From positions 1 to 64,000 of IMG/VR virus record IMGVR_UViG_3300001796_000003: 64,000 nt of DNA; one strand, written 5' to 3'. The notes below the pieces were generated by a model, which did not search any database, had not been told where the DNA came from, and saw nothing but the letters and a program-made list of their open reading frames with translations. The stretch's first letter is position 1. Every line of letters begins with the position of its first letter. Position numbers and translations under genes: made by a program. Below are positions 1 to 64,000 of this stretch, one piece after another. This DNA comes from a virus.

Positions 1-7
1 CCCCTAG

Positions 8-47
8 GCGTAGCAGTGTCAGCCGGCTCTGTACTAGCAGCCGGCTG
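8..47. repeat. 15-base repeat plus hairpin, copy 1
   Basis: GCGTAGCAGTGTCAG lies at 8-22 and recurs exactly at 721-735 and 1443-1457. It runs into a 9-bp hairpin, with stems 20-28 and 39-47 (core AGCCGGCT). Read on the minus strand, the strand of the nearby genes, the hairpin comes first and the conserved bases follow. The other two copies sit between a gene end and the next promoter, so a transcript-end, processing or insulator role is likely. There is no T-tract, so it is not a standard intrinsic terminator. Confidence 0.6.
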
Positions 48-96
48 CACCACTCTGAGCCAAGTCATCTCCGGAGCAGGGAGCACGCTCAGACTG

Positions 97-115
97 GAGG
101 GAGTGCCGTCCCTCG
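97..115 (-). terminator. Possible hairpin terminator downstream of the first 154-residue gene
   Basis: Complementary arms GAGGGA and TCCCTC surround a short loop about 40 bases past the stop of the minus-strand gene that ends at 151. The following bases are not T-rich, so termination is only a possibility. Confidence 0.3.
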
Positions 116-150
116 TTTCCTAGACTCGCCTCTACGCTCGCTCCTACTAC

Positions 151-615
151 TTACTTCACGAAGGCCCGCAGGTGCTCGGGCAGCTTGCTGATGTCGAGCT
201 GGACCTTCGGCTTGAGCTCTTCGAGGCGCTTGTCGATCTCCGCCTGCACGGCCAGCTTGGCCTCGGGGTCGGTCACCACGGAAAGCAGGACCTTGAGGTT
301 CTTGAGCTGTTCGTCACCGCTGCCGGTGCGGGAACCGGGATTCTTCGGGGCGTAGGTGACGCCACCGTTCATCCGCTTGTCCTTCCGCACCCAGTTGTTG
401 GTGAGGCCGGGGATGTACTTCTTCAGCGAGATCTCGTCGTTGCCGCCCGAGTTCTTCTGCACCTCGCCGTTGAGGAAGCCGAGGAGGATGCGCTCGTGGA
501 CCTTTTCCGTCTGGTCCTTGGTCCACTGCGTGGTCGACGGCACCGGGCCATCGAGCTTGCCATCGTTGCCGAAGACGGAGAGAACCGCGAGGTACACCAA
601 TTCGCCCTGAGTCAT
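151..615 (-). CDS. Conserved 154-residue protein, paralogue A
   Basis: Function not recognised. The start is the ATG at 615 (MTQGEL), because a GGAG ribosome site precedes it and the paralogue at 1826-2290 begins with the same residues. Both copies are exactly 154 residues, align without gaps, and differ at about 34 positions by eye (about 78% identity). The most conserved parts are PVPSTTQW, KNSGGNDEISL, NNWVRKDKRMNGGVTY and a charged C-terminal helix around QAEIDKRLEELKPKV. No membrane segment or signal peptide is visible. The gene is GC-rich with a strong preference for C- and G-ending codons, unlike the tail genes, which suggests high expression or a different origin. The promoter is probably the TATATT box at 692-697. 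Confidence 0.85.
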   Translation of the reverse strand: MTQGELVYLAVLSVFGNDGKLDGPVPSTTQWTKDQTEKVHERILLGFLNGEVQKNSGGNDEISLKKYIPGLTNNWVRKDKRMNGGVTYAPKNPGSRTGSGDEQLKNLKVLLSVVTDPEAKLAVQAEIDKRLEELKPKVQLDISKLPEHLRAFVK

Positions 616-691
616 GGTATTGCTCCTTGCTTGGACTACGTTCGAGTTGGACTGCACTATGATGAACTCTATGCTTCGTTCATCGTGACCT

Positions 692-697
692 AATATA
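692..697 (-). promoter_or_regulatory. Putative -10 box (TATATT) preceded by CCGAAC
   Basis: On the minus strand CCGAACC is followed at once by TATATT, about 75 bases before the start of the 154-residue gene. The same CCGAAC-pyrimidine-TATATT arrangement occurs at 1424-1436. A weaker form (CCGAACCTAGAGT) lies before the second paralogue near 2380-2396. The repetition in front of separate minus-strand genes suggests a shared promoter class. Confidence 0.4.
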
Positions 698-720
698 GGT
701 TCGGATGAGTCGGAGCGGGT

Positions 721-754
721 GCGTAGCAGTGTCAGCGGGCATGGTGACCCGCTG
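721..754. repeat. 15-base repeat plus hairpin, copy 2
   Basis: Exact second copy of GCGTAGCAGTGTCAG (721-735), continuing into a 7-bp hairpin with arms 733-739 and 748-754 (CAGCGGG/CCCGCTG). The stem sequence differs from copy 1 but still pairs, so the structure is kept while its bases vary. It lies between the stop of the 72-residue gene (782) and the promoter of the 154-residue gene. Confidence 0.65.
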
Positions 755-781
755 CATAGCTTACTTCGTGGGAGTAGTGAG

Positions 782-1000
782 TTAGGCTGCGCGGCGGGTG
801 TTCTGGTCGAGGTCCAGCGCCTTGATGCCCTTGCCGTTGAGGAAGCCGAGCATCACCGGGTCAGAGACCTGGACAGCGTCGTCGAACCACGAGGCGAGCG
901 GCTTGTCGCTCTCCACCTCGTCGAACTCAGCACGCTGGAAGAAGGGGTCGAAGGAGCCGAGCAGGACGCTGAGAGAGTTGGGGTACGAGATGAAGTGCAT
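782..1000 (-). CDS. 72-residue protein of unknown function
   Basis: A small minus-strand gene that starts at ATG 1000 after an AAGGAG ribosome site 6-7 bases upstream. The product (MHFISYPNSL to NTRRAA) has no recognised domain. Its segment MLGFLNG resembles LLGFLNG of the neighbouring 154-residue protein, a short match that may be chance. A TATAT-type box lies near 1055. GC-rich codon use matches the rest of the block. Confidence 0.7.
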   Translation of the reverse strand: MHFISYPNSLSVLLGSFDPFFQRAEFDEVESDKPLASWFDDAVQVSDPVMLGFLNGKGIKALDLDQNTRRAA

Positions 1001-1078
1001 GGTTGCTCTCCTTGGGTTGATATGTTGATGTGTGTTCGGTTCAGCGAGCAGGGATATAGAGTCCCCGCTCTTAGCTAC

Positions 1079-1378
1079 TTAGTTAAGGCACCACTTGCCG
1101 CCGTGCCTGTGGTACTTGTCAGTGCCACTCGCAGTTACTCCGCCTTCTTTGAACAGCTCGATGAGTTCTTTGTCAGCGCCTTTCTTCTTCAGCCACTCAG
1201 CGCCTTTCTCGACCGCCGCCTCATCATCAGCGGCTTCAGCAACCTCGAGATCGCACTCCCAGTAGACCTCAAAGTCTTCCTGAGAATCGTCCTCAAAGGT
1301 GAGAGTGAGCATGGTGAGCTGCTTGGGGTCATCCAAGTTCGGCTCGAAACCAACCATGAGGTGTTTGATAGTCTTCAA
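1079..1378 (-). CDS. Acidic 99-residue protein of unknown function
   Basis: Minus-strand gene encoding an acidic protein rich in D and E, with a helical middle part (VAEAADDEAAVEKG) and a glycine/histidine-containing end (YHRHGGKWCLN). The longest reading starts at TTG 1378, with AAAGG about 7 bases upstream. The first ATG is at 1357 but has no ribosome site, so the TTG start is preferred. A promoter box (TATATT, 1424-1429) is about 45 bases upstream. No family recognised. Acidic small phage proteins are often host-takeover factors, but nothing in the sequence shows that here. Confidence 0.65.
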   Translation of the reverse strand: MKTIKHLMVGFEPNLDDPKQLTMLTLTFEDDSQEDFEVYWECDLEVAEAADDEAAVEKGAEWLKKKGADKELIELFKEGGVTASGTDKYHRHGGKWCLN

Positions 1379-1423
1379 TCAGTTGCCTTTCAGTCAGTGG
1401 GCTTTATTACCTTATGACTTAAT

Positions 1424-1429
1424 AATATA
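1424..1429 (-). promoter_or_regulatory. Putative -10 box (TATATT) preceded by CCGAAC
   Basis: On the minus strand CCGAACT runs into TATATTATT upstream of the 99-residue gene. It repeats the arrangement seen at 692-703, and lies just past the third hairpin repeat, so each unit reads hairpin, conserved 15-mer, promoter, gene. Confidence 0.4.
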
Positions 1430-1442
1430 AGTTCGGTGTAGT

Positions 1443-1475
1443 GCGTAGCAGTGTCAGTGGGCACCTGGCCCACTG
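1443..1475. repeat. 15-base repeat plus hairpin, copy 3
   Basis: Third exact copy of GCGTAGCAGTGTCAG (1443-1457), followed by an 8-bp stem CAGTGGGC/GCCCACTG (1455-1462 and 1468-1475) with a 5-base loop. It lies between the end of the 23-residue gene and the promoter of the 99-residue gene. Confidence 0.65.
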
Positions 1476-1491
1476 AACTGTCTGACTGGTA

Positions 1492-1563
1492 TTACTTCAT
1501 GGCCTTGTGCCAGGCCGTCATGAAGACACCGAGGAACAACCCGTATCCGATGAGCCAGTACAT
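1492..1563 (-). CDS. Candidate 23-residue membrane peptide
   Basis: An ATG at 1563 follows the stop of the upstream 57-residue gene with a one-base gap, which favours translational coupling; there is no clear ribosome site of its own. The peptide starts MYWLIGYGLFLGVFMTAW and ends HKAMK. That is one short hydrophobic segment with a basic tail, the shape of a small inner-membrane peptide. Function unknown. The call rests on position and hydrophobicity only. Confidence 0.4.
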   Translation of the reverse strand: MYWLIGYGLFLGVFMTAWHKAMK

Positions 1564-1564
1564 C

Positions 1565-1738
1565 TTAGTACCAGCTCGCCATCGGCATCGAGTCGCTCGC
1601 CATGATCGGGTGCGGAGCGTGGATCATCTCGTAGCGGGTGAAGGGGTCATGGTTGATGAGCTCGGTCTGGAGCGTGGTCTTCGTCTTCACGTGGACGATG
1701 TTCGGGTTGCGGGAAGCGAGGAAGAGGATGAGCATCAT
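1565..1738 (-). CDS. 57-residue protein of unknown function
   Basis: Starts at ATG 1738 (a second ATG follows directly) with an AAGGAG site 7 bases upstream. The product begins MMLILFLASRNPN and ends PMASWY; the N-terminus is hydrophobic and the middle is polar with several T and H residues. No domain recognised. It is GC-rich like its neighbours and lies downstream of the second 154-residue paralogue. Confidence 0.6.
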   Translation of the reverse strand: MMLILFLASRNPNIVHVKTKTTLQTELINHDPFTRYEMIHAPHPIMASDSMPMASWY

Positions 1739-1767
1739 GTTCGTTCTCCTTGAGTTGGTCTCGTCAG

Positions 1768-1807
1768 TTGGGACATTATCCCAAGACAGCGAGGAGGATT
1801 TCTCCTC
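1768..1807 (-). terminator. Two small hairpins between the second 154-residue gene and the 57-residue gene
   Basis: TTGGGA/TCCCAA (1768-1784) and GAGGAG/CTCCTC (1791-1807) form two adjacent hairpins in the gap between 1739 and 1825. Neither is followed by a clear T-run on the minus strand. They could attenuate or process the transcript. Confidence 0.35.
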
Positions 1808-1825
1808 CCCACTGTTTCGACCTTA

Positions 1826-2290
1826 TTACTTCACCAGCGCCCGGAGGTGAGCCGGCAGAGCGTCGACGTTCAGCTCGACCTTCGGCTTCAGCTCCTCGAG
1901 ACGCTTGTCGATCTCGGCCTGAACCGCAGCCTTCGCGTCGCCATCCGTCACCATCGTCAGGAGGACCTTGAGGTTCTTCAGCGTCTCGTCACCAGCGCCC
2001 GTCCGGCTTCCGGGGTTCTTCGCCGTGTACGTCACCCCGCCGTTCATCCGCTTGTCCTTTCGGACCCAGTTGTTCACCAACCCGGGGATGTACTTCCGGA
2101 GGCTGATCTCGTCGTTGCCACCGCTGTTCTTGTTCACGTCACCCCGCTGGAACCCGAGGAGGACGAGGCCGTGGACCTTGTCGCTCTGCTCCTTCGTCCA
2201 CTGAGTGGTGGACGGGACCGGACCGTCGAGCTTGCCATTGTTGCCGAACACCGCGACCACGCTCATGAACACCAGTTCGCCCTGCGTCAT
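1826..2290 (-). CDS. Conserved 154-residue protein, paralogue B
   Basis: Near-twin of the protein at 151-615, with the same length and no gaps. The start is ATG 2290 (MTQGEL), preceded by AAGGAG and a 6-base spacer. Conserved blocks between the copies include SGGNDEISL, KYIPGL, NNWVRKDKRMNGGVTY and EIDKRLEELKPKV, so these probably carry the function. The N-terminal 25 residues and the loop after the first helix vary most. Function not recognised. Two copies in 2.3 kb, separated by four unrelated small genes, suggest an old duplication retained for dosage or divergence. Confidence 0.85.
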   Translation of the reverse strand: MTQGELVFMSVVAVFGNNGKLDGPVPSTTQWTKEQSDKVHGLVLLGFQRGDVNKNSGGNDEISLRKYIPGLVNNWVRKDKRMNGGVTYTAKNPGSRTGAGDETLKNLKVLLTMVTDGDAKAAVQAEIDKRLEELKPKVELNVDALPAHLRALVK

Positions 2291-2443
2291 TGTGTACTCC
2301 TTCGGTTGGTGCATCGTGTGAGAGGATGTCGATTCGGTTTTGGCCTACCCGCTGGCCTCGCCGTCGATAGAGGACTCTAGGTTCGGAGTGGTACTCACCG
2401 CATAAACACTCTGGCGGGCGCATTTTCTAAACAATTCCACTCA

Positions 2444-2512
2444 GGAAACATGGTGGGCCACACAATAGTTATTCCTGCCAACCCCGGAACACAAAGGGCC
2501 CACCATGTTTCC
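2444..2512. repeat. Perfect 16-bp inverted repeat with 37-base spacer
   Basis: GGAAACATGGTGGGCC at 2444-2459 is exactly inverted at 2497-2512. The spacer contains a smaller TTCC/GGAA pair. It lies in the 300-base gene-free gap between the minus-strand block and the plus-strand miniprotein array. A 16-bp perfect match is unlikely by chance. It could be a protein-binding site, a replication origin element, a bidirectional transcript end, or the footprint of a small element. No gene lies inside it. Confidence 0.75.
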
Positions 2513-2528
2513 CTATTAGGTAAACACA

Positions 2529-2556
2529 GGTACTAGTACCTTCGGGTACCGGTACC
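2529..2556 (+). other. Long hairpin capped by a UUCG tetraloop
   Basis: Two 12-base palindromes, GGTACTAGTACC and GGTACCGGTACC, flank TTCG. They pair with each other over 12 positions with one mismatch and one G-U pair, closing on a C(UUCG)G tetraloop, one of the most stable RNA loops. No T-run follows, so it is not an ordinary terminator. It ends 19 bases before the TATAAT box at 2576 and could isolate the array from upstream transcription, or be a DNA cruciform site. Confidence 0.6.
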
Positions 2557-2575
2557 CCGAAATTTACAGGTTGCG

Positions 2576-2581
2576 TATAAT
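2576..2581 (+). promoter_or_regulatory. -10 box (TATAAT) of the miniprotein array
   Basis: GTATAAT with no clear -35 element, 11 bases before the ATG of the first array gene (2593). Transcription would start only about 5 bases before that codon. Confidence 0.5.
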
Positions 2582-2592
2582 AGAGATGTCAA

Positions 2593-2670
2593 ATGAATCA
2601 ATACTATTACACAGCGGCCCTACTCATAGTTATTCACAAGTTGGGCCTCATATCCATCTACCCGTACTGA
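2593..2670 (+). CDS. Array miniprotein a (25 residues)
   Basis: First and shortest member of the 14-gene array. It is essentially only the shared core: LLIVIHKLGLI, then SIYPY. The DNA of the core closely matches that of the next gene (GCGGCCCTACTCAT against GCTGCTCTCCTCAT), supporting duplication. It ends before the second helix seen in other members, so it may be a truncated copy. A different frame from ATG 2586 reads 63 residues without the motif; I prefer the frame with the motif. Confidence 0.45.
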   Translation: MNQYYYTAALLIVIHKLGLISIYPY

Positions 2671-2676
2671 GCCACA

Positions 2677-2862
2677 ATGATCGAACACAATCGACTAGCT
2701 GCTCTCCTCATGATCGCGCGCAAATTGAACCTAATCACGCGGCCCGCCTTCGTTCACTCGCTAAGCCAATTCACTAATCGCTTCTTCATATCAGGTGGCA
2801 TATCACCTATCCTGGGACGCTCGCGCCCAGTACGCACGAGTACAAATCCTCCCCTCGTATAA
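2677..2862 (+). CDS. Array miniprotein b (61 residues)
   Basis: Starts at ATG 2677, six bases after the previous stop. The core LLMIARKLNLI (residues 10-20) matches the array consensus: two hydrophobics, two variable, hydrophobic, two variable, L-x-L, hydrophobic. It is followed by TRPAF and a second predicted helix (VHSLSQFTNRFF). The layout IARKLNL-turn-helix resembles a minimal helix-turn-helix. The stop codon lies inside the TATAAT box that serves the next gene. Confidence 0.6.
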   Translation: MIEHNRLAALLMIARKLNLITRPAFVHSLSQFTNRFFISGGISPILGRSRPVRTSTNPPLV

Positions 2863-2863
2863 T
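2858..2863 (+). promoter_or_regulatory. -10 box (TATAAT) 7 bases before an array gene
   Basis: GTATAAT, then AAAAGGA, then ATG at 2871. The spacing predicts transcription starting at or next to the start codon, as at several other genes in this window. Confidence 0.5.
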
Positions 2864-2870
2864 AAAAGGA

Positions 2871-3005
2871 ATGATGAAATTCGACTCTTACCTCTCACTC
2901 GTGAGCGTCATAAGCCAACTGGGCCTTGTATCGCAAGATGCCAAGCAAGCTGCACTCCTGAAGCTCATCGTGAGAGAATGGGCGGAACGGAACGGAAATG
3001 GTTAG
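2871..3005 (+). CDS. Array miniprotein c (44 residues)
   Basis: Begins MMKFDSYL and carries the core LVSVISQLGLV (residues 10-20), then a short SQDAK linker and a second amphipathic helix (AALLKLIVREWAERNG). Both helices are short, with leucines on one face, matching the family layout. AAAGGA lies directly before the ATG, too close for normal use unless the second ATG is the start. It is missed by length-filtered gene finding because it is under 60 residues. Confidence 0.6.
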   Translation: MMKFDSYLSLVSVISQLGLVSQDAKQAALLKLIVREWAERNGNG

Positions 3006-3054
3006 CAGCGCGGGAGCGGGTAGGAGTTCGTATGACAACCACACGAGGGTTTTG

Positions 3055-3231
3055 ATGGATGCAATATTTCAAGAGGTGGAACTATCAACTAAGTTCCTGT
3101 GGTTCCTGTGGAAGCTGCGGCTCGTTATCACAGCGGACTCGTATGAGGCCACCAGACGGGCCATGAATCAGCGATACTATCTAAAGAGGGCCGAGATCGA
3201 CAAGCGCAGGTTTCGTGGGGTAAGCATATGA
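3055..3231 (+). CDS. Array miniprotein d (58 residues)
   Basis: Starts at ATG 3055 after GAGGG with a 5-base spacer. The core is FLWFLWKLRLV, followed by ITADS and a basic second helix (EATRRAMNQRYYLKRAEIDKRR). It is the most tryptophan-rich and hydrophobic core of the set. It ends in ATATGA, so the next gene starts inside its stop (4-base overlap), a sign of coupled translation. Confidence 0.65.
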   Translation: MDAIFQEVELSTKFLWFLWKLRLVITADSYEATRRAMNQRYYLKRAEIDKRRFRGVSI

Positions 3232-3440
3232 TACAAAAAGACACTAAGCACGTTATGCAAGAAGACACTTGGGATGTTAATGATCCGCTCGCTATCAAGT
3301 TGATTGACTCGTGTTATTTCTTATTGGACACGATGCGCTCCCTGCAACTCATCACCTTTAACCCATTTTATCGTCTTGACTATATGGAGTACGACAGCCT
3401 TGTGTACAGGCTACGGTGGCGCTATTATGACCATAAATGA
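3228..3440 (+). CDS. Array miniprotein e (70 residues)
   Basis: Overlaps the previous gene by ATGA. It has a 30-residue acidic/polar N-terminal extension, then the core LLDTMRSLQLI, an ITFNPF linker and an aromatic, basic second helix (LVYRLRWRYYDHK). The DNA around the core (GACACGATGCG) is identical to that in gene g, so these two copies separated more recently than most. Confidence 0.7.
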   Translation: MIQKDTKHVMQEDTWDVNDPLAIKLIDSCYFLLDTMRSLQLITFNPFYRLDYMEYDSLVYRLRWRYYDHK

Positions 3441-3591
3441 AAGAGCGGGGTATGCGTGCTATATATTCTTTGAGATATTGGGCGACTTAAACCTGTGCCG
3501 CCACGGGCCGCATTGGAACCCATGGGAAGAGGAAGAAGTTGTTGCGAGGTTCTTTATGCTAGCAGAGGAGTACAACCATGATTTCCCCTGA
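3427..3591 (+). CDS. Array miniprotein f (54 residues)
   Basis: Starts at ATG 3427, overlapping gene e by 14 bases. The core FFEILGDLNLC is followed by RHGPHWNP, a run of acidic residues (EEEE) and a second helix (VVARFFMLAEEYNHDF). It is more acidic than other members. No external domain recognised; the core motif and position define it. Confidence 0.65.
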   Translation: MTINERAGYACYIFFEILGDLNLCRHGPHWNPWEEEEVVARFFMLAEEYNHDFP

Positions 3592-3763
3592 TTACTGGTC
3601 AGCTGACGAACACGAATATATAGAGTTGTATTGGTACAGGCTAATCGACACGATGCGTGCGCTTAACCTCATCTCTGACCACACACATACCTTGGTAGGC
3701 GGAATAAGCGGAATGGGAGTGTGGGATATCATGTGGAGATATAAAAGTGAAAGACCATTATGA
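3578..3763 (+). CDS. Array miniprotein g (61 residues)
   Basis: Starts at ATG 3578 with a good GAGGAG site 7 bases upstream, overlapping gene f by 14 bases. The core LIDTMRALNLI is almost the consensus and is nearly shared with e (LLDTMRSLQLI) and h (LIDMMRALNLA). A glycine-rich linker (VGGISGMG) leads to a short aromatic/basic helix (VWDIMWRYKSER). Confidence 0.7.
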   Translation: MISPDYWSADEHEYIELYWYRLIDTMRALNLISDHTHTLVGGISGMGVWDIMWRYKSERPL

Positions 3764-3890
3764 AGGGGCCAACCTGTGCCACTTCTTGATAGATATGATG
3801 CGGGCACTCAACCTCGCCAAGATCAACCCGGCCGCGGACCTTGCTACGTATTTTAGACTGGCGAGGCGTCTCAAGGAAGAATATGTATAG
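3747..3890 (+). CDS. Array miniprotein h (47 residues, GTG start)
   Basis: Starts at GTG 3747 with GGAGA 7 bases upstream, overlapping gene g by 17 bases. The core LIDMMRALNLA is followed by KINPAAD and a clear second helix (LATYFRLARRLKEEYV). With almost no extensions it is perhaps the clearest view of the basic fold: helix, proline turn, helix. It has a non-ATG start and falls below usual length cut-offs. Confidence 0.65.
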   Translation: MKDHYEGANLCHFLIDMMRALNLAKINPAADLATYFRLARRLKEEYV

Positions 3891-4107
3891 AGCGTACAAG
3901 TACGTTAAGCAGGGCATAGCCAATACTCATGCCTACAACCTGTTTTTGAGCTTCGAAGAGATTTGCCACAGATTAGGTCTGTGGCCCCACAGCATTGGCT
4001 GGTGGTCTTGTTCGACTGGTTTTAAGCGGCTCACCAAGAACATGCCCACCAGAGCCACTCAGGCAACTAGGCGCAGAGGGGCCGCGACCTCTCGGGAGCC
4101 GATTTAA
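3883..4107 (+). CDS. Array miniprotein i (74 residues)
   Basis: Starts at ATG 3883 after AAGGA, inside the end of gene h (8-base overlap). The core FEEICHRLGLW resembles the first helix and turn of a helix-turn-helix; PHSIGWWSCSTGFKRL follows where a recognition helix would be. The C-terminus is long, basic and rich in T, R and A (TRATQATRRRGAAT), unlike other members, and suggests nucleic-acid contact. It ends the first sub-block of the array. Confidence 0.65.
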   Translation: MYRAYKYVKQGIANTHAYNLFLSFEEICHRLGLWPHSIGWWSCSTGFKRLTKNMPTRATQATRRRGAATSREPI

Positions 4108-4238
4108 AATACGCGTAGTGTGTATCATCTGCCAACTTAATAAAATAAGCTAAGTGTTTTAATTCTGTAAACGAAATTGATGTTTTTAAAAAATGTGAAG
4201 GTATCGATTAACCAAACATATTGAATAACGCCCTGAGT

Positions 4239-4244
4239 TATAAT
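4239..4244 (+). promoter_or_regulatory. -10 box (TATAAT) before the second array sub-block
   Basis: TATAAT in the AT-rich 160-base gap (4108-4269) that splits the array, 25 bases before ATG 4270. No -35 is evident. Apart from this box I see nothing in the gap. Confidence 0.4.
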
Positions 4245-4269
4245 AGTTATATAGTCCGGGGCGCGCACG

Positions 4270-4473
4270 ATGGTACCAAATGGTCACACAGCCACTTACG
4301 TTTTCTTCACGAGTATTATAAAACTAGGCTTATGCGACCCCCAAGTTGGACTGGTTCGCTCAGTGGATCATTTCTTATATCGATGGGGACAAAAGATTGG
4401 ATATAGTTATGAGCACAGAGAGCGAAGACGAAAGCAAGACAGGAAGATTCGCCGCCAAACTAAAAAGACATAA
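4270..4473 (+). CDS. Array miniprotein j (67 residues)
   Basis: Starts at ATG 4270 with only a weak GGGG upstream. The core FFTSIIKLGLC is followed by DPQVGL and a second helix (VDHFLYRWGQKIGYSYEH). It ends with a very basic tail (ERRRKQDRKIRRQTKK) that could bind nucleic acid. It overlaps the next gene by 65 bases in another frame, the longest overlap in the array. Confidence 0.6.
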   Translation: MVPNGHTATYVFFTSIIKLGLCDPQVGLVRSVDHFLYRWGQKIGYSYEHRERRRKQDRKIRRQTKKT

Positions 4474-4582
4474 GGCAACTTTCCGTTTCTTTGATGTCCT
4501 TCTCAGGTTAAAACTACGCGGCACTCCTACTAAGCGCCTTGATTTCTGGCGCCTCATCCGTACCTTCCTTGAGATAAAGTAA
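4409..4582 (+). CDS. Array miniprotein k (57 residues)
   Basis: Starts at ATG 4409 within gene j. A charged N-terminal extension (STESEDESKTG, then basic) precedes the core FFDVLLRLKLR, a GTPTKR linker and a second helix (LDFWRLIRTFLEIK). Because two frames are coding over 65 bases, the basic tail of j and the N-terminus of k share DNA. Confidence 0.6.
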   Translation: MSTESEDESKTGRFAAKLKRHKATFRFFDVLLRLKLRGTPTKRLDFWRLIRTFLEIK

Positions 4583-4584
4583 TT

Positions 4585-4734
4585 ATGCCATCTAATTGGG
4601 CTTTAAAGTACGCTACGTACGAATTTATGTTCATGTTGATTAAACTGAAACTATCCAGGTATAGTCCGCCGAGTAGAAACGTAGAGGCGCTTATTAGGCG
4701 TCACAAGTCTCGTTACAGCACATCAATCGATTGA
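4585..4734 (+). CDS. Array miniprotein l (49 residues)
   Basis: Starts at ATG 4585, two bases after the previous stop. The core FMFMLIKLKLS fits the consensus without gaps, followed by RYSPPSR and a basic helix (NVEALIRRHKSRYS). It is under the usual length cut-off, and the motif is the main reason to call it. Confidence 0.6.
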   Translation: MPSNWALKYATYEFMFMLIKLKLSRYSPPSRNVEALIRRHKSRYSTSID

Positions 4735-4758
4735 TGTTGGGCTTACAGCACTACTTGA

Positions 4759-4764
4759 TATAAT
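4759..4764 (+). promoter_or_regulatory. -10-like box (TATAAT) in the gap before gene m
   Basis: TATAAT in the 148-base gap between genes l and m, more than 100 bases from the next convincing start. It may drive m and n with a longer leader. Confidence 0.3.
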
Positions 4765-4882
4765 AGAGTAGCAACTCAAGCCGGACTCAATATGAGAAAT
4801 TTTCGGTCTAAACAAATAAGAATATACAAGGAGGACTTGCACTTTTGTTAGTGGTCGTTTTTCTCACGTAAAGGAGTCTACC

Positions 4883-5044
4883 TTGGAACCAAAATACAAC
4901 GGCGAACCAGATAGTGTAACAGCAGGCGTCAGAGCAATTCTGCATTTCCTGCTTCTTGAGAATAAGATCATAGGGCAAGTTCGATATCAAGATTTTGAAG
5001 ACAAGGATGGCTTTTCAAAATACATGGTCATGTATTTCAAGTAG
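4883..5044 (+). CDS. Array miniprotein m (53 residues, TTG start, degenerate)
   Basis: Starts at TTG 4883 behind one of the best ribosome sites in the array (AAAGGAG, 6-base spacer). The core FLLLENKIIGQ keeps the hydrophobic pattern at the start but has I-I-G where others have L-x-L, so it is the most diverged member. The second helix is short and aromatic (FSKYMVMYFK). It could be an unrelated small gene; position and layout argue for membership. Confidence 0.5.
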   Translation: MEPKYNGEPDSVTAGVRAILHFLLLENKIIGQVRYQDFEDKDGFSKYMVMYFK

Positions 5045-5053
5045 AATAAACAT

Positions 5054-5239
5054 GTGGAATACAACAAAGACTTTCTAGAAGTCGAAAACTCGTTTGTTTA
5101 CTTATTAATACTCTTGCAACAGCTTCGTCTGTCACAAAAAGTCACCGACATGCTTTTGCTGCATACGACTGACGTTCAGCAGTTTATGCAGCGTAACAGA
5201 CGACTATTGAGGAAACCGAGTGGGATCTTAATCCTCTGA
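5054..5239 (+). CDS. Array miniprotein n (61 residues, GTG start)
   Basis: Last array member, starting at GTG 5054. The core LLILLQQLRLS (residues 17-27) is followed by QKVTDM and a second helix region (DVQQFMQRNRRLLRK) with a basic face. Its 3' end overlaps the minus-strand cysteine-rich gene by 12 bases, tail to tail, closing the array. Confidence 0.6.
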   Translation: MEYNKDFLEVENSFVYLLILLQQLRLSQKVTDMLLLHTTDVQQFMQRNRRLLRKPSGILIL

Positions 5240-5482
5240 CAGAGCTTCTTCCATTTGTATGCGAAAAAGTTCTTCAGCAGCAGCGTCCTCGTATTTCTCT
5301 AAGACTTCCTCAACGGTCATGTCGTCGCGTATATTAAGGTAGTCCATGCAGTTCACTCGACGTCCTTCCTTCTGCTTGTTCCCAAGTGGACAGCGTTTGC
5401 ATATGGCCGGCTTGGCAAAATCCTCACAGTCGCCGTGCCTGTCAATGATTTCCTGCAAAATCTCTACTTTATCTTCCATCAT
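5228..5482 (-). CDS. Small cysteine-motif protein (84 residues)
   Basis: Acidic protein with cysteines arranged C-x8-C-x2-C-P-L-G and a further C in NCMDYL, probably a small metal-binding site. The C-terminal third is a glutamate-rich helix (TVEEVLEKYEDAAAEELF). It starts at ATG 5482, exactly 6 bases after a TATAAT box on the minus strand, so its mRNA is probably leaderless. It points toward the miniprotein array and away from the structural genes. Function unknown; a regulatory or host-interacting role is only a guess. Confidence 0.75.
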   Translation of the reverse strand: MMEDKVEILQEIIDRHGDCEDFAKPAICKRCPLGNKQKEGRRVNCMDYLNIRDDMTVEEVLEKYEDAAAEELFRIQMEEALSED

Positions 5483-5488
5483 ATAATG

Positions 5489-5494
5489 ATTATA
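5489..5494 (-). promoter_or_regulatory. Leaderless-type -10 box (TATAAT-N6-ATG)
   Basis: On the minus strand GTATAAT is followed by CATTAT and then ATG (5482). It forms a divergent pair with the box at 5532-5537, which has the same spacing on the other strand. No -35 match to TTGACA is visible. Confidence 0.65.
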
Positions 5495-5531
5495 CTGACT
5501 GCCTGCACTAAGATTCTAGGCAAGCCTGTTG

Positions 5532-5537
5532 TATAAT
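5532..5537 (+). promoter_or_regulatory. Leaderless-type -10 box (TATAAT-N6-ATG)
   Basis: GTATAAT, TCAACT, ATG (5544). No ribosome site fits in the 6-base gap, which supports initiation on a leaderless transcript. Confidence 0.65.
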
Positions 5538-5543
5538 TCAACT

Positions 5544-6350
5544 ATGCCACAAGATAAGCCGTCGAGAGTATACCCAACTAAATCACCTACTAGTGTTCCG
5601 TCACCTATGCCGCCGGATATCCCAGATCCTAGCATTTACGGCATTAGCTTTGATCAACTGCTCAATAACCGTGGCATCCGAATGCTCCACAGTAAGGCTG
5701 TCCCCTGTCCGAACATTAAAACTGTAGATGATAGTGCCCATGTACCCAACTGCACGTTCTGTGACAATAATGGGTTCATTCACTATGATGAAAAGGAGAT
5801 CTGGGCAACTTTCGGAGGCAATTCTATTCAAAAAACTTTTGAAGCTCACGGCGTTTGGGAAGTCGGAATGGCTACTGTAACGGCTCCCACCGAATATCCA
5901 GATGGAACCGAAGCTGATTTTAATACCTTCGATCGCCTCCGAATTCCTGATTTTACAGTCCGAATGTGGGAGATTAAGGAATATGAGCCGAGACCTGGCA
6001 ATATTCAGACTCTACGATATCCTGTGCAGAAGGTTGACTATGCTACAGCGATTGTGGACAATGTTCAAGTGTTTTATAGGGTTGACGAAGATTTCACTGT
6101 CGACACAAGTGGAAATATCGTATGGATCGAGGGAAGACAGCCCGCATACGATTCCTCAACTAACCATGGTCAACCAATCACATGGGCTTTTTATGCCGAA
6201 CCTGTGTATTATGTGGTTCAGACATTGCGTGAACTTAGAATCACTCAAGAGTTGATTGCAGGTGAAAAAACCGCAATACGCTTACCGCAGAGTATCCTAG
6301 TTAAACGTGACTTCCTGCCTAATAGGACTGAAACGATTGTGAATCCGTAA
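5544..6350 (+). CDS. Probable neck/structural protein with a cysteine cluster (268 residues)
   Basis: First gene of the plus-strand structural block. The N-terminal 30 residues are rich in P and S. A cluster CPN...NCTFCDNNGF (about residues 52-74) looks like a zinc-binding site. The rest appears to be beta-rich with many aromatic residues. The start is ATG 5544, six bases after a TATAAT box; a TTG at 5529 in the same frame overlaps that box and is rejected. Its place ahead of the connector-size genes and the sheath fits a head-tail neck component. No named family is recognised. Confidence 0.7.
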   Translation: MPQDKPSRVYPTKSPTSVPSPMPPDIPDPSIYGISFDQLLNNRGIRMLHSKAVPCPNIKTVDDSAHVPNCTFCDNNGFIHYDEKEIWATFGGNSIQKTFEAHGVWEVGMATVTAPTEYPDGTEADFNTFDRLRIPDFTVRMWEIKEYEPRPGNIQTLRYPVQKVDYATAIVDNVQVFYRVDEDFTVDTSGNIVWIEGRQPAYDSSTNHGQPITWAFYAEPVYYVVQTLRELRITQELIAGEKTAIRLPQSILVKRDFLPNRTETIVNP

Positions 6351-6375
6351 TCAGTTATTAGCTTATATTTTAAGT

Positions 6376-6381
6376 TATAAT
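6376..6381 (+). promoter_or_regulatory. -10 box (TATAAT)
   Basis: TATAAT in the 62-base gap before ATG 6413; the gene also has an AGGGG ribosome site, so this transcript has a short normal leader. Confidence 0.45.
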
Positions 6382-6412
6382 GTATTTCTAAACACTTTTG
6401 TAGGGGTTAACT

Positions 6413-7906
6413 ATGCCACAAGCTGTAAGTAGGAGACAATGGCGCATGCTTCAGGCAGTCCTTCACGGTCACTCTGACGGTGGTTCGCGAGGCCGACCGC
6501 CAAAGTCTATTGCTGCTAAGTACACTGCTCCTGACAAAGAAGCCCCTGAGTCTAAGGACAATGATCGCGGTGGTAGTTGGACTGACGAACATCACAAGCG
6601 CCACGCCAAGAAAGAAAAAGAGAAGAGCAAGAAGGATTTGCATAAGTCATTTGAAGAGTTCTACAAGAACCGCAATCACTTTGCTGCCACTCTAGTCGTA
6701 GACAATATGGGTAAGGTTCTTCTTGGTACTCACTGTAAGGGTGGACTTGCTTTTCCCGGGGGACACGTAGAACCCAATGAATCTGCAGAAAATGCGGCAC
6801 TCCGAGAGATGCACGAAGAGTGTGGAGCCGTTGGACGCATAACAGACAAGATTTGGTCTGGAACTTGCGAGGGTAATCAGGGAGTTGTGTTCTTGGCCGA
6901 GATTGCCTCAGGTACCCCTAAGAATACAGACGAGATTAAGACCTGGAAGTGGTACGAAATGGACCAGATTCCGTGGGAAAAACTGCGCCAATGCTGCAAC
7001 GCTCCTCTGAAGGATTTTATCCAGACTCGCTTTGGCAAGTCCTTAAAGGGCATGGTTGCGCTAGAACAGCTTGAGAAGAACATCATTCGGCAGCGCGGAT
7101 CAGCGGTCCTCGAAATCACTCATGGAGATGCTCTAAAGCTTATTGGCACCGGTCTATTCCGCCATCTCAAGAAGATGGTTGATGGAATGACCGATGAATC
7201 GTTCAAGGAAATTGACTTCGATACAAATAAGGTGAGTATTCGTAAGCACATGAATGACGTTTACTCTGGTCGAGTTTCTGATGGTCACAAGGTAATCTAT
7301 CAGTGGACCAATAAGTCACTTCCTGAGGTTACTGCGGCCTTGATGTCACTTTTCGAGTGGTATTTGCCCGAAGATGCAGATGTACTAGACATGGTCTCAG
7401 ACAAGAACCTTTCAGATGATGCCATTCACGGCGGTTTGAGTCATTTAGTTGATAATTATAAGCGTCACAATCTCGGAGAGATTTACCAGGAGATGGAGAC
7501 GATTAGAGAGCAGATGCGAAATGGTGTAGCTATTGACCTTCAGCAAGCTGAAGCCAAGATTCTTAAGCTCTTTGATCGTCTTGAAGAGACTACTCATGAG
7601 CTTGCTGAAAAGCACAACAAGCTTGCTGAAGCAATCGGTAAGGATATTGACGAGTTAGAAGCCAAGCTACGTGAGTTACAGACTAAGCTAGATGAGCCAC
7701 GCAAGGCCAAGACAGTAGAAGCGTTCTCTGCTCATCCTGCTGATAGTAATAAAGTTCATGACAAGTTGTATTCATACCTTACAAAGCCGCGAGTTGAGAT
7801 TTCACCCAATGGGAGAATTGTTATTTCATTTGGGGACGATTGGGAAGACATGGAACGCAGTAACTTTCTTGAAGATATTAGAGCACGAGTTATCGCAAGA
7901 AAGTAA
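6413..7906 (+). CDS. Nudix-domain protein in the neck gene cluster (497 residues)
   Basis: Contains a Nudix hydrolase domain (about residues 88-205). The Nudix box is complete at 117-139: GHVEPNE, then REMHEECG, matching G-x5-E-x7-R-E-U-x-E-E-x-G-U. Nudix enzymes hydrolyse nucleoside diphosphates linked to another group. The N-terminal 85 residues are basic and low-complexity (KKEKEKSKKD). The part after 210 has an unrecognised globular region, then a long coiled coil (about 365-430) with heptads such as LEETTHELAEKHNKLAEA. Such a fusion among neck genes suggests a virion or assembly protein that carries the enzyme. The substrate cannot be told from sequence. Confidence 0.8.
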   Translation: MPQAVSRRQWRMLQAVLHGHSDGGSRGRPPKSIAAKYTAPDKEAPESKDNDRGGSWTDEHHKRHAKKEKEKSKKDLHKSFEEFYKNRNHFAATLVVDNMGKVLLGTHCKGGLAFPGGHVEPNESAENAALREMHEECGAVGRITDKIWSGTCEGNQGVVFLAEIASGTPKNTDEIKTWKWYEMDQIPWEKLRQCCNAPLKDFIQTRFGKSLKGMVALEQLEKNIIRQRGSAVLEITHGDALKLIGTGLFRHLKKMVDGMTDESFKEIDFDTNKVSIRKHMNDVYSGRVSDGHKVIYQWTNKSLPEVTAALMSLFEWYLPEDADVLDMVSDKNLSDDAIHGGLSHLVDNYKRHNLGEIYQEMETIREQMRNGVAIDLQQAEAKILKLFDRLEETTHELAEKHNKLAEAIGKDIDELEAKLRELQTKLDEPRKAKTVEAFSAHPADSNKVHDKLYSYLTKPRVEISPNGRIVISFGDDWEDMERSNFLEDIRARVIARK

Positions 7907-7932
7907 ACATATAGGCTGTTAGGAAAAATGGC

Positions 7933-8565
7933 ATGGTTAATATATTCTTTGAACTAGATGACCTGCGTCATTACTTGACAACTCGTGGCGTAGACAGTGA
8001 TACAGTTGAAGCTATAGTAGATAGTGCACATAGAGAAATTGAAGCTACTGTTGAACTACACGGCGAAGAAGCTCTTCAGCAAGCAGTAGAAATCGGTGCT
8101 CAGAAGGAATCAGCCGATTTCATCAATCGAGTTCAGTTTAACTCTTTTCATCACGAGATTATGACTAATAACGGGCAGCTTAACTTTGATGAGCCTCCTC
8201 GCCCAATGATGCCGTATCTCTTAAAGAACGCTAAGCCTATGAGAGATGGCAGCGGTGTTTACAAGGTGGTACCTGTCGGTAAGTCCGGCACGAAACCGTC
8301 TTTTGCAAAAAACATTCAAGATGAGCAGCGTAGAATTTCAGCCGAACGGATTGAGAAGGCTAAAGCCCGGGCACGCAGCATTGCGCCCGCCGGGTCGCAA
8401 GCTTACAGAACAGTGACTAGTAAACAAGATCCTACTACCCAGTGGGTGCAGCCTGCAAAAGAGAAAGATTTCTCTGGAGAAGTCTCAGATATCAACCAAA
8501 ATTTACGGCTCACAATAAGTAACGCCATTAACGATATAATCGACTCCTACAAGGGAATGTACTAA
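7933..8565 (+). CDS. Neck/connector candidate (210 residues)
   Basis: Unrecognised protein. The N-terminus (FFELDDLRHYLTTRGVD, then an acidic helix) and the C-terminal 30 residues look helical; a basic stretch (RRISAERIEKAKARARS) lies in the middle. Its stop is followed directly by the next ATG with no gap. The size and position between the Nudix protein and the tail-terminator candidate fit a head-tail connector, but no motif proves it. Confidence 0.65.
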   Translation: MVNIFFELDDLRHYLTTRGVDSDTVEAIVDSAHREIEATVELHGEEALQQAVEIGAQKESADFINRVQFNSFHHEIMTNNGQLNFDEPPRPMMPYLLKNAKPMRDGSGVYKVVPVGKSGTKPSFAKNIQDEQRRISAERIEKAKARARSIAPAGSQAYRTVTSKQDPTTQWVQPAKEKDFSGEVSDINQNLRLTISNAINDIIDSYKGMY

Positions 8566-9213
8566 ATGTCATTCGTAATGCCAGAAGTTGTGATTAGACG
8601 AGTTATTGACGATAGCTTTCGTAAGCTACGGATGGATAAGGCTGCCTTCGTTGACATTTTTGCTGACCTTGCGAGAGATGAACTTGCCACCGAATACGGT
8701 GAAAACCACATTGAGCAGATCTGGACCTGGTTCACCACAACCAAAATTCCTGTAATTCAGAGTTGGTCCTTTAACGTCCAAAAAGTCCCCTGTATTTCAG
8801 TTCACTTAGCTAATGAACAGGAAGATGAGCAGAAGGCCGCCATGAATGACTTCGGTGGCGACTTTGATAACACGTACAATACAGGTACAGCAGCTTTTTC
8901 GGTAATGCTCGATATTGGTTGTCACGCTAATAAAGGTGGAGACCATGTACTATGGCTTTACTATATTTTGGCCTACACGCTCTTTAAGTATAAGCCTGTA
9001 CTAACTCGACTTGGGTTGCAACTAGGTACTTTTAGTGCTTCTGATTACAGTAAAGACGCAGAGAAGGTTGGCAACAATATCTGGACCCGCTGGGTTCGTT
9101 ATCGCTGCATAACGCAAAGCGATTGGAGCGCAGAAGCTCTCTCTGAGTCTGAACTTAATGTTAATGTTACAATGGGTAGAATAGGTGATACTGAAGGAGA
9201 TTTCGATGTCTAA
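8566..9213 (+). CDS. Tail terminator/completion candidate (215 residues)
   Basis: Starts at ATG 8566, one base after the previous stop. A helical N-terminal 55 residues lead to a beta-rich region (WSFNVQKVPCISVHLA, then GTAAFSVMLDIGCHA) and a C-terminal section ending VTMGRIGDTEGDFDV. Protein size and a place two genes before the sheath fit the tail terminator or gp15-like completion protein of contractile phages. That is inferred from position. Confidence 0.65.
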   Translation: MSFVMPEVVIRRVIDDSFRKLRMDKAAFVDIFADLARDELATEYGENHIEQIWTWFTTTKIPVIQSWSFNVQKVPCISVHLANEQEDEQKAAMNDFGGDFDNTYNTGTAAFSVMLDIGCHANKGGDHVLWLYYILAYTLFKYKPVLTRLGLQLGTFSASDYSKDAEKVGNNIWTRWVRYRCITQSDWSAEALSESELNVNVTMGRIGDTEGDFDV

Positions 9214-9424
9214 ACTGAAGAAGAGCACGCAGGCCGTACAGATTGAGGAGAATATAATTCCAACAGTGGCCTTTAATGTTTGGTTTGCTATGCGTGAAAA
9301 GCGAATTCCTGCAAGGCATTTACGTGAGATTATCTGGGCTGACTTTAAAGGTCAGGGGCTCTCTAACAATGAGACTATTGCTGCCTTTGATGCGGCATTA
9401 GTGCGATACGGCGTCAAATTCTAA
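9206..9424 (+). CDS. 72-residue protein of unknown function
   Basis: The start is ATG 9206 (MSKLKKSTQ), because AAGGAG lies 6 bases upstream; it overlaps the previous gene by 8 bases. The product is mostly helical with a basic N-terminus and a segment RIPARHLREIIWADFKGQGLS. It is translationally coupled to the terminator-like gene and precedes the sheath, so a small assembly factor is plausible. Confidence 0.7.
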   Translation: MSKLKKSTQAVQIEENIIPTVAFNVWFAMREKRIPARHLREIIWADFKGQGLSNNETIAAFDAALVRYGVKF

Positions 9425-9465
9425 ACCTCAATAAGCCATAATTACAGTTGCACCCAGTACATATT

Positions 9466-9488
9466 TTGAGTTAATCTGCAAAACTCAA
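9466..9488. other. Hairpin at the end of the neck operon
   Basis: TTGAGTT/AACTCAA with a 9-base loop, 42 bases past the stop at 9424. No T-run follows on the plus strand. It begins the 180-base gap before the sheath gene, which also holds two TATAAT boxes and a second hairpin. Confidence 0.35.
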
Positions 9489-9502
9489 CCAAGTGTCGAT
9501 GT

Positions 9503-9538
9503 TATAATCAAAATCGAAGGATATAGTGGTGTATATCC
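9503..9538 (+). promoter_or_regulatory. -10 box followed by a perfect 7-bp hairpin
   Basis: TATAAT at 9503-9508 is followed by GGATATA/TATATCC (9519-9525 and 9532-9538). A transcript from this box would begin just before the hairpin. It may protect or regulate the sheath leader, or mark a short RNA. Confidence 0.35.
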
Positions 9539-9573
9539 GCAGATTTTTAACAAGTCTTACAAAGAAGATTTGG

Positions 9574-9579
9574 TATAAT
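9574..9579 (+). promoter_or_regulatory. -10 box of the tail sheath gene
   Basis: TGGTATAAT fits an extended -10 (TGnTATAAT). The sheath ATG is 26 bases further with an AGGAG ribosome site, so this unit has a short conventional leader. Confidence 0.55.
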
Positions 9580-9604
9580 TGGGTGTTTTAACTTAGGAGA
9601 ACTT

Positions 9605-11821
9605 ATGGCTATTTCAGTTTCATTCAACGGCTCAACAATTTATAAGCCGGGTTCATATTCAAAGCGTCAGATTGACCTCGGCGGAGGTTTTCCTCTTAGT
9701 CCTACTGGACTAATTGCCCTTTTTGGAGAGGCAACCGCTGGGACGCCAGGCGCCGATGTACCCAACATTGCTAACAATGTTTTCACTCCGGATCAGCTGC
9801 CTACAATCAAGCAGATCTATCGTAGTGGCCCTCTCGTAGACGCTTGTAACTTCCTGTTCGCTCCTGGTGCTGATGGTGCAATTCCGTCTGGCGCTCAGGC
9901 TATCTACATCTACAAGACCAACGCGTCGACTTTGGCATCGCTTGCACTAGCCAACTCTTGGGGTTCAGTCGAAGCTCGCGAGTTCGGTGCTGGCGGTAAC
10001 CGTCTTACCTTAACGAATGCTCTTGTGCCTGCAACTTCAGCATCAACGGCATCGAGTGCAACGTTTGATCTCACAGGTGGTGCTCTCGATACTAAGACTT
10101 TAACTCTTCATGTTCAGGGCACTGGAACTGTAAACACATTCACTGTTCCTGCTTCAACTACTACTCGTGCACTTCTCACGACAGCATTAGCTGCAGGCGG
10201 CAACTGGTCCGGCGGCGTTCCTTCTGGTCTCACTTTCACTGTTGGAGGTGCAAGCGATGCGGCGGCCACGTTAACAATCGCTCGCGTTGCAACTAGCAAT
10301 CCTCATCGTGAAGGATACGGTCGCAACTTCCAAATCACCGCTGGTTCCGCGACCGGTGTTGGTTCTGGTACATTCAAGATTGCTACTGGCCTAGTGGTTG
10401 CTAGCTCAGAAGATATGGCGCTTCTTACAGTACAGAACACTCGCGATCTTGTTACTGAAACCGCGACAGTTGGCGGAAACGTCGTATTAAAGGTTGGTCG
10501 TCTCAACGGTACTTCTCCGCAGGTCATTATCGATGCAACGACAATCAGACTAATGAACAACGCGGTTGCTGAGTATACTCTCAACAAGACCGACTTTGAT
10601 ACAGTTCAGCAGGTTGCTGACTTCATTAGTGCCAGCACTGGCGGCAATTGGATGGCGACCGTCGGTAGTGTGCTCTTTGGTCAGCTTGGCCCGGATGTTC
10701 TTGATCGTGTAACAGTTGGTGCTTGGACATCTGTATTAGATGCAAGCAATCTTCCTGCTCAGATTAAGAAGGATGCAAGCGAGGTAGCGGACTTCTTCGA
10801 AGCTTCAAGCAACGTTGAATTAGAGGTTGGTGCAAACTCGTACTGTGGTTTGCCTGAAGCGCTTTCGGCTACATACCTCGCGGGTGGCGCTGTTGGTGCA
10901 ACCAGCACATCGTCAATCGTTGATGCTCTTACGGCTTTCCAGAAAGTGCGTGTTAATGCGGTTGTTCCGTTGTTCTCGCGTGATGCAACTGATGACAAGG
11001 CAGATCTACTCACGGATACTGCGTCAAACTATACGTTGGCGGGTATCCACCAGGCTGTCAAGACTCATTGCAGCTTAATGCGTACTACTAAGGCTCGCAG
11101 TGAGCGTCAGGGTTACTTGTCAATTAAGGACACTTATGTCGCTTGCAAGGAAGCGGCGCAGACGCTTGCTGATGCTAGCATGCAGTTGCTGATTCAGGAT
11201 ATTAAGCAGAATGACAGCGCTGGCGTAATCAAGTGGTTCCAGCCTTGGGCATTGGCTTGCTTGCTTGCAGGCGCTCGCGGTGGTTCTCCTGTCGGTCTCC
11301 CAATGACCAACAAGTACTTGAACTGCTCTGGTATCCGTCAGACTGCTCAGGCGATGAGCGTTGATGACGCAGACATCGTTGAGGATTTTGATCCTGATAC
11401 ACAGTATGAAGATGCGATCCGCAACGGCCTCACGTTCCTAGAACACCCGCAGAACGGCGGCTACCGTGTTGTGGTTGACAATACCACCTACGGTCGGGAT
11501 GGCAACTGGGTATACAACCGCGCTCACGTTCTCTACGCAGCTGATATCCTTGAGTACGATTTCCGTACTCAGCTTCAGAATATCTACGTCGGCGTGAAGA
11601 ACACGGTATCGGCAGCTGAAGTAGCTGGCACCTGCGACTCGATCCTAGCAACGTACCTCGCTCAGGGCATCACAGTATCAACGCCTGACGCCAAGCAAGG
11701 TTACAAGCAGTTGTCAGTTCAGATCGTGGGCAACACGATTAATGTGAATGTCACTGCGAAGCTCGTTGAAGGCGTTGACTTCGTGCTCTCGACGATCAAC
11801 TTGCAGCGCGTTCAGTCGTAA
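9605..11821 (+). CDS. Tail sheath protein (738 residues)
   Basis: The contractile outer tube of the tail. The N-terminus (GSTIYKPGSYSKR, then GLIALFGEATAG) and the C-terminal domain (YVGVKNTVSAAEV, VNVTAKLVEGVDF) are typical of myovirus sheath proteins; the region at about 450-640 contains the conserved core with tryptophans and GLPMTNKYL. Residues about 130-340 form an alanine/threonine-rich insertion, probably a surface domain, which explains a length above many sheath proteins. The gene has its own promoter and an intrinsic terminator 28 bases after the stop, so it is transcribed as a strong single-gene unit, as expected for an abundant protein. Confidence 0.93.
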   Translation: MAISVSFNGSTIYKPGSYSKRQIDLGGGFPLSPTGLIALFGEATAGTPGADVPNIANNVFTPDQLPTIKQIYRSGPLVDACNFLFAPGADGAIPSGAQAIYIYKTNASTLASLALANSWGSVEAREFGAGGNRLTLTNALVPATSASTASSATFDLTGGALDTKTLTLHVQGTGTVNTFTVPASTTTRALLTTALAAGGNWSGGVPSGLTFTVGGASDAAATLTIARVATSNPHREGYGRNFQITAGSATGVGSGTFKIATGLVVASSEDMALLTVQNTRDLVTETATVGGNVVLKVGRLNGTSPQVIIDATTIRLMNNAVAEYTLNKTDFDTVQQVADFISASTGGNWMATVGSVLFGQLGPDVLDRVTVGAWTSVLDASNLPAQIKKDASEVADFFEASSNVELEVGANSYCGLPEALSATYLAGGAVGATSTSSIVDALTAFQKVRVNAVVPLFSRDATDDKADLLTDTASNYTLAGIHQAVKTHCSLMRTTKARSERQGYLSIKDTYVACKEAAQTLADASMQLLIQDIKQNDSAGVIKWFQPWALACLLAGARGGSPVGLPMTNKYLNCSGIRQTAQAMSVDDADIVEDFDPDTQYEDAIRNGLTFLEHPQNGGYRVVVDNTTYGRDGNWVYNRAHVLYAADILEYDFRTQLQNIYVGVKNTVSAAEVAGTCDSILATYLAQGITVSTPDAKQGYKQLSVQIVGNTINVNVTAKLVEGVDFVLSTINLQRVQS

Positions 11822-11848
11822 TTCTAATAAATAGAATGAAGAACAGAG

Positions 11849-11874
11849 ACCCCGCTGGAAACAGCGGGGTTTTT
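11849..11874 (+). terminator. Intrinsic terminator of the sheath gene
   Basis: ACCCCGCT/AGCGGGGT (11849-11856 and 11863-11870) with a 6-base loop, followed by a T-run. A textbook terminator, placed directly against the next -10 box. Confidence 0.9.
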
Positions 11875-11875
11875 G

Positions 11876-11881
11876 TATAAT
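11876..11881 (+). promoter_or_regulatory. Leaderless-type -10 box (TATAAT-N6-ATG)
   Basis: GTATAAT lies 1 base after the sheath terminator T-run, then TTGTAC, then ATG 11888. The -35 region would fall inside the terminator hairpin and does not match TTGACA. Confidence 0.65.
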
Positions 11882-11887
11882 TTGTAC

Positions 11888-12214
11888 ATGGGAATCGTCA
11901 AAGCTAAAGTATGGATATCTGCGCCTGTATCTGTAGGTGTAGAATACTCTTTTGCTGTAGAGATTGAGTCGCCCGTGGCTATGCCAATAAAGACTTATCG
12001 AATAACTCTGTATGAGGTTTTATCGCGAACCTATTCTAAGGTCGAATCTACTAAAGTAATATTAAACATACTAGCCGAAAGAGTACTCAACGACTATAAT
12101 GCGTGTATCGAAGACTCTCCGATTTTAGATATGTTTGAACATCCTGATAGATATGAAAAATGTTCATCGATTCAGTTCGAAAGAACGTTTGCTACTCTAG
12201 AACACACCTTCTAA
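11888..12214 (+). CDS. 108-residue protein between sheath and tube
   Basis: No family recognised. The product begins MGIVKAKVWISAPVSVGVEY, a probable beta-strand region, and continues with KTYRITLYEVLSRTYSKVE and a helical C-terminal half. The start is ATG 11888, six bases after a -10 box. An in-frame TTG at 11873 is rejected because it lies within the terminator and promoter. Its own promoter, and a structured RNA just after the stop, set it apart from sheath and tube. A small tail or assembly protein is a guess. Confidence 0.65.
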   Translation: MGIVKAKVWISAPVSVGVEYSFAVEIESPVAMPIKTYRITLYEVLSRTYSKVESTKVILNILAERVLNDYNACIEDSPILDMFEHPDRYEKCSSIQFERTFATLEHTF

Positions 12215-12290
12215 GTCAGGGATGAGAATCTTGCAATCTCAACCTCTCGCTCCCAAAGCGAGCGCTCTTCTTTTGGAGCTAATCCCTGGT
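12215..12290 (+). ncRNA. Candidate structured RNA with cloverleaf-like pairing
   Basis: Directly after the stop at 12214, CAGGGAT (12217-12223) pairs with ATCCCTG (12282-12288). Inside are TGAGA/TCTCA, CTCGC/GCGAG with a 7-base loop TCCCAAA, and GCTCT/GGAGC with a 6-base loop. The plan resembles a tRNA, but the two linker bases before the D-arm, the U before the anticodon and the TTCGA T-loop are missing. I therefore do not call a tRNA. It may stabilise the upstream transcript or regulate the tube gene. Confidence 0.4.
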
Positions 12291-12388
12291 GATCCATTAT
12301 ACTCGTGTACCTGTTGGGCAAAAGCGTGTTACTATGTTAAAGTAGTCAAATTCAAGGTACGCCAGAACCGAACTGGCAGGAGAATACA

Positions 12389-12946
12389 ATGGCAGGCAAG
12401 ATCCCTTCTTTCGTAACGGGTGCTACAGCAAAAATTAAGGCGGGCGGCAGAACGTTCGCGTATGCGCAGGATGTTTCGTATCGTGTTGCAGTCGACACTA
12501 TCCCAGTTGAGACGATGGGGCGATATGAGGCTGTCACCAATGAACCGGTAAACTACTCTGTTGCCGGCGAATTGTCGATCGTTCGCTATACCAGAGTAGC
12601 ACAACAGAATGGTTTGCAGGGCGCTAGCTCGGGCGGTAACGGCCTTGGCAATGTTACTTGGGCTGGTCAGTCAGGTCCTGGTGCTATTGGTTCGGCACAC
12701 TTCGATCCTAGCAACCTCATTGTATCTCAGACTTGGGATCTTGAGGTCTTCCAGAAGATCAACGCGGGTTATAACGCGGGTCCGGATGACGTCTCACTGA
12801 TGAAGATCACTGATTGTCGCTTCAACAACAAGTCAGCAGGTCTTAACAAGCGCGGTATTCTCGTAGAGCGTATGTCTTTCGTTGGTATCCTCGCAAGCGA
12901 CGATAGCTTCACGGCCGGTAACTCAGGTAACAACGACCTAGAGTAA
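12389..12946 (+). CDS. Tail tube protein (185 residues)
   Basis: Inner tail tube subunit, by position after the sheath and by the size and beta-rich layout typical of tube proteins. Starts at ATG 12389 with AGGAG upstream. The first half (FVTGATAKIKAGGRTFAYAQ, then a strand with ETMGRYEAV and VAGELSIVRY) is clearly repeated in the next two genes, making three paralogues. The C-terminal part has ITDCRFNNKSAGLNKRG and ERMSFVGI, also echoed in the second copy. It is followed by a strong terminator, so this copy is expressed separately and is probably the main tube protein. Confidence 0.85.
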   Translation: MAGKIPSFVTGATAKIKAGGRTFAYAQDVSYRVAVDTIPVETMGRYEAVTNEPVNYSVAGELSIVRYTRVAQQNGLQGASSGGNGLGNVTWAGQSGPGAIGSAHFDPSNLIVSQTWDLEVFQKINAGYNAGPDDVSLMKITDCRFNNKSAGLNKRGILVERMSFVGILASDDSFTAGNSGNNDLE

Positions 12947-12969
12947 AATGTAGTTGTTCGAGATGGAAA

Positions 12970-12999
12970 GGGGAGCTAGCAATAGCTCCCCTTTTTCTT
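12970..12999 (+). terminator. Intrinsic terminator of the tube gene
   Basis: GGGGAGCTA/TAGCTCCCC (9 bp) with a GCAA tetraloop, then TTTTTCTTT. A very strong intrinsic terminator. Confidence 0.93.
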
Positions 13000-13014
13000 T
13001 AAGTGATTGCGGCC

Positions 13015-13020
13015 TATAAT
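13015..13020 (+). promoter_or_regulatory. Leaderless-type -10 box (TATAAT-N6-ATG)
   Basis: TATAAT, AGTGTT, ATG 13027. The expected -35 position is the T-run of the preceding terminator, so no standard -35 is present. Confidence 0.65.
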
Positions 13021-13026
13021 AGTGTT

Positions 13027-13707
13027 ATGGCCGGAATTAAACCCACTTTTGTTACTGGAGCTAATGCCAAAATTCGTCTGAATGGCAAAACGCTCGCTTT
13101 TTGTCAGGATTTTAGTTGTTCAATTCAAGTTGTGACTCGAGTTCCGAAGGTGTTAGGCAAGTATGAAGGCGATTCGATTGAGCCTATGGCATATGCTGTT
13201 TCTGGCTCTTTCACGGTAATTCGATATGCTAAGGGCATCAGAAAAGCTCTTGGCGATGGTGCATATCCTCAAGGTCTGGCAGAGAACGACGCCGGCAACG
13301 GCGTCGGCAATTGGGGCACTCAGTGGGGTGGATCTTTCGGCGACTTCTTGTCGCGCAATGGTATTGGCAATGACGGTCGCGCGCACGAGGCATTAGACCC
13401 AAGTAAGTTTGGAACCGGAACCACATTCGACATTCAGGTTTATCAGAAGGTTCCTAAGAGCGCAGGAACACCACAAGGTAGTGTTCTTCGCGATATTACA
13501 GATGCACTAACCGGCGATAATCCTTTTGCCAATACTCCTGGCGATACCACTGCAGTAGACTATTTGGGTGTTTTGAACATCAAGAAAGCTCGCATTACAC
13601 AAGCAGATTTTAGTCTCAGCAAGCGCGGCGCAGCTATTGAGCGATTTTCCTTTGTTGCATTGTATGTTGATGGTGATGGATTCGTTGCCAATGCGAGTGG
13701 AACCTAA
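13027..13707 (+). CDS. Second tail tube-like protein (226 residues)
   Basis: Paralogue of the tube protein: FVTGANAKIRLNGKTLAFCQD and GKYEGDSIEPMAYAVSGSF align with the first copy, and LSKRGAAIERFSFVALYV matches its C-terminus. It carries an extra glycine/aspartate-rich insertion (about residues 85-125). The start is ATG 13027, next to a -10 box; an in-frame TTG at 13003 lies inside the terminator region. Its stop overlaps the next ATG by one base (TAATG). It could be a tail-tip or tail-end tube variant such as an initiator ring. Confidence 0.8.
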   Translation: MAGIKPTFVTGANAKIRLNGKTLAFCQDFSCSIQVVTRVPKVLGKYEGDSIEPMAYAVSGSFTVIRYAKGIRKALGDGAYPQGLAENDAGNGVGNWGTQWGGSFGDFLSRNGIGNDGRAHEALDPSKFGTGTTFDIQVYQKVPKSAGTPQGSVLRDITDALTGDNPFANTPGDTTAVDYLGVLNIKKARITQADFSLSKRGAAIERFSFVALYVDGDGFVANASGT

Positions 13708-14321
13708 TGCCAGCCGGATTTAACAACATACCAAACACTGATACACAGGTTGTCGAGAACTTACTAAGCGGCAATCTTGGCGGTATTTTCTCTACACGGG
13801 CTAGCGCTAAATATGTGAGCGGTGCGCGGTGTATTCTGCGCATCAACAGTAGACCAGTTGGTTTCGCATTTGGGGTCTCTTGGCGGATAGATACTGAATA
13901 CACGGAAATTGAAACAATCGACAATATTGAGCCCGAAGAACTAGCTCCTAAGAAAATTAAAGTATCTGGCTCTATTTCAGCCTTACATATTCCGGGTAGA
14001 GGTCCAGGTGCTCAACTCTGGCAAGGTGACTCCCTAAGCTTTCTATTTCACCAGTACATTACAATCGAAGTTCGAGATTCAGTTACTAATCAACTACTTT
14101 TCTTTGCTCCTAGAGCTGCCGTCATAAGTCGTCAGGAAGAGATTCGGGCCGATGACATGGCAAATATCTCCCTGAATTTCGTCGCGATCGGATTCAAAGA
14201 TGAGAAGCAGCCTGGTATCCCTACTGGCGCAGACACACTAAATAAACAGTCTCCTCATGGTGATATTCAGTCGGAAGCAACGAGCGCACACGATCCTAGT
14301 TCTAGTCGGATACCTGGCTAA
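13707..14321 (+). CDS. Third tail tube-like protein (204 residues)
   Basis: Third, more diverged copy of the tube fold. YVSGARCILRINSRPVGFAF matches FVTGA-x-AKI...G-x-T-x-AF of the other two, and KVSGSISALHIPG matches their VSG/VAG strand. The later part (FLFHQYITIEVRD, then DDMANISLNFVAIGFKDE) is a typical strand-rich C-terminus, followed by a polar tail. Translation is coupled to the second copy (TAATG). It probably forms one specialised ring of the tail tube or tail terminus. Confidence 0.75.
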   Translation: MPAGFNNIPNTDTQVVENLLSGNLGGIFSTRASAKYVSGARCILRINSRPVGFAFGVSWRIDTEYTEIETIDNIEPEELAPKKIKVSGSISALHIPGRGPGAQLWQGDSLSFLFHQYITIEVRDSVTNQLLFFAPRAAVISRQEEIRADDMANISLNFVAIGFKDEKQPGIPTGADTLNKQSPHGDIQSEATSAHDPSSSRIPG

Positions 14322-14337
14322 ATAACTATTTCATAAG

Positions 14338-14343
14338 TATAAT
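14338..14343 (+). promoter_or_regulatory. -10 box (TATAAT)
   Basis: GTATAAT 26 bases before ATG 14370, which has a GGAG ribosome site. It serves the chaperone/tape-measure unit. Confidence 0.5.
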
Positions 14344-14369
14344 GCCGTTAGCACACTTTCGGAGAACAT

Positions 14370-14765
14370 ATGGATCTACCTATCACCCAATCAGTTTTTG
14401 ATTTTGAAATTACTAGCGAATTAGGAAAGAAGTACGACGGCCAGTTTGCAGTTCACTGTGTACTAAGCATGCGCCAGAAGCACGCCTTAGAACTTGAAAA
14501 GACTCGTCTGTTGGGCAATTTCGCCAGCCCCACTGATGAATTGGCTGGCATCGCTGTCATCCTTTCTAATCTCCGCGCTCGCATCATCACTGGTCCATCA
14601 TGGTGGGAACAGAGTGACGGTGGGTACAATATTGCTGACATTGATGTACTTACGGCGCTCTATAATAGAGTGATTCAGGCAGAGACCGAATGGCGAAACA
14701 AGCTCAAAGAGAAGACCAAGAAGGCTCAGGAAGCAGTGGCGAACCCGGCCTCATCGAATCCGTAA
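14370..14765 (+). CDS. Tail assembly chaperone, first frame (131 residues)
   Basis: In many tailed phages two overlapping frames lie directly before the tape-measure gene and encode assembly chaperones (gpG and gpGT type). This gene fits by position and size: a beta-rich N-terminus (FDFEITSELGKKYDG), a helical middle, and a lysine-rich end. The next open frame overlaps its last 76 bases in the -1 register. No classic X-XXY-YYZ slippery heptamer is obvious in the overlap, so whether a fused product is made by frameshifting is open. Confidence 0.7.
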   Translation: MDLPITQSVFDFEITSELGKKYDGQFAVHCVLSMRQKHALELEKTRLLGNFASPTDELAGIAVILSNLRARIITGPSWWEQSDGGYNIADIDVLTALYNRVIQAETEWRNKLKEKTKKAQEAVANPASSNP

Positions 14766-15190
14766 GGTTAATAGCAGCTTACAACGCTAGAGCTCCTCTC
14801 ACGTCTGAGTACCAGATGACTCTTTTTCTAAAGAGTTGGTGGTCTACTCATTACAACCGTCCGTTGAAAGACCCACTCCTCGAGAGCTACACTTTCGAGG
14901 AGTTGTTGTATGAATTCTTCGATAAGAGTGAGCGACAAAAGGCTTCTGAAGAAAACGTTGTCAAAGAAACTGATAAAATGGAAGAAGCCAAGGAAAAAGA
15001 GGTACTTGACTGGGCTGAAGAGGAAGAGAAAAAGGAACTGGAAGAATTGAAGCGTGCTGCCGAGAAGATCAAAGATCCCGCGAAAGACCCGCAGAACATA
15101 CAGTGGATGAATGATCAGATGGAGAAATACAAGGAAGCATACGGAGAGTCTTTTGGTGAAGATATTGAAGAATCATTTGATGGGGAATAA
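14690..15190 (+). CDS. Tail assembly chaperone, second frame (166 residues)
   Basis: Overlaps the first chaperone frame in the -1 register. The ATG at 14690 has only a weak upstream GAGA, so it is either reached by reinitiation or made as a frameshift extension of the upstream protein. The product has a folded section (LIAAYNARAPLTSEYQMTLF, LLYEFFD), then a very acidic, lysine-containing coiled coil (about residues 85-165). It ends two bases before the tape-measure start, as expected for a G/T pair. Confidence 0.65.
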   Translation: MAKQAQREDQEGSGSSGEPGLIESVRLIAAYNARAPLTSEYQMTLFLKSWWSTHYNRPLKDPLLESYTFEELLYEFFDKSERQKASEENVVKETDKMEEAKEKEVLDWAEEEEKKELEELKRAAEKIKDPAKDPQNIQWMNDQMEKYKEAYGESFGEDIEESFDGE

Positions 15191-15192
15191 AC

Positions 15193-18100
15193 ATGTCGTC
15201 AGTTAACAATTCAGGTAAAGGTCCAGTTAATTCCTTAGCAAATGATGACCACTTCGAGCTAGGTGAATTAGGTCGCATTCGAGATCAGTTTCATACGGTG
15301 CCCGCCACAATTCGTGCACTAACGGAACGCGGGAAAAGAGCGATAAATGAGAGTCTCAAAGCCGCTGAAGACGTGACAATTGGCAACAAGAGCATGGATG
15401 AGTTTGAAAAGATCCACGCAAGAAATGAGCGCATCAGAGCGAACGTCAATTCACGTGTCTCTATCTACGAAGAGACTAAGCAAGATCGCCTCAATGATCA
15501 GGCAGTTAACTTAATTAATCGTCAGTTCTCTCCTAGCGCAATCAATTCTTACGTCCAGCGCAACGCTAACTCCTTAGAGGCCCAGGTTGCAGGTGCATCT
15601 CTTACTGGTCAAGGCTACATGGGCCTTGACGTTCAGCGTAAGCAGATTATGGGTCAGATGAACGAGCTACGAAACCACTCTATGTCAGTGGCTAGTACTT
15701 ACATTGATCAAAATCAAATCAATCCGGCAGCAGCGTCAGTACTGGAAGGCGGATCTGAGCAGATGAAGGAATTGGCCAAGCAGCTTGTTCCTATTACTGT
15801 TGCAATGCAGCAGCTTAAGCAGCAAGGTCAAGATCCTAAGTCACGTCATGAGGAGTTGGGTCGTATTGGCAATAAGGCTGCCAGCTTACTTCACAATAAC
15901 GAACTTGCAGAGCAATTTAAGTCTGGTCAGGGACTGGGACAGCATAGTTTAAGCGAATTAAAGAAGAAGGAGGCTGAGGCCGCTGAAAAGCTCATTAAGG
16001 CTCTTACTGCTCTAAACAGTGCTGCTGGCAAGACGACTGATGAACTTAACGCTCTCAATAAGGACGCCGAAGAAGCTGCGAAGAATTTCAAGGACATTGG
16101 CGACGCGAAGGAGTTTGCGGGCAAGAACAACGGCAACAAGTTCGACACCATCAAGATGATCGCAGGCACAATCATGGAAGTGCTCGACATTGGTACTAAC
16201 GCGTATCAGAACGTGGCTATCAATCAGCCGATGCAGATGGTATCCAATACCGCCGGAGCAGCTAACCTAGAAAACCAAAAGTATAACTCCTGGCATGCTG
16301 CATTAGCAGGTAACATGCACGAGCGTATGAATTTGGATTGGAGGGCTGCTCAGGGATTTGGCAACACTCTAGCCAATAATCAGAACAATGTGCACACCAT
16401 GCGCGGCATTAATTACGGGATTGGCGGTGCTCTCGGTGCAGCACAGGTTGGCGTATCCATTTATAACGGAGTTACTTCTGGCGGTGGTGCAATCAGCGGC
16501 ATTAACCCAATAGAACAGGCAGCTCAAGGTGCAAAAAGTTTTGCAAGTGGTGCTGCAGGCGGTATAGTAGAAATGGCAGCGAACCAGCGACAGACAGAAA
16601 TGGCCGCCCTGCGTATTGAAGGCCAGCGCGCATTTATGGCTGCGCAGAAAGCACTTACACAAATTTCAGGTCAGCAGCTTCAGGGGTATCGCGATTACAG
16701 CATGGGTATTAATGAGACTGCTGGCGCGTTAGGCGGTCAGAGCGGCGAGGGCTTTCTAGGAGATGTCGGCGGCTCAATGTTTTTACAGCGATTGAGTGAT
16801 GCTGGTATTGGAACTAGAGAGTTCAACTCTCTATCCTTGCGCACCGCGAATCAGGCTGGCAGTCGATTCAATACTGATCAGATTTTCCAAGCCGTGGATT
16901 TTGAAAGAAACCTAGGTATTGGTAATGCTGACATCAATATGCAGCGCATTGGGGCTCTATCTGCATCAGGTCAAGGTAATGGAGCTGCTGATCTTGGCAG
17001 GATTCTTGAGCGAGCAGTTGCAAACGGCATGAACAGCTCCAAGGCTGTAGATATGCTTGTTGAAAACACCGCAAGAATGAGTGAGCAGGCGATCGCGACG
17101 GGCGGCACTGGAGAAGGTGCTATTGATATTACTAGAGCCATTATGGCTGCTGTCAATCCTAACAACCCAAACAAGGAACTAGGTCTTAAGCTTGCACAAG
17201 CTATACAGCAATCAGCGGAAAGCGCTCGTACCAACGTAGCCACGAGCGCGCCGGGCATCATCAACGTCGACCGAAACATGAAGGCTCTTGGCGTTGATCG
17301 ACTCTCGGCAACACTGATCACCAAGATTCCTACATCTGAGTTAATGCGTTTGGGGGGAATGGATGAAGCGAGCGCTCGACTTGAACTAGAAACTCGCGGC
17401 ATTGACTCAAGCGGCATGAATTCATCTTTGTTCAAAGATGGCGCGTGGGCACAGACAATTCGCGTAAATCAGAGCACTTCTGAACTAGCTCAGCAAAGCG
17501 GTGTCGGTTATGCAACAGGTAATCCTGGGGCGTTTATGCAGGAGCTAATCAAGAACAAGGATAATGCCAAGATAAGAAATGCTCTTATCTACGGCGGCCA
17601 AGATCTCGCTTTGCTAAGCGACAGTCAGCGTTCGTTACGCCGAGGTGTGGCCGCTGGATATTCACTTAACGACAATAGCAGCTCACTTGGAATGGCTAAC
17701 GCTGCTACACTAGCTGGTGTTACAGACGAAGCGTCGGCTGTAGAAGCTCAATTAAAGCTACGTCAGAACTTAACAGATGAAAAACGTCTTGGTGGTGCAG
17801 CAGATTCAGCTAGAGCAAAAGAAGGCGCTGTTGCACTAGGCGGCAATGCAGCTTCTGCTATCTCTGCCTTGGCCGAATCCGGACGTCAGGCGTTCGAGAA
17901 GATGGGTAAAAATGCTGAGAATGTATGGGGCAAAGCCGCACAGGAAACAGCTGCAAATCTTGGCAATTCAGCAACTCTTATGGACAGTGCTTCAAGAAAG
18001 CTTGAAACAGCAGCCACAGAAATGACTAAAAACACACAACTCATGGCTGCAAGTGGTGCAAGTTTCGCTTCTGCTGTCAGTGATGCAATAGCCAAAATCA

Positions 18101-18222
18101 AAGACAAATTAGGCATGTTGGATAAGGCAGGTAAGTCCACCATGGGTCATGAAGAAATTGCAAGACGTATAAAGAACATGACGCCCAGCACATATGATGA
18201 CGTGATGACTAAGGACAAATAA
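15193..18222 (+). CDS. Tape measure protein (1009 residues)
   Basis: Sets tail length and fills the tube before DNA ejection. Evidence: the gene follows the overlapping chaperone pair, is long, and encodes an alanine/asparagine/glycine-rich, almost entirely helical protein with repeated coiled-coil stretches (for example KKKEAEAAEKLIKALTAL). A glycine/alanine-rich hydrophobic part lies near residues 410-460 (GIGGALGAAQVGVSIYNG), a possible membrane-interacting region. At about 1009 residues and roughly 1.5 angstrom per residue (general knowledge of the family) the tail would be about 150 nm. No lytic domain is visible. Confidence 0.85.
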   Translation: MSSVNNSGKGPVNSLANDDHFELGELGRIRDQFHTVPATIRALTERGKRAINESLKAAEDVTIGNKSMDEFEKIHARNERIRANVNSRVSIYEETKQDRLNDQAVNLINRQFSPSAINSYVQRNANSLEAQVAGASLTGQGYMGLDVQRKQIMGQMNELRNHSMSVASTYIDQNQINPAAASVLEGGSEQMKELAKQLVPITVAMQQLKQQGQDPKSRHEELGRIGNKAASLLHNNELAEQFKSGQGLGQHSLSELKKKEAEAAEKLIKALTALNSAAGKTTDELNALNKDAEEAAKNFKDIGDAKEFAGKNNGNKFDTIKMIAGTIMEVLDIGTNAYQNVAINQPMQMVSNTAGAANLENQKYNSWHAALAGNMHERMNLDWRAAQGFGNTLANNQNNVHTMRGINYGIGGALGAAQVGVSIYNGVTSGGGAISGINPIEQAAQGAKSFASGAAGGIVEMAANQRQTEMAALRIEGQRAFMAAQKALTQISGQQLQGYRDYSMGINETAGALGGQSGEGFLGDVGGSMFLQRLSDAGIGTREFNSLSLRTANQAGSRFNTDQIFQAVDFERNLGIGNADINMQRIGALSASGQGNGAADLGRILERAVANGMNSSKAVDMLVENTARMSEQAIATGGTGEGAIDITRAIMAAVNPNNPNKELGLKLAQAIQQSAESARTNVATSAPGIINVDRNMKALGVDRLSATLITKIPTSELMRLGGMDEASARLELETRGIDSSGMNSSLFKDGAWAQTIRVNQSTSELAQQSGVGYATGNPGAFMQELIKNKDNAKIRNALIYGGQDLALLSDSQRSLRRGVAAGYSLNDNSSSLGMANAATLAGVTDEASAVEAQLKLRQNLTDEKRLGGAADSARAKEGAVALGGNAASAISALAESGRQAFEKMGKNAENVWGKAAQETAANLGNSATLMDSASRKLETAATEMTKNTQLMAASGASFASAVSDAIAKIKDKLGMLDKAGKSTMGHEEIARRIKNMTPSTYDDVMTKDK

Positions 18223-18229
18223 GTGACCT

Positions 18230-19972
18230 ATGGCACTGATTAAGACACCACATGCGGCAGTTATTGTCTGGAACTACGAAGATCGTATTTCGGCCAAGGG
18301 TTTCTCTTCTGCTTTTGTTAAAGATACGAAGATTAACGAGATCATTATCAGCAAAATTTCGCTGATGTCAATCTCGACAACAAAAAGTAAGTCAGACCCT
18401 GTGGGTTCGTTCAACTTCATGCTAGCACCAACACGCAACTGGGTTGCAACTCTCACTCCTGGAAGCTGGTGTGCAATTCTGATGTCTAATGACCCGATTA
18501 CAAAGGAATCCATTCAAGCTGCTCAGCCCACACAGCTAAAAATGTTAGGACGAATTGATGCGGTGCGAACAAACGTATCAGTAGATGATAGTGGCGCACG
18601 TCTCACTACATATTCTGTTCAAGGCCGAGATTGGGGAGCGGTTTTTGAGAACGCTGTTTACGTAGATCCTATCGTTCAAGATCCTTCTGAATTAGGTGGA
18701 ACTCAAGCTAATGCCCTGTATCAGCAAATCGTCGCTTCAGTCTTTGATAACAATGGAGACCGCAATATTCTTTCTGTTTCCAAGAACCTCTACACCATCA
18801 TGTCGGTGTTAGGTCATCCTCTCCGACTACCTGAAACAGATCGTCTCTTCAAGGCAACGCATGAAGTGTCTTTGCCGGACGAAGTCGTTACCTTCCTATA
18901 TGGAAGTGCACTTGGCAAGAATAACTTTTCAGATTCTCAACCGATTGACTTCACTGATAAGCCGCGAGACTATGTAACCGCTGCACCTTCTACTAAGTTT
19001 ATGGACCTTTTATCACTTATCTGGGGACCCCTTAGAGAGGAAGGGGAAGATGATTACGACCACAGCAACCCTTATCAGACAGGTAGTGGGTGGCTTGATC
19101 CTGGTACATTGGTTGGACAGCATACTATTTGGGCTCTTCTTCAAGAGAACTGCAATTACGCGATGAATGAGCTGTTCACTGACATGTCTTGGAAGAACGG
19201 GGCGCCTGAATTTCGCCTATACAGCCGCATTAAGCCCTTTTCTTACACCGACGATCCCGCTTCCGAGAAAATCGATAGAGCAATGAGGTCAAAATTTCAG
19301 AACATTGCTTCACACTTACTAGATGACGAGTCAATTGTTAGTGTAAGCGCCGGTGTAAACTGGGCCGATAAGTTTAACTTTTTAGAGATTAAACCGGACC
19401 TCAATGAGCTACAAGTGTTAGGTGTTACACTGAAAGATAAGTCCCAGGCATTTCCTGGCAACAATTCTGCCTCATTAGTCTTTGATCGAGAAGGGTTTCG
19501 TCCGATGATCTTCTCAGTGAAGCAGCTACCGTTTGTGATAGACGGCCCAGGACGACTTATTGATTCGTCACTCCTACAGAAGTGGGTGCTCCTAGCTCAA
19601 GAATGGTACTTTGACTCACACAAGCTTCTAAATGGTACCTTAAATCTGCATGGAACCAAAGAGTACATTCCCGTCGGCGACAATATTATGTTTAACGCAA
19701 AGCTTATTGGGGTAACGCCTAATCAAAACAGCAGCGCAAACAATGATGAAGAGATTTTCGTACTGGCTCACGTGGAGTCAATACAACATCAATTCTCTGT
19801 GGACAATGAGGGTGCTCGCTCTTTCCAGACATCTATTAACTTCGTGAGAGGCATATTGGTCAATAAGCACAAGCAACTTATTGGTTCGGGCACTATTGAT
19901 GATCTGGCTAGCAAGCTAAGTAAGGTTAACTCCAAAAACAATGTCACTGTAGTTCCTTCTGAGGAAGAATAA
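18230..19972 (+). CDS. Baseplate hub protein (580 residues)
   Basis: Probable central hub, equivalent in position to T4 gp27 or the phage late-control D family. It follows the tape measure and precedes the OB-fold spike gene, the usual order. The N-terminal half is beta-rich with a strand pair typical of hub tube domains (VGSFNFMLAPTRNW, LGRIDAVRT, TTYSVQGRDW). The C-terminal part has WYFDSHKLLNGTLN and VGDNIMF, which look like the second hub domain. The stop overlaps the next ATG by one base (TAATG). Assigned from order and general features, not from a decisive motif. Confidence 0.7.
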   Translation: MALIKTPHAAVIVWNYEDRISAKGFSSAFVKDTKINEIIISKISLMSISTTKSKSDPVGSFNFMLAPTRNWVATLTPGSWCAILMSNDPITKESIQAAQPTQLKMLGRIDAVRTNVSVDDSGARLTTYSVQGRDWGAVFENAVYVDPIVQDPSELGGTQANALYQQIVASVFDNNGDRNILSVSKNLYTIMSVLGHPLRLPETDRLFKATHEVSLPDEVVTFLYGSALGKNNFSDSQPIDFTDKPRDYVTAAPSTKFMDLLSLIWGPLREEGEDDYDHSNPYQTGSGWLDPGTLVGQHTIWALLQENCNYAMNELFTDMSWKNGAPEFRLYSRIKPFSYTDDPASEKIDRAMRSKFQNIASHLLDDESIVSVSAGVNWADKFNFLEIKPDLNELQVLGVTLKDKSQAFPGNNSASLVFDREGFRPMIFSVKQLPFVIDGPGRLIDSSLLQKWVLLAQEWYFDSHKLLNGTLNLHGTKEYIPVGDNIMFNAKLIGVTPNQNSSANNDEEIFVLAHVESIQHQFSVDNEGARSFQTSINFVRGILVNKHKQLIGSGTIDDLASKLSKVNSKNNVTVVPSEEE

Positions 19973-20985
19973 TGAGTCATGTAATCGATACTTCCATTTG
20001 GGGCCCAAAGGGATCAGCGCTCTTGCATCAAGAGAACCGTATTTTTATAGGAATGGTTCTTGATGTTAAAAACAACAGCGACACTAACGAACTACGATAT
20101 GTAGTCGAAGTCTACCACAGGAACGACAGGATCATCCTTGCCTGTCGTTCACTACGTCAGTGGGGCGGCGTATATAACTACGAGGACTACATCTCACGTG
20201 GTTATGATTACACTCAGTCGAGCAATAACTCCAATGGGACCACGGCTCAAGCAGGTGACTTGGTCCTAGTTGCCCACATTGGAGGTAATGGGCGTGAGGG
20301 GGTTATTCTTGGTGGGATGACCCATCCTGCTAGAAAGACCTCGCTAGATGCAACTAAAGGTCCGCAGTATAAGTCTGAGTTTAACGGCATTGAGACACAC
20401 ATTAATGAGAATGGCGAGTGGACCTTAACATTCAAGGGACAACCCACTAATTTGCAGAAACTCACTGCTGCTCCTAGTGAAGTAATTCCCACACCTGAGT
20501 ACGACAAAGATATCGGGTCATCCTTCATGAAGTGGGACAAGACTGGCAGCTTTATTCTAAGCACAAATCAAGATGATGGGCAAACCCTTCTTCTTGACAA
20601 GAAGAACAAGAAGACGATCCTAACCACTCCCCTTTGTGTTATAGAGAGCGATAAGATTCGTCTTGGGGAAGAGGATGCATCTGATTGGCTCATCTTAGGA
20701 TCGACCTTTCGCGATAAACAAAAGCAAATGAACAGAAAGGTAAGCATTCAGCTCGCGCTGGCAAAGGCCATGCTTATTGTGGCCAAAACGGCGCTGAATA
20801 CTGCTGGTGCCTCTATGGCAGCTCCTATTGTTGGTGCTATAGCCGCCGGCCCGCAGATTGTTGCTGCCTCTGTGGCATTAGATCAAGCTGCTAGCGCTAT
20901 TGGTGAAGCTGGTTCAGCCGTTTCTGACTTTGAGAGTGCTGGTGCCGCTCATGACTATCTATCGGAGATCTCCAAAACCAAGTAA
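19972..20985 (+). CDS. Baseplate spike/OB-fold protein (337 residues)
   Basis: Residues about 15-115 look like the OB-fold found at the base of gp5/gpV/VgrG spikes: MVLDVKNNSDTNELRYVVEV, then AGDLVLVAHIGGNGREGVILGG. The centre contains strand-rich segments (GSFILSTNQDDGQTLLLDKKNKKTIL) that resemble the start of a beta-helix. The end (about 240-337) is alanine-rich and helical, unusual for a spike tip. A lysozyme domain is not seen. It is coupled by overlap to the hub gene. Confidence 0.7.
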   Translation: MSHVIDTSIWGPKGSALLHQENRIFIGMVLDVKNNSDTNELRYVVEVYHRNDRIILACRSLRQWGGVYNYEDYISRGYDYTQSSNNSNGTTAQAGDLVLVAHIGGNGREGVILGGMTHPARKTSLDATKGPQYKSEFNGIETHINENGEWTLTFKGQPTNLQKLTAAPSEVIPTPEYDKDIGSSFMKWDKTGSFILSTNQDDGQTLLLDKKNKKTILTTPLCVIESDKIRLGEEDASDWLILGSTFRDKQKQMNRKVSIQLALAKAMLIVAKTALNTAGASMAAPIVGAIAAGPQIVAASVALDQAASAIGEAGSAVSDFESAGAAHDYLSEISKTK

Positions 20986-20993
20986 ATGCAAGT

Positions 20994-20999
20994 TATAAT
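20994..20999 (+). promoter_or_regulatory. Leaderless-type -10 box (TATAAT-N6-ATG)
   Basis: TATAAT, TATGTC, ATG 21006. A competing ATG 5 bases earlier opens only a 32-codon frame. Confidence 0.6.
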
Positions 21000-21005
21000 T
21001 ATGTC

Positions 21006-21950
21006 ATGTCCGACAATCCTTCTCCTACAGTTAGCACAGGTCCTTCAAGTTATGTCGAAGACCCTATTTACAAAAATGCTGATTATAAGCCTCCATTAAC
21101 TAACTGGTTTACTGCAAAACCATATGGTTTTCGGTTTACGCCTAAGATCGGCGACCCGAAGGTGATGTACCTGCCGATATCACCCAGTAACTTGAACATA
21201 TCGACTTCATTTGCCACCAACCTAATTCCTACTATTTATGGGACAGTAGAAGAGCATTCACCTGTTCGCTATTATGACATTTTGATTGAAGGCACTACTG
21301 GCATGGCCCCTAAGTTTGTAGAACCAGCCAATATAACACCCGAAGAACAACATGGTCGCAGTTCTTTCACCATACAGCAAAGTTTGAGCACCCTAACAGA
21401 GGGTTTTTTGTCCAAAACATTAAACGCTGGTCAGACTGCATTCAACACTGGTCAAGAAATTGGGAATATGTTTGGTCGCTCAGCTGTAACCGGCGTATAT
21501 CTAAATCAAACAGGTTATTTGGCATTCCACAATCTCTATCGCTTTTTGCTACAATACAAGAAAGACGCTGCCGGCGTTAAAACTAACAGCGACGGTGTTA
21601 CCGAAGTTGATGCCACTCCCCGAAAAGAAGGCACTCCTGCACCACTAACATTCTTTAATCACAAAGATAACAATGAATACAGCGTTGTTGTCAAGAACTT
21701 CACGCTTCGTCGTGACAAAGAAAACCCGATGTTGTACTTTTACAGTATTTCTATGCGAGGTTACGATCTTCGGAATATCAAAAGCACAACTGGCTCCGAT
21801 AAAATAACCAAATCTGCGGAACTTATAGCTCATTTAGGCTTAGATGGCGTCAAAGGTTCAACCTTTCTCTCACAGGCTAAGGATTTTGCTTCTAGAGCGC
21901 GGGATATACTGGGCTCAGTATCTATCGGTGTTAATCAATTGGGGCGATAA
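21006..21950 (+). CDS. Baseplate protein (314 residues)
   Basis: No single motif names it. Its N-terminal half (FTAKPYGFRFTPKIGDPKVMYLPISPSN, read as separate strands, then YYDILIEGTTG) resembles small tail/baseplate proteins that bridge the hub and wedge. The central part is helical and polar; NEYSVVVKNFTLRRDKENPMLY and FYSISMRGYDLR form a strand pair near the end. It starts at ATG 21006, six bases after a -10 box, and overlaps the next ATG by one base. Confidence 0.65.
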   Translation: MSDNPSPTVSTGPSSYVEDPIYKNADYKPPLTNWFTAKPYGFRFTPKIGDPKVMYLPISPSNLNISTSFATNLIPTIYGTVEEHSPVRYYDILIEGTTGMAPKFVEPANITPEEQHGRSSFTIQQSLSTLTEGFLSKTLNAGQTAFNTGQEIGNMFGRSAVTGVYLNQTGYLAFHNLYRFLLQYKKDAAGVKTNSDGVTEVDATPRKEGTPAPLTFFNHKDNNEYSVVVKNFTLRRDKENPMLYFYSISMRGYDLRNIKSTTGSDKITKSAELIAHLGLDGVKGSTFLSQAKDFASRARDILGSVSIGVNQLGR

Positions 21951-23542
21951 TGGCACTTAATAATAACAGCGCATTTCAGGCATCTGCTAATTTGGCACTT
22001 TGGTTTAAGACTTACACCAATGAGAGCCTTGCGCTCACAGATATGCCAGAAATTATCCCCACTCGATGGACTTATTTTCGAGATAACTGGAAAACCTTGC
22101 GCCTAAGATTACTTTCTTTGGCCCCAAACACCAAAGAGCCTGACTATTTTCAGGCTGTTCTCAACGACTTAAGTGGTTTTATTGCTAATCAGCGGCAAAA
22201 TACCACAGATGTAAATCCATTTGCATCTAGTGAAGTGTATTTTCGCTTCTATCCTGTCTTCGATAACGTTAAATTACAAAGCATTACGCTCACAACTGAG
22301 GAACGAACGTTCATAGCCAATAAGCAGCGCGCTCTACAGGCTTACTCAAAGAGAGATTTTTTGCAAATTAAAACAACCTTGCGCGAATACAGGGATACAT
22401 TGGCAGATACAGTTGGCCTCAATGACCCAGATTATGACGCTATTTACGGTCGTGCACCGGTTAGACAGCAAAAGAATGCTGCCTCTAGTGCTGATCTCAA
22501 CCTACTTCGTGTTATTGAAACGCAGTTAAGTGTTGTTGACTTCGTTCTTGCTAACCTATTTGCAATAGATGCGGCCATTGATCCCTTTGCTTTAGCTCGA
22601 CTTAATGCCAATAATCCTGATATTGACATAGGTCAGTATAGCTCTGGGCGCTTGATTAAGCTTAATTCAGGTGAAGACTTGCCTAATTTAGCAAAAAGAG
22701 TGTTTGGCAACCCAGACAAGTGGGTTGATATAGCTATAGCAAATGGTCTTAAAGAACCATATGTTGATGAAGCGGGAATGCAACTCTTTTTCCGCACTAA
22801 CGGCAGTGGAAATCAGATAAATCTGTCCTCGCACGATGCCTCTGGTGTCGAAAATATTGGTCGTTTTTTTGTTAATCAGTTGATTCTTATTAGCTCAGAT
22901 ACTATCCCCTTTCCATCTCAACGCATTATCACAGGAATTAAGCAGATTCCCGTCTCTGGAGAGATCATTCTTACAGTGAGCGGTGAATCCAACTTGAGTT
23001 CATATCTTCAGTCAGATAATGCACGTTTGAGAATTTTTAAGCCTAACACAATTAACAGTTCACAATATATTCTTATTCCATCAGAACAGGCTCTATCAAA
23101 CCCCCGGGCTGAGGAGATTCCCTGGTTCTTGACGAGCGGCGCCAACGACGAGAAAAACACTAAAATTGATATCGCTGTCGATGAGAGTGGAGCACTATTA
23201 AACACTCCAAGTGGCGACTTAATGTTGAGTTATGGACTTGATAATGCTGTCCAAGCGATTCGCTGCAAGATACTTACTGAGTTAGGTTCAAATCCTCGCC
23301 ATCCAGGCTATGGTTTGGTGAATGTAGTGGGCACTCCTACTAATCAATCTGAGGGTACTCGAGAAGTTCTTATTAAGTCCATTAATCAGCAAATTGCTCA
23401 AGATCCGCGATTTGATAGAGTGCAAAGTCTGAGTGTTACGAGAAACGCTAACACCGATGGAGTTGCATATAATGTTGCTCTAGTTGTTAAGCTCGCTGGT
23501 AGTAACACCCTCCTACCTATTACTTTTACAGTGAATAGCTAA
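21950..23542 (+). CDS. Baseplate wedge protein with LysM-like and gp25-like parts (530 residues)
   Basis: The middle has a LysM-like segment (SGEDLPNLAKRVFGNPDKW, about residues 240-258). The last 120 residues (LSYGLDNAVQAIRCKILTELGSNP, split over two strands, then GYGLVNVVG and VQSLSVTRN) match the layout of gp25/gpW baseplate wedge proteins, which start sheath assembly. In most phages gp25 is a separate protein of about 130 residues, so this looks like a fusion with a 400-residue N-terminal module. It is encoded immediately before the gpJ-like wedge gene, as usual. Confidence 0.7.
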   Translation: MALNNNSAFQASANLALWFKTYTNESLALTDMPEIIPTRWTYFRDNWKTLRLRLLSLAPNTKEPDYFQAVLNDLSGFIANQRQNTTDVNPFASSEVYFRFYPVFDNVKLQSITLTTEERTFIANKQRALQAYSKRDFLQIKTTLREYRDTLADTVGLNDPDYDAIYGRAPVRQQKNAASSADLNLLRVIETQLSVVDFVLANLFAIDAAIDPFALARLNANNPDIDIGQYSSGRLIKLNSGEDLPNLAKRVFGNPDKWVDIAIANGLKEPYVDEAGMQLFFRTNGSGNQINLSSHDASGVENIGRFFVNQLILISSDTIPFPSQRIITGIKQIPVSGEIILTVSGESNLSSYLQSDNARLRIFKPNTINSSQYILIPSEQALSNPRAEEIPWFLTSGANDEKNTKIDIAVDESGALLNTPSGDLMLSYGLDNAVQAIRCKILTELGSNPRHPGYGLVNVVGTPTNQSEGTREVLIKSINQQIAQDPRFDRVQSLSVTRNANTDGVAYNVALVVKLAGSNTLLPITFTVNS

Positions 23543-23609
23543 GACCTTGCCCTTACTATAGTAGAATAGAGTTATTATTTTAGAGTCTTTACGAGACTGA
23601 GGGTTACCA

Positions 23610-26600
23610 GTGTCCATTGAGATTAAGAGCTTTAACCAGATACTAGGCAGTATGGTTCGAAAGATTGTTGCTGAAACACCGCTCAGCGATGTCAATCCCG
23701 GATCTGTTTTTCTATCATTGCTTGAGGCATGTGCCAGCCAAGATTTCGACAACAATGTCGCGATTCTTAACATTCTTGAGCTATTGAACGTTGATGCTAT
23801 TCGCAATGTAGATTTGGACAACAAGGCTGCTGACTTGGGGTTAGAACGATTCGCGGCTGTTCCTAGTACTGGTGCAGTACAGTTTAGAAACTCTTTAATT
23901 ACTAAGCAGAGTGCGCTCTTATACAGTCTCAAACCAGCCCCTATTTCTGGTCAGACTGTGCTTTTTGTTAACAGCACGACTGGCTGGGCATCTTCAGGAA
24001 GTGTTTATATTGGCCGCGGGACTAATTCATTTGAAGGTCCAATCCCCTATTCGAGCATTACTGTTTTTCCGACCTACTCACAGATCAACTTGAGTACGGC
24101 TCTTCAGAAAGACCACCTTTTGTCTGATGTGGTCGTAAATGGACAAGGACAGCCTGACCGCGTTATATCTGCAGGTACAGTTATTAAAGTTCCTGCGAAC
24201 AACCAGAATCCAGACATTCTTTTTACTACAATTCGTGATGCCATAATTCCTGCCGGTGAGGATAGTGTTGACGGCGTGCTTGTTGTGGCTCAAGTCCCCG
24301 GTTCACAAGGGAACGCCCCCATTAACACTATTCGTCAGTTTGAGACCGCTCCTTTTACTGGTGCTGCAGTAACTAACCTAGTTGCTTTTTCGACTGGTTC
24401 AGACATCGAAACAGACACGCAACTCCGAAACCGTATTAAGTCGCACTCTGCATCGTTGGCCCGTGGTACATCACCTGCAATTTTAAGCGCAGTCATCAAT
24501 CTCTCGGATCCGGATGAAAATAAGCGTGTTGTTTCAGCAACACTTTCTCAGCCTATTTCGGCAAATGAGCCCGCAATTCTTTACATTGATGACGGCAATG
24601 GTTTTCAGCCTTCTCAGGCAGGACAGAATCTTGATGTCCTTCTCTCAAGGGCCAACGGTACAGAGGAATTTCTCCAGTTAGCCAACTATCCTCTTCCTAG
24701 AGCACAAGTCGTCAATACTGTTTCTGGGCCATTTGTTTTTGCAGATCAGATGTTCCTGCGTGTGGCTATTGATAGAGTCGAAGAAACGGTTGTTTTTACT
24801 TCCTCTGATTTTAGCAATATCACTGTCGCAACGTTGCCAGAAATTGTTAGTGCCATCAATGCTCAGGCTACTCTTTTTAAGGCACGCTTGACAGATGATT
24901 CGCAGCACATCCTTATTTATCCTGTAGACCCAGATGCAGAGTTTATTCAAGTTGTTCCTAAGAGAGATGATGACGTAGAGTCTCTATATGCAAACAATGT
25001 GCTTAATTTTCCTGTAAATGAAAATAGCTACATTTTCCTCTATCAAAATGGGGTGCGTTTGCAGCAGCGCGAGCAACGAGCAACGGTTGAAACACTCCCA
25101 TTTGGACTTTGGAACTTATTCTTTGTTGGTAATTTGGTAGTCTCTGTCGATGGAACTCCTGAACAAGATCGGGCTTTCTCGTTAGCAGATTTCCCAGATA
25201 CCGCTTCACTAACAACTCTTTCTCTGGATAACTGGGTTACTGCCTTTAATGATAAGTTTGCAGGCATCACTGCAACAGCAACCCCTAACCAGACCATGCA
25301 AATTAGTAGCAACAAGAGCGGTTTAGGAGCCTCGATTCAGATCGTTGGTGGTACGTACGCAGAACAGCTATTTGGCTCAAATTCAACATTTGCGACGGGT
25401 CAGACCTCACAGTTTCAAATCAATCGTTCAAATGGTCAGCTTCGCCTTTTGACAGAGATCGAACCTAACGACGTTATTTCTGCTGGTATTGCTGATGCCA
25501 AAGGCGCTGTAATTTCCACACCGACGTCATCAGGCCTATATGACTTGAGCGATGATGACTCGGGTCGTAAATCAGAAATGGTTATCTGCCCAGATTCCAC
25601 GTACTGTGATGTGATTAGTGTCAATCTCACGCTTGACGAGAGCTTAATTATTAGCCAAAATGGTCCCTTTAGACGTATTTTGGCTTCAAACGTAGACACC
25701 TTCAATAATGTACAGCCAGGGGACTTCCTCTACGTGACGTATCGTGGTCCTGGATCTTGGGTTAACGTTGCCAATAGTGGTTTATTTAAGGTAGCAACTC
25801 GTGGGCCTAACTACACTCCCGGCGTTGATACTTACATTGATATCTGGAATATTGCTGTTGTCAACGAAACAGTAACTGTAGCTGATATCGCAGATATCAC
25901 AGCTTTCCGCACAGACGGATATCCGCAGGTATGGACATCTTCTTATATCTCAAATCCTGCCTCAACCACATTAAACGACCTGGTAGAATCTGTGCATGCA
26001 GCTACAGTTGGAGTAAGGGCTTCTATCTTCCAGACTAATTCGGTTAAGATTACTTCAAATACCGAAACAAACGGTAGTATTGCAATTCCAGTTTCGGTTG
26101 GTCGTATTTCAGCAATATATGCACCAACAGAAAGTGTAAAACTGAACGATATTCCGTTAATTGCTAATAAAACTTCTTCTAAGGATCTACTTGGTTTTAT
26201 TAAGTTCAAGCAGCCTATTGTTTCACAAAATACGTATCTCGATAGAGCTGTTTATTCAACAGTGGTTGATGGTATCAATCCTTCTGTTGCTCCAGATGCT
26301 TATCCATACAGTGGCACATACTCAGAGCAAGTCACTGGCGCTAATGGCGTGTTTACAAGCACTAATGTTAACTTGTCAGACGTTGCTACCATAATTAGAG
26401 GCAGCAACGAAGGCCTTGTTCGTTCGATCAAAGCTAAACCCACTAGCACAAGCATTGGTACTCAGCAAGGTCTACCGCGATCTGCCTTAGATCACATGGA
26501 AAACGACGAATTCCAGATTTTTAACTCGTTACAGATGTCTCAAGATGACAGCTTTACAGTTATTGTTGATCAGGATCCAGTCACAAAGACAATCAGTGTT

Positions 26601-29600
26601 CCTTTTGCTCGAACTGGTCAAATCAACGCAAACTTTGTTCCAAGCAGTACTGAATTTTCGGCGAATGACACAGACAACGAACCTGGCATTGATTTCAGCG
26701 TAACTAATGTATGGGGAACCAGTGTTAATGGAACTAACTTTAATGACTACAATGTCTTAATGCGAGCGAGAAACTGGTACTCAAGTGGTGGTACTGGTGC
26801 TTCACTTGGCAAGTTGATTGTTCGTTCTACCGAGTACGGCGCAAATGGTAACAAGTGCCGTTTCTCGATCGAGTATCCGGCTTCTCCGGACCTCGACAAT
26901 TCTACAACCTTTGCAGATACCCCGTCGTGGAACAAACTATCATACTTCTTTGGTTCTGGTCCAGCTCGCAATATCGGATTCGCAGCTGGTACCATAGTCA
27001 CTGTGTCAGGACCCTATCCCGACACAACAACAAACTTTCCCGCAGGCGCGGCAAGTACCGGAAAATACTATGATCTTGCATTCGGTGCTGGTACCTTTAC
27101 GTCTGTACAAATCAATGATGTATTGAGTGTGAGTGACCCGGGGCTTGTTGGTCTCTCTGGGCAATATGGCATTAAGAATAAGAGCGGTAGCACTATCCGT
27201 CTCTATGCTCCGACACTATCAGCTGGATCCTTGACATCAACCAGTGACGACCTTTTAACAATCTTCCCTCTCACTCAAACTGCTGTATCTGATATTGTCA
27301 CTGCGATTAACGCTTCAAATATTATGACTGCAGCAGCAGTTAGTCTTTCTGCTGCATTAATTACTTCGTCCACTTTTGAGGATCAGTACTCGTATGTCAG
27401 CGACGCAACTGCGCTCGCATATGGCCACAACCCAACAAACTCAGCGCTGCAGGGTTTCATTCAGCTCTATGATGGAGCCGCAAGCATCAAAACATTCTCA
27501 AATGCTGATCCTAATTTCACCCTCAAGGTGCCGCTAGTACTGTCTTCGTCGGGTGTCTCAGCAGCTATTTATAGAATGGACACTGCGCCCAATGAAGACT
27601 CAACGACGGGTGAGTATTTTAAGCTAGTTCCCAGTACGACTGCAAACGTTCATCATCATTTGACCCAGAAGGCTTTGTCACAACTACCAATCGTAGCTGA
27701 TGTGTCGATCTCGGACGCAAATAAGCGTGTTCAAGTGGTATCAAAGAACATGGGCAGCAATGGTGCAATTGAAGTATTAGGTGGACAAGCTAATCTGGCG
27801 CAGACTAATATCCTAGGAGCAAGCTCTGTTTCCTCCGACGTGTCAGGTAGCTATTTATTGGGAACAATCTCAGCATTTCCGAATTCTTATAGCACAGGCG
27901 ATGTAGTTAAAATTGCTAACCAGTATGGTGCACCGCGGGCGACACAATTCGGCATCTCCTGTTCTATTGATGTAGAAGCGATGGCGAGCGATCGTGCTGA
28001 GTACTATCTCAATCCAGTTGAAACTAACTTTACTTCGGCGACCACGATTGCAATTACCGACGTTTCAGGCTCATATGGAGCTGCCGCTAATACTGTTTGG
28101 CGCTGGACGCATAGTGCAGCTGGAACTGAGACTTTGGGTCGTGCAAAGGTTGGTCATCAAGTCATTGCATTTAATTGTCCTGGCTGGAAAAACACCAATC
28201 AGGCAAAAAAGCCCGGCGATAATGTAACTGTGGGTTTCCCCATTGTCGCTGTTAATAGTGTATCTAACACAGTTGATGTTCTTAATCCTTTTGGGGCCGC
28301 AATGGCTGCTACTGCTATTGGTACTGGTACAGTCAGCATTTGTCCAGTATTCCAGAATCGTTGGCATTTGGCACATCAAGCACCAATTGGAATTCGCTCT
28401 CTGTCGCGATCCAGTAACGTCTTAACCGTTGAGACGATGACATCACACCACTTTAACACCGGAGACTCGGTTGTGATTAGAGATAGTTTATCAGGGTTAG
28501 TTGATACTAATTATGGTCCTATCACCGTTACCGGTCCTCAGACCTTTACTGTAATAAATGGCGGTTCAAACTTTACAGAGTTAGAGGTCGGAGCTACAAC
28601 TCAGATACACCCGTCATCAACAACAACATATCGATTACAGCGTCTTGGCGTGAACAATCTAGTACGAATTGACCATGTTTTAGGACCGTCGCCGAGGTTC
28701 GTGGACTGTGGAGTCGCTGTTGACGACTATTTGGTTCTTCAGGGAAATACCTTTAACACGTCTAATAACGGAATTCACCGAGTTGTAGCTGTTGATAACA
28801 AATCAGTTATCTTCGAACATCAAAACAGTGTTGCCACTAGAAATAACGTAACTCCCTTTAATAATAACAGCATCGCTGTTACTTGGACTGCAAATAGTAA
28901 TATCGTTCAGGGAGCTGCTGGCGCATTTAAGTATGTCGACACCTTCCAGAGTGTTAAAAAGGCGGCAGATGATGACTCACAGTATGTTCAGGTTACTGGA
29001 TGTGAAGGTGGTAACTTTGCAACAGCCACTTATATCACCTTAAGTCAGGTTTACACAGGAACCACGGGATCTGCTTTGGGTGTTGGATTCAGAATGGAAT
29101 CTGATTATGACATTGGCGTCCCTCTGCGCAGCACTGATGACCTTATGTTCTTTGATGGTGATTCTTCTTTGGAAGGAGACACGCTCAGCGTGCAAGATCT
29201 CACTAACGAAGATTGGTTTAGTCCCGAAAACACCGGACAATTCGAGATCATTGAAATCGGCAACCACACAACGGACCACAGACCTTTCGCTCGTGTAGTA
29301 AACAGACTTGCGATTTCAGAAACAGATATTAGTAACTTTGATGTTGCTCCTGATGGTTTCTATGTCATTGAAAGTGACTTGTATAAGTATTACACGTATC
29401 GGACTATCAGTAACTCAACCATTAGCGGAACTAATAATCTCCGACGCAATCTCTATATGCTTCCTGATACTCGTGCCTACAAGATTGCAGAGACTAATGG
29501 ATCTATTGTGCAACATACTGGAAAGTTAGGATATGACTTGCTACCCGCAGTAGGAACTGATGGATACGTATTCTATACAGGTCTACTGCGTCGCGCTCAA

Positions 29601-29960
29601 CGCACTATTGATGGATATGCTCCAGATCCTATTACGTACACAGAGCGCCGTGCAGTTGGATCGAGAATCGAGATTTTGCCTCCTCTCATCAAAAACATCA
29701 CCCTTGTCCTGTCGATTGCTACACACCAGGGAGCAACGATTCAAGATGTTTCTAACAATGTCAAGTCTTCTATTATTGACTATATAAATGGTTTAGGCGT
29801 TGGCGAGCACGTGATTCTTTCGGCTATTATCGCTGAAGTAATGAAGGTAAAGGGTGTTGCCGCTGTAACATTCAACACTCCAGCTCCTACAGAGGAGCGC
29901 ATCACTGTGGCTTCCAATGAAAAAGCACTTATTTTTGCAGACTCAATCGGAATTATCTAA
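23610..29960 (+). CDS. Giant baseplate J/gp6-like wedge protein (2116 residues)
   Basis: The first 300 residues (SMVRKIVAETPLSDVNPGSV, DTQLRNRIKSHSASLARGTS) and the last 130 (ILPPLIKNITLVLSIATHQG, SSIIDYINGLGVGEHVI, VKGVAAVTF) are the two ends of a baseplate J-like protein. Between them is an insertion of more than 1500 residues, rich in S, T, N and beta strands, probably a chain of surface domains. One of these (about residues 1600-1660; SHHFNTGDSVVI) belongs to a module repeated in the next two genes. Usual J proteins have 300-700 residues. GTG start at 23610 with GAGGG upstream. Confidence 0.8.
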   Translation: MSIEIKSFNQILGSMVRKIVAETPLSDVNPGSVFLSLLEACASQDFDNNVAILNILELLNVDAIRNVDLDNKAADLGLERFAAVPSTGAVQFRNSLITKQSALLYSLKPAPISGQTVLFVNSTTGWASSGSVYIGRGTNSFEGPIPYSSITVFPTYSQINLSTALQKDHLLSDVVVNGQGQPDRVISAGTVIKVPANNQNPDILFTTIRDAIIPAGEDSVDGVLVVAQVPGSQGNAPINTIRQFETAPFTGAAVTNLVAFSTGSDIETDTQLRNRIKSHSASLARGTSPAILSAVINLSDPDENKRVVSATLSQPISANEPAILYIDDGNGFQPSQAGQNLDVLLSRANGTEEFLQLANYPLPRAQVVNTVSGPFVFADQMFLRVAIDRVEETVVFTSSDFSNITVATLPEIVSAINAQATLFKARLTDDSQHILIYPVDPDAEFIQVVPKRDDDVESLYANNVLNFPVNENSYIFLYQNGVRLQQREQRATVETLPFGLWNLFFVGNLVVSVDGTPEQDRAFSLADFPDTASLTTLSLDNWVTAFNDKFAGITATATPNQTMQISSNKSGLGASIQIVGGTYAEQLFGSNSTFATGQTSQFQINRSNGQLRLLTEIEPNDVISAGIADAKGAVISTPTSSGLYDLSDDDSGRKSEMVICPDSTYCDVISVNLTLDESLIISQNGPFRRILASNVDTFNNVQPGDFLYVTYRGPGSWVNVANSGLFKVATRGPNYTPGVDTYIDIWNIAVVNETVTVADIADITAFRTDGYPQVWTSSYISNPASTTLNDLVESVHAATVGVRASIFQTNSVKITSNTETNGSIAIPVSVGRISAIYAPTESVKLNDIPLIANKTSSKDLLGFIKFKQPIVSQNTYLDRAVYSTVVDGINPSVAPDAYPYSGTYSEQVTGANGVFTSTNVNLSDVATIIRGSNEGLVRSIKAKPTSTSIGTQQGLPRSALDHMENDEFQIFNSLQMSQDDSFTVIVDQDPVTKTISVPFARTGQINANFVPSSTEFSANDTDNEPGIDFSVTNVWGTSVNGTNFNDYNVLMRARNWYSSGGTGASLGKLIVRSTEYGANGNKCRFSIEYPASPDLDNSTTFADTPSWNKLSYFFGSGPARNIGFAAGTIVTVSGPYPDTTTNFPAGAASTGKYYDLAFGAGTFTSVQINDVLSVSDPGLVGLSGQYGIKNKSGSTIRLYAPTLSAGSLTSTSDDLLTIFPLTQTAVSDIVTAINASNIMTAAAVSLSAALITSSTFEDQYSYVSDATALAYGHNPTNSALQGFIQLYDGAASIKTFSNADPNFTLKVPLVLSSSGVSAAIYRMDTAPNEDSTTGEYFKLVPSTTANVHHHLTQKALSQLPIVADVSISDANKRVQVVSKNMGSNGAIEVLGGQANLAQTNILGASSVSSDVSGSYLLGTISAFPNSYSTGDVVKIANQYGAPRATQFGISCSIDVEAMASDRAEYYLNPVETNFTSATTIAITDVSGSYGAAANTVWRWTHSAAGTETLGRAKVGHQVIAFNCPGWKNTNQAKKPGDNVTVGFPIVAVNSVSNTVDVLNPFGAAMAATAIGTGTVSICPVFQNRWHLAHQAPIGIRSLSRSSNVLTVETMTSHHFNTGDSVVIRDSLSGLVDTNYGPITVTGPQTFTVINGGSNFTELEVGATTQIHPSSTTTYRLQRLGVNNLVRIDHVLGPSPRFVDCGVAVDDYLVLQGNTFNTSNNGIHRVVAVDNKSVIFEHQNSVATRNNVTPFNNNSIAVTWTANSNIVQGAAGAFKYVDTFQSVKKAADDDSQYVQVTGCEGGNFATATYITLSQVYTGTTGSALGVGFRMESDYDIGVPLRSTDDLMFFDGDSSLEGDTLSVQDLTNEDWFSPENTGQFEIIEIGNHTTDHRPFARVVNRLAISETDISNFDVAPDGFYVIESDLYKYYTYRTISNSTISGTNNLRRNLYMLPDTRAYKIAETNGSIVQHTGKLGYDLLPAVGTDGYVFYTGLLRRAQRTIDGYAPDPITYTERRAVGSRIEILPPLIKNITLVLSIATHQGATIQDVSNNVKSSIIDYINGLGVGEHVILSAIIAEVMKVKGVAAVTFNTPAPTEERITVASNEKALIFADSIGII

Positions 29961-32245
29961 TGAATAACTCAACTAAAATCGACAGAATTTTCGATCTGCT
30001 CCCCAAGCATTTGGCTGCTAGACAAGATGCTAAGTGGAGCAGTCTTATTGAGGCAATCGGCGCCGAAGATGAACGTCTGGCTCGTTTAGCGGAAGAAGTT
30101 CGAAAGCAGTTTTTCGTAAAAACCGCAAGTCGTCCTTACATTGATCGTTTGGCTGCTAATAATAATGTTGTTAGACCACGTTTCGTAGGAATGAATGACA
30201 GTAATTTCCGACGCTTTATTCCGGTTTTAACATATCAACCAAAACAAGTACGTCGCATTATCGACGATCTGCTTGACCTCTTTTTCATGAAAGAGGCAAC
30301 TACTGCATTTTTATCGTCTAGTTTGTATGAACCGTTTACCTTTGAAGACACTTGGGGCTTTGAGGTTCTTGTAGATAACACGCACTCAGAGCGCATTGTT
30401 TTTCGTAGTACTGATTTTACTGATATAGCGGCCGCTACGGCTGATGAAGTTGCTTCAGCATACAATCGTCAAGCGAAGCATTCGTACGCTGTTAGTTTTT
30501 ATGATAGTGTGACTAAAAATACGTTTTTAAGAATTTTTAGTAAAACAGCCGGCAGCCAGAGTGCAATGGACATTGTTGGGGGGTTGGCTAACATTGGACT
30601 TGAATTAAATGGCTTTCTGTCAGATCTAGGTACTGGTTCCAGCACTCAGTGGATTGTTACTAAAATTGGCAATACAACTACATTTACCTACAATGCCGGT
30701 CCAGTGCCAGGCATTGAATCTCTGTTGCCGGGTGATATCTTTTTGTGTGATTTAAGTGGCAATCGAGGTTCTTTTACAATCACCAACGTAGATATTAGAC
30801 TTAAAAGCTTCACGTTTGAAAATATATTAGCAACTGCTGGGACTTATACGCAAAGTTCCTCAAAACAAACTAAATGGCTTCGACCTGTACATGTCACATC
30901 CTTTAGTTCAACTCGAAGAGCATTAAGCTGGGAAACAGGGATAAATTCGCTAAGCGTGGAAATGCCTGTGACTCCTCCTATTGTCAATCGTGAATTGATG
31001 GGAGGTTTTCACATCAACGGTCACATTGGTGTTGTGACTTCTGTCGATTCCTCGACGAGTCTTACTGTTAACGACACGCAAAATTGGCCTTCATCGGGTT
31101 ATTTTATTATTGAGCCAGTAGAAGCTATTGCCGCTAGATTGACTGGGGGAGAAGGAGATCTACTCGTCTCACCGACAATAAATGGACGCATTATATCCAA
31201 CTTTATTCGCTACCACTATACAGCTATTGCTGGAAACACGATCACGGGCATCACACCCAATTTGCCTTCTATTGCCGCACTTAATGAGTTGACAATTACT
31301 TCTTTAACCAGAACCAGTAACATGATTACCTGCGTCGCCAATAATGATTTCGCGGCGGGCGATACTGTCTTTATAACTGGCTGCAGCGGCATTCCTGTAT
31401 TGACAACAACTGGGGATCTGACTTCTGGTAATCCTTCTATTAGCAATATAGCGGATTTGACGGGTGTGTCTCCTGGTCAGCTTATTTCGGGGATAGGTAT
31501 TCCCGCGGGGACCACAGTACTAGAAATAGTAGATGCTACTACAATTTTAACCTCTTCAGATGCTACTGCTTCTGGCACATATGGCATTACGTTCAGTGAG
31601 GGAATTAACGGCACCTTTGAAGTTCAAGATGCCGATAGCACTAACTTTACAGTTTACAAAAACGGAATCAATGGCGCGGCTGCTACTGCAGGCGTTGTCA
31701 CCAAGGAACAACGTCAGTTGGCGCCCAATGGTTTTAGAATTCTAGTGACCACTGCAAATGATGCAAGCATCACTGAGATTCAGGGACCGTACGTTTGGAA
31801 ATTGGACGCTCCTTTCGTATTAAGTGCAGACACGAGCACTATTTCAACGAATATTGTGGCAGGTAAGAGTTACAAGCTTTTAACCCTAAATACGACTGAC
31901 ATTCCCGAAGGGCCCGGCTATCTTATTTTTGACTACGGGCAAAATAATCAGGAAGGTCCCGTTAAGTATCTATATAAGGCAGCAGAAGACATTGTTGCTC
32001 TAGATCCGTCTCATGTATTTCAACAGTTTCATTCATCGGGTGCCAGTGTAGTTAAAGTGAGCAAGATGGGCCCTCACATCCTCTCTGGGACTGGTGCCGA
32101 GTACGCACCGTATATCACTAATCCTCCGGATGCTAGACAACAAGTACAAGACTTGATCAGTGCCGTAGGTAGTGCAGGTATTTTCGTTGACTTTATCCTT
32201 AGATACCCCAATCAACTATACGGCACCCTATCGGTATACGACTGA
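29960..32245 (+). CDS. Baseplate/tail protein, gpI-like position (761 residues)
   Basis: Starts one base after the J-like gene ends (TAATG). The N-terminus (KIDRIFDLLPKHLAARQDAKW, then a long helix and PYIDRLAANN) is helical, as in gpI-like wedge proteins that connect the baseplate to fibres. The rest is strand-rich. Around residues 450-575 a module with NNDFAAGDTVFITG and GTFEVQDADSTNFTV is split by an inserted domain (TGDLTSGNPSISNIADLTG). The nested arrangement suggests recombination between tail genes. Confidence 0.7.
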   Translation: MNNSTKIDRIFDLLPKHLAARQDAKWSSLIEAIGAEDERLARLAEEVRKQFFVKTASRPYIDRLAANNNVVRPRFVGMNDSNFRRFIPVLTYQPKQVRRIIDDLLDLFFMKEATTAFLSSSLYEPFTFEDTWGFEVLVDNTHSERIVFRSTDFTDIAAATADEVASAYNRQAKHSYAVSFYDSVTKNTFLRIFSKTAGSQSAMDIVGGLANIGLELNGFLSDLGTGSSTQWIVTKIGNTTTFTYNAGPVPGIESLLPGDIFLCDLSGNRGSFTITNVDIRLKSFTFENILATAGTYTQSSSKQTKWLRPVHVTSFSSTRRALSWETGINSLSVEMPVTPPIVNRELMGGFHINGHIGVVTSVDSSTSLTVNDTQNWPSSGYFIIEPVEAIAARLTGGEGDLLVSPTINGRIISNFIRYHYTAIAGNTITGITPNLPSIAALNELTITSLTRTSNMITCVANNDFAAGDTVFITGCSGIPVLTTTGDLTSGNPSISNIADLTGVSPGQLISGIGIPAGTTVLEIVDATTILTSSDATASGTYGITFSEGINGTFEVQDADSTNFTVYKNGINGAAATAGVVTKEQRQLAPNGFRILVTTANDASITEIQGPYVWKLDAPFVLSADTSTISTNIVAGKSYKLLTLNTTDIPEGPGYLIFDYGQNNQEGPVKYLYKAAEDIVALDPSHVFQQFHSSGASVVKVSKMGPHILSGTGAEYAPYITNPPDARQQVQDLISAVGSAGIFVDFILRYPNQLYGTLSVYD

Positions 32246-32313
32246 GCAGATAAGTAGATACGTAGTACAATTAGTAGATAACTGGCGTAAGTCAAAGAAA
32301 AGGGTGAATTAAC

Positions 32314-35300
32314 ATGGCTGTTCTTGGACGAGTTTTACTGAATAGTGCGGAACGAATTGATCTTCCTGATCTTCTCTCGATTGATTCCTATGGGGCAGGA
32401 GATTGGAAGTATTTTATGCAGAGCTTGGTGGGCTCGTCTAAGCCATATGTCCTATATGGTTTTGATGTAATCAACCCTGGTAGTGCTATTGGTCTCCCTT
32501 CATGTTCAATTAGAGTCGCAGACTCTATTGTTTATTATCCCGGTTCTGCTGCTGGACCATTCTTTTACGGTCTTCCGGAAGGAAATGAGGCTTCGGAGCC
32601 CCTTGTTCCGCAGCTTAGAACTAGCGCCACAAACTATGTATACTTAACGCTATCCACCTTTGATACTGCATCAGACACTAGAGCTCTCTGGGATCCGGAT
32701 CGTAATGGCGGTGAAGGTGGAGAGTTTACGCAGGAAATCAACACCGAATCAGTAATTCAGGCTCAACTCGGCATATCAACTGGATCTTTTCCTGTTAATA
32801 CAGTACCGTTGGCCATTATTGTTATGGGGTCGAATGCTATTACTTCTATTACTGATGCTCGTGACATGATGTTTAGATTGGGCACCGGTGGTATTGCTCC
32901 TAACGCAGAAGCCAATTACACATTTCCTTCACTTCCTAGTGGAGCATATGCTCGACAGGAAACAAGCGGCGTAACAGTCTCACTGTCCGACCCTAATCCT
33001 TTTCAGGGCGGTGATAAGAACATTAAGACATTAAAGCAGTGGATGGATGCAGTTATGACCAAGCTTAAAGAGCTTGGTGGCACCACCTACTGGTACGAGG
33101 ACACTACCACCTTCTCGCTATTTAAGATTTGGAATGATGCACTCGCTACAGCCTGGAAGAGCAAGGGCACATACACACACGACTCCGCTGTCCCTGGTCG
33201 ACTCTCATGGAGCGAAGATCTCTATGTGAAGAGTATGAATAGTCCTGTCGATGTCGTTATTAGAGCAAGCGGTGGTTCACCACTCAACTTGAATAATGAA
33301 CAGGTTGCATTCCTAGGTTTGGTGCGTGATCAGCCAATTAACACACTAGATGAAGCAGTATTGTTCTATAATGGTGAATCTTACATCAATTCTGCTTCTG
33401 GCGCAGCAGGCGTATTTGGACAACTCAAAAAGGGTGATTGGGTTAAGAAGGTCACAGATAAAAACACTCTTTGTCTGCAGGTGCGCGAATTCTACGATAC
33501 AGCTCAATCTGTTAGTGGTTCACCCGTTGGAACCATTGTTGCGCCTGGATCTGCTCGCGCTATTGTTTTAAGCGGTCTATATCAAGGCACAGATAGCACA
33601 ATTGCAGGCGATAGAGCAAGATTTGATCGCGGCGAGTATACGACAAGCGATATTCAGATTGTTGATCGCAACAACAATCTCCTTGATGACACAGCTGGTG
33701 ACTTAATGTGGTTTGCTCAGCGCAGCGATACTGCAATGTCAATCGCATCAATCTCAACTGTATCTCTCACTGGAACTATTAATTCTGCAGATGGCTCTGA
33801 TGCTATTGTGTCTTGTACGGCTCATGGTCTCCAAGATGGAGATCGAATCGTCGTTACAACCCCTGTCGGATATGGCGCAACCCCTGTTTATGTAGAAGCA
33901 ATTGATGCCAATACACTTTCTATTAAGACAAACGTTACAACTACCGGCGCATTTGTAGCTTTTTATGGATTGTGTACGACAGGAGCCAGATCCACATCTG
34001 GTTTTCAACTTGAATCAGCTAATCATGGCTTTGATTCCGGTGAGACTATTTTTATCACTGGAACAACTAACTATAATGATCCTTATACGATTAATGTTAG
34101 GTCATCAACACAATTTCAATTTCCAATTGACGCTGCTCATGCAACGGAAACCTCTGGTCTAGCAACACTGGCTCGTCTTGACGTTCGTTCTGAAGAAGGT
34201 ATTCAAAAAATCGTGCAGGGTGAGACGATCAATATCGGCGCAGGGACGATAGAAAACGTCCAGGCCTTCATCGGTATGGGGTCTCTGTCCCAAACATCTC
34301 CCGTGTACACCCTGCCTGGTTCTTACGACACCTTTAATGAGGGTGCCAATTACAACGGATCTCTATCAGACAACCTGACTGCACGAGTTTCCAAGAATAC
34401 GGCAATGTTGATGGACAAGGCTCAGGATAAAACCATCAAATGCGTTACCACTGCAACTGGAGCCAGGTCACAAACAAACGGTTGGTTGAGCTTTACTCCA
34501 CCTGGTAGCACTTTGACAATTGTGCAGCCCGGAAGTCCCGCAAATGCAACAATCACACTACCCGACGCTGGCGGTCCAATAACCCTTAACACCAATCAAA
34601 GCGCATATGTGACTATTAATCGCAATGCTGCAACCACACCTGGCTGGGTTATTGCAAATACGGCCGACGTACCAGTTAGAGAAAACATTTTTGTGTTAGC
34701 GACACGACTGAGCGGAACAGAACAGTACCTGTGGGACGGTACGTGCGTAGACGGCATCGTGCCTTTGCGACCTTCAGATGTTTTGGTTGTTCAATGCAAT
34801 CTTTTTGATCCTGTCTCAACCACACTACCAACTGGTACTGTTGTTGTTGACAATGTTACGGTAGAAGCCGGACAATTGGTTGTTTTTGGAAATTTAACCA
34901 TAAATGCTCATCGAGTTTATCGAGCTGTTGGCGTTGGAACTACTATCTCAAGTTGGACTGCTGAATATAAATTCAATGGACAGGTCGATCCTTCAGTGGG
35001 CCACGTTTTGCTTGTTGTGAGTGGGCAAGCTTTTGGCTTACAAGTTGGTAAATTCAACGGTAGCAATTGGGCTTTTAATGATTACGTTCGTTACTTTAAT
35101 GGTGCAGATTACCTTGAGCAATCAAATCTTGTGAGTGCGACCATTACTGACAACGCAACCACACCTATTTTTACAACGGCGTGGGCAGGCAGCGAACACA
35201 TTCTAATTGACTACTCTCTTGTTAGAAGTACAGCAAGAGAAACAGGAACAATGCGAATTGTTACTGATGGAGCTACTGCAGAAGTCTCCACCGATAGTGC

Positions 35301-35916
35301 TTATGTAAATGGAAACTCTGGAGTGACATTTACTGCTGCCATTAGCGGTGCTGACCTGATTTTGTCCGGAACCGCGACAAGCACTGGACAAAACGCAACA
35401 TTTAAGTACTCGACGCGCCGATGGAGCTCTTCATACCCTGGAGGTCCAGCAGGCCTTCCTTCATACTCGGGTGCAGCTCCTACTCCCACACCTGCTGCAG
35501 CTCCTGTTAATGCCGTTCAATTTAACTCAGGTGGTGTCCTTGCGGGCAACTCTAACTTTGCTATTGATACCGTTGATAACAGCATGTCATTTAATGGACT
35601 GCGTCAAGGTGTGTTGTCTAGCAGTCTTACACTCAATAACAATCAGGTGGCCTTTGCAAACTTATTGCTGTTAAGTGCCAGCTATTCATTCTATGTTATT
35701 GAATATTCGATTACAAAAGAAAATTATAGTCGAATTGGTCATTTGCAGATTGCTTATGATGGATCAGCTGTTGCTTGCAATGATAGCTATATAGAAACTG
35801 GAATTACTGGAGTAACACTTCAAGCAATTGTTTCAGGCGGTATTCAAATACAGTACACAAGCACTAATGGTGCTGGTGATGGCACTTTCAAGTATGCTTG
35901 GCGCAAGTGGAGTTAA
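32314..35916 (+). CDS. Tail fibre protein (1200 residues)
   Basis: Long strand-rich protein after the baseplate genes. The N-terminal 300 residues (SYGAGDWKYFMQSLVG, DPNPFQGGDKNIKTLKQW) probably attach to the baseplate. Residues about 485-620 contain two copies of the H-x-F/L-x-x-G-D/E module (AHGLQDGDRIVV; NHGFDSGETIFITG). The end carries a tandem duplication: residues about 940-1037 and 1103-1200 both end in TFKY-x-x-R-x-W-S and share DYSL/EYSI and GVT-strand features. It starts at ATG 32314 with AAAGGGTG upstream. Likely a receptor-binding fibre or its proximal part. Confidence 0.75.
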   Translation: MAVLGRVLLNSAERIDLPDLLSIDSYGAGDWKYFMQSLVGSSKPYVLYGFDVINPGSAIGLPSCSIRVADSIVYYPGSAAGPFFYGLPEGNEASEPLVPQLRTSATNYVYLTLSTFDTASDTRALWDPDRNGGEGGEFTQEINTESVIQAQLGISTGSFPVNTVPLAIIVMGSNAITSITDARDMMFRLGTGGIAPNAEANYTFPSLPSGAYARQETSGVTVSLSDPNPFQGGDKNIKTLKQWMDAVMTKLKELGGTTYWYEDTTTFSLFKIWNDALATAWKSKGTYTHDSAVPGRLSWSEDLYVKSMNSPVDVVIRASGGSPLNLNNEQVAFLGLVRDQPINTLDEAVLFYNGESYINSASGAAGVFGQLKKGDWVKKVTDKNTLCLQVREFYDTAQSVSGSPVGTIVAPGSARAIVLSGLYQGTDSTIAGDRARFDRGEYTTSDIQIVDRNNNLLDDTAGDLMWFAQRSDTAMSIASISTVSLTGTINSADGSDAIVSCTAHGLQDGDRIVVTTPVGYGATPVYVEAIDANTLSIKTNVTTTGAFVAFYGLCTTGARSTSGFQLESANHGFDSGETIFITGTTNYNDPYTINVRSSTQFQFPIDAAHATETSGLATLARLDVRSEEGIQKIVQGETINIGAGTIENVQAFIGMGSLSQTSPVYTLPGSYDTFNEGANYNGSLSDNLTARVSKNTAMLMDKAQDKTIKCVTTATGARSQTNGWLSFTPPGSTLTIVQPGSPANATITLPDAGGPITLNTNQSAYVTINRNAATTPGWVIANTADVPVRENIFVLATRLSGTEQYLWDGTCVDGIVPLRPSDVLVVQCNLFDPVSTTLPTGTVVVDNVTVEAGQLVVFGNLTINAHRVYRAVGVGTTISSWTAEYKFNGQVDPSVGHVLLVVSGQAFGLQVGKFNGSNWAFNDYVRYFNGADYLEQSNLVSATITDNATTPIFTTAWAGSEHILIDYSLVRSTARETGTMRIVTDGATAEVSTDSAYVNGNSGVTFTAAISGADLILSGTATSTGQNATFKYSTRRWSSSYPGGPAGLPSYSGAAPTPTPAAAPVNAVQFNSGGVLAGNSNFAIDTVDNSMSFNGLRQGVLSSSLTLNNNQVAFANLLLLSASYSFYVIEYSITKENYSRIGHLQIAYDGSAVACNDSYIETGITGVTLQAIVSGGIQIQYTSTNGAGDGTFKYAWRKWS

Positions 35917-35923
35917 ATAAACA

Positions 35924-36343
35924 ATGAATTCACCTCTTAAAAGTAATTTTAGCGGATCCTACGAGGGATCAGACTTTCTCGTTTCAACCGGAGCACAAAG
36001 CATGAGTGGCGCCAAGAGAGGCGCAAATGTAACTTTAACTTCAAGTGCTGGGAGTATTGCGGTAGATCTAGCTGTTAGCAATAACTACACGCACACACTG
36101 ACAGAAAACACAACACTTGCTGCCCCCTCTAATCCTGTTGGAGGGCAAAGCGGAATTATCTTCCTGAGACAGCACGCAAGTGCCCCCAAAACTCTTGCTT
36201 TTAACTCATTTTGGAAGTTTCCTGGAGGCACTCCCACAACGCCAGTTACAGCAACTGTAGATGCCATAGATGCAATGGCATATTATATCGAGCCAGGCGG
36301 CACATTTGCTATTTGCCAGATGATTAACGACATAAAAACCTAA
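35924..36343 (+). CDS. Small fibre-associated protein (139 residues)
   Basis: Short strand-rich protein: GANVTLTSSAGSIAVDLAV, YTHTLTENTTLAAPSNP, and a GQSGIIFLRQHA strand. This layout, a single beta domain with N-G-T-rich loops, is common in repeated modules at the end of tail fibres. It lies 8 bases after the fibre gene, so it may be a detached distal piece or a chaperone for the fibre. No decisive motif. Confidence 0.6.
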   Translation: MNSPLKSNFSGSYEGSDFLVSTGAQSMSGAKRGANVTLTSSAGSIAVDLAVSNNYTHTLTENTTLAAPSNPVGGQSGIIFLRQHASAPKTLAFNSFWKFPGGTPTTPVTATVDAIDAMAYYIEPGGTFAICQMINDIKT

Positions 36344-36354
36344 AAGGACTTAAT

Positions 36355-37038
36355 ATGTTTCCATCTTTTGGAATTCCCTTTCTATTGAAATCTTCATCTT
36401 CTTCACCACTCTTAGAAGGATTAGTAAGGTTTTATCCGCTTGACGGCAATGGCGATGATGTTCATGGTGGCGAGCACGGCGTTATCACTGGTGCATCTCC
36501 AGGCTATGAAGCAGGTTTGGGTCAAACGAATGCACTATATCTTGGTGATAGCACCACAAACAGATTTGAAGCATTAGAGTTTCGTCCGAATGACTTTACT
36601 ATTTCCTGGCAAGTGTACGCTCGCGGTAATTTCAACGCATTTGCAGGGTTAATTGGCAACTTTAACACCAGTTCAGTAACAAGCGACTGGTGTTTTCTTT
36701 GCGGCGGTGTAACAGACGCACTTGTATACGCAAATGGTAATGCCAATACTGGAAAGTTAATTACTCTGCCAACATTAAGTTGGCACCATATCGTTCTTAC
36801 GCGAGAAGTTACTGCATGGAAACTCTACTATGATGGAACGCTTGTTGAAAGTTTTACAAGCCTAGGCGCTGGATCCTCGGGAACAGATAGTTTTTATATT
36901 GCTAGTAGACCTGATGGCTATACAACCACTAATGCGCGATTTCAAAAAGTAGGTCTGTGGAATCGCGCATTAACTGATGCTGAAGTAACGACACTTTATA
37001 ATAGTGGAAATGTGCTAGCATATCCATTTACCATTTAA
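36355..37038 (+). CDS. LamG/concanavalin-like protein (227 residues)
   Basis: Contains a jelly-roll lectin-type domain (about residues 25-222): GLVRFYPLDGNGDDVHGG at the start, WHHIVLTREVTAWKLYYDG in the middle, and the characteristic closing VGLWNRALTDAEVTTLYNSG. Such domains bind sugars or surface proteins, so this protein probably takes part in receptor recognition as a short fibre or fibre tip. The N-terminal 20 residues are hydrophobic then serine-rich (FGIPFLLKSSSSSP), perhaps an attachment stretch. Ribosome site AAAGGA precedes ATG 36355. Confidence 0.85.
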   Translation: MFPSFGIPFLLKSSSSSPLLEGLVRFYPLDGNGDDVHGGEHGVITGASPGYEAGLGQTNALYLGDSTTNRFEALEFRPNDFTISWQVYARGNFNAFAGLIGNFNTSSVTSDWCFLCGGVTDALVYANGNANTGKLITLPTLSWHHIVLTREVTAWKLYYDGTLVESFTSLGAGSSGTDSFYIASRPDGYTTTNARFQKVGLWNRALTDAEVTTLYNSGNVLAYPFTI

Positions 37039-37135
37039 TCTGTTACAATCATTAAAGCAACCCTTGGGGAAATGTGAACCAAGATGCGACCATGAAGCCA
37101 TTGTCTCATCTTAGTTCTCAACTTGGAGAATCATC

Positions 37136-38641
37136 ATGGCAGACAACGGATTCAAGATAAATAAAAGCGTAAATCTTAACCCCCAGGCGGGCACGCCGTC
37201 TAATCCTGTAGACGGAGATATTTATTACGACTCCGTAATTCAATCATTTGCTTATTATCACAATGGGGCTTGGGCTAACTTTGATTCCGTGGGAACAGTA
37301 GCATCCACACTTTGGTTAACAAGTGCACATCTTACTCCCGCTATTGTTCGAAATTCGATTGTTAAAATAACTGGCGGTGGCGTACTGTCGCATCTAGCTG
37401 GCATTTCAGCTAGCTTTAGTGGTCGAACCATCAGTATTTATAACGCTGGTACCGCCACCATTGTCGTAGAACCAAATGACGCCAATGAAGCCACGGTTAA
37501 CAACCGAATTCAAACGCCAACAGGCGGCAGCATGAATTTGGTGGCAGGAGAAATTGCCGTATTCACATATGACGTGGTGGCCAGTCGATGGCTTCTAGTG
37601 TCTATTTCATCTAATGCTGGAGCACAAGTTATAGCAACAACTTCAAATCCTGGCTTAGTAACTCTACATCAAGCATCTTTGCTTCCACTTGACGGAGTAG
37701 TGTTGTCTGATGGAGACCTAAATACTGCTAACGGCGTTGTTGGTTTAAATGCCAACAGGGCCGTTAATATCGCAGCACCATTAAGTTCAGTAACAGCTGT
37801 TACTATAACAGCTAATGGTGCGTCTAATGCTGTAGATCTCTTCGGCAGCATTGAATTGAAGACAGCCGGATCGGCCATGTATGTATTTGGTGGCACCATT
37901 CTTGCGGGAGAAGCGCCGTCTGGAATAGATGGCGGAAAATTAGTCTTGAGTTTGCCCCATCCTACGCTAGATGGTGGCTTGATTCAAGCGTGGACTCGAA
38001 ATGTTGGGGTAAATGAATCAATCTTTAAAATTGAAGAATCTACCGCTGGCGTTCAAGTGTTGATCATGGCCAATGCTACTAACGGCAGTTACATAACCGC
38101 AGGAGGTATTTCTCCTCTTACTGTTGGTTATGATGCACCAGAAGGATGGCGCTTTGAAGTTGATGGGTCTATTTCTAAATTAAGTTCAGCCGCACAAATT
38201 CACAACGTGGCAGACCCTTCTTCGGCACAGGATGTCGCCACTAAAAACTACACAGACACAAATTTCCTAAGAATTACGGGCAGCACGACTCAAACAGTAA
38301 CAGGGGTTAAAACGTTTACGGGAAGAATGTTCTCAACACTTTCGCCTGGAGCGTCAAACGCCAACATCTGGATTACTAACTCAGATACAACTAATGATTC
38401 TAATGCATTGCGCATTGATTCATCGTCGGTTGGTACGGCAGTCCGTGTGGCCAACTCAAATACTGGTCGTGCTCTTCAAGTTCAGAGTGCTGTTGGTTCA
38501 CCTACACTTCGCGTGGTCGCTCATGATGGTTCGGTCGCTCCTTCATCCTATTCTGGAGTAGCAGGCGATATTATCTTCGTGGGCGGGATTTACAATAAAC
38601 TCTACGTGTACGATGGGAGTACGTGGAACGCTTGCTGGTAA
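37136..38641 (+). CDS. Tail fibre/appendage protein (501 residues)
   Basis: Last gene of the structural block. The beginning (NPVDGDIYYDSVIQSFAYYH, then GAWANFDS) and the end (VAGDIIFVGGIYNKLYVYDG) carry the same short pattern G-D-I, aromatic, Y-x-x-G-x-W that is common in phage fibre proteins. The middle is strand-rich with A, S, T and N, including ATKNYTDTNFLRITGSTTQT, as in fibre repeats. GGAGA lies before ATG 37136. Its stop abuts the stop of the opposing minus-strand gene without a terminator. Confidence 0.75.
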   Translation: MADNGFKINKSVNLNPQAGTPSNPVDGDIYYDSVIQSFAYYHNGAWANFDSVGTVASTLWLTSAHLTPAIVRNSIVKITGGGVLSHLAGISASFSGRTISIYNAGTATIVVEPNDANEATVNNRIQTPTGGSMNLVAGEIAVFTYDVVASRWLLVSISSNAGAQVIATTSNPGLVTLHQASLLPLDGVVLSDGDLNTANGVVGLNANRAVNIAAPLSSVTAVTITANGASNAVDLFGSIELKTAGSAMYVFGGTILAGEAPSGIDGGKLVLSLPHPTLDGGLIQAWTRNVGVNESIFKIEESTAGVQVLIMANATNGSYITAGGISPLTVGYDAPEGWRFEVDGSISKLSSAAQIHNVADPSSAQDVATKNYTDTNFLRITGSTTQTVTGVKTFTGRMFSTLSPGASNANIWITNSDTTNDSNALRIDSSSVGTAVRVANSNTGRALQVQSAVGSPTLRVVAHDGSVAPSSYSGVAGDIIFVGGIYNKLYVYDGSTWNACW

Positions 38642-39001
38642 TTACATTTCTTCCATGGCGCTCTCAAAGAGAGCTGAAGCAACATCAAAAACTAAGACTT
38701 TTTCGCAGTTATTGGCCTCAACGAACGGTTCTGACCAATAAATCTCAATGGTTGGAGGCTCGTTGAGATCGAGAAAGTTGACTTGACAATTCTTGTCTAG
38801 TTTACTTAATTTGTGACGCAGTTGATCTACGGCAAGAGAGCGCAAGTACCATTCAGTTTTCTTTATCTTTTCGTACTCAGTGAAGAACTCATTAACCCAT
38901 TTGCTTACAGTTTTAACTTCAGAAACTTGAGCTGCAATTCGCTTTTTTCGAGCAACTTTAGCCTCGATTTCCTTCATCAAGTCTCGCTTAATATTAGACA
39001 C
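38642..39001 (-). CDS. Last gene of the helicase/primase operon (119 residues, GTG start)
   Basis: Function unknown. The N-terminal half is a basic coiled-coil-like helix (DLMKEIEAKVARKKRIAAQV), and the C-terminal half has strands (TIEIYWSEPF, KVLVFDVASALF). It starts at GTG 39001 with AAGG upstream, overlapping the primase end by 8 bases, so translation is probably coupled. Location suggests a role in replication, such as a small partner of primase or helicase. Confidence 0.65.
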   Translation of the reverse strand: MSNIKRDLMKEIEAKVARKKRIAAQVSEVKTVSKWVNEFFTEYEKIKKTEWYLRSLAVDQLRHKLSKLDKNCQVNFLDLNEPPTIEIYWSEPFVEANNCEKVLVFDVASALFESAMEEM

Positions 39002-39875
39002 TTTGAACCTTCTGTAAATTGGTTATAAAACGCTTTGCGACTGCCTCGTGGCCTTCTCTTTTTAGAAGATCATTCCAATCGATTTCATCGTCTAGAGTTG
39101 TAGAGATGTGAGTAATGCACTGTGCTTTAACGGCCTTTGCTAGGCCATCCTGGCCAGCCTCGTCTGCATCATAAGCCCCAATTACCTTGATCCCCTGATT
39201 ACAAAGTTCCTTCAAAACTTCCTGATGGTGCTTAGTGACATTACAACCCGACGTGCAAATGAACTTCCATGGATTCCGCGCTATGCCACCATACTTGATA
39301 TTAAAGGCCTGTTGAAGACTAAGGGCATTGAAATATCCTTCACAAACGCCAACAGCTTTGATGTTTGTAACGAACGGTCCTTGATTCCACATACCAAAGA
39401 GCATGCCTAAGCGAGTACCAGGAAGCGTGTCGATCTTCTGTTCATCTCCGTCTCTGTTGATTCGCGTCTTGAGGAAGCGGATTTGGGCGCCACAAAAATG
39501 ATCTTGAAAATAATAGGGGAACACTATTCCTTCACGATCTACATCGTAGTACATGTCGCCGTCAAGATTAAGACCTCGACTTTGCACGTAATCTACGCCT
39601 TTTTGAGCTCGAGGATCAGAAAGCGGAATAAACTTGATTGGCCACTGCATCACCTGAAGTTCGTTAGGTGTAGCTTCTTTGAAGTCAAAGTCGCCTTTAA
39701 GGAATTCAGGTAATGAAATTTCGCCCAAATAGCAGTACTGTCTAAGAGAATAACCGCGTTGACACACTCCCTTACAATAGACCCAAATATCCCCACTCTC
39801 GGGGTCCTTGTGCCAATATAGAGTGTCGTTGGGTCGCTTACAAATTAAGCATTTTTTAGTCGAAAGACCACTCAT
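38994..39875 (-). CDS. DNA primase, zinc-ribbon and TOPRIM (293 residues)
   Basis: Makes RNA primers for lagging-strand synthesis. An N-terminal zinc ribbon has cysteines at 9, 12, 34 and 38 (CLIC; YCKGVC). The TOPRIM fold follows, with the glutamate in GVCEGYFNAL and the acidic pair in IGAYDADEAGQDG that bind metal. At 293 residues it is a minimal primase without a helicase domain; the helicase is the separate gene upstream, overlapping by ATGA (39872-39875). The order helicase, primase in one operon fits a coupled primosome. Confidence 0.88.
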   Translation of the reverse strand: MSGLSTKKCLICKRPNDTLYWHKDPESGDIWVYCKGVCQRGYSLRQYCYLGEISLPEFLKGDFDFKEATPNELQVMQWPIKFIPLSDPRAQKGVDYVQSRGLNLDGDMYYDVDREGIVFPYYFQDHFCGAQIRFLKTRINRDGDEQKIDTLPGTRLGMLFGMWNQGPFVTNIKAVGVCEGYFNALSLQQAFNIKYGGIARNPWKFICTSGCNVTKHHQEVLKELCNQGIKVIGAYDADEAGQDGLAKAVKAQCITHISTTLDDEIDWNDLLKREGHEAVAKRFITNLQKVQSV

Positions 39876-40930
39876 GTTCTTTTCCCCGCAAGAAAATCTT
39901 CACCAGAAAACTGTTCGTCATCTTTTGCTTTATCCATAAATGCGTCCAAGTCTTTTTCTGCCCGTTCGCGAGTCATGGCTGCCTTACGAATTGCTAATTC
40001 TTGTTCTGAAAGCTCTTCTAAGAATCTTCCTTTATGATACGGACATGTAATCTTCCACCCCTGATTGCCGAAGCGATCCTTATGAATCAAAAAATCTGAT
40101 GTCTTTTCTTCGACATTTGGAACAACCTCCACAATCACTGTGGCAGGTTCAACCACAGCCGAACATTCCTTAATGCGAGCATCAATATCCTTTACGCCAC
40201 CCTTTTTCCCTAGCGAATAAAGTTGTACGAACATACACACGGGGATCTCACACTTCTTAATATATCGACCTAACCAAATACGAAAATCGTTCAAGACATC
40301 GTAGCGGGAACGCGTTTTATCTTGAACTGAGTCTTTAATCAGCTGATAGTAGTCGATAAGTACTGCCGAGAAGCCTTGACCAATAATCTTATCAAGAGCA
40401 GCCTGTACCCATTCAATCTTAGTTGTGCCGCCTTCTCGCCACGAGACGTCGAGAACTTTAACATATTGAGCAATATCACGACAAAGATGAACACACTTGC
40501 TGATCGTCTCTGGCGCCATTCGCCCCTTTTTATATTCATTGAAGTCAGCTTCGAGCTCTAGAGCCGCAATACGAAAAAGAACATCCTGTTCAGGTTCCTC
40601 ATTAGAAATGACAAGAATTTTCTTCTTCTGTTTCCATAACGGCCACGAGATATTTGCTGCAACAGTTGATTTGCCATTGCCAGATAGTGCACAAAAGAGA
40701 TAGAGATTTTCTCTCGTGAAGGGAATGGCAGCCGACAAGCTATCATTAATGAGAGTGATCTGTTGACTCACCATCTTTTTATAGCTAGCGACGCTTTGTA
40801 CAATTTTCATCATCGATTCTGGATTACCAAACTCAGTAATCTCATCGAGTGAGATATCAACCTTTTGCTCAACTCTTACGCCTGATCTTGCTAGATTTCG
40901 CTCTTGTTCTTCTTTAGTTAGTGTTGCCAC
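39872..40930 (-). CDS. dnaB: Replicative DNA helicase, DnaB/gp41 family (352 residues)
   Basis: RecA-fold hexameric helicase of the replication fork. Walker A is SGNGKST (residues 83-89), Walker B AVLIDYYQL (about 188-196), with a later MFVQL strand typical of this family. Only the C-terminal ATPase domain of bacterial DnaB is present, with a short N-terminal part of about 70 residues, so the primase-binding N-domain is missing or replaced. It overlaps the upstream 183-residue gene by 17 bases and the primase by 4, which indicates one operon with stoichiometric translation. Confidence 0.88.
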   Translation of the reverse strand: MATLTKEEQERNLARSGVRVEQKVDISLDEITEFGNPESMMKIVQSVASYKKMVSQQITLINDSLSAAIPFTRENLYLFCALSGNGKSTVAANISWPLWKQKKKILVISNEEPEQDVLFRIAALELEADFNEYKKGRMAPETISKCVHLCRDIAQYVKVLDVSWREGGTTKIEWVQAALDKIIGQGFSAVLIDYYQLIKDSVQDKTRSRYDVLNDFRIWLGRYIKKCEIPVCMFVQLYSLGKKGGVKDIDARIKECSAVVEPATVIVEVVPNVEEKTSDFLIHKDRFGNQGWKITCPYHKGRFLEELSEQELAIRKAAMTRERAEKDLDAFMDKAKDDEQFSGEDFLAGKRT

Positions 40931-41465
40931 TCGTTCCCTTCCCTAAGATACTTTCGATCTCGTCCATTGGATTATATTCCGCAGCTGCTAACGCGGCAGC
41001 CCGACGTCGCTGTATCTCTTCTACAGTGAGACGCGGAAATGCATCCGCGTGCTCGCGCTGAAGTTTATATTCCTTGGCTGTCATATTGCCAAAGAGAGCT
41101 GGTTCAGTTTCTTCTTGTTCAACCTTTTTCTTCTTAACCGACAACGGGTAAATATTAAAAAAGGCCGCTTTGGCCTTTGCTTCAATCTCTCCAACCCAGT
41201 GCTCCTCAAAGTCTCGCTCACTTAAATGGTTAAAGGTAGGGCCGCCTTTGAGTTTTTTAAACATAGTTTTAACTAGTGAAGCACTTGGAGCGTGTGCTTT
41301 GACGGCTTTCGGCATGTACTCATATGCTTCTTCAAGAGAAAGATCTTCACTCTTCATAATCTCAAAGAGCTCTTCAAAATTCCCTTGAACAGAAGCTGAC
41401 CGTCTGTCTCGACTCGCTAGAGTCGCCTTCCATTGTTCAAATAATAGATCGTATCTAGAAGCCAT
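40914..41465 (-). CDS. First gene of the helicase/primase operon (183 residues)
   Basis: Unrecognised, largely helical and charged. Begins MASRYDLLFEQWKATLASRD and contains AFFNIYPLSVKKKKVEQEE and a C-terminal helix with RLTVEEIQRRRAAALAA. Good ribosome site (AAGGA, 6 bases) before ATG 41465. It lies directly before the helicase with overlapping ends, so a helicase loader or fork accessory protein is a reasonable hypothesis based on position only. Confidence 0.7.
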   Translation of the reverse strand: MASRYDLLFEQWKATLASRDRRSASVQGNFEELFEIMKSEDLSLEEAYEYMPKAVKAHAPSASLVKTMFKKLKGGPTFNHLSERDFEEHWVGEIEAKAKAAFFNIYPLSVKKKKVEQEETEPALFGNMTAKEYKLQREHADAFPRLTVEEIQRRRAAALAAAEYNPMDEIESILGKGTSGNTN

Positions 41466-41589
41466 TACGGTTCCTTAAGTATTGGTAAATGTGGATGGAT
41501 TCATCTCATATTTTACAATGAGAATAAAAGGGGCCTTCTTATCAATGATTTGAGGTAGATAGAGATCATAGTCCCATGAAGTTATGAAG

Positions 41590-41595
41590 TACAAT
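41590..41595 (+). promoter_or_regulatory. Leaderless-type -10 box (TACAAT-N7-ATG)
   Basis: GTACAAT, seven bases, then ATG 41603, with no ribosome site in the gap. A variant of the TATAAT-N6-ATG pattern. The rest of 41466-41602 holds only AT-rich sequence and a TAAAAT box on the minus strand that may serve the divergent operon. Confidence 0.5.
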
Positions 41596-41602
41596 ACTAC
41601 CA

Positions 41603-43015
41603 ATGAACCTCATTTTAACAAACGACAAGCTCACTATCACAGATCCATCTGACAACGTGATCGATTTTGTCAAGACAAATCTATCATACACCGATAAGGC
41701 CAAACAATATCAATTGAAGCGTATGAGCAAGAACCCGTATTTACGAACTAGCGCAGCTTATGTAGAGTTGCAAAAGCAAGTAAAGGGGAAGGTCTATAGC
41801 TTAGACGCTAATATTCTTACTGTCCCCTCTGGCTTTATCACCCTTTTTGAGCAAAACTTCCCTAGTTTAACTTACACAGATTTACGGAAAGAAACTGGCC
41901 GAAAGATTTCGCTGCCCTGGGATAAAACGCCGCATTCTCCTCGTGACTACCAATTAGAGGTAATCAACCTCCTAATGAATGCTACCCAATATCGGGGAAT
42001 TGTTAATTTCGCGACGGGTCTGGGCAAAACTCTTACTGCGCTGCACTTTATTAAGCAATATAAGCGCAATGCACTGATCGTGTGTCCGTCAGATTCGGTT
42101 GCCCAACAATTCTACACGCAATGCGTGGACGCTTTCGGTAAGAACATGGTCGGTTTCTATGGTGGTGGCAAGAAAAAGATAAACGATATCACTATTGGAA
42201 TAGCGGCATCTATTACCCGAAACACCGAAGAATTTAAGAATGCCGACTTTGGAGTCGTGATTTTCGATGAGATTCATCATATAGCCGCCGACACATTTTA
42301 CAATATCGCAGAAGCAGTTGCAGGAGTAGGAAAGGTGTTGGGGCTTACAGCTACTGATTATCGCTCTGACGGCAAAGACATCATGATTACAGCAGGTTGT
42401 GGTCCTGTAATCGCTCGTCGAGATGTAAAGTGGGGAATTGAAAAGGGCTTTCTTGCAGAACCTTACTTTATTGTCCGAGAAGTTAATACTGGCGGCAAAG
42501 ACTTTGGTGACAACAAGATTAAAAACTATAAAGAACACGTGTTAAACAATTCCATTATAAAAAATATCATTTATAATGACGCACTTAACATGATAAATGC
42601 TGGTCGATCTGTGTTGATATTAGTCGACGAAGTCGAACATGGTAAAGAGCTTAGTAAACAGCTTGGAGTGCCTTTTGCCACCGGGGAAGATTCTAAATCA
42701 CAAGATTACGTCGATGATCTGAACAAGGGAAAGGTAAAGGGCCTTGTAGGAACGGACGGACGTATTGGGGAAGGCACCGATACGCAAAACGTGGATGTCC
42801 TAATCATGGCTAACTTTGTTGCATCAAAGGGTCCGGTCATCCAGGCCGTGGGTCGCAGTTTGCGCAAGACTTCAACGAAGACTAAATGCGTCGTATTGGA
42901 CTACATCCCACTAGGGTCAGCTCAACTCACACGACATGCTCACAATCGAATTAATTATTATCAAGACATAACAGAGAAAGTTAAGATTTTCAGTTCAACG
43001 GGAGAACAAAAATGA
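41603..43015 (+). CDS. SF2 helicase, UvsW-like (470 residues)
   Basis: DNA/RNA helicase likely used to remodel forks and D-loops. Motif I is FATGLGKT (136-143), motif II FDEIHH (a DExH box, about 223-228), motif III GLTATDYR, and motif VI QAVGRSLRK near residue 410. The N-terminal 110 residues (before RDYQLEVI, the Q-motif area) match the extra N-domain of UvsW-type proteins in size. It starts leaderless at 41603 and overlaps the next ATG by four bases. Confidence 0.88.
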   Translation: MNLILTNDKLTITDPSDNVIDFVKTNLSYTDKAKQYQLKRMSKNPYLRTSAAYVELQKQVKGKVYSLDANILTVPSGFITLFEQNFPSLTYTDLRKETGRKISLPWDKTPHSPRDYQLEVINLLMNATQYRGIVNFATGLGKTLTALHFIKQYKRNALIVCPSDSVAQQFYTQCVDAFGKNMVGFYGGGKKKINDITIGIAASITRNTEEFKNADFGVVIFDEIHHIAADTFYNIAEAVAGVGKVLGLTATDYRSDGKDIMITAGCGPVIARRDVKWGIEKGFLAEPYFIVREVNTGGKDFGDNKIKNYKEHVLNNSIIKNIIYNDALNMINAGRSVLILVDEVEHGKELSKQLGVPFATGEDSKSQDYVDDLNKGKVKGLVGTDGRIGEGTDTQNVDVLIMANFVASKGPVIQAVGRSLRKTSTKTKCVVLDYIPLGSAQLTRHAHNRINYYQDITEKVKIFSSTGEQK

Positions 43016-43578
43016 AAGTGACATTTTACGACAACAAGCCTGGCAAAGGTTTTTTGCAGTGGCTACTTAAGACTTCGTGGCTCGTGGGTTGCTGGCTACA
43101 GAAGCTATTTGGTGCAGTCGACGAATACTATGGAATTGAATCTTTAGAGGAGATGAGAGACATTCTCAAGAGCAAGGGAAAAACTTGCTCCAGTATTCAG
43201 TATTGGGGACATGGAAGTGCAGGAACAATTTGGATTGCCGAAATGCCGCACTTTGATTATCAATTCTTCTGGCTCGCTGCGTATGTCAATCCTGATACTG
43301 TTGTTTGGTTCCGTGTTTGTAGTCTGTTCCACGGAAAGCTAGGAGAGAGATTCTCGAGAACACTTGCAGATCATCTTGGTTGCACTATAGCTGGACATAC
43401 TAGGATCATAGGTCTATTTCAAGGTGGGCTTCACACACGTAAGCCCTTCACGGAAGGTAGCTGGTCTCTTGAAGAAGGCTCTGAACAAAACAGACTGTCT
43501 TGGCTTAGAGATGATTTTAGATTCTGGAATAAGAATACTGTTCTATGTCTTAGAACGACTGTCCCCAAGGGATGGTAA
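43012..43578 (+). CDS. Small protein with caspase-like (clan CD) His/Cys motifs (188 residues)
   Basis: Unusual protein. The motif IQYWGHGSAGTI (His67-Gly) on a hydrophobic strand, followed by VVWFRVCSLFHG (Cys103) and GERFSRTLADHLGC-x-x-AGHT, resembles the His-Gly plus Cys dyad and the G-x-x-F-x-x-x-LA-x-x-x-G pattern of clan CD peptidase-like folds (DUF4347/CHAT type). Catalysis is inferred, not shown. A hydrophobic, tryptophan-rich helix (FLQWLLKTSWLVGCWL) lies at 14-29. It is coupled (ATGA) to the UvsW-like helicase. It could be a protease against a host or phage protein, or an inactive relative. Confidence 0.6.
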   Translation: MKVTFYDNKPGKGFLQWLLKTSWLVGCWLQKLFGAVDEYYGIESLEEMRDILKSKGKTCSSIQYWGHGSAGTIWIAEMPHFDYQFFWLAAYVNPDTVVWFRVCSLFHGKLGERFSRTLADHLGCTIAGHTRIIGLFQGGLHTRKPFTEGSWSLEEGSEQNRLSWLRDDFRFWNKNTVLCLRTTVPKGW

Positions 43579-43594
43579 TTAAATTCTGTTTCTT

Positions 43595-43668
43595 CTCTTT
43601 TCAAATCAATACTAGAAGAAAGAAAAGAGTATCGATTTAGTCAAGAGAAGAAGTATTTTTTACTTCTT
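43595..43668 (+). terminator. Two hairpins in the gap before dUTPase
   Basis: CTCTTTTC/GAAAAGAG (43595-43602 and 43622-43629) and AAGAAGTA/TACTTCTT (43648-43655 and 43661-43668) with a TTTTT loop. Both follow the stop at 43578. They are A/T-rich and lack a following T-run, so termination may be partial. The rest of the 190-base gap has a TATAAG box near 43744. Confidence 0.4.
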
Positions 43669-43768
43669 ATCTTACCCCGCGATCGTACTTCACTAGTTTT
43701 TAATAGTGACCAGTTGTTTGCTAACTATTCCATTCCTGAAGTATAAGATCTATCACTAGGAGATTTGA

Positions 43769-44293
43769 ATGGATACGACTACCCTTAACAATGCTAAGAA
43801 CTTAGCTAAAAGAATTTACAACGAGACATACGAAATTAAGGTTGAGGTTTTAGAAGGCGGAAAAATGCCGACTAAGGCTCATGCAACTGATGCTGGCTGG
43901 GATCTCTACGCCACTGAAGACATCACTATCTATCCCGGTCAGGTTATGAAGCACCCTCTCAATATTCGTATGGAGCTCCCGCCGAATACTTGGGCCGAGA
44001 TTACTTCAAAGAGCGGCCTTGGCGCTAAGGGACTTATGGTCTATGCTGGTGTTATTGACCAGGCTTATAGAGGTATTCCGCACGTTGTCTTTACGAACCT
44101 CTGGCTCATTGACAGAGTTGATGAAGAAGGCTTCCCGGTAATGCGTACGACGCCTATCGTTATTAAGAAGGGTGAGAAATTAGCTCAGCTCATCATGAGC
44201 CCCTATAATGAGGGTTTCTTTATGACTCAAGTTGATAAGGTGAATACAGACACTGAGCGTAGTACAGGTGGTTTTGGGTCAACTGGAGTATAA
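43769..44293 (+). CDS. dut: Deoxyuridine triphosphatase (174 residues)
   Basis: Hydrolyses dUTP to dUMP and diphosphate, keeping uracil out of phage DNA and feeding thymidylate synthesis. All five trimeric dUTPase motifs are present: ATDAGWDLYA (1), ITSKSGLGAKGL (2), YAGVIDQAYRG (3, with the catalytic Asp and the base-stacking Tyr), GEKLAQLIM (4) and RSTGGFGSTG (5) at the C-terminus. A 30-residue N-terminal extension precedes motif 1. Start ATG 43769 with AGGAGA upstream. Confidence 0.93.
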   Translation: MDTTTLNNAKNLAKRIYNETYEIKVEVLEGGKMPTKAHATDAGWDLYATEDITIYPGQVMKHPLNIRMELPPNTWAEITSKSGLGAKGLMVYAGVIDQAYRGIPHVVFTNLWLIDRVDEEGFPVMRTTPIVIKKGEKLAQLIMSPYNEGFFMTQVDKVNTDTERSTGGFGSTGV

Positions 44294-44300
44294 CATACAG

Positions 44301-45029
44301 ATGGCACCTTCAAAACCGACTCCCATTTTAGATGTTTATGACCCTTCTGTACGGGTATCAGCCCTTGATCCAATGGATGCAAATGCTGTTTGGCCCATGA
44401 ATACAGAAGTATGTATTACACGAGTCCCTATTAGAAAACGGGATGGTTTTGATGTTGAAGTCTTTAAGAAGTTTGCTGCTAAACTTAAACAACATATGAT
44501 CCCAAACGGGATTGTGTTTCTTATATGTTATGCACCAATTGAGGCCAAAAGTCGGCCCTTTGAGATTGCAAAGGCAATGACGGATGCTGGTTTTTTTCAC
44601 ATAGATAATATTGTAATTGAGAAAACCTGGTTTCCGGGTAAACGTTCTGAAGTAAATCTCGTAAACTCACACGAGTATGTCTTGCATTTTTGCAATGGCG
44701 ATGTCTGGAAACTAGATCGACTTCCTATTCGCCGGTATCTTCAGACAGATGAAGATGTGAGTTGTCCGGGTAATACATGGCAAGTAGAAACAGGATCGTT
44801 AGATGAAGCTTATCCGGTTGATCTAGCTGAACTCCTAATCAGGATGACGGATTGTTTGCCAGGCAGTATTATTCTTGACCCATTTGGGGGCGGAACTGCT
44901 TCATTGAAGGCGGCTTTGAATCTTGGACATATGTTTTATGGTTTTAACGTAGACAGCAAGATGATGAAAAAGTGCGATCAAGTGCTCAAAGAGCATCTCG
45001 ATAAGACCAGAATTAAGAGGGACAAATAA
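44301..45029 (+). CDS. DNA methyltransferase-like protein with altered catalytic motif (242 residues)
   Basis: The C-terminal part matches the beta-class N4/N6 DNA methyltransferase layout: YPVDLAELLIRMTDCLPGSI, then ILDPFGGGTAS (SAM-binding motif I at 193-198) and YGFNVD. In this class the catalytic DPPY/SPPY comes near the N-terminus. Here the matching position reads CITRVPI (residues 38-44), so the P-P-Y signature is absent. It may have lost methylation and kept DNA or SAM binding, or have changed chemistry. Start ATG 44301, eight bases after the dUTPase stop; an earlier in-frame start overlapping that gene is less likely. The stop overlaps the groEL ATG. Confidence 0.65.
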   Translation: MAPSKPTPILDVYDPSVRVSALDPMDANAVWPMNTEVCITRVPIRKRDGFDVEVFKKFAAKLKQHMIPNGIVFLICYAPIEAKSRPFEIAKAMTDAGFFHIDNIVIEKTWFPGKRSEVNLVNSHEYVLHFCNGDVWKLDRLPIRRYLQTDEDVSCPGNTWQVETGSLDEAYPVDLAELLIRMTDCLPGSIILDPFGGGTASLKAALNLGHMFYGFNVDSKMMKKCDQVLKEHLDKTRIKRDK

Positions 45030-46747
45030 TGCTTTATGAAAAGATGAAGAGCAAAGAGATTACGACCGACAAGACGGAAATCAAAAAGGTCGTTCAAGAG
45101 TCATTGAAGGAAATGGCCACCATTGTGGGTTCTACTCTAGGCCCGGGTGGTCGCACTGTTCTCCTTGAGCGCGATAATCTTGCTCCACTTGCTACTAAAG
45201 ACGGCGTAACGGTGGCTAAGGCTATCGGCATGGCTAACGCTCAGAAGTCTGTTATTGTTGAGGCTGCCAAGGAAATCTGTCTACGTACTGCCAAGGAAGC
45301 TGGTGACGGAACGACGACGGCCATTGTGCTAGCTAATGCACTTGTTCAGAACGCATCTGAATTCCTGCTCACCAACCCCAAATACAACCCCCAACGCATG
45401 ATTAATGAGCTTAATCACCTCTATCAGAGCGAGATTGTTACGTTTTTAAAGAAACACGCTAAGTCGGTCAATTCCCGGGAGGAATTGATAAATGTCGCAA
45501 CCATTAGTGCTAATGGGGATACCATTATTGCTACAGCAGCAGTGGACGCGGTTATGGCAGCCGGAGAAGACGGACAGGTTCTAGTGGAAGAAGCCGATGA
45601 TTCCGATATTCGAGTTGAGACGATGGAAGGCTGCATTGTCACCTCTGGTCTTAAGGATCTTGGTCCCATCGGCATCTCGTTTATGAATGATCGTGCGAAT
45701 CAGCAGGCAAAGATGGACGAGGGACTTGTGTTCTTGTTTGACGGGTCCCTGAACGACCTTAAGGTTCCCTCTGCCATTCAGCAGGCGGTTGAGGGTACTA
45801 ATCTATACGGCAAGCCCATCATCGTATTTGCTCATAGTTTTGCAGATGTCGTTCTCGATAAGCTAGCAAAGACCACAAAGGGTGGATACACTGTAGTTCC
45901 CATCAAGACGCCTATGGGCGGTGTGGCCAACTCGCGCGTTATGTTCTTGCATGACTTGGCTGCTTATACAAGTGCCAAAGTCTATGATCCCGCGAACCTT
46001 GATGCTGCTATTGAGTCTGGGCTGGAGTTTGGTTCGTTTAAGACGGCAAAGATTAATCTGTATGAAGCTTTCTTGACCTCCGATTCAGATCCTGATCTTC
46101 TCGAGACGCGTATCGCTGAACTCAAGAGCATTGCAGCTATTGCCCCTAATGATCGTGAGGCTATGTTCGTTAAGGCTGCTATTTCTAAGCTTACCGGCGG
46201 CGTTTCTACTATCTGGGTAGGCGGTGGATCGGAGCTTGAAGCACGCGAGAAGAAGGCTCGTGTTGAGGATGCCGTTGAAGCCGTTCGTTCTGCTATTGCA
46301 GAGGGAATCGTTCCCGGTGGTTGTGGTGTGCATCTTGTTCTTGCTGACATCATTCGTAGACACGAGAAGCGTCTCCCGTCTTGGGTCATCATGGAGCAGG
46401 CTCTATTAGAACCGTTCAAGCTTCTCCTCTCAAACTGTGGCGAAGATTTTAATGATGTGTGGAATGCGATGGGGGGATTTGTTACCGGCACAGACGCACC
46501 TCCTACTCACATCTTTGATGCAAGCACGCATCAGGTAGTTCAGCCCGAACAGGCAGGAATTATTGAGCCTGCTAAGGTGTGTCGTGTAAGCATCGGTAAT
46601 GCGCTCTCTGTTGCTTCAATTCTCAGCACACTCGGCGGTTTGGTTGTGTCCCCTCGAGATGTTGGCCTTGAGCACCAGCTGGCCCTCTCGAAATCAGCAT
46701 TCCGGGACATGATGAGCGATTCGACGGGCGCTGTCGGTCAGGAGTAA
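45029..46747 (+). CDS. groEL: Chaperonin GroEL (572 residues)
   Basis: Phage-encoded 60-kDa chaperonin subunit. ATP-site motifs are intact: GSTLGPGGRTVLL near residue 35-47, AGDGTTTAIVLANAL (about 90-104) with the catalytic Asp, and GGGSELEAREKKARVEDA and GIVPGGCG near the second equatorial part. The apical domain is recognisable but diverged (GCIVTSGLKDLGPIGI). The C-terminal GGM repeats of bacterial GroEL are missing (ends DSTGAVGQE). No GroES gene is visible in the window, so the phage protein uses a host GroES, another phage cochaperonin, or works alone. Coupled by TAATG to the methyltransferase-like gene. Confidence 0.93.
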   Translation: MLYEKMKSKEITTDKTEIKKVVQESLKEMATIVGSTLGPGGRTVLLERDNLAPLATKDGVTVAKAIGMANAQKSVIVEAAKEICLRTAKEAGDGTTTAIVLANALVQNASEFLLTNPKYNPQRMINELNHLYQSEIVTFLKKHAKSVNSREELINVATISANGDTIIATAAVDAVMAAGEDGQVLVEEADDSDIRVETMEGCIVTSGLKDLGPIGISFMNDRANQQAKMDEGLVFLFDGSLNDLKVPSAIQQAVEGTNLYGKPIIVFAHSFADVVLDKLAKTTKGGYTVVPIKTPMGGVANSRVMFLHDLAAYTSAKVYDPANLDAAIESGLEFGSFKTAKINLYEAFLTSDSDPDLLETRIAELKSIAAIAPNDREAMFVKAAISKLTGGVSTIWVGGGSELEAREKKARVEDAVEAVRSAIAEGIVPGGCGVHLVLADIIRRHEKRLPSWVIMEQALLEPFKLLLSNCGEDFNDVWNAMGGFVTGTDAPPTHIFDASTHQVVQPEQAGIIEPAKVCRVSIGNALSVASILSTLGGLVVSPRDVGLEHQLALSKSAFRDMMSDSTGAVGQE

Positions 46748-46749
46748 CC

Positions 46750-47565
46750 ATGGAAAAGTCGACTAAAGTAGGTCTCATCAGTATGGGTGTTTTAGTGCTT
46801 GTTGCACTTTGCTTTGCGGGATATATCACGCTTCGCGAACAGGCCCATAATGAAGAGATTGTCAAGCTTAAGAACGAGATCGCCTTACGGGATAAGACCA
46901 TTGAGGTCCAGCAGGGTGTCTATCAGAAGCTGACAATTCAAAGCCATGATCTAGCTAAGCTCCTCGATACTAAGGACGTAGAGCTTACGTCGCTTCGTAA
47001 GCAACTTAAGACGCAGGGCTCGGACCTACTTACTGCAAACACCATCATTGCCACTCTCAAGAAGCAACTTGAATCAAGTGGTAATGTTAAGCCGCCTCAG
47101 CCCACAGAGACAGCAACCGTTCGCAAGGTTGAATTCGAGAGCGGTTCAGATTTTGAACCGTTCGCTGTATCTGGATACACGACCGTTAATTGTGAGAAGC
47201 CCGAGGAGCGCAGTGCTAAGCTACTCATGAAGCAGGTTGCACCTCTGAAGTTTAGTGTGGTCGTTTCTCAGGACAAAGATGGTACCTGGCGCACGTCCAC
47301 GACGTCTTCCTCAGATAAGTTTGACGTCAATATTGGTCTTGCCGCTGTCAATCCTTTTCTTTTAGAAGAGAAGTGGTATGAGAAGCTCTCGTTCGTACTT
47401 GAAGCTGGTGTCGGCACCAACCCTGGTCTTCTAGCTGGCGGTGGTGTGGATGTTGAGATTGGTAAGTTCGACGTTGGACCTAGAGTGTGGGCGGTTGTTG
47501 ACAGAGGAGCCTCTGCGTATTTTGGTGCTTCTCTTGCTTGGCATCCGTTTAAGAAGGTGCGCTAA
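46750..47565 (+). CDS. Membrane-anchored coiled-coil protein (271 residues)
   Basis: An N-terminal membrane helix (GLISMGVLVLVALCFAGYI, about 8-26) is followed by a long coiled coil (about 30-115) and a strand-rich C-terminal domain with glycine-rich repeats (VLEAGVGTNPGLLAGGGVDV) that ends SLAWHPFKKVR. One membrane anchor plus an external coiled coil resembles an inner-membrane spanin or a periplasmic assembly factor. The C-terminal domain is longer than in usual Rz proteins. It directly follows groEL (two-base gap). Function uncertain. Confidence 0.65.
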   Translation: MEKSTKVGLISMGVLVLVALCFAGYITLREQAHNEEIVKLKNEIALRDKTIEVQQGVYQKLTIQSHDLAKLLDTKDVELTSLRKQLKTQGSDLLTANTIIATLKKQLESSGNVKPPQPTETATVRKVEFESGSDFEPFAVSGYTTVNCEKPEERSAKLLMKQVAPLKFSVVVSQDKDGTWRTSTTSSSDKFDVNIGLAAVNPFLLEEKWYEKLSFVLEAGVGTNPGLLAGGGVDVEIGKFDVGPRVWAVVDRGASAYFGASLAWHPFKKVR

Positions 47566-47924
47566 TGGCTAAGTATCGTTTCCAGTGCGAGAAGTGTGGT
47601 AACACGGTTGAACGATATGTTGATGTCTCTGTGGAAGCACAACCGTGCAAGAAATGTGGGGGTTTAGCTAAGCGATTATTTCCAAATCTTGGATCTAAAA
47701 AGGTTACGGAAAAGGTAGATCCCTTTCTTAACATTCGTCAAGAGGAAGATCACAAGAAGCAATTGCAGGACCGTAGATCTGAGTACTTTTGGAGTACTGA
47801 AGTTCCACGTTTTGTTCAAAGTGGTATTTATTCAACGGAAACAATGCTGGCTGAAGGATGGGTCGTTTACAACGAGAAAGGAGAGATGGTTATAGCAAAA
47901 GGACCGCCTCAAAAGAATAAATGA
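47565..47924 (+). CDS. Zinc-ribbon protein, FmdB-like (119 residues)
   Basis: N-terminal zinc ribbon of the FmdB-type: YRFQCEKCGNTVER, then QPCKKCGGLAKRL, two C-x2-C pairs about 20 residues apart. The rest is polar, with WSTEVPRFVQSGI and a closing basic tail. Such proteins often act as small regulators or nucleic-acid binding factors; the specific role is unknown. Its start overlaps the previous stop by one base, and its stop overlaps the next ATG by four (ATGA), so the HNH gene is coupled to it. Confidence 0.75.
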   Translation: MAKYRFQCEKCGNTVERYVDVSVEAQPCKKCGGLAKRLFPNLGSKKVTEKVDPFLNIRQEEDHKKQLQDRRSEYFWSTEVPRFVQSGIYSTETMLAEGWVVYNEKGEMVIAKGPPQKNK

Positions 47925-48529
47925 AAACCTGCTCTAAATGTAAACAAGCACAACCTGTCTCGTATTTTTCTAAAAAGAAAGCTTCATCAAGTGGATATAA
48001 GTCCCATTGTAAACAGTGCGATAAACAACTTAGGGAACAAAACAGAGAAAGAGATAAGGAACTCAAACATAAGCATTACTTAAATAATAAAGAAAAATAC
48101 TTAAAAGCCCATCAAACATATAATGCTCTTCATGCAGGTCATATAAAAGAGTGGAAGCGGAATTATAGATCAACTTATGAAAAACAACGCTACAATAACG
48201 ATGTTTCTCACCGATTGAAGTGTGTTTTAAGGTCTAGATTGTATCAAGCTCTTCAAGAAAATCAAAAGACTGGTTCTGCTGTAAATGATCTTGGTTGCTC
48301 TGTTGAAGAACTTAAAAAGCATTTAGAATCATTGTGGAAGCCCGGCATGTCATGGGATAATTGGTCTAAGGATGGTTGGCATATTGACCACATTAGACCT
48401 TTAAACTCTTTTGACCTCTCTAATTCAGAAGAAGTAAAACAAGCTTGCCATTATTCTAATCTTCAGCCTTTGTGGGCCGAAGAGAACCTTCAAAAGAGCG
48501 ACAAGCACAATGCGCATAATCTCAGTTGA
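47921..48529 (+). CDS. HNH endonuclease adjacent to sbcC (202 residues)
   Basis: Homing-type nuclease. Cysteines 4, 7, 30 and 33 form an N-terminal zinc finger; a basic helical linker (about 35-80) follows. The HNH core near 125-190 has GMSWDNWSKDGWHIDHI, ACHYSNLQPLW and KSDKHN. The core is closely similar to the protein at 60250-60834, and both sit immediately before a subunit gene of the Mre11/Rad50-type complex. It overlaps the sbcC start by 20 bases. Base composition is more AT-rich than neighbours, as for a mobile gene. Such free-standing HNH genes typically invade conserved phage genes without introns. Confidence 0.85.
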   Translation: MKTCSKCKQAQPVSYFSKKKASSSGYKSHCKQCDKQLREQNRERDKELKHKHYLNNKEKYLKAHQTYNALHAGHIKEWKRNYRSTYEKQRYNNDVSHRLKCVLRSRLYQALQENQKTGSAVNDLGCSVEELKKHLESLWKPGMSWDNWSKDGWHIDHIRPLNSFDLSNSEEVKQACHYSNLQPLWAEENLQKSDKHNAHNLS

Positions 48530-50261
48530 CATCGAAAACTTTTTAAGTATCGAGAAAGCACACATTGACTTTGATGACTCTGGATTAGTTTTAATGGAAG
48601 GATGGAATCATGACGTCGATAGGGCAAATGGCGCCGGAAAGACGGCAATTCTTAACGCAATCTCATTTGGACTTTATGATAAGCTTCCTCGCAAGATTAG
48701 TGCTTCCGAAATTGTTAGACGAGGAGCGAAGAAAGGCTCTGTTGTGGTCAAGCTTGTCCATGGAGGCGAAACGTATGAAGTGCGACGATCACGACCTAAG
48801 GGAGTTACTTTTTCGCGTGATGTCGATGGAACGCCTGAGGTCCTTACGCTGACTCAAGAAGAGTGGGAAGCGAAGCTTCGTCTTACTTATAACCAGTTCA
48901 TCACTGCTGTGTATTGCTCACAGGCCAATTCAGGCCAGTCTTCTCGTTTCCTTCTGCTCAACGATGCGGATAAAAAGCAGTTCTTGCTTCAGTTGTTGAA
49001 TCTCGACGAATTCAGTGCGTGTAAGAAGAAGTGTGACGAGATCATCTCTTCCAAGCAGGTCACTCTCTCGGATTTGCAGCACAAGGCTTCAGAGTGCCAG
49101 GTAAAGATGGATGCGTACCGTGAATCCATGATTGATGCGGAAGCATCTATGTTGCAGCTTGCCCAGAAAGAGCAGACGCTTCAAGCCTTTAAGAAGGCTC
49201 TTGCTGATAGCCAGGACGTTATCAAGCCTGACCTTGCTAAGTATCAGCAGCTAGAGAGGGACATTTCTGCTAAAAAGACCAACTTTGTCAAGTTGCGTAC
49301 TAAGCGCGATATGCTTAACAGTCAATGGCAGCAACTTGGTCGCAAGATCAAGCCGTTCAACGCGTCTGATTCCTGTCCTACCTGTGGCTCTGCTGTTGAT
49401 AATTCTCATGCAGAGTCTATGCACAACGCTGAAGTTGAGCGTATCACTCGAGAGCGTCTCGTGCTCAAACAATCCATGGATGAGATCGATACTGCTCTAC
49501 TCGCTGAAGCCCAGGTCAATCAATTAGACTCTAAGCTTTGCGAACGCAAACAGAAGGAATCTGCTGAGTATGAGCAAGCCCGTACTAATAGCGTAGAGTT
49601 AAATGCTAAAATCTCGACATTAGAATCCCACATCCAGGATTTGAATAAGAAGTTGAAAGATAATGCTCAACTAGTTAATAAGATCAAGGAGCTCCAAAAT
49701 CGGCAGGATACACTTAATTACGGGGCTGGGGTCATTGCCGCAGATATCGAGCTTCAGAAGACTGTAAGTGCTATCTATTCTCCCACTGGTGCCCAAGCTT
49801 ATATCCTGGACTCCACTGTTACTCTGTTCAACGAGAAGATGTCTGGATACGTAGAGATGCTTTGGCCCAATCTTACATATGAACTCCAAAGCTATAAGGA
49901 GAACGTCAAGGGTGAAGTCACTGCCAAGTTCTCTGAGTCGATCATCATGGACGGGCGGCCTATATCTCTGGGAAGCCTCTCAGGTGGCGAGTTGAAGGCC
50001 CTTTCTATCTGTGCCGATATGGCTCTGTTGGGTGTCTTAGAACAGCAGTTCGGCATCCACGTGTCTCCTATCGTGTTTGATGAGGCCTTTGATGGTTTGG
50101 ATGCCTCTGGTAAAGAATTTGCATTAGAATTGATACGGGGCATGTCTGGTGACAGACAGGTTGTGGTCATTGACCATGCGTCGGAGATGCGAGCCTCATT
50201 CGATCGGATTCTAAAGGTCGAAAAGCGCAATGGTATTTCGACTATAACACCTCAAGTCTGA
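48510..50261 (+). CDS. sbcC: Recombination exonuclease ATPase subunit SbcC/gp46 (583 residues)
   Basis: Rad50/SbcC-family ATPase that works with SbcD in processing DNA ends and replication-linked recombination. Walker A is NGAGKTA near residues 40-47, the signature LSGGELKALS is near 490-500, and Walker B PIVFDEAFDGLD follows. The coiled-coil middle carries the zinc-hook CPTC at 289-292. At 583 residues it is shorter than bacterial SbcC and close to T4 gp46. It starts inside the HNH gene (20-base overlap), an arrangement that lets the endonuclease sit upstream without breaking it. Confidence 0.93.
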   Translation: MRIISVDIENFLSIEKAHIDFDDSGLVLMEGWNHDVDRANGAGKTAILNAISFGLYDKLPRKISASEIVRRGAKKGSVVVKLVHGGETYEVRRSRPKGVTFSRDVDGTPEVLTLTQEEWEAKLRLTYNQFITAVYCSQANSGQSSRFLLLNDADKKQFLLQLLNLDEFSACKKKCDEIISSKQVTLSDLQHKASECQVKMDAYRESMIDAEASMLQLAQKEQTLQAFKKALADSQDVIKPDLAKYQQLERDISAKKTNFVKLRTKRDMLNSQWQQLGRKIKPFNASDSCPTCGSAVDNSHAESMHNAEVERITRERLVLKQSMDEIDTALLAEAQVNQLDSKLCERKQKESAEYEQARTNSVELNAKISTLESHIQDLNKKLKDNAQLVNKIKELQNRQDTLNYGAGVIAADIELQKTVSAIYSPTGAQAYILDSTVTLFNEKMSGYVEMLWPNLTYELQSYKENVKGEVTAKFSESIIMDGRPISLGSLSGGELKALSICADMALLGVLEQQFGIHVSPIVFDEAFDGLDASGKEFALELIRGMSGDRQVVVIDHASEMRASFDRILKVEKRNGISTITPQV

Positions 50262-50276
50262 TAAGATTGAGGTACT

Positions 50277-50972
50277 ATGGATGACCTTTACGGCAAGACA
50301 GATCAGTTGCTTAAGTCCCTACTTTCTATCAAGACCAAGCCGGGAAAGAACAACTCTCAGGTTCCCGCTGCTGTAAAGGGCGCCACAATTCCCACTCCGA
50401 AGCTTCCATCTCAGCTGCCGGACCTCTCGCTTAAAGCACCGAAGATTCCAAAGCCCACAGAGGCTAAGCTTCCGAAGTCGGCAAAACAGGCCGAAAAGGA
50501 AAATAAGGTGCCTGGTGGCCTGCCTCCCGCTTCTAAAAAGGATCCTCAGAAGGTAGCTGAGCAACTCAAGAATCCTAACCCTACGAAGCTCACCAATCCT
50601 AAGGAAGAGATTTTGAAGTTTGAGAAGAATGGCCAGTGGTCACTTGAAAAGCGAACTTTAGACCCCTCCCATGGCATAACATTCATGCATGAGCACCACG
50701 ATTTGGGTGGAGTCGGCGACCTCACACACATTAAGGCCGTTCATCCTGTTCACGGGGTCGTGGGGGAAACAGTTCTCGAGCACCAGGCTGATGGTTCTCT
50801 TAAGCCCTCGGATGTCCAGGTTACACCCTCTCATCGTCGTATGGGCATTGCCTCTGCAATGTATGCTCACGGTCAATCTCTAACTGGCAAGATGATTAAG
50901 CCGTCTACGGCTCAAACTGATCTAGGCGCCGCTCTTTGGTCCGGCAATAAGAATAAAACTCAGTTTGGGTAA
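50277..50972 (+). CDS. Protein with a GNAT acetyltransferase-like end (231 residues)
   Basis: N-terminal half is proline-, lysine- and alanine-rich and probably unstructured (KLPSQLPDLSLKAPKIPKP). The C-terminal 100 residues show the acetyl-CoA binding pattern of the GNAT family (VTPSHRRMGIASAMYAHGQ, residues about 181-199), preceded by strands with HEHHDLGGVGDL and GVVGETVLEH. GNAT domains at the end of otherwise disordered phage proteins are frequent, but their targets are unknown. Weak ribosome site GAGG before ATG 50277. Confidence 0.65.
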   Translation: MDDLYGKTDQLLKSLLSIKTKPGKNNSQVPAAVKGATIPTPKLPSQLPDLSLKAPKIPKPTEAKLPKSAKQAEKENKVPGGLPPASKKDPQKVAEQLKNPNPTKLTNPKEEILKFEKNGQWSLEKRTLDPSHGITFMHEHHDLGGVGDLTHIKAVHPVHGVVGETVLEHQADGSLKPSDVQVTPSHRRMGIASAMYAHGQSLTGKMIKPSTAQTDLGAALWSGNKNKTQFG

Positions 50973-50975
50973 AAT
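50970..50975 (+). promoter_or_regulatory. Leaderless-type -10 box (TAAAAT-N6-ATG)
   Basis: TAAAAT overlaps the stop codon of the preceding gene; AGCCGT and ATG 50982 follow. One mismatch to TATAAT, with the same 6-base spacing as elsewhere. Confidence 0.5.
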
Positions 50976-50981
50976 AGCCGT

Positions 50982-51518
50982 ATGGCTACATCCTATAACC
51001 AAAACTCAGCAATTCGCGGTGCGCTCCGTAGGGCGTTCGCCCGATCTCCTTCTGTAGTGGAGAAAATGCAGGAATCCCGTCGCACGGTTCCTCGGTACCT
51101 TAAAGATGGTTCGAGAGCTAAAAAGGACTGGGTCCAGCGTCAATGTGAAGTTTGTGGCAGTTGGGTCGGAAGCACTAAGATTTCTATTGATCACAAGGAT
51201 CCGGTTGTCTCTGTGACGGATGGATTCGTAGATTGGAACGAGTTTGTTGCCCGACTCTGGTGCCCCAAATCAAATCTTCAACGCATCTGTGATGATTGCC
51301 ACGATGTTAAGACACAAGCAGAACGCATCAGCCGATTGACGCTACAGTATGATCAGGAGCTTGATGATCTAGATGTTCTAATCAATAAGGGACATATTTC
51401 TAACAAGGAAGCACTGGCCGCTCTCAAGAAGTATCTCGCTAAGAAGAAAACTCCCGGATTGAATTCGATAGTACAAAGGGCCCTGATGATGAAGAATGAT
51501 TTAACCCAAAAGGAATAA
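50982..51518 (+). CDS. HNH/endonuclease VII-like nuclease (178 residues)
   Basis: A second type of His-metal nuclease, not related to the two paired HNH proteins. Metal-binding cysteines C55 and C58 (CEVCG) and C103 and C106 (ICDDCHDV) frame IDHKDP (D70-H71) and N98 (SNLQRI). The spacing resembles phage recombination endonuclease VII (gp49), which resolves branched DNA before packaging; a conventional HNH is the alternative. The C-terminus is helical and basic (LAALKKYLAKKKT). It has a leaderless-type start. Confidence 0.7.
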   Translation: MATSYNQNSAIRGALRRAFARSPSVVEKMQESRRTVPRYLKDGSRAKKDWVQRQCEVCGSWVGSTKISIDHKDPVVSVTDGFVDWNEFVARLWCPKSNLQRICDDCHDVKTQAERISRLTLQYDQELDDLDVLINKGHISNKEALAALKKYLAKKKTPGLNSIVQRALMMKNDLTQKE

Positions 51519-51519
51519 T

Positions 51520-51804
51520 ATGAGCGAGTCTAAGCTAAGCCAGTCGTTTGTTGATAATGCGGAAAATCTCAATGAGGATGAAGCCATGGCGCTTCTAGTT
51601 GAAGCTGAGCAGAAGCTCCGCCAGATCAAGGAAGAGCGTAATGCAGATGAGAAGCTTACGGCTGCCAAGAATATTGTGAAGGACTTGAATGCCGGCTACA
51701 GCAGCGCTATGAGCTATGAGAAGTCGAAGATTAACTTCTTGCTTGATAAGATTGCTGAGATCCAGGGTGGTGTTAATCCCACTTCTGGTCTAAATGATAA
51801 GTAA
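51520..51804 (+). CDS. 94-residue helical protein
   Basis: Starts one base after the nuclease stop. Helical throughout, with acidic and leucine-rich heptads (EDEAMALLVEAEQKLRQIKE) and a conserved-looking GYSSAMSYEKSK turn. Possibly a small structural or scaffolding-like protein; no family recognised. Confidence 0.65.
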   Translation: MSESKLSQSFVDNAENLNEDEAMALLVEAEQKLRQIKEERNADEKLTAAKNIVKDLNAGYSSAMSYEKSKINFLLDKIAEIQGGVNPTSGLNDK

Positions 51805-51816
51805 GGAGACGACTAA

Positions 51817-52182
51817 ATGTCACTAAGAGATCAGTATTTTGCAGGATCGACGGGATTAACCCAGAAGTTGAAGGATGCACATGATGCGGGTGTGGCACTT
51901 GTTGGCACTCAGACTGGCGAAGGACAGTGGGATGCGATCACGGCTGGTCTGCAGACAAACGCAGCAGCGGGGCTCAAGAAGTTCACCGTAGAAATCCCAA
52001 CGACTTACCTTCCTGCGGCTCTTCGTGGCAACAAGGGCGACAATCTCATCTTGAAGGCATATTTAAGTGGTATCACTGAAGGACTCTCGAGTCAACTTAT
52101 CTATGATTTTGAGTGTACTCCCACCCTCAATACTTCAGATACGGTTGATACCAGCATTGACCTGAACTTCACGTTCGCTTAA
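51817..52182 (+). CDS. 121-residue protein of unknown function
   Basis: Good ribosome site (AAGGAGA) before ATG 51817. The N-terminal half is helical and the C-terminal half strand-rich (KKFTVEIPTTYLPAAL, SSQLIYDFECTPT, DTSIDLNFTF). It is followed by an intrinsic terminator, so it ends a transcription unit. The strand-rich end would fit a virion protein, but nothing more can be said. Confidence 0.65.
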   Translation: MSLRDQYFAGSTGLTQKLKDAHDAGVALVGTQTGEGQWDAITAGLQTNAAAGLKKFTVEIPTTYLPAALRGNKGDNLILKAYLSGITEGLSSQLIYDFECTPTLNTSDTVDTSIDLNFTFA

Positions 52183-52207
52183 TCCGAATCAATATCATCT
52201 CGTAGAG

Positions 52208-52247
52208 TCCTCTGCTCACGGTTAAGTGGGCAGAGGATTTTCTTTTT
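52208..52247 (+). terminator. Intrinsic terminator
   Basis: TCCTCTGC (52208-52215) pairs with GCAGAGGA (52230-52237); the loop can extend the stem with CAC/GTG. TTTTCTTTTT follows. Clear rho-independent terminator after the 121-residue gene. Confidence 0.9.
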
Positions 52248-52261
52248 CTATAAGGATACAT

Positions 52262-52792
52262 ATGACAGTATTTTTTACTAGCGATAGCCATTTTGGCCAT
52301 GCTCGTATAATCGAGTTGAGCGCTCGACCCTTCGCAAATGTGGAGGAGATGAACGAGGCGCTCATCCAGAAGTGGAACTCGGTGGTGGGTCCAGAAGATA
52401 CAGTCTACCATCTCGGTGACTTCTTTATGGGTCCTCCCGAGACCGCACTCTTACGTAAGCGCCTCAATGGCAAGATTATCTTGGTGAAGGGTAACCATGA
52501 TAAGAAGGATGTTGTGCTCAAGAATGCAGGCGTGGATGAAATACACCGCAACCTCTACCTAGAGCTTGATGGCTATAAGCTTTATCTGGCACACATTCCG
52601 ATGCATGAAGACCCTGGCGAGCGCTTCTATCCTGCAGAGTTCAAAAAGCCTCCGACAGAGGAGCACGATTACTTCCTTTGCGGACACGTTCACGAGAAGT
52701 GGAAACGTCGAGGTAAAACAATAAACGTGGGGGTAGATGTTTCTAACTTTACTCCGCTCACTTTGGCTCAACTATTGGAGCGTGGCGAATGA
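52262..52792 (+). CDS. Metallophosphoesterase (176 residues)
   Basis: Calcineurin-like phosphoesterase with the five metal-binding motifs in order: SDSHFGH (1), LGDFFM (2), KGNHDKKD (3), LAHIPMH (4) and CGHVHEKW (5). It differs from the SbcD-type gene at 60831 by its short size. The start is ATG 52262 with AAGGA upstream; an in-frame GTG at 52226 lies in the terminator. Possible substrates are cyclic nucleotides, nucleotide phosphates or RNA ends. It overlaps the next gene by four bases. Confidence 0.85.
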   Translation: MTVFFTSDSHFGHARIIELSARPFANVEEMNEALIQKWNSVVGPEDTVYHLGDFFMGPPETALLRKRLNGKIILVKGNHDKKDVVLKNAGVDEIHRNLYLELDGYKLYLAHIPMHEDPGERFYPAEFKKPPTEEHDYFLCGHVHEKWKRRGKTINVGVDVSNFTPLTLAQLLERGE

Positions 52793-53145
52793 TGCCTTAT
52801 AAAATTGAAGTCTTCTACCGAACTGGTGATTCGTTTGGGTCTCGTGACACATCGACTGTTCTAGAGATGGAATGGCAAAACGTAGAAAATGCAAAGAAAG
52901 CCTTGCGGCGTATCAAGGAGCATTACAAGTGGTATAAGTACGAAAACGAATCTCCGTGGAACCGAGACGAAGAAGTAAGAGAGCCTGATTGGCACAAGGG
53001 CGAAAAGACCGACGCCACAGTCAAGCTACTCTTGGATAACGGCAACGAGGTAAAGTTCTACGCCCCATGGTGTGGTTATTTTGAGAGACTGCAGAGCGCG
53101 AAGGTCTTTATCGCCGAAGATCTTGATATGGAATTTTCGTTGTAA
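52789..53145 (+). CDS. 118-residue protein of unknown function
   Basis: Overlaps the phosphoesterase gene (ATGA). Compact alpha/beta protein with many aromatics: KIEVFYRTGDSFGSRDTS, AKKALRRIKEHYKWYKYE and a KFYAPWCGYFE segment. No family recognised. It precedes the DNA polymerase gene and may belong to that unit. Confidence 0.65.
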   Translation: MMPYKIEVFYRTGDSFGSRDTSTVLEMEWQNVENAKKALRRIKEHYKWYKYENESPWNRDEEVREPDWHKGEKTDATVKLLLDNGNEVKFYAPWCGYFERLQSAKVFIAEDLDMEFSL

Positions 53146-53157
53146 TAGAGGAGTTTA

Positions 53158-56100
53158 ATGTCCAAGTTTAAGCCTGTAGTTCAACTGCACAATCACAGTA
53201 AATACAGTTTGCTTGATGCCGTACCTAGTCCCCAAGATTGGGTTCGTTGGTGTTTAGAAACTGGTACGCCGGGACTGGCCGTAACCGATCATGGTACGGC
53301 CATTTCCATGTATGATGCCATTCGAACGCCCGATCTCATTAAGAACATCAACAAAGAGAACAAAGACTGGAATAAGGAGAACCCAAAGAAGAGTCCTCGT
53401 CCCGAGTACCCTTTGGATGCGGCGAAATTAATTCCCGGTGTTGAGTTATATGTGAAGCTCAATGCTGAAGACGAAGGCCATTATCACATTACTGTGTGGG
53501 CTTGCTCGAACGAGGGCTACCACAATTTGATGAAGCTCGCGTCGTTGGCCTACAACGATACTGTGAGCTATTATGGCTCTCTTAAAGCAAGAGTGACCTA
53601 CGAACAGATCAAGCAATACAAGGCTGGTCTCATGTTCGGGACCGGTTGCATTGTCGGTCCGATCGGTCAGGCCATCATGAAGAACAAAGACAAGAAGCTC
53701 GCCGAAGAACGGTTCCTAATGTACAAGGAGCTGTTCGGCGACGATCTCTTAATTGAGTTTCACGTCGGTGATATAACCCACGACTTTAATAAGAAGACTG
53801 GTAGTTTTGACGCGTTCCCTGTCGAAGAGGGACCAGACCAGTGCACATGCGACCACAATAAGCAACGTGGATACAACCTCTTCTTAAAGGAGATGGTCGA
53901 GAAGCACGGCGGCAAGTGCGTTCCGGTAACCGATGCACACTTTGTCTATCCTGAGGACAAGATCATTCAGGATTGCTTGTTGAAGAACGGTAACTCGAAT
54001 GGCTGGTATTTCCATGAGAGCTATCATCAGATCATGGCCGACGAGATGTTCAAAAAACTCCAAGTTCATCTTGGAGAGGAGTGGATGACCGAAGAACGGT
54101 TCTCAGAGTGGATCGACAATACCTACATTCCGCTCGAACGGTCCAAGAGCATCAAGTTCAAGTTCGAGTATCACCTGCCAAAAATTGATATTCCAGAGCA
54201 CATCAAGGCTAAGGCTCCCGATAACTATGATCAGCAGACTTATTGGTACCTAATGGAGCGAATTAAGTTCCATGGTCGCTGGAACAATGACCCCGTTTAT
54301 GTTCAACGGTTCAAGACTGAAGTAGACGTCATCATGAAGAACGAGAAGCTCAACTTCCTCCCGTACTTCTTGGTGTATGAGGACATTGGCACATTTGCGC
54401 GCTCAAAGGGTATCTTGCAGAACCTGGCTCGCGGTTCAGCTGGCGGATCGTTGCTTTCGTTTTATTTGAAGATCATTCACATCGATCCTATTAAAGCTCA
54501 CCTTCCATTTGAACGGTTTTTATCTCATGCTCGTATTCGCGCCGGATCGTTTCCCGATATCGATGGTGACTTCGGCGATCGTGACCGCAGCCTCATCATG
54601 AAGTACTTGCAAGATAAGTACAACTTAGGCTTTGCGCAGATTGCAACGTTCCAGAAGATGAAGACAAAAAATGCCATTAAAGATGCAATGTATGCTCTAT
54701 ATGGCAAGAAAGGCAATGATCCAGAGGTAATGGCTATCTGTGAAACAATCCCCGATTCACCTCAGGGTGTTGATGAGCATGACTTCTTGTATGGATACAC
54801 AGACCAGGAAGGCAACTACAACCACGGGATTGTAGAACTGAACAAGACCTTGGCGAAGTTCTTCCAAATTCACCCTGAGATCCAGAAGATGGTTGATAAG
54901 CTCATCGGTACAGTCCGTGGCTGGGGTCGACACGCGTCGGCATTCGTTATTTCCACGCTAGACTTGTCAGCGGACCGAGTTCCCACAATGATGCTCGACG
55001 ACGACCATCTAGGTAAGATTCAAGTTACGCAGTATGATGCAGGCATGGTCGAGAAAAGCGGCCTGGTAAAGGCAGATATTCTCGGTCTTTCGACGCTTAC
55101 TGCTGTCTCCGATTGTATTAAGCTGATGCAAGACAAAGGCATTGACTATCTGCAGGAAGAGAACGGCGTGCCTCTCATCTATCGTCTTCCTGAAGATCCG
55201 CAGGTCTATGCAGATTTCTATAAGAAAGACACGGACTCGTCTTTCCAGTTCAACACTGATCTCATTAAGGGGATGGTACAGGAGTTCTGCCCGCTTAATC
55301 GGCAGGCCCTAGCCGACTTCACAGCTCTGGCTCGCCCTGGTGCTCTCGACGCACCACTTGGTGACTCGACTGCGGCTCAGTTTTACATGGACGTGCGAAA
55401 CGGCGTCAAGAGCCTTACCTATCTGCACGAAGATCTCGAACCGATTCTAAAGGAGACCAATGGTGTCTTCGTGTACCAGGAATCCGTCATGCGCTTCCTG
55501 GTCGAGATTGCAGGCTATTCTTGGGAGGAATCGGACATCATCCGGTCCGCTATCGCGAAGAAGAAGCAGGAAGTTATCATGAATTGTTTCGATAAGATCC
55601 GTACTTCTTGCAGATCTCGTGGCTGGGATGATGATGCCATCGAGCAGGTTTGCCAGCAAATTTTGGCATTCTCCCGCTACTCCTTTAACAGGTCTCACTC
55701 GTACGCATACGGAGAGTTGGGCTATATTACGATGTATTTGAAGCACCATCATCCGCTTGAGTGGTGGGCCTCAATGCTCAACCTAGACCTAGCTGAAGAT
55801 AAGCTTCGTCGCTATGTTTCCAAGCTTGGTGAAATTGTTCGTCCCCCGTCGCTGAAAAATCCCTCTGACCGCTTTGTGGTGCGTAACGAAGATCCCTTGG
55901 GCTTGGGAAAGGAGTACATCTATGCTCCACTCTCAGTGGTGAAGGGTATCGGACCTAAGGTTGTGCATGAACTCTGCACAAAGGGCCCGTTCGAGAACCT
56001 CGAAGACTTCGTGGCCCGAATTGACCACGCCAAGTGCAATACCGGCGGCATCTCAGCCCTAATTAAAGGTCGGGCCGCTGACGATCTGATGGTTAAGGAC

Positions 56101-56691
56101 GACATGGTGCCTTATGCCGAACGCCGTAAGAAGTTCATCGAGGACTTCAAGAAGTTGCGCAAGAAGCCAATTAAATTGCACGAGGACGTGTTCAAGTTTG
56201 ATCCCCTGTCCATCTTCCTAATGGAGAAGGAGACCAACAAGGTCTTCAATAAGACGCTACTCAGCAATCCCGACATCATGGATCTGGTCAAGCGATACCA
56301 CACAGATGAAGCCTCTCTTGAGCTCAATTCTCTTGTGGAGACCGGTCGGACGGCTGTCCCATTCAAGATGGGCTCGGTTCCGGTCTTGGCCAATATCAAG
56401 GTGGCAGAGGGCTTTTGCGGAAAAACAGATAAGGATGTCGGCTTGATTCTTCTGTATGAGTCATCATCTTTTACGTCTGGTGTTTCTAAGAAGAGTGGCC
56501 GTCCGTGGTCCAAGGTGGCTGTAAACCTGTCCGATGGGTACGCTACTATTGAGTGCGTTGACTGGAAAGGCAAGAAGGCCTTCGGGTGGAATAAGAACAC
56601 CATCGTGTATGTCCGCGGCGAGTTGAAGCCGGGCTGGAAGACTCCAGTTTGCTTAGATATACATGAAATTCAGCGTCTCTCAGACGATTAA
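53158..56691 (+). CDS. dnaE: DNA polymerase III alpha subunit, PHP type (1177 residues)
   Basis: Main replicative polymerase of the phage (family C). The PHP domain begins at residue 8 with LHNHSKYSLLD (H11, H13) and TDHG (D44-H45). The palm has the catalytic SFPDIDGDFGDRDR (D467 and D469), with the surrounding DnaE features (ARGSAGGSLLSFYL before it, TVRGWGRHASAFV after it). A helix-hairpin-helix region follows (VVKGIGPKVVHEL). The C-terminal 100 residues (VAVNLSDGYATIECVDW) resemble the OB fold. Length is that of bacterial DnaE. The separate proofreading subunit and clamp are not visible here. Confidence 0.95.
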   Translation: MSKFKPVVQLHNHSKYSLLDAVPSPQDWVRWCLETGTPGLAVTDHGTAISMYDAIRTPDLIKNINKENKDWNKENPKKSPRPEYPLDAAKLIPGVELYVKLNAEDEGHYHITVWACSNEGYHNLMKLASLAYNDTVSYYGSLKARVTYEQIKQYKAGLMFGTGCIVGPIGQAIMKNKDKKLAEERFLMYKELFGDDLLIEFHVGDITHDFNKKTGSFDAFPVEEGPDQCTCDHNKQRGYNLFLKEMVEKHGGKCVPVTDAHFVYPEDKIIQDCLLKNGNSNGWYFHESYHQIMADEMFKKLQVHLGEEWMTEERFSEWIDNTYIPLERSKSIKFKFEYHLPKIDIPEHIKAKAPDNYDQQTYWYLMERIKFHGRWNNDPVYVQRFKTEVDVIMKNEKLNFLPYFLVYEDIGTFARSKGILQNLARGSAGGSLLSFYLKIIHIDPIKAHLPFERFLSHARIRAGSFPDIDGDFGDRDRSLIMKYLQDKYNLGFAQIATFQKMKTKNAIKDAMYALYGKKGNDPEVMAICETIPDSPQGVDEHDFLYGYTDQEGNYNHGIVELNKTLAKFFQIHPEIQKMVDKLIGTVRGWGRHASAFVISTLDLSADRVPTMMLDDDHLGKIQVTQYDAGMVEKSGLVKADILGLSTLTAVSDCIKLMQDKGIDYLQEENGVPLIYRLPEDPQVYADFYKKDTDSSFQFNTDLIKGMVQEFCPLNRQALADFTALARPGALDAPLGDSTAAQFYMDVRNGVKSLTYLHEDLEPILKETNGVFVYQESVMRFLVEIAGYSWEESDIIRSAIAKKKQEVIMNCFDKIRTSCRSRGWDDDAIEQVCQQILAFSRYSFNRSHSYAYGELGYITMYLKHHHPLEWWASMLNLDLAEDKLRRYVSKLGEIVRPPSLKNPSDRFVVRNEDPLGLGKEYIYAPLSVVKGIGPKVVHELCTKGPFENLEDFVARIDHAKCNTGGISALIKGRAADDLMVKDDMVPYAERRKKFIEDFKKLRKKPIKLHEDVFKFDPLSIFLMEKETNKVFNKTLLSNPDIMDLVKRYHTDEASLELNSLVETGRTAVPFKMGSVPVLANIKVAEGFCGKTDKDVGLILLYESSSFTSGVSKKSGRPWSKVAVNLSDGYATIECVDWKGKKAFGWNKNTIVYVRGELKPGWKTPVCLDIHEIQRLSDD

Positions 56692-56700
56692 ACGCGCGTG

Positions 56701-56706
56701 TATAAT
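56701..56706 (+). promoter_or_regulatory. -10 box (TATAAT)
   Basis: GTATAAT directly after the polymerase stop, 21 bases before ATG 56728, which has an AGGAGA site. It drives the SSB/RecA unit. Confidence 0.5.
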
Positions 56707-56727
56707 CTCCCCACAGGAGATTAATAC

Positions 56728-57240
56728 ATGGCTAAATTTGTAAGCGTCAAGACTGCTCCAACTACCCTCCGTAAGGATGAGGTTGTTTTGCAGTCACCCG
56801 ACTTCTTGGAACAGATCAGAGCGGCTTCTCACCGTAAGTCTCAGAGAAACCTCACTGCTCTTAATCACATGAGGGATATTCTTACCCTCATCCAGCAGAA
56901 GTTTGAGACCGACCTTCAGATCTTGAAGATTCCACTCTCTCAGTATGAGGGCTTGGAGTTTAAGGATGAGAAGGAGCTCAGCCGCATCATCATTCGGTTG
57001 CTGAAAAATGAACGCCCTCTCGCGTTTGAGAAGTTTTTGGAGTATAATATTAGAAACCGGCCATATGGAGTTAAGTTGATCTATTATGTCGGTGATTGGG
57101 GCGATACTGGAGCTTTCACTAGAAACGGTATTGACTCAATTGAAGAGAAGGACATAGATGAATATCTTGGTGTGAAACCCAAGAAAATTGTTGGAAAGCC
57201 GGCTGTAACCAAGGAGCAATCTGAGGAATCAGCTAGCTGA
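56728..57240 (+). CDS. 170-residue protein before SSB
   Basis: Unrecognised. A helical N-terminal half (FLEQIRAASHRKSQRNLTA, then ILTLIQQKFETDLQILKI) and a C-terminal region with strands (GVKLIYYVGDWGD) and a polar tail. Between polymerase and single-strand binding protein, so a replication accessory such as a loader or mediator is plausible, without motif proof. Confidence 0.65.
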   Translation: MAKFVSVKTAPTTLRKDEVVLQSPDFLEQIRAASHRKSQRNLTALNHMRDILTLIQQKFETDLQILKIPLSQYEGLEFKDEKELSRIIIRLLKNERPLAFEKFLEYNIRNRPYGVKLIYYVGDWGDTGAFTRNGIDSIEEKDIDEYLGVKPKKIVGKPAVTKEQSEESAS

Positions 57241-57277
57241 TTTTGAAGATACCCTTTGACTAATTAAGGAATAACCT

Positions 57278-58312
57278 ATGAATACAAATACTAAGATCAA
57301 GTTGAATATGGACTCGCTGAAGACTTCGAAGGAGTGGGTTCGTCACAAGGTGAAGAGCGGCAGCAACATCTTCCGCATTCTCCCTCCGTTTGGTGATAGC
57401 TCAAACGGTTACCCGTACCGCAAGTGGCAGATTATCTGGGGCCTCACTGACCCCTCGAGTGGTCGTGTTCGTCCGTATGCCTCTTCGTTGACCACCGAGA
57501 AGCGCGACCCGGTTGTTGAGTTTGTTACGGATCTCCGTACGCGCCTTGATGAGATGGAAGGTACGCTCAAGGGCCGTGGTATGGACGACAAGAGCGTTCA
57601 GAAGCATCCGAAGTTCGCGCGTCTTGCAAAGTTCATCCGCGATGTGTCCCCGAAGACTGTTTATCTTTACAATGCAGCTGACAAGGCTGGTGTTGTGGGT
57701 CTTCTGGAGCTCAAGAGCTCAGCACACAAGGACATGAAGGCATGCATGAACGAGTATATCCGCGACTACAATCAGGATCCGACCTCGCTCAACAGCAACG
57801 ATGATGATTCTGGCGTGTGGTTCAATGTTAAGCGTACTGGCGAAGGCTTTGACACGGAATACAAGGTCGAGAAGCTCCAGACCAAGCAGAAGGTTGGCAA
57901 CAACATCTCATTCGTTGACGATCGCACTCCGCTTCCTGAGGCTCTCGTGCAGAACTTCGACAACCTCGCTTATGACCTCAGCGCGGTCTATAAGACCAAT
58001 ACATATGACGATCTGAATGACGTCCTTCAGGCAAACCTCGATACGTTCTACAAGGTGTGCCCTGAAGCCAACCTCTCAATTCCTGTGGATCTCGATTCGG
58101 ACGATGAGGCCGAGGGTGCAGCACCTGTTCCGGTCAAGGCAACTCCTGTAGCAGCAAAGCCGGCTGGTAAGGTTGCACTCAAGCTTCAGGATTCGGACGA
58201 TGAAGAGGAAGCTGCTCCCGTTGCCAAGGCTGCCACCAAGAAGCCAGCAATGCCTGTCGTGTCGGACGATGACGACTTCATGGCTCAAGCAGACGCGATC
58301 CTTCGAGGATAA
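57278..58312 (+). CDS. Single-stranded DNA-binding protein, gp32-like (344 residues)
   Basis: Binds and protects single-stranded DNA and coordinates polymerase, RecA and helicase. The OB-type core has SGSNIFRILPPFGDSS, PYRKWQIIWGL and VYLYNAADK. The last 85 residues are a flexible linker with an acidic end (DSDDEEEAAPV, then VSDDDDFMAQADAILRG), the usual interaction tail of phage SSBs. It lacks an obvious zinc cluster. Good GC-rich codon use suggests high expression. Spacing to the next gene is 5 bases. Confidence 0.85.
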   Translation: MNTNTKIKLNMDSLKTSKEWVRHKVKSGSNIFRILPPFGDSSNGYPYRKWQIIWGLTDPSSGRVRPYASSLTTEKRDPVVEFVTDLRTRLDEMEGTLKGRGMDDKSVQKHPKFARLAKFIRDVSPKTVYLYNAADKAGVVGLLELKSSAHKDMKACMNEYIRDYNQDPTSLNSNDDDSGVWFNVKRTGEGFDTEYKVEKLQTKQKVGNNISFVDDRTPLPEALVQNFDNLAYDLSAVYKTNTYDDLNDVLQANLDTFYKVCPEANLSIPVDLDSDDEAEGAAPVPVKATPVAAKPAGKVALKLQDSDDEEEAAPVAKAATKKPAMPVVSDDDDFMAQADAILRG

Positions 58313-58317
58313 CATAA

Positions 58318-58767
58318 ATGAGTGACCTTCCCACGAAAGTGGTGGATGTTACTCGATTAGCAGAATACGTAAACAAGATTGAGGAGCTATCATCGGTATC
58401 AAAGATGATGGCTCCCGTCTATTTACGGGACTTTATTCTCGGACAGGATGTCGCCGCTACGTTACTAGCGAAGGCTGTTCAGGCCGACAATAAAGCTAAA
58501 GCTGCTCTCGAGTATGCTGAATCCATCGCCTATCTAGAGAACGCAAAAGCGTACCTTGATATGAAAGGTATCAAGGATACATCAGAAGCACGGAAGCAAT
58601 ACGTCAACATTGATCCTGACGTGGTTAAGGCAAAAGACAACAAGGCAATGACTGAAGCCACTGTGGTTCTGTTCAAGAGTAAGTTGAGTGAACTTCGTCA
58701 GAGCCACGATACACTGAAGAAGATTACGTACGGGGATAATAACATGACGCCGTATGAAGGAATGTAA
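58318..58767 (+). CDS. Helical protein between SSB and RecA, possible UvsY-like mediator (149 residues)
   Basis: Almost wholly helical, with KLSELRQSHDTLKKITYG at the end and an internal coiled part (YAESIAYLENAKAYLDMKG). Its place between SSB and RecA and its size (149; T4 UvsY is about 137) fit a recombination mediator that loads RecA on SSB-coated DNA. No conserved UvsY residue can be confirmed by eye, so the name is only a hypothesis. Confidence 0.55.
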   Translation: MSDLPTKVVDVTRLAEYVNKIEELSSVSKMMAPVYLRDFILGQDVAATLLAKAVQADNKAKAALEYAESIAYLENAKAYLDMKGIKDTSEARKQYVNIDPDVVKAKDNKAMTEATVVLFKSKLSELRQSHDTLKKITYGDNNMTPYEGM

Positions 58768-58781
58768 CTGGAGAATACCCT

Positions 58782-59048
58782 ATGAAAATCAAACTAACTA
58801 AAAGATCAAAGACAGATGGAACACTAGTAACGGTATCATTGGCCCAATTAAACGACTATCACTTCAAGCATGGCTTCATTGGCGAAGAGCTAATTGCTGA
58901 TGTGGATGGTGTTGCTACAGTATTCACGCTAGCACGGCCCAATAAGGAAGGGTTCCCGACTGTCATGACAACGCGTAGTCTTCCTCGCCACGTTCGTCTT
59001 CCCCGTGTTGGCCGTCCGGTCTATGCGGAAATCTCGGAGCTTCGCTAA
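58782..59048 (+). CDS. 88-residue protein of unknown function
   Basis: Small basic strand-rich protein with a good ribosome site (GGAGA). Ends VRLPRVGRPVYAEISELR. Its stop overlaps the recA ATG (TAATG), so it is coupled to recA. No domain recognised. Confidence 0.65.
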   Translation: MKIKLTKRSKTDGTLVTVSLAQLNDYHFKHGFIGEELIADVDGVATVFTLARPNKEGFPTVMTTRSLPRHVRLPRVGRPVYAEISELR

Positions 59049-60175
59049 TGGCTAATAAGTGGCTCTCCAAGATGACGGGCGATTTCGGTATCGTCGCGTC
59101 GCAGCTGAAGACAGCCCTGCCGCCGGTTATTCCGTCACGGTCGCCTTCGCTTAACTGGGCGCTCGATATCGGTGGTTTCCAGCCTGGTAAGGTCTATGTT
59201 CCGTACGGCCCCGAGTCATCAGGTAAATCGCTGCTTGCGATGATGGTTATCGCAGACCTACAGAAGCGTGACCCTGAGGCCATCTTCGTGTGGTTTGATG
59301 CTGAATTCTCATTCAACCTCAACCTATTCGTGAAGATCGGCGGTGATGCGGAACGTCTCTATCTCCGCCGCACCAACAATCCTGAGCTCATCTTCGATTA
59401 TATGAAGACAGAGATGAAGGAGCTTCTGCAGGACGGGGCGCCAATCCGTGGCTTCGTTATTGACTCGATCAAGTCAATCCTGTATCCTAAGGAACAGAAC
59501 ATGAAGAAGACCACTGACCAGAAGATGGGCGGTACTGGTGCTTCTTATCTTCCTACGGCTCTCAAGTGGATTATCCCGATTGTGGCTGAGTTCAATCTTC
59601 TTGCCTTCCTTATTCAGCAGGTGACGATGGAGATTGACCCTAATAAGGCAAAGCGCAATCCGTATGTCATCACGGAAGGCCGTGCTCTCAAGCATGCCGC
59701 AGATACTATGCTCGAGATTACCAAGCTCGATACAAAGGCTGGTGTTCTTGAGTCAGGTACGGCATTGTCCGGTTCTGCTCATCAGGTCGGTCACGTCATT
59801 CGTGTCAAGGTGAAGAAGAATCGCCTTGGTCGTCCTGCCCGTGTTGCTCAATTCGCTTATCACTACGACAAGGGGGTTATCAACACGGGTGAAGAGTTGT
59901 TTGATCTAGGGAAGACTCTAGGTCTTATCTTCCATCCGATTAGCGAAACAACTGGTAAGCCTAATGCAATGATGTGGGCGTTCGGGAAGCATCCCCCGAT
60001 TAAGGGAGAGGATAACATGAAACAGTTCATCGTTGCCTCTCCTGAAGTTCAGGAAGAACTGATGAAGGCTTGTCATGGTCATCAGGATTCGACTGAAATC
60101 AAGGTTGATGCAGATGGCGTCGTCATCGGTGACGATGATGATGTTCTCGGTGCTCTCAGTTTCGACGAAGAATAA
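59048..60175 (+). CDS. recA: Recombinase RecA/UvsX (375 residues)
   Basis: Strand-exchange ATPase for recombination-dependent replication and repair. Walker A is GPESSGKS (54-61); FVWFDAEFSF includes the catalytic acidic position, and IRGFVIDSIKSI is Walker B. LIQQVTMEID corresponds to the loop near L2. The extra C-terminal part (from about 270) with an acidic end (DGVVIGDDDDVLGALSFDEE, read in parts) is typical of phage RecA proteins. The gene is followed by a nested hairpin and an HNH nuclease. Confidence 0.93.
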   Translation: MANKWLSKMTGDFGIVASQLKTALPPVIPSRSPSLNWALDIGGFQPGKVYVPYGPESSGKSLLAMMVIADLQKRDPEAIFVWFDAEFSFNLNLFVKIGGDAERLYLRRTNNPELIFDYMKTEMKELLQDGAPIRGFVIDSIKSILYPKEQNMKKTTDQKMGGTGASYLPTALKWIIPIVAEFNLLAFLIQQVTMEIDPNKAKRNPYVITEGRALKHAADTMLEITKLDTKAGVLESGTALSGSAHQVGHVIRVKVKKNRLGRPARVAQFAYHYDKGVINTGEELFDLGKTLGLIFHPISETTGKPNAMMWAFGKHPPIKGEDNMKQFIVASPEVQEELMKACHGHQDSTEIKVDADGVVIGDDDDVLGALSFDEE

Positions 60176-60190
60176 CAGAATACACAGGAC

Positions 60191-60233
60191 TATCCGGCGG
60201 GTGGGCTATAGCAATATAGCCTATCGCCGGATA
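60191..60233 (+). other. Nested hairpin with GNRA tetraloop between recA and HNH gene
   Basis: TATCCGGCG (60191-60199) pairs with CGCCGGATA (60225-60233). Inside, GGCTATA (60204-60210) pairs with TATAGCC (60215-60221) around a GCAA tetraloop. Sixteen perfect base pairs in total, no T-run behind it. It can stop the recA transcript, protect its 3' end or regulate the HNH start 16 bases later. Confidence 0.7.
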
Positions 60234-60249
60234 CTTGTATAAGGACCCT

Positions 60250-60834
60250 ATGAAAAAGATTTGTTCTAAGTGCGGAATTGAAGGAGAGTTAACCGTTGAC
60301 TTTTATAAGGATAAGCGCGGTCTTGGGGGTTTTCGCTCTAAATGCAAATCGTGTGACAAGCAGAGAGCAATAAAATGGAATAGAGAAAATAAGGAAGCTC
60401 ATGCTCAGCATCAGCGTCTCTTTGCTAAAAACAATCCCAATTCGACTCGAGTCAGTAGAGCTAAATATGTTGAAAAATATCCGGACAGAATTGCAGCGTC
60501 TCAAACTAAATACTTAAACTCAAATCCGCAGGCCCGCCTTAGAGGAAACTTAAGACGTCGCCTTTATAACTTTCTTAAGCGAACTAAACAACCTAAAATT
60601 GCTTCTGCAGTTGATGAATTAGGGTGCTCTGTTGAAGAACTTAAAAAATACTTAGAGTCAAAGTTTCAATCAGGAATGACCTGGGACAATTATGGTTTGT
60701 GGGAAATTGACCACATTAAACCGTTAGCTGCGTTTGATATGCTCGATATGCAACAAGTCAAACAGGCTTGTCATTATACTAATTTGCAGCCACTGTGGCA
60801 AGAAGACAACAGAAGCAAAGGAGATAGACAATGA
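60250..60834 (+). CDS. HNH endonuclease adjacent to sbcD (194 residues)
   Basis: Paralogue of the HNH protein at 47921-48529: zinc finger cysteines 5, 8, 32 and 35, then a basic linker, then the HNH core with GMTWDNYG, WEIDHIKPL, ACHYTNLQPLW and RSKGDRQ. The start is ATG 60250 with AAGGA upstream and a TATAAG box six bases before the ATG, so it may have its own promoter; an earlier in-frame start at 60235 lies next to the hairpin. It overlaps sbcD by four bases (ATGA). A mobile, free-standing homing endonuclease is the best reading. Confidence 0.85.
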   Translation: MKKICSKCGIEGELTVDFYKDKRGLGGFRSKCKSCDKQRAIKWNRENKEAHAQHQRLFAKNNPNSTRVSRAKYVEKYPDRIAASQTKYLNSNPQARLRGNLRRRLYNFLKRTKQPKIASAVDELGCSVEELKKYLESKFQSGMTWDNYGLWEIDHIKPLAAFDMLDMQQVKQACHYTNLQPLWQEDNRSKGDRQ

Positions 60835-61850
60835 GAGTTTTGTTCATTGGAGATATGCATCTTCGCATTAATAAGTTTTCTCTTGCATTACAGTTTCTTA
60901 CTTGGTTAAATACGTTTATTGAAGATCAAAAGCCAGATTTAGTGGTTAATTTAGGTGATGCTACGGATACGCATGCGGTCATTCGCTCCGAGGTGCTCAA
61001 TGAGCTAATGGCTCACATATATCACGTAGTTGATTCAGGTATTCCGTATGTTTACGTTTCGGGTAATCATGACTATTTTTCCCCTAAAGACTCCAAATAT
61101 CACGCTCTCCTCCCCTTCAAGGGACGCATCAACAATCTGTTTGTCGTAGACGAGCCTCAGGATCTGTTTGGGATGACGTTTGTTCCGTTCATGGCAGATG
61201 AGAAGAAGTTCCCGACAAAGACTAAGCCAATCTGCATTGCCCATCAGACCTTCCTAGGTGCCGATTACGGTGCAATTAATGCTAATGAGGGGATTGATGC
61301 TAATACTGTGAGTGCAGATATCATCATTTCGGGTCATATCCACAAGAAACACGACCTGGGGAAGGTCGTGTATGTGGGATCACCTTATAGCCAGGATGCT
61401 TCCGATGCCAACCAAATTAAGGGTATTAGTACCTTCGACACAGACACGTTTGAATTTTCTTTCACTCCGACACCTATGCCTTCATGGAAAACCATTAAGC
61501 TTGAGATATCAAGCGCGCAGGGAGCTGATGGACTTCATATGGCTCTTGAACAGGCTACGTCTGACCGAACTACAAGTCATCATTACCTCATCGAAATCAC
61601 TGGACCTAAAGCCGAAGTAGTTGCCTATATCGAGTCTCCTCAGTATCTAAAGCTAGTCAAAGGTCTGAGTATAAGACTTAAGACGGTCTTTACAGATAAG
61701 GAACGTAAGAAGGTCGCAATTAGTGCTATATCTATGGAACAAGTTCTTTCTGAGTTTGTAAATAGGGTTTATAGTGGAAGTCTAGATAAAGACAAGGTTT
61801 TACAGAAGGCCAAGGAAGTACTCGAGCAAGTTAAGTCCCAGGCGACCTGA
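60831..61850 (+). CDS. sbcD: Recombination nuclease subunit SbcD/gp47 (339 residues)
   Basis: Mre11/SbcD-family metallophosphoesterase and partner of SbcC. Motifs in order: FIGDMHLRI (1), NLGDATDTHA (2), VSGNHDYF (3), CIAHQTF (4) and ISGHIHKKHD (5). The C-terminal third carries the SbcC-binding region. It is separated from sbcC by about 10 kb, although in many phages the two genes lie close; in both places an HNH endonuclease sits directly upstream. Confidence 0.92.
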   Translation: MRVLFIGDMHLRINKFSLALQFLTWLNTFIEDQKPDLVVNLGDATDTHAVIRSEVLNELMAHIYHVVDSGIPYVYVSGNHDYFSPKDSKYHALLPFKGRINNLFVVDEPQDLFGMTFVPFMADEKKFPTKTKPICIAHQTFLGADYGAINANEGIDANTVSADIIISGHIHKKHDLGKVVYVGSPYSQDASDANQIKGISTFDTDTFEFSFTPTPMPSWKTIKLEISSAQGADGLHMALEQATSDRTTSHHYLIEITGPKAEVVAYIESPQYLKLVKGLSIRLKTVFTDKERKKVAISAISMEQVLSEFVNRVYSGSLDKDKVLQKAKEVLEQVKSQAT

Positions 61851-61856
61851 TATAAT
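61851..61856 (+). promoter_or_regulatory. -10 box (TATAAT)
   Basis: TATAAT begins one base after the sbcD stop, 17 bases before ATG 61874. Confidence 0.45.
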
Positions 61857-61873
61857 AGGCGAGTAGGTAAATT

Positions 61874-62326
61874 ATGGAAAAGACTGATGTTACAGAGATT
61901 ATGGATTCCGATCGTTGGTTGCTCAACAACGGGCTGGTGTCCGATACTATCAAAAATCAGCTCTTTTTCTGTGGGTCGATTGTTCATAAGGACGTTCAGG
62001 CAGTAGAGGTAAGAGTAGTTCCAGAGAAGAAACTGGTCGACTACATCATTTATGTCACTCCTGGTCTTCTCGAGAAGATCGCCCAATATCAAAAGCTATC
62101 TTCATCAACGTCGATATTTGGGCTATGGAGATTTAAGCGGCTTCTGAAGCGTGAGGGTTGCCTCGACTTCCAGAAGGTGCTTAATTCTTTTGTAGTTGAC
62201 TATTGTGGCCCCAAGTGGGTTGCAAAAGCTAGCGTTATCAGCTTTGACTCGTATGTAGATGGTCTTGAGGCTGACAATGACGACAACGGAGACAGTGAGT
62301 TTCATCAACCGTCTGACAACGGATAA
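61874..62326 (+). CDS. 150-residue protein of unknown function
   Basis: Alpha/beta protein with strands KLVDYIIYVTPGLL and a helix with FGLWRFKRLLKREG; the last 25 residues are acidic and disordered (DNDDNGDSE). No family recognised. It overlaps the next gene by about 50 bases. Confidence 0.65.
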   Translation: MEKTDVTEIMDSDRWLLNNGLVSDTIKNQLFFCGSIVHKDVQAVEVRVVPEKKLVDYIIYVTPGLLEKIAQYQKLSSSTSIFGLWRFKRLLKREGCLDFQKVLNSFVVDYCGPKWVAKASVISFDSYVDGLEADNDDNGDSEFHQPSDNG

Positions 62327-62684
62327 AGACGAACAGCAAGAATTGTGGGTTCATTATTTAGAGAATAATGACCTTTCTGCTTTGTCAACTCACTTGTCTC
62401 AAATACGCAAACAGTATAGTGAAGAGGAATTGCTCCAAGTTACTATTTGGAAGCAAATCAGACACCCTTCTGACCTTAATCTGCAGTGGGTCTTTGATAA
62501 CTTTACTGACCTAGAACAGTCAGTTATTCACTTGTTGATATTGAATGTTTCGTTGGTGGATATCGCTAGTATTAAGTCAATTGGAATAAATCGTCTGCGT
62601 CACGTTATATCGATAATCCAACAAAACCCTGCGTGGGACACTTTTTCCACTTCGTGGTATAAAGATAGTTTAAAAGGAACTTAA
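62277..62684 (+). CDS. Helical protein upstream of terminase (135 residues)
   Basis: Largely helical. The start at ATG 62277 has GAGG and a 6-base spacer; ATG 62259 and GTG 62295 are alternatives. The section NFTDLEQSVIHLLILNVSLVD, followed by IGINRLRHVISII, resembles a sigma region-4 or LuxR-type helix-turn-helix by pattern only, so a transcription role (perhaps late gene control) is possible but unproved. Confidence 0.6.
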   Translation: MTTTETVSFINRLTTDKDEQQELWVHYLENNDLSALSTHLSQIRKQYSEEELLQVTIWKQIRHPSDLNLQWVFDNFTDLEQSVIHLLILNVSLVDIASIKSIGINRLRHVISIIQQNPAWDTFSTSWYKDSLKGT

Positions 62685-62686
62685 GA

Positions 62687-63298
62687 ATGGCTCTAAAGAC
62701 ATCTCTCACAGAGGAAGAAAAATATGGTCTCTCGGCAGAAGAGATTAAGCTAGCCACTCGTTGGCTTCGTGTTCACAAGACAGCCGGAGCTATTCCTGAT
62801 CTTGAGGCAGCTAAACTTTTCGAACTGTATCTTCTTGGTGAGCCTCTTGTTAAATTGGCACAGAACTTTCCTCAGTATCCCTTTGGACAGATTGCCTTTA
62901 CGGCCGCTTACAAGCGTTGGCCTGCAGACCGCGATCGTATGATGTCTACTCTCAAGGATAGAGTACAGGCAAAAGTAGTCAAGAGTGTGCTCGATCAGGT
63001 TGACTTTCTAACTAGCATGATGGCAGTAGCTAATGCTGAACACCTGGACAGTATGTCCAAGTATGTTCGCGATCCGAGCAACAATCCTAAGCCAGCGCTC
63101 CGCATTACTTCTATTAAGGATTATAAAGACATCACGGACACTCTCTTGAAGATTGTGACTGGTGCAACTGCCGGCGGGGAGAAGGGAAAGAGCTCGCCGA
63201 TGATTTCGGCCCTTACTTCACACGAGGATAGACGTCAGCTTCCGGGCCCCAAGGAAGAAGTTGAAGAAGTGACGATCTTGAACATTGACAATGGCTAA
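62687..63298 (+). CDS. Probable terminase small subunit (203 residues)
   Basis: Directly precedes and overlaps the large terminase by 8 bases, the usual arrangement. It is helical, with an N-terminal AEEIKLATRWLRVHKTAG region and a central helix pair (VVKSVLDQVDFLTSMMAVA) that could form the oligomeric ring. The C-terminus is acidic and flexible (KEEVEEVTILNIDNG). Role: recognition of concatemeric DNA and control of cutting. Assigned from position and architecture. Confidence 0.65.
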   Translation: MALKTSLTEEEKYGLSAEEIKLATRWLRVHKTAGAIPDLEAAKLFELYLLGEPLVKLAQNFPQYPFGQIAFTAAYKRWPADRDRMMSTLKDRVQAKVVKSVLDQVDFLTSMMAVANAEHLDSMSKYVRDPSNNPKPALRITSIKDYKDITDTLLKIVTGATAGGEKGKSSPMISALTSHEDRRQLPGPKEEVEEVTILNIDNG

Positions 63299-64000
63299 AA
63301 AGAAGACAACGCAGCCAGGGCTCACAATAGAGCAGAAGCGCAAGATCATGCTTCAGCCTTGCAAGACTAAGGCTGAGTTAAAGGCATGGATTAAGTATTT
63401 TCTTGGTCTTGATCTTCCTGATTTTACAGTCTCAAGACATGCGGATACCAATCCCCTTCTGGTTGTTTGGGAGATCTACGATATCTGCGTGAATAAGAAT
63501 AACCCCGACAAGATTCAGGAGTTGCTCTATGTCGCGTCCCGAGGTTCTGGAAAGACTCTCGGTGCAGCTATCGCAGAGTTCATGATCATGCTTCACGATC
63601 AGCGCGATATCGCTCACGTTGGCGCTATTATGTCACAGGCCGAACGTGCATACGAGTATATTCAGCAGTTCTGTGTCGCCCCTAACGTCAAGGCTATCAT
63701 TGATCCTCCCGGAGTCCCCGAGAGTGAGAAGATCCTCCAGAAGAACACGATGTCTAAGAGCGTTTTCGAGGTCAATGGCACCAAGTGTGCTATGGAAATT
63801 CTGCCTACCACAATGAAGGCGCTTAACGGCGTCCACTGTTCGCTTGTCTCCTGCGATGAGCTCGATACGTTGCAAGGTGAAGGCCTCAAGGCCATTAAGG
63901 AAGTAGCGGGCATGTTGGATACGAAGAAGGGCAAGAAGCCGCTTCGTATCGGTATCTCTACTCGTAAGTCGCGTGCCGGTCTCATGAATGAGATGATGGA
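63291..64000 (+). CDS. terL: Terminase large subunit, 5' part (at least 236 residues)
   Basis: Packaging ATPase/nuclease; the gene runs beyond the window, so only the ATPase part is seen. Walker A is SRGSGKT at 83-89; Walker B with the catalytic glutamate is LVSCDELD. A coupling-motif-like IGISTRKSR follows near residue 225. The open frame has no stop up to base 64000. Start ATG 63291 overlaps the previous stop. The nuclease domain would lie further right. Confidence 0.9.
   Translation, partial: MAKKKTTQPGLTIEQKRKIMLQPCKTKAELKAWIKYFLGLDLPDFTVSRHADTNPLLVVWEIYDICVNKNNPDKIQELLYVASRGSGKTLGAAIAEFMIMLHDQRDIAHVGAIMSQAERAYEYIQQFCVAPNVKAIIDPPGVPESEKILQKNTMSKSVFEVNGTKCAMEILPTTMKALNGVHCSLVSCDELDTLQGEGLKAIKEVAGMLDTKKGKKPLRIGISTRKSRAGLMNEMM

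Follow-up and report, generated by a model that had tools for sequence, protein, structure and literature searches.

Background

The host-takeover modules of SPO1 and T4 include clusters of very short, overlapping small early genes, whose function is unknown. On the side of the host, capsid or tail proteins are the trigger of many bacterial immune systems. DSR2 senses the tail tube (PMC11087589), and for the capsid the reported sensors are SEFIR, Lit, CBASS, Pycsar, PifA and CapRel (PMC11364771, PMC9712102), the ligand of Lit being a short capsid-protein segment, Gol, in the case of T4 (PMC9712102). Pieces of a particle protein may also act on the particle itself, as in Ty1, where p22, a separately expressed fragment of the particle protein, blocks particle assembly in trans (PMC4599808). 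Here we present the analysis of a viral stretch of 64,000 nucleotides (the window), in which the short plus-strand ORFs at 2593-5239 carry a recurrent helical core, far over chance expectation. The carriers of this core form a family of large, uncultured phages, of which sister contigs have been grouped, by binning only, with MAGs of Cytophagales and Saprospiraceae.

The tandem array and its flanks

All 14 frames listed in the initial annotation are found on the plus strand, at the positions it had assigned. The array opens with gene a (2593..2670, 25 aa, core LLIVIHKLGLI), followed by b (2677..2862, 61 aa, LLMIARKLNLI), c (2871..3005, 44 aa, LVSVISQLGLV) and d (3055..3231, 58 aa, FLWFLWKLRLV). 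A chain of overlapping genes then runs from d through e (3228..3440, 70 aa, LLDTMRSLQLI), f (3427..3591, 54 aa, FFEILGDLNLC), g (3578..3763, 61 aa, LIDTMRALNLI) and h (3747..3890, 47 aa, GTG start, LIDMMRALNLA) to i (3883..4107, 74 aa, FEEICHRLGLW). The last five are j (4270..4473, 67 aa, FFTSIIKLGLC), k (4409..4582, 57 aa, FFDVLLRLKLR), l (4585..4734, 49 aa, FMFMLIKLKLS), m (4883..5044, 53 aa, TTG start with a good SD, degenerate core) and n (5054..5239, 61 aa, LLILLQQLRLS). Four of the genes are internal ATG starts within slightly longer ORFs, namely d (3055 in 2998-3231, the ORF being open from 2998), f (3427 in 3304-3591), i (3883 in 3841-4107) and k (4409 in 4346-4582). The overlaps of 4-17 bases described before are present for d/e, e/f, f/g, g/h and h/i, but j/k overlap by 65 bases, and each of c, d, j, m and n is separated from its predecessor by a gap. 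Paralogy within the window is detectable for e/h only, with 42% identity over 38 residues (E ~4e-4 to 1e-3).

On the left, the border of the syntenic island is a conserved 162-aa gene on the minus strand (1826..2314), a 74% identical paralogue of 151-657. On the right lie a conserved Cys-rich 84-aa gene on the minus strand (5228..5482), with homologues in 9 other loci, and the plus-strand gene of a virion structural protein (phrog_1004, 5553..6350), which served as the anchor for locating islands in relatives. Where the leftward genes and the array diverge, the intergenic region holds a perfect 16-bp inverted repeat (2444..2512); the hairpin folds as RNA at -32.6 kcal/mol (z -3.7), a stability equalled by 0 of 200 shuffles, and it may have a functional role. 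A -10-like TATAAT on the plus strand (2576..2581) is located 11 bases 5' of the ATG of gene a, giving a near-leaderless start, and a second one (2858..2863, plus strand) is 7 bases 5' of the ATG of gene c. On the whole, TATAAT-N4-10-ATG occurs 12 times in the window, with 3.5 expected. Scans for sigma-70 promoters and terminators give no excess over shuffles, and an Rfam search gives no match.

The shared core

We define the strict core as the 11-residue pattern hhxxhxxLxLh, of which the form in the window's clade is [FL][FL]xxhxxLxLh. Among the 23 plus-strand ORFs of the array, 9 have the strict pattern, against a mean of 0.19 in dinucleotide shuffles (maximum 2, n=300), and other 2.7-kb slices of the window have 0-3 matches. 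Genes i, k, l and n each deviate from it at one hydrophobic position, and the core of m is degenerate, as had been recognised. The enrichment is also seen in two close relatives, where the syntenic intervals of L004 and L005 have 18 and 14 strict matches on the plus strand (expected 0.43 and 0.35), with one core per ORF and 0 matches on the minus strand. In related islands, ORFs above the cut-off for the core module number 114 on the plus strand vs 11 on the minus strand, and under a strict cut-off 30 of 57 related islands use a short module with the consensus xLLxLLxKLGIKSA, once per ORF. The core is present in small genes dispersed across these genomes as well: outside islands and outside conserved genes, six genomes have 29 core ORFs, and shuffled genomes have 0.6 in total. 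Leucine-rich helices and short ORFs are frequent in any sequence, which could make the core an artefact of chance or composition; such an origin is contradicted by the shuffled-sequence control, which had been proposed as a check and does not reproduce the core, by the minus-strand and reversed controls and by conservation in relatives, and we regard it as negligibly probable.

The position of the core varies among relatives, from the extreme C-terminus (as in L110, where the core is C-terminal) through the middle to near the N-terminus, and the second helix is dispensable. The conserved unit is a predicted helix of 10-14 residues plus C-cap. For gene l, an AF2 model of low confidence (pLDDT 71, pTM 0.40) has two helices, 4-20 and 30-47. 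The proposal of repeated duplication of a two-helix miniprotein stands as regards the tandem expansion, and gene l agrees with its two helices; as the unit it is too narrow, because many relatives fuse the core to a fragment of a virion protein instead. The initial annotation had also likened the proteins to minimal helix-turn-helix regulators that bind DNA. A few members are basic and the window's clade is modelled as two helices, as this role would have it, but many cores stand at the C-terminus or have beta-like virion pieces after them, the position of the core and the second helix are not fixed, and no helix-turn-helix family matches. The role is unsupported and very improbable. Coherence of the core within islands is significant solely when L096 is included, and because of this dependence a co-evolving partner of the core is weakly supported.

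No member has a significant match in Pfam, PHROGs, NCBIfam, PADLOC or PDB, and blast searches of named phages and plasmids, with the array DNA or with individual proteins as query, find nothing significant. A PADLOC match to Cas2 (7e-4), obtained for a single member of the 14, was judged to be chance. These genes do represent, as first proposed, a real and previously undescribed miniprotein family, tandemly expanded and fast-evolving.

Conservation and selection

In relatives, the same syntenic place holds longer arrays of ~20-25 genes, and turnover and copy-number change between relatives are extreme. Orthologues are found for g (L005, L004), i (L004, L005 and L046, E 5e-21 to 3e-14), j (L004 and L046, E 4e-17 and 1e-12), k (L004, L005, L048), and l and n (4 relatives each); gene m is the best conserved member, with dN/dS of ~0.1-0.2. 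For a-f and h, none were found among the relatives. Where orthologues exist (g, i-n), the relatives keep the frames, and substitutions among orthologues are biased to the third codon position (1078/737/1538); the opposite outcome had been named beforehand as a refutation. The suggestion of diversifying selection finds no support here: the orthologues have dN < dS wherever dS is estimable. Equal change at the three codon positions is seen in a single recent tandem pair, in L005/L045 (17/18/17, dN/dS of ~0.6).

Virion-protein pieces in related islands

In related islands, what lies outside the core frequently copies a stretch of 20-40 residues from a virion protein. The sources are the major capsid protein with three segments (the N-arm, residues ~154-181 and residues ~237-273), the tail sheath N-terminus, the first hairpin of the tail tube, and a baseplate J-like protein, copied at its N-terminus and possibly also at its ETD motif. 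The matches to this ETD motif are weak (E 0.16-3.8), yet their location agrees between all six genomes, which is suggestive of a further source piece. With segment HMMs made from virion proteins alone, 15 plus-strand matches reach E<=1e-3, whereas reversed sequences give 0, the best E being 8.8e-12 for the tube, 9.3e-12 for the capsid N-arm, 1.3e-10 for the sheath and 9.8e-9 for baseplate J. In the opposite comparison, array ORFs with the core masked give 15 pairs with virion families at E<=0.01, again with 0 in reversed sequences. Out of 151 phage families, 5 account for all of these pairs: capsid, sheath, two that are tube-like, and baseplate J. The 15 pairs leave out one artefact, the top match (F118, 2e-41), whose ORF is antisense to a conserved gene. 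The minus-strand array of L096 has virion pieces in 5 of its 8 members, and the core variant FLxFLxKTGNxAA or one near it in 7 of the 8. Chimeras are present too, among them the ORF at L067:5144-5410 with sheath N-terminus, core and tube. Capsid, sheath and tube are absent among the ORFs of at least 140 aa picked up by the core scan.

Most members of the other islands are without a recognisable virion piece, and the source gene was not found for the array protein groups C1, C3, C6, C10 and C11. For the window array and four close relatives, sliding-segment HMMs detect no virion piece better than reversed controls do, and HMM scans of the window array ORFs against phage families give nothing significant. 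The strong F107 matches in the HMM scan come from ORFs on the strand opposite the left-flank gene. Gene i was considered as a capsid fragment on account of its AYNLF stretch, and rejected, as its E of 3.6-4.8 is beaten by reversed controls.

Proposed role

We read the array, with a probability of roughly 0.4, as a member of a lineage-wide library of miniproteins built on a docking helix, many of which mimic virion proteins and would serve as anti-defence decoys. The shared amphipathic helix would dock to one partner of all the miniproteins, or these would assemble via the helix. The variable part would act by mimicry, displaying a surface that a virion protein uses in assembly and thereby occupying whatever binds there. 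The likeliest targets would be immune sensors of bacteria that respond to the capsid, the tube or other virion parts, a reading near the earlier idea of host-protein binders or anti-defence factors. Such a library may diversify through duplication and capture of virion-gene pieces; in the window's clade, the presented parts would have diverged past recognition or would mimic something else. It speaks against this reading that the window array, its four close relatives and most members elsewhere have no recognisable piece, and that the full-length virion protein is produced anyway, so that a decoy would have to come into play before it, or else to bind a sensor and leave it inactive. The wider claim, that the library of virion-epitope miniproteins on a common docking helix is continually rebuilt and provides decoys against sensors or rival phages, is put forward tentatively, immune-decoy or assembly-competitor action both being conceivable.

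The same pieces may instead be dominant-negative peptides, which would insert into the capsid, sheath, tube or baseplate interfaces of co-infecting related phages or satellites and poison their assembly, with a core helix that multimerises or delivers them. The copied pieces are plausible as interface elements (capsid N-arm, sheath N-terminal arm, tube hairpin, baseplate J N-terminus), and copies have diverged from the protein that the phage itself uses, those of the sheath, for example, having YG[PD] in place of YS. Ty1 p22, a truncated Gag, is a precedent (PMC4599808), and anti-phage defence through a block of virion assembly is described in PMC10884400 and, for Tai, in PMC11364771. However, the phage's own virion uses the same surfaces and self-poisoning has to be avoided, which leaves interference with competitors a possible but doubtful reading.

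It is unlikely that the islands are simply a gene nursery, that is, a recombination-prone interval where short promoter-proximal ORFs arise from duplicated pieces, virion 5' ends included, the virion similarity being incidental and the core helix alone selected, e.g. for a part in host takeover or in regulation as a small peptide. That most members lack virion similarity would fit, and so would the sheath and baseplate copies, which begin at the native start codon as expected of a 5' copy. On the other hand, the same few segments recur across many islands, always fused to the core and on both strands, and random capture would reach genes beyond the five families.

Less likely still are helpers or cargo of the phage's own virion, with the miniproteins docking on capsid or tail by way of virion-like pieces, or riding in the head, and the core recruiting some further component, e.g. 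packaged proteins or a protease. The island adjoins a virion gene cluster, an ORF with core and capsid N-arm (G007:67078) is directly upstream of a protease-like head gene, and the capsid N-terminal motif KALTAGYGGAGAPT..GGVLQxESL is common to the capsid and the protease-like protein of the lineage. Extreme turnover and copy-number change are unlike an essential assembly factor, and we know of no such gene set in contractile phages.

If the decoy reading is true, the library would be a new type of counter-defence or inter-phage weapon, would indicate which of the virion surfaces are under surveillance, would supply candidates for sensor-blocking peptides, and would explain what some of the small genes in large phages do. 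Even with the mechanism wrong, phage genome organisation has here a rule that is still to be explained: each genome repeats a module of 10-14 residues dozens of times, in miniproteins that are not otherwise related.

Comparison with known systems

A protein-level mimicry array of this kind, if the reading holds, would be without known counterpart. The SPO1 and T4 modules differ in that their genes are mostly mutually unrelated, while here one core is common to all and recurs genome-wide. Ty1 p22 and the Gag-derived restriction factors are alike in having a particle-protein fragment as a separate product; p22, however, is one large fragment inside gag, while here there are many pieces of 20-40 residues, from several virion proteins and with a shared helix, and any inhibition by them is putative. 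DSAD1 is likewise a small phage protein, proposed to neutralise DSR2, a sensor of a virion protein, the tail tube (PMC11087589), but it is a single protein for which virion mimicry is unclaimed. T4 Gol and Lit show that short virion pieces can be recognised (PMC9712102); Gol belongs to the complete capsid protein and sets off defence, whereas the miniproteins are separate genes with an added helix. Finally, Tai and Tab (PMC11364771, PMC10884400) likewise act on the virion assembly of competing phages, but they are dedicated prophage-encoded proteins, while the islands here are arrays of virion fragments in lytic-type genomes.

The array in the window

All 14 short plus-strand frames that the initial annotation placed at 2593-5239 (genes a-n) are present, and their repeated core is beyond chance, with nine strict matches among plus-strand ORFs against a mean of 0.19 in shuffled sequence and no more than three in any slice taken elsewhere in the window. 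The virus record to which the window belongs is 97 kb long, and a 172.6-kb IMG/VR contig (L003) comes from the same virus. Judging from its genes it is a contractile-tail phage, since Myxococcus phage Mx1 has a 33% relative of the tail sheath encoded at 9605 and virion genes run on from 5553, among them one whose 497-aa product carries a NUDIX hydrolase domain at its N-terminus (6413-7906). Neither tRNA genes nor Rfam families are found in the window. The array interval is bordered on the left by two minus-strand paralogues of a ~160-aa family (151-657 and 1826-2314, 74% identical to each other), which many relatives retain at this border and which is without match in PHROGs, nor has the 1826-2314 product one in Pfam. 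On the right stand the 5553 virion gene and a minus-strand gene for an 84-aa Cys-rich protein (5228-5482; CDYF..CKRCPLG..NCMDYL type pattern; no Pfam or PHROG match), which adjoins the island in relatives too. The contigs of this virus and its relatives are metagenomic, two being placed with Saprospiraceae and Cytophagales MAGs by binning only.

TATAAT followed by ATG within 4-10 bases occurs 12 times in the window versus 3.5 expected (0 of 100 shuffles), including plus-strand elements at 2576, 2858, 5532, 11876, 13015, 20994, 36997 and 48119 and minus-strand ones at 5480, 7442 and 59389, and the spacing upstream of the 5553 gene recurs in several relatives. This spacing suggests leaderless or near-leaderless transcripts in the phage lineage, and -10-like boxes that directly precede genes a, c and 5553 fit with transcription. 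To the left of the array, in the divergent promoter region, lies a perfect 16-bp inverted repeat whose arms enclose a long loop (2444-2512; -32.6 kcal/mol, z -3.7).

Conservation and the core module

Tail-sheath and virion-gene searches gathered about 100 viral loci. The relatives L004 and L005, with sheaths 83-84% identical, have about 22 and 20 such miniproteins in the same interval, on the plus strand throughout. Genes g and i-n have orthologues in relatives at roughly 33-62% identity while none were found there for a-f and h, from which copy number and content are seen to turn over fast. The frames are conserved with third-position bias, with 1078, 737 and 1538 differences at codon positions 1, 2 and 3; the pairs were aligned at the protein level, a procedure biased towards protein conservation. 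For these pairs dS is mostly saturated; gene m gives dN/dS of about 0.1-0.2, and one recent tandem pair in L005 has equal change at all three positions.

An iterated profile over 57 distinct islands gives x-L-[LIF]-x-[LF]-L-x-K-L-[GN]-[IVL]-[KI]-S-A, with 114 plus-strand ORFs above the cut-off versus 11 among roughly 2000 on the minus strand, and at least one such ORF in 30 of the islands. Because the position of the core varies between C-terminal (L110), central and N-terminal, the conserved unit is a short amphipathic helix with an apparent glycine C-cap (our reading of the consensus) rather than the duplicated two-helix miniprotein first proposed. AlphaFold predicts, with moderate confidence, helices 4-20 and 30-47 for gene l (pLDDT 71, pTM 0.40) and helix throughout for a capsid-type member (pLDDT 73, pTM 0.30). 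Outside islands and conserved genes, six genomes have 29 further core ORFs versus 0.6 in shuffled genomes; capsid, sheath and tube are not among the matches when large ORFs are scanned. Small core ORFs lie single and dispersed on either strand, far from the main island, over the whole contigs G002, G003, G005 and G007.

Virion-protein pieces in related islands

Since sheath-like N-termini (MAIxVxFNGAxIxxPGxYG) recur among island proteins, we searched array ORFs, cores masked, against 151 families of ORFs of at least 140 aa from six near-full-length contigs. At E<=0.01, after one antisense artefact was dropped, there are 15 real pairs versus 0 for reversed sequences; E-values are per search; after correction for 151 families the strongest (1e-7 to 1e-12) stay significant, while those of ~1e-2, taken alone, do not. 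All 15 involve capsid (F039; phrog_752, 2.8e-53), sheath (F009), tube-like F010/F055, so called from position after the sheath and sequence, without PHROG call, and baseplate J-like F020 (>2000 aa), our reading of its N-terminal sequence. HMMs from virion segments alone detect 15 plus-strand ORFs at E<=1e-3 and none in reversed sequences; the five minus-strand matches are all in genuine minus-strand arrays of loci L096 and L107. Virion pieces (capsid N-arm, capsid 154-181, capsid 237-273, tube and baseplate J) occur in five of the eight members of L096, joined to the core variant FLxFLxKTGNxAA, and the tendency of cores within one island to resemble each other comes from this locus only. Its island, in the upstream interval (minus strand), points the opposite way to the virion operon and has that core variant as its own. 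A GETD-type group matches the ETD motif of baseplate J more weakly, at a consistent position in 6 of 6 genomes. Helpers of the phage's own virion would be an improbable account of the miniproteins.

Chimeras exist, for example sheath N-terminus, core and tube in L067:5144-5410. A gene nursery, in which short ORFs are born from duplicated pieces, is an unlikely explanation, if a little less so than virion helpers. Virion similarity was not detectable in the window's own array and close clade; gene i as a capsid match failed its control. Separately, the motif KA[LI]xAGYGGAGxPT..GGxxQxESL from the capsid N-terminus recurs close to the C-terminus of a protease-like/SLT-domain head protein (L161, 7399-9057 and 10443-11891; also L129, L132 and L170), possibly a common processing or targeting site.

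Novelty and possible action

The miniproteins are without match in Pfam, PHROGs, NCBIfam, PDB and, but for one isolated hit, PADLOC, and no description of such arrays was found in the open-licence literature.

Overall, our comparisons show a common predicted helix in many translated-looking miniproteins, with copied virion segments in many of these. The helix would dock the miniprotein while the remainder would mimic a virion piece, and we give about 40% to action as decoys. Capsid is sensed by SEFIR, Lit, CBASS, Pycsar, PifA and CapRel (PMC11364771; see also PMC9712102), and tail tube by DSR2 (PMC11364771, likewise; see also PMC11087589). Sheath and baseplate J were not found named among immunity-sensed virion proteins in these three papers, so that for these pieces interference with a competitor's assembly fits at least as well as decoys; for the miniproteins at large we hold it doubtful, though likelier than a nursery. 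Assembly interference systems are described in PMC10884400 and PMC11364771, and a eukaryotic precedent is Ty1 p22 (PMC4599808).
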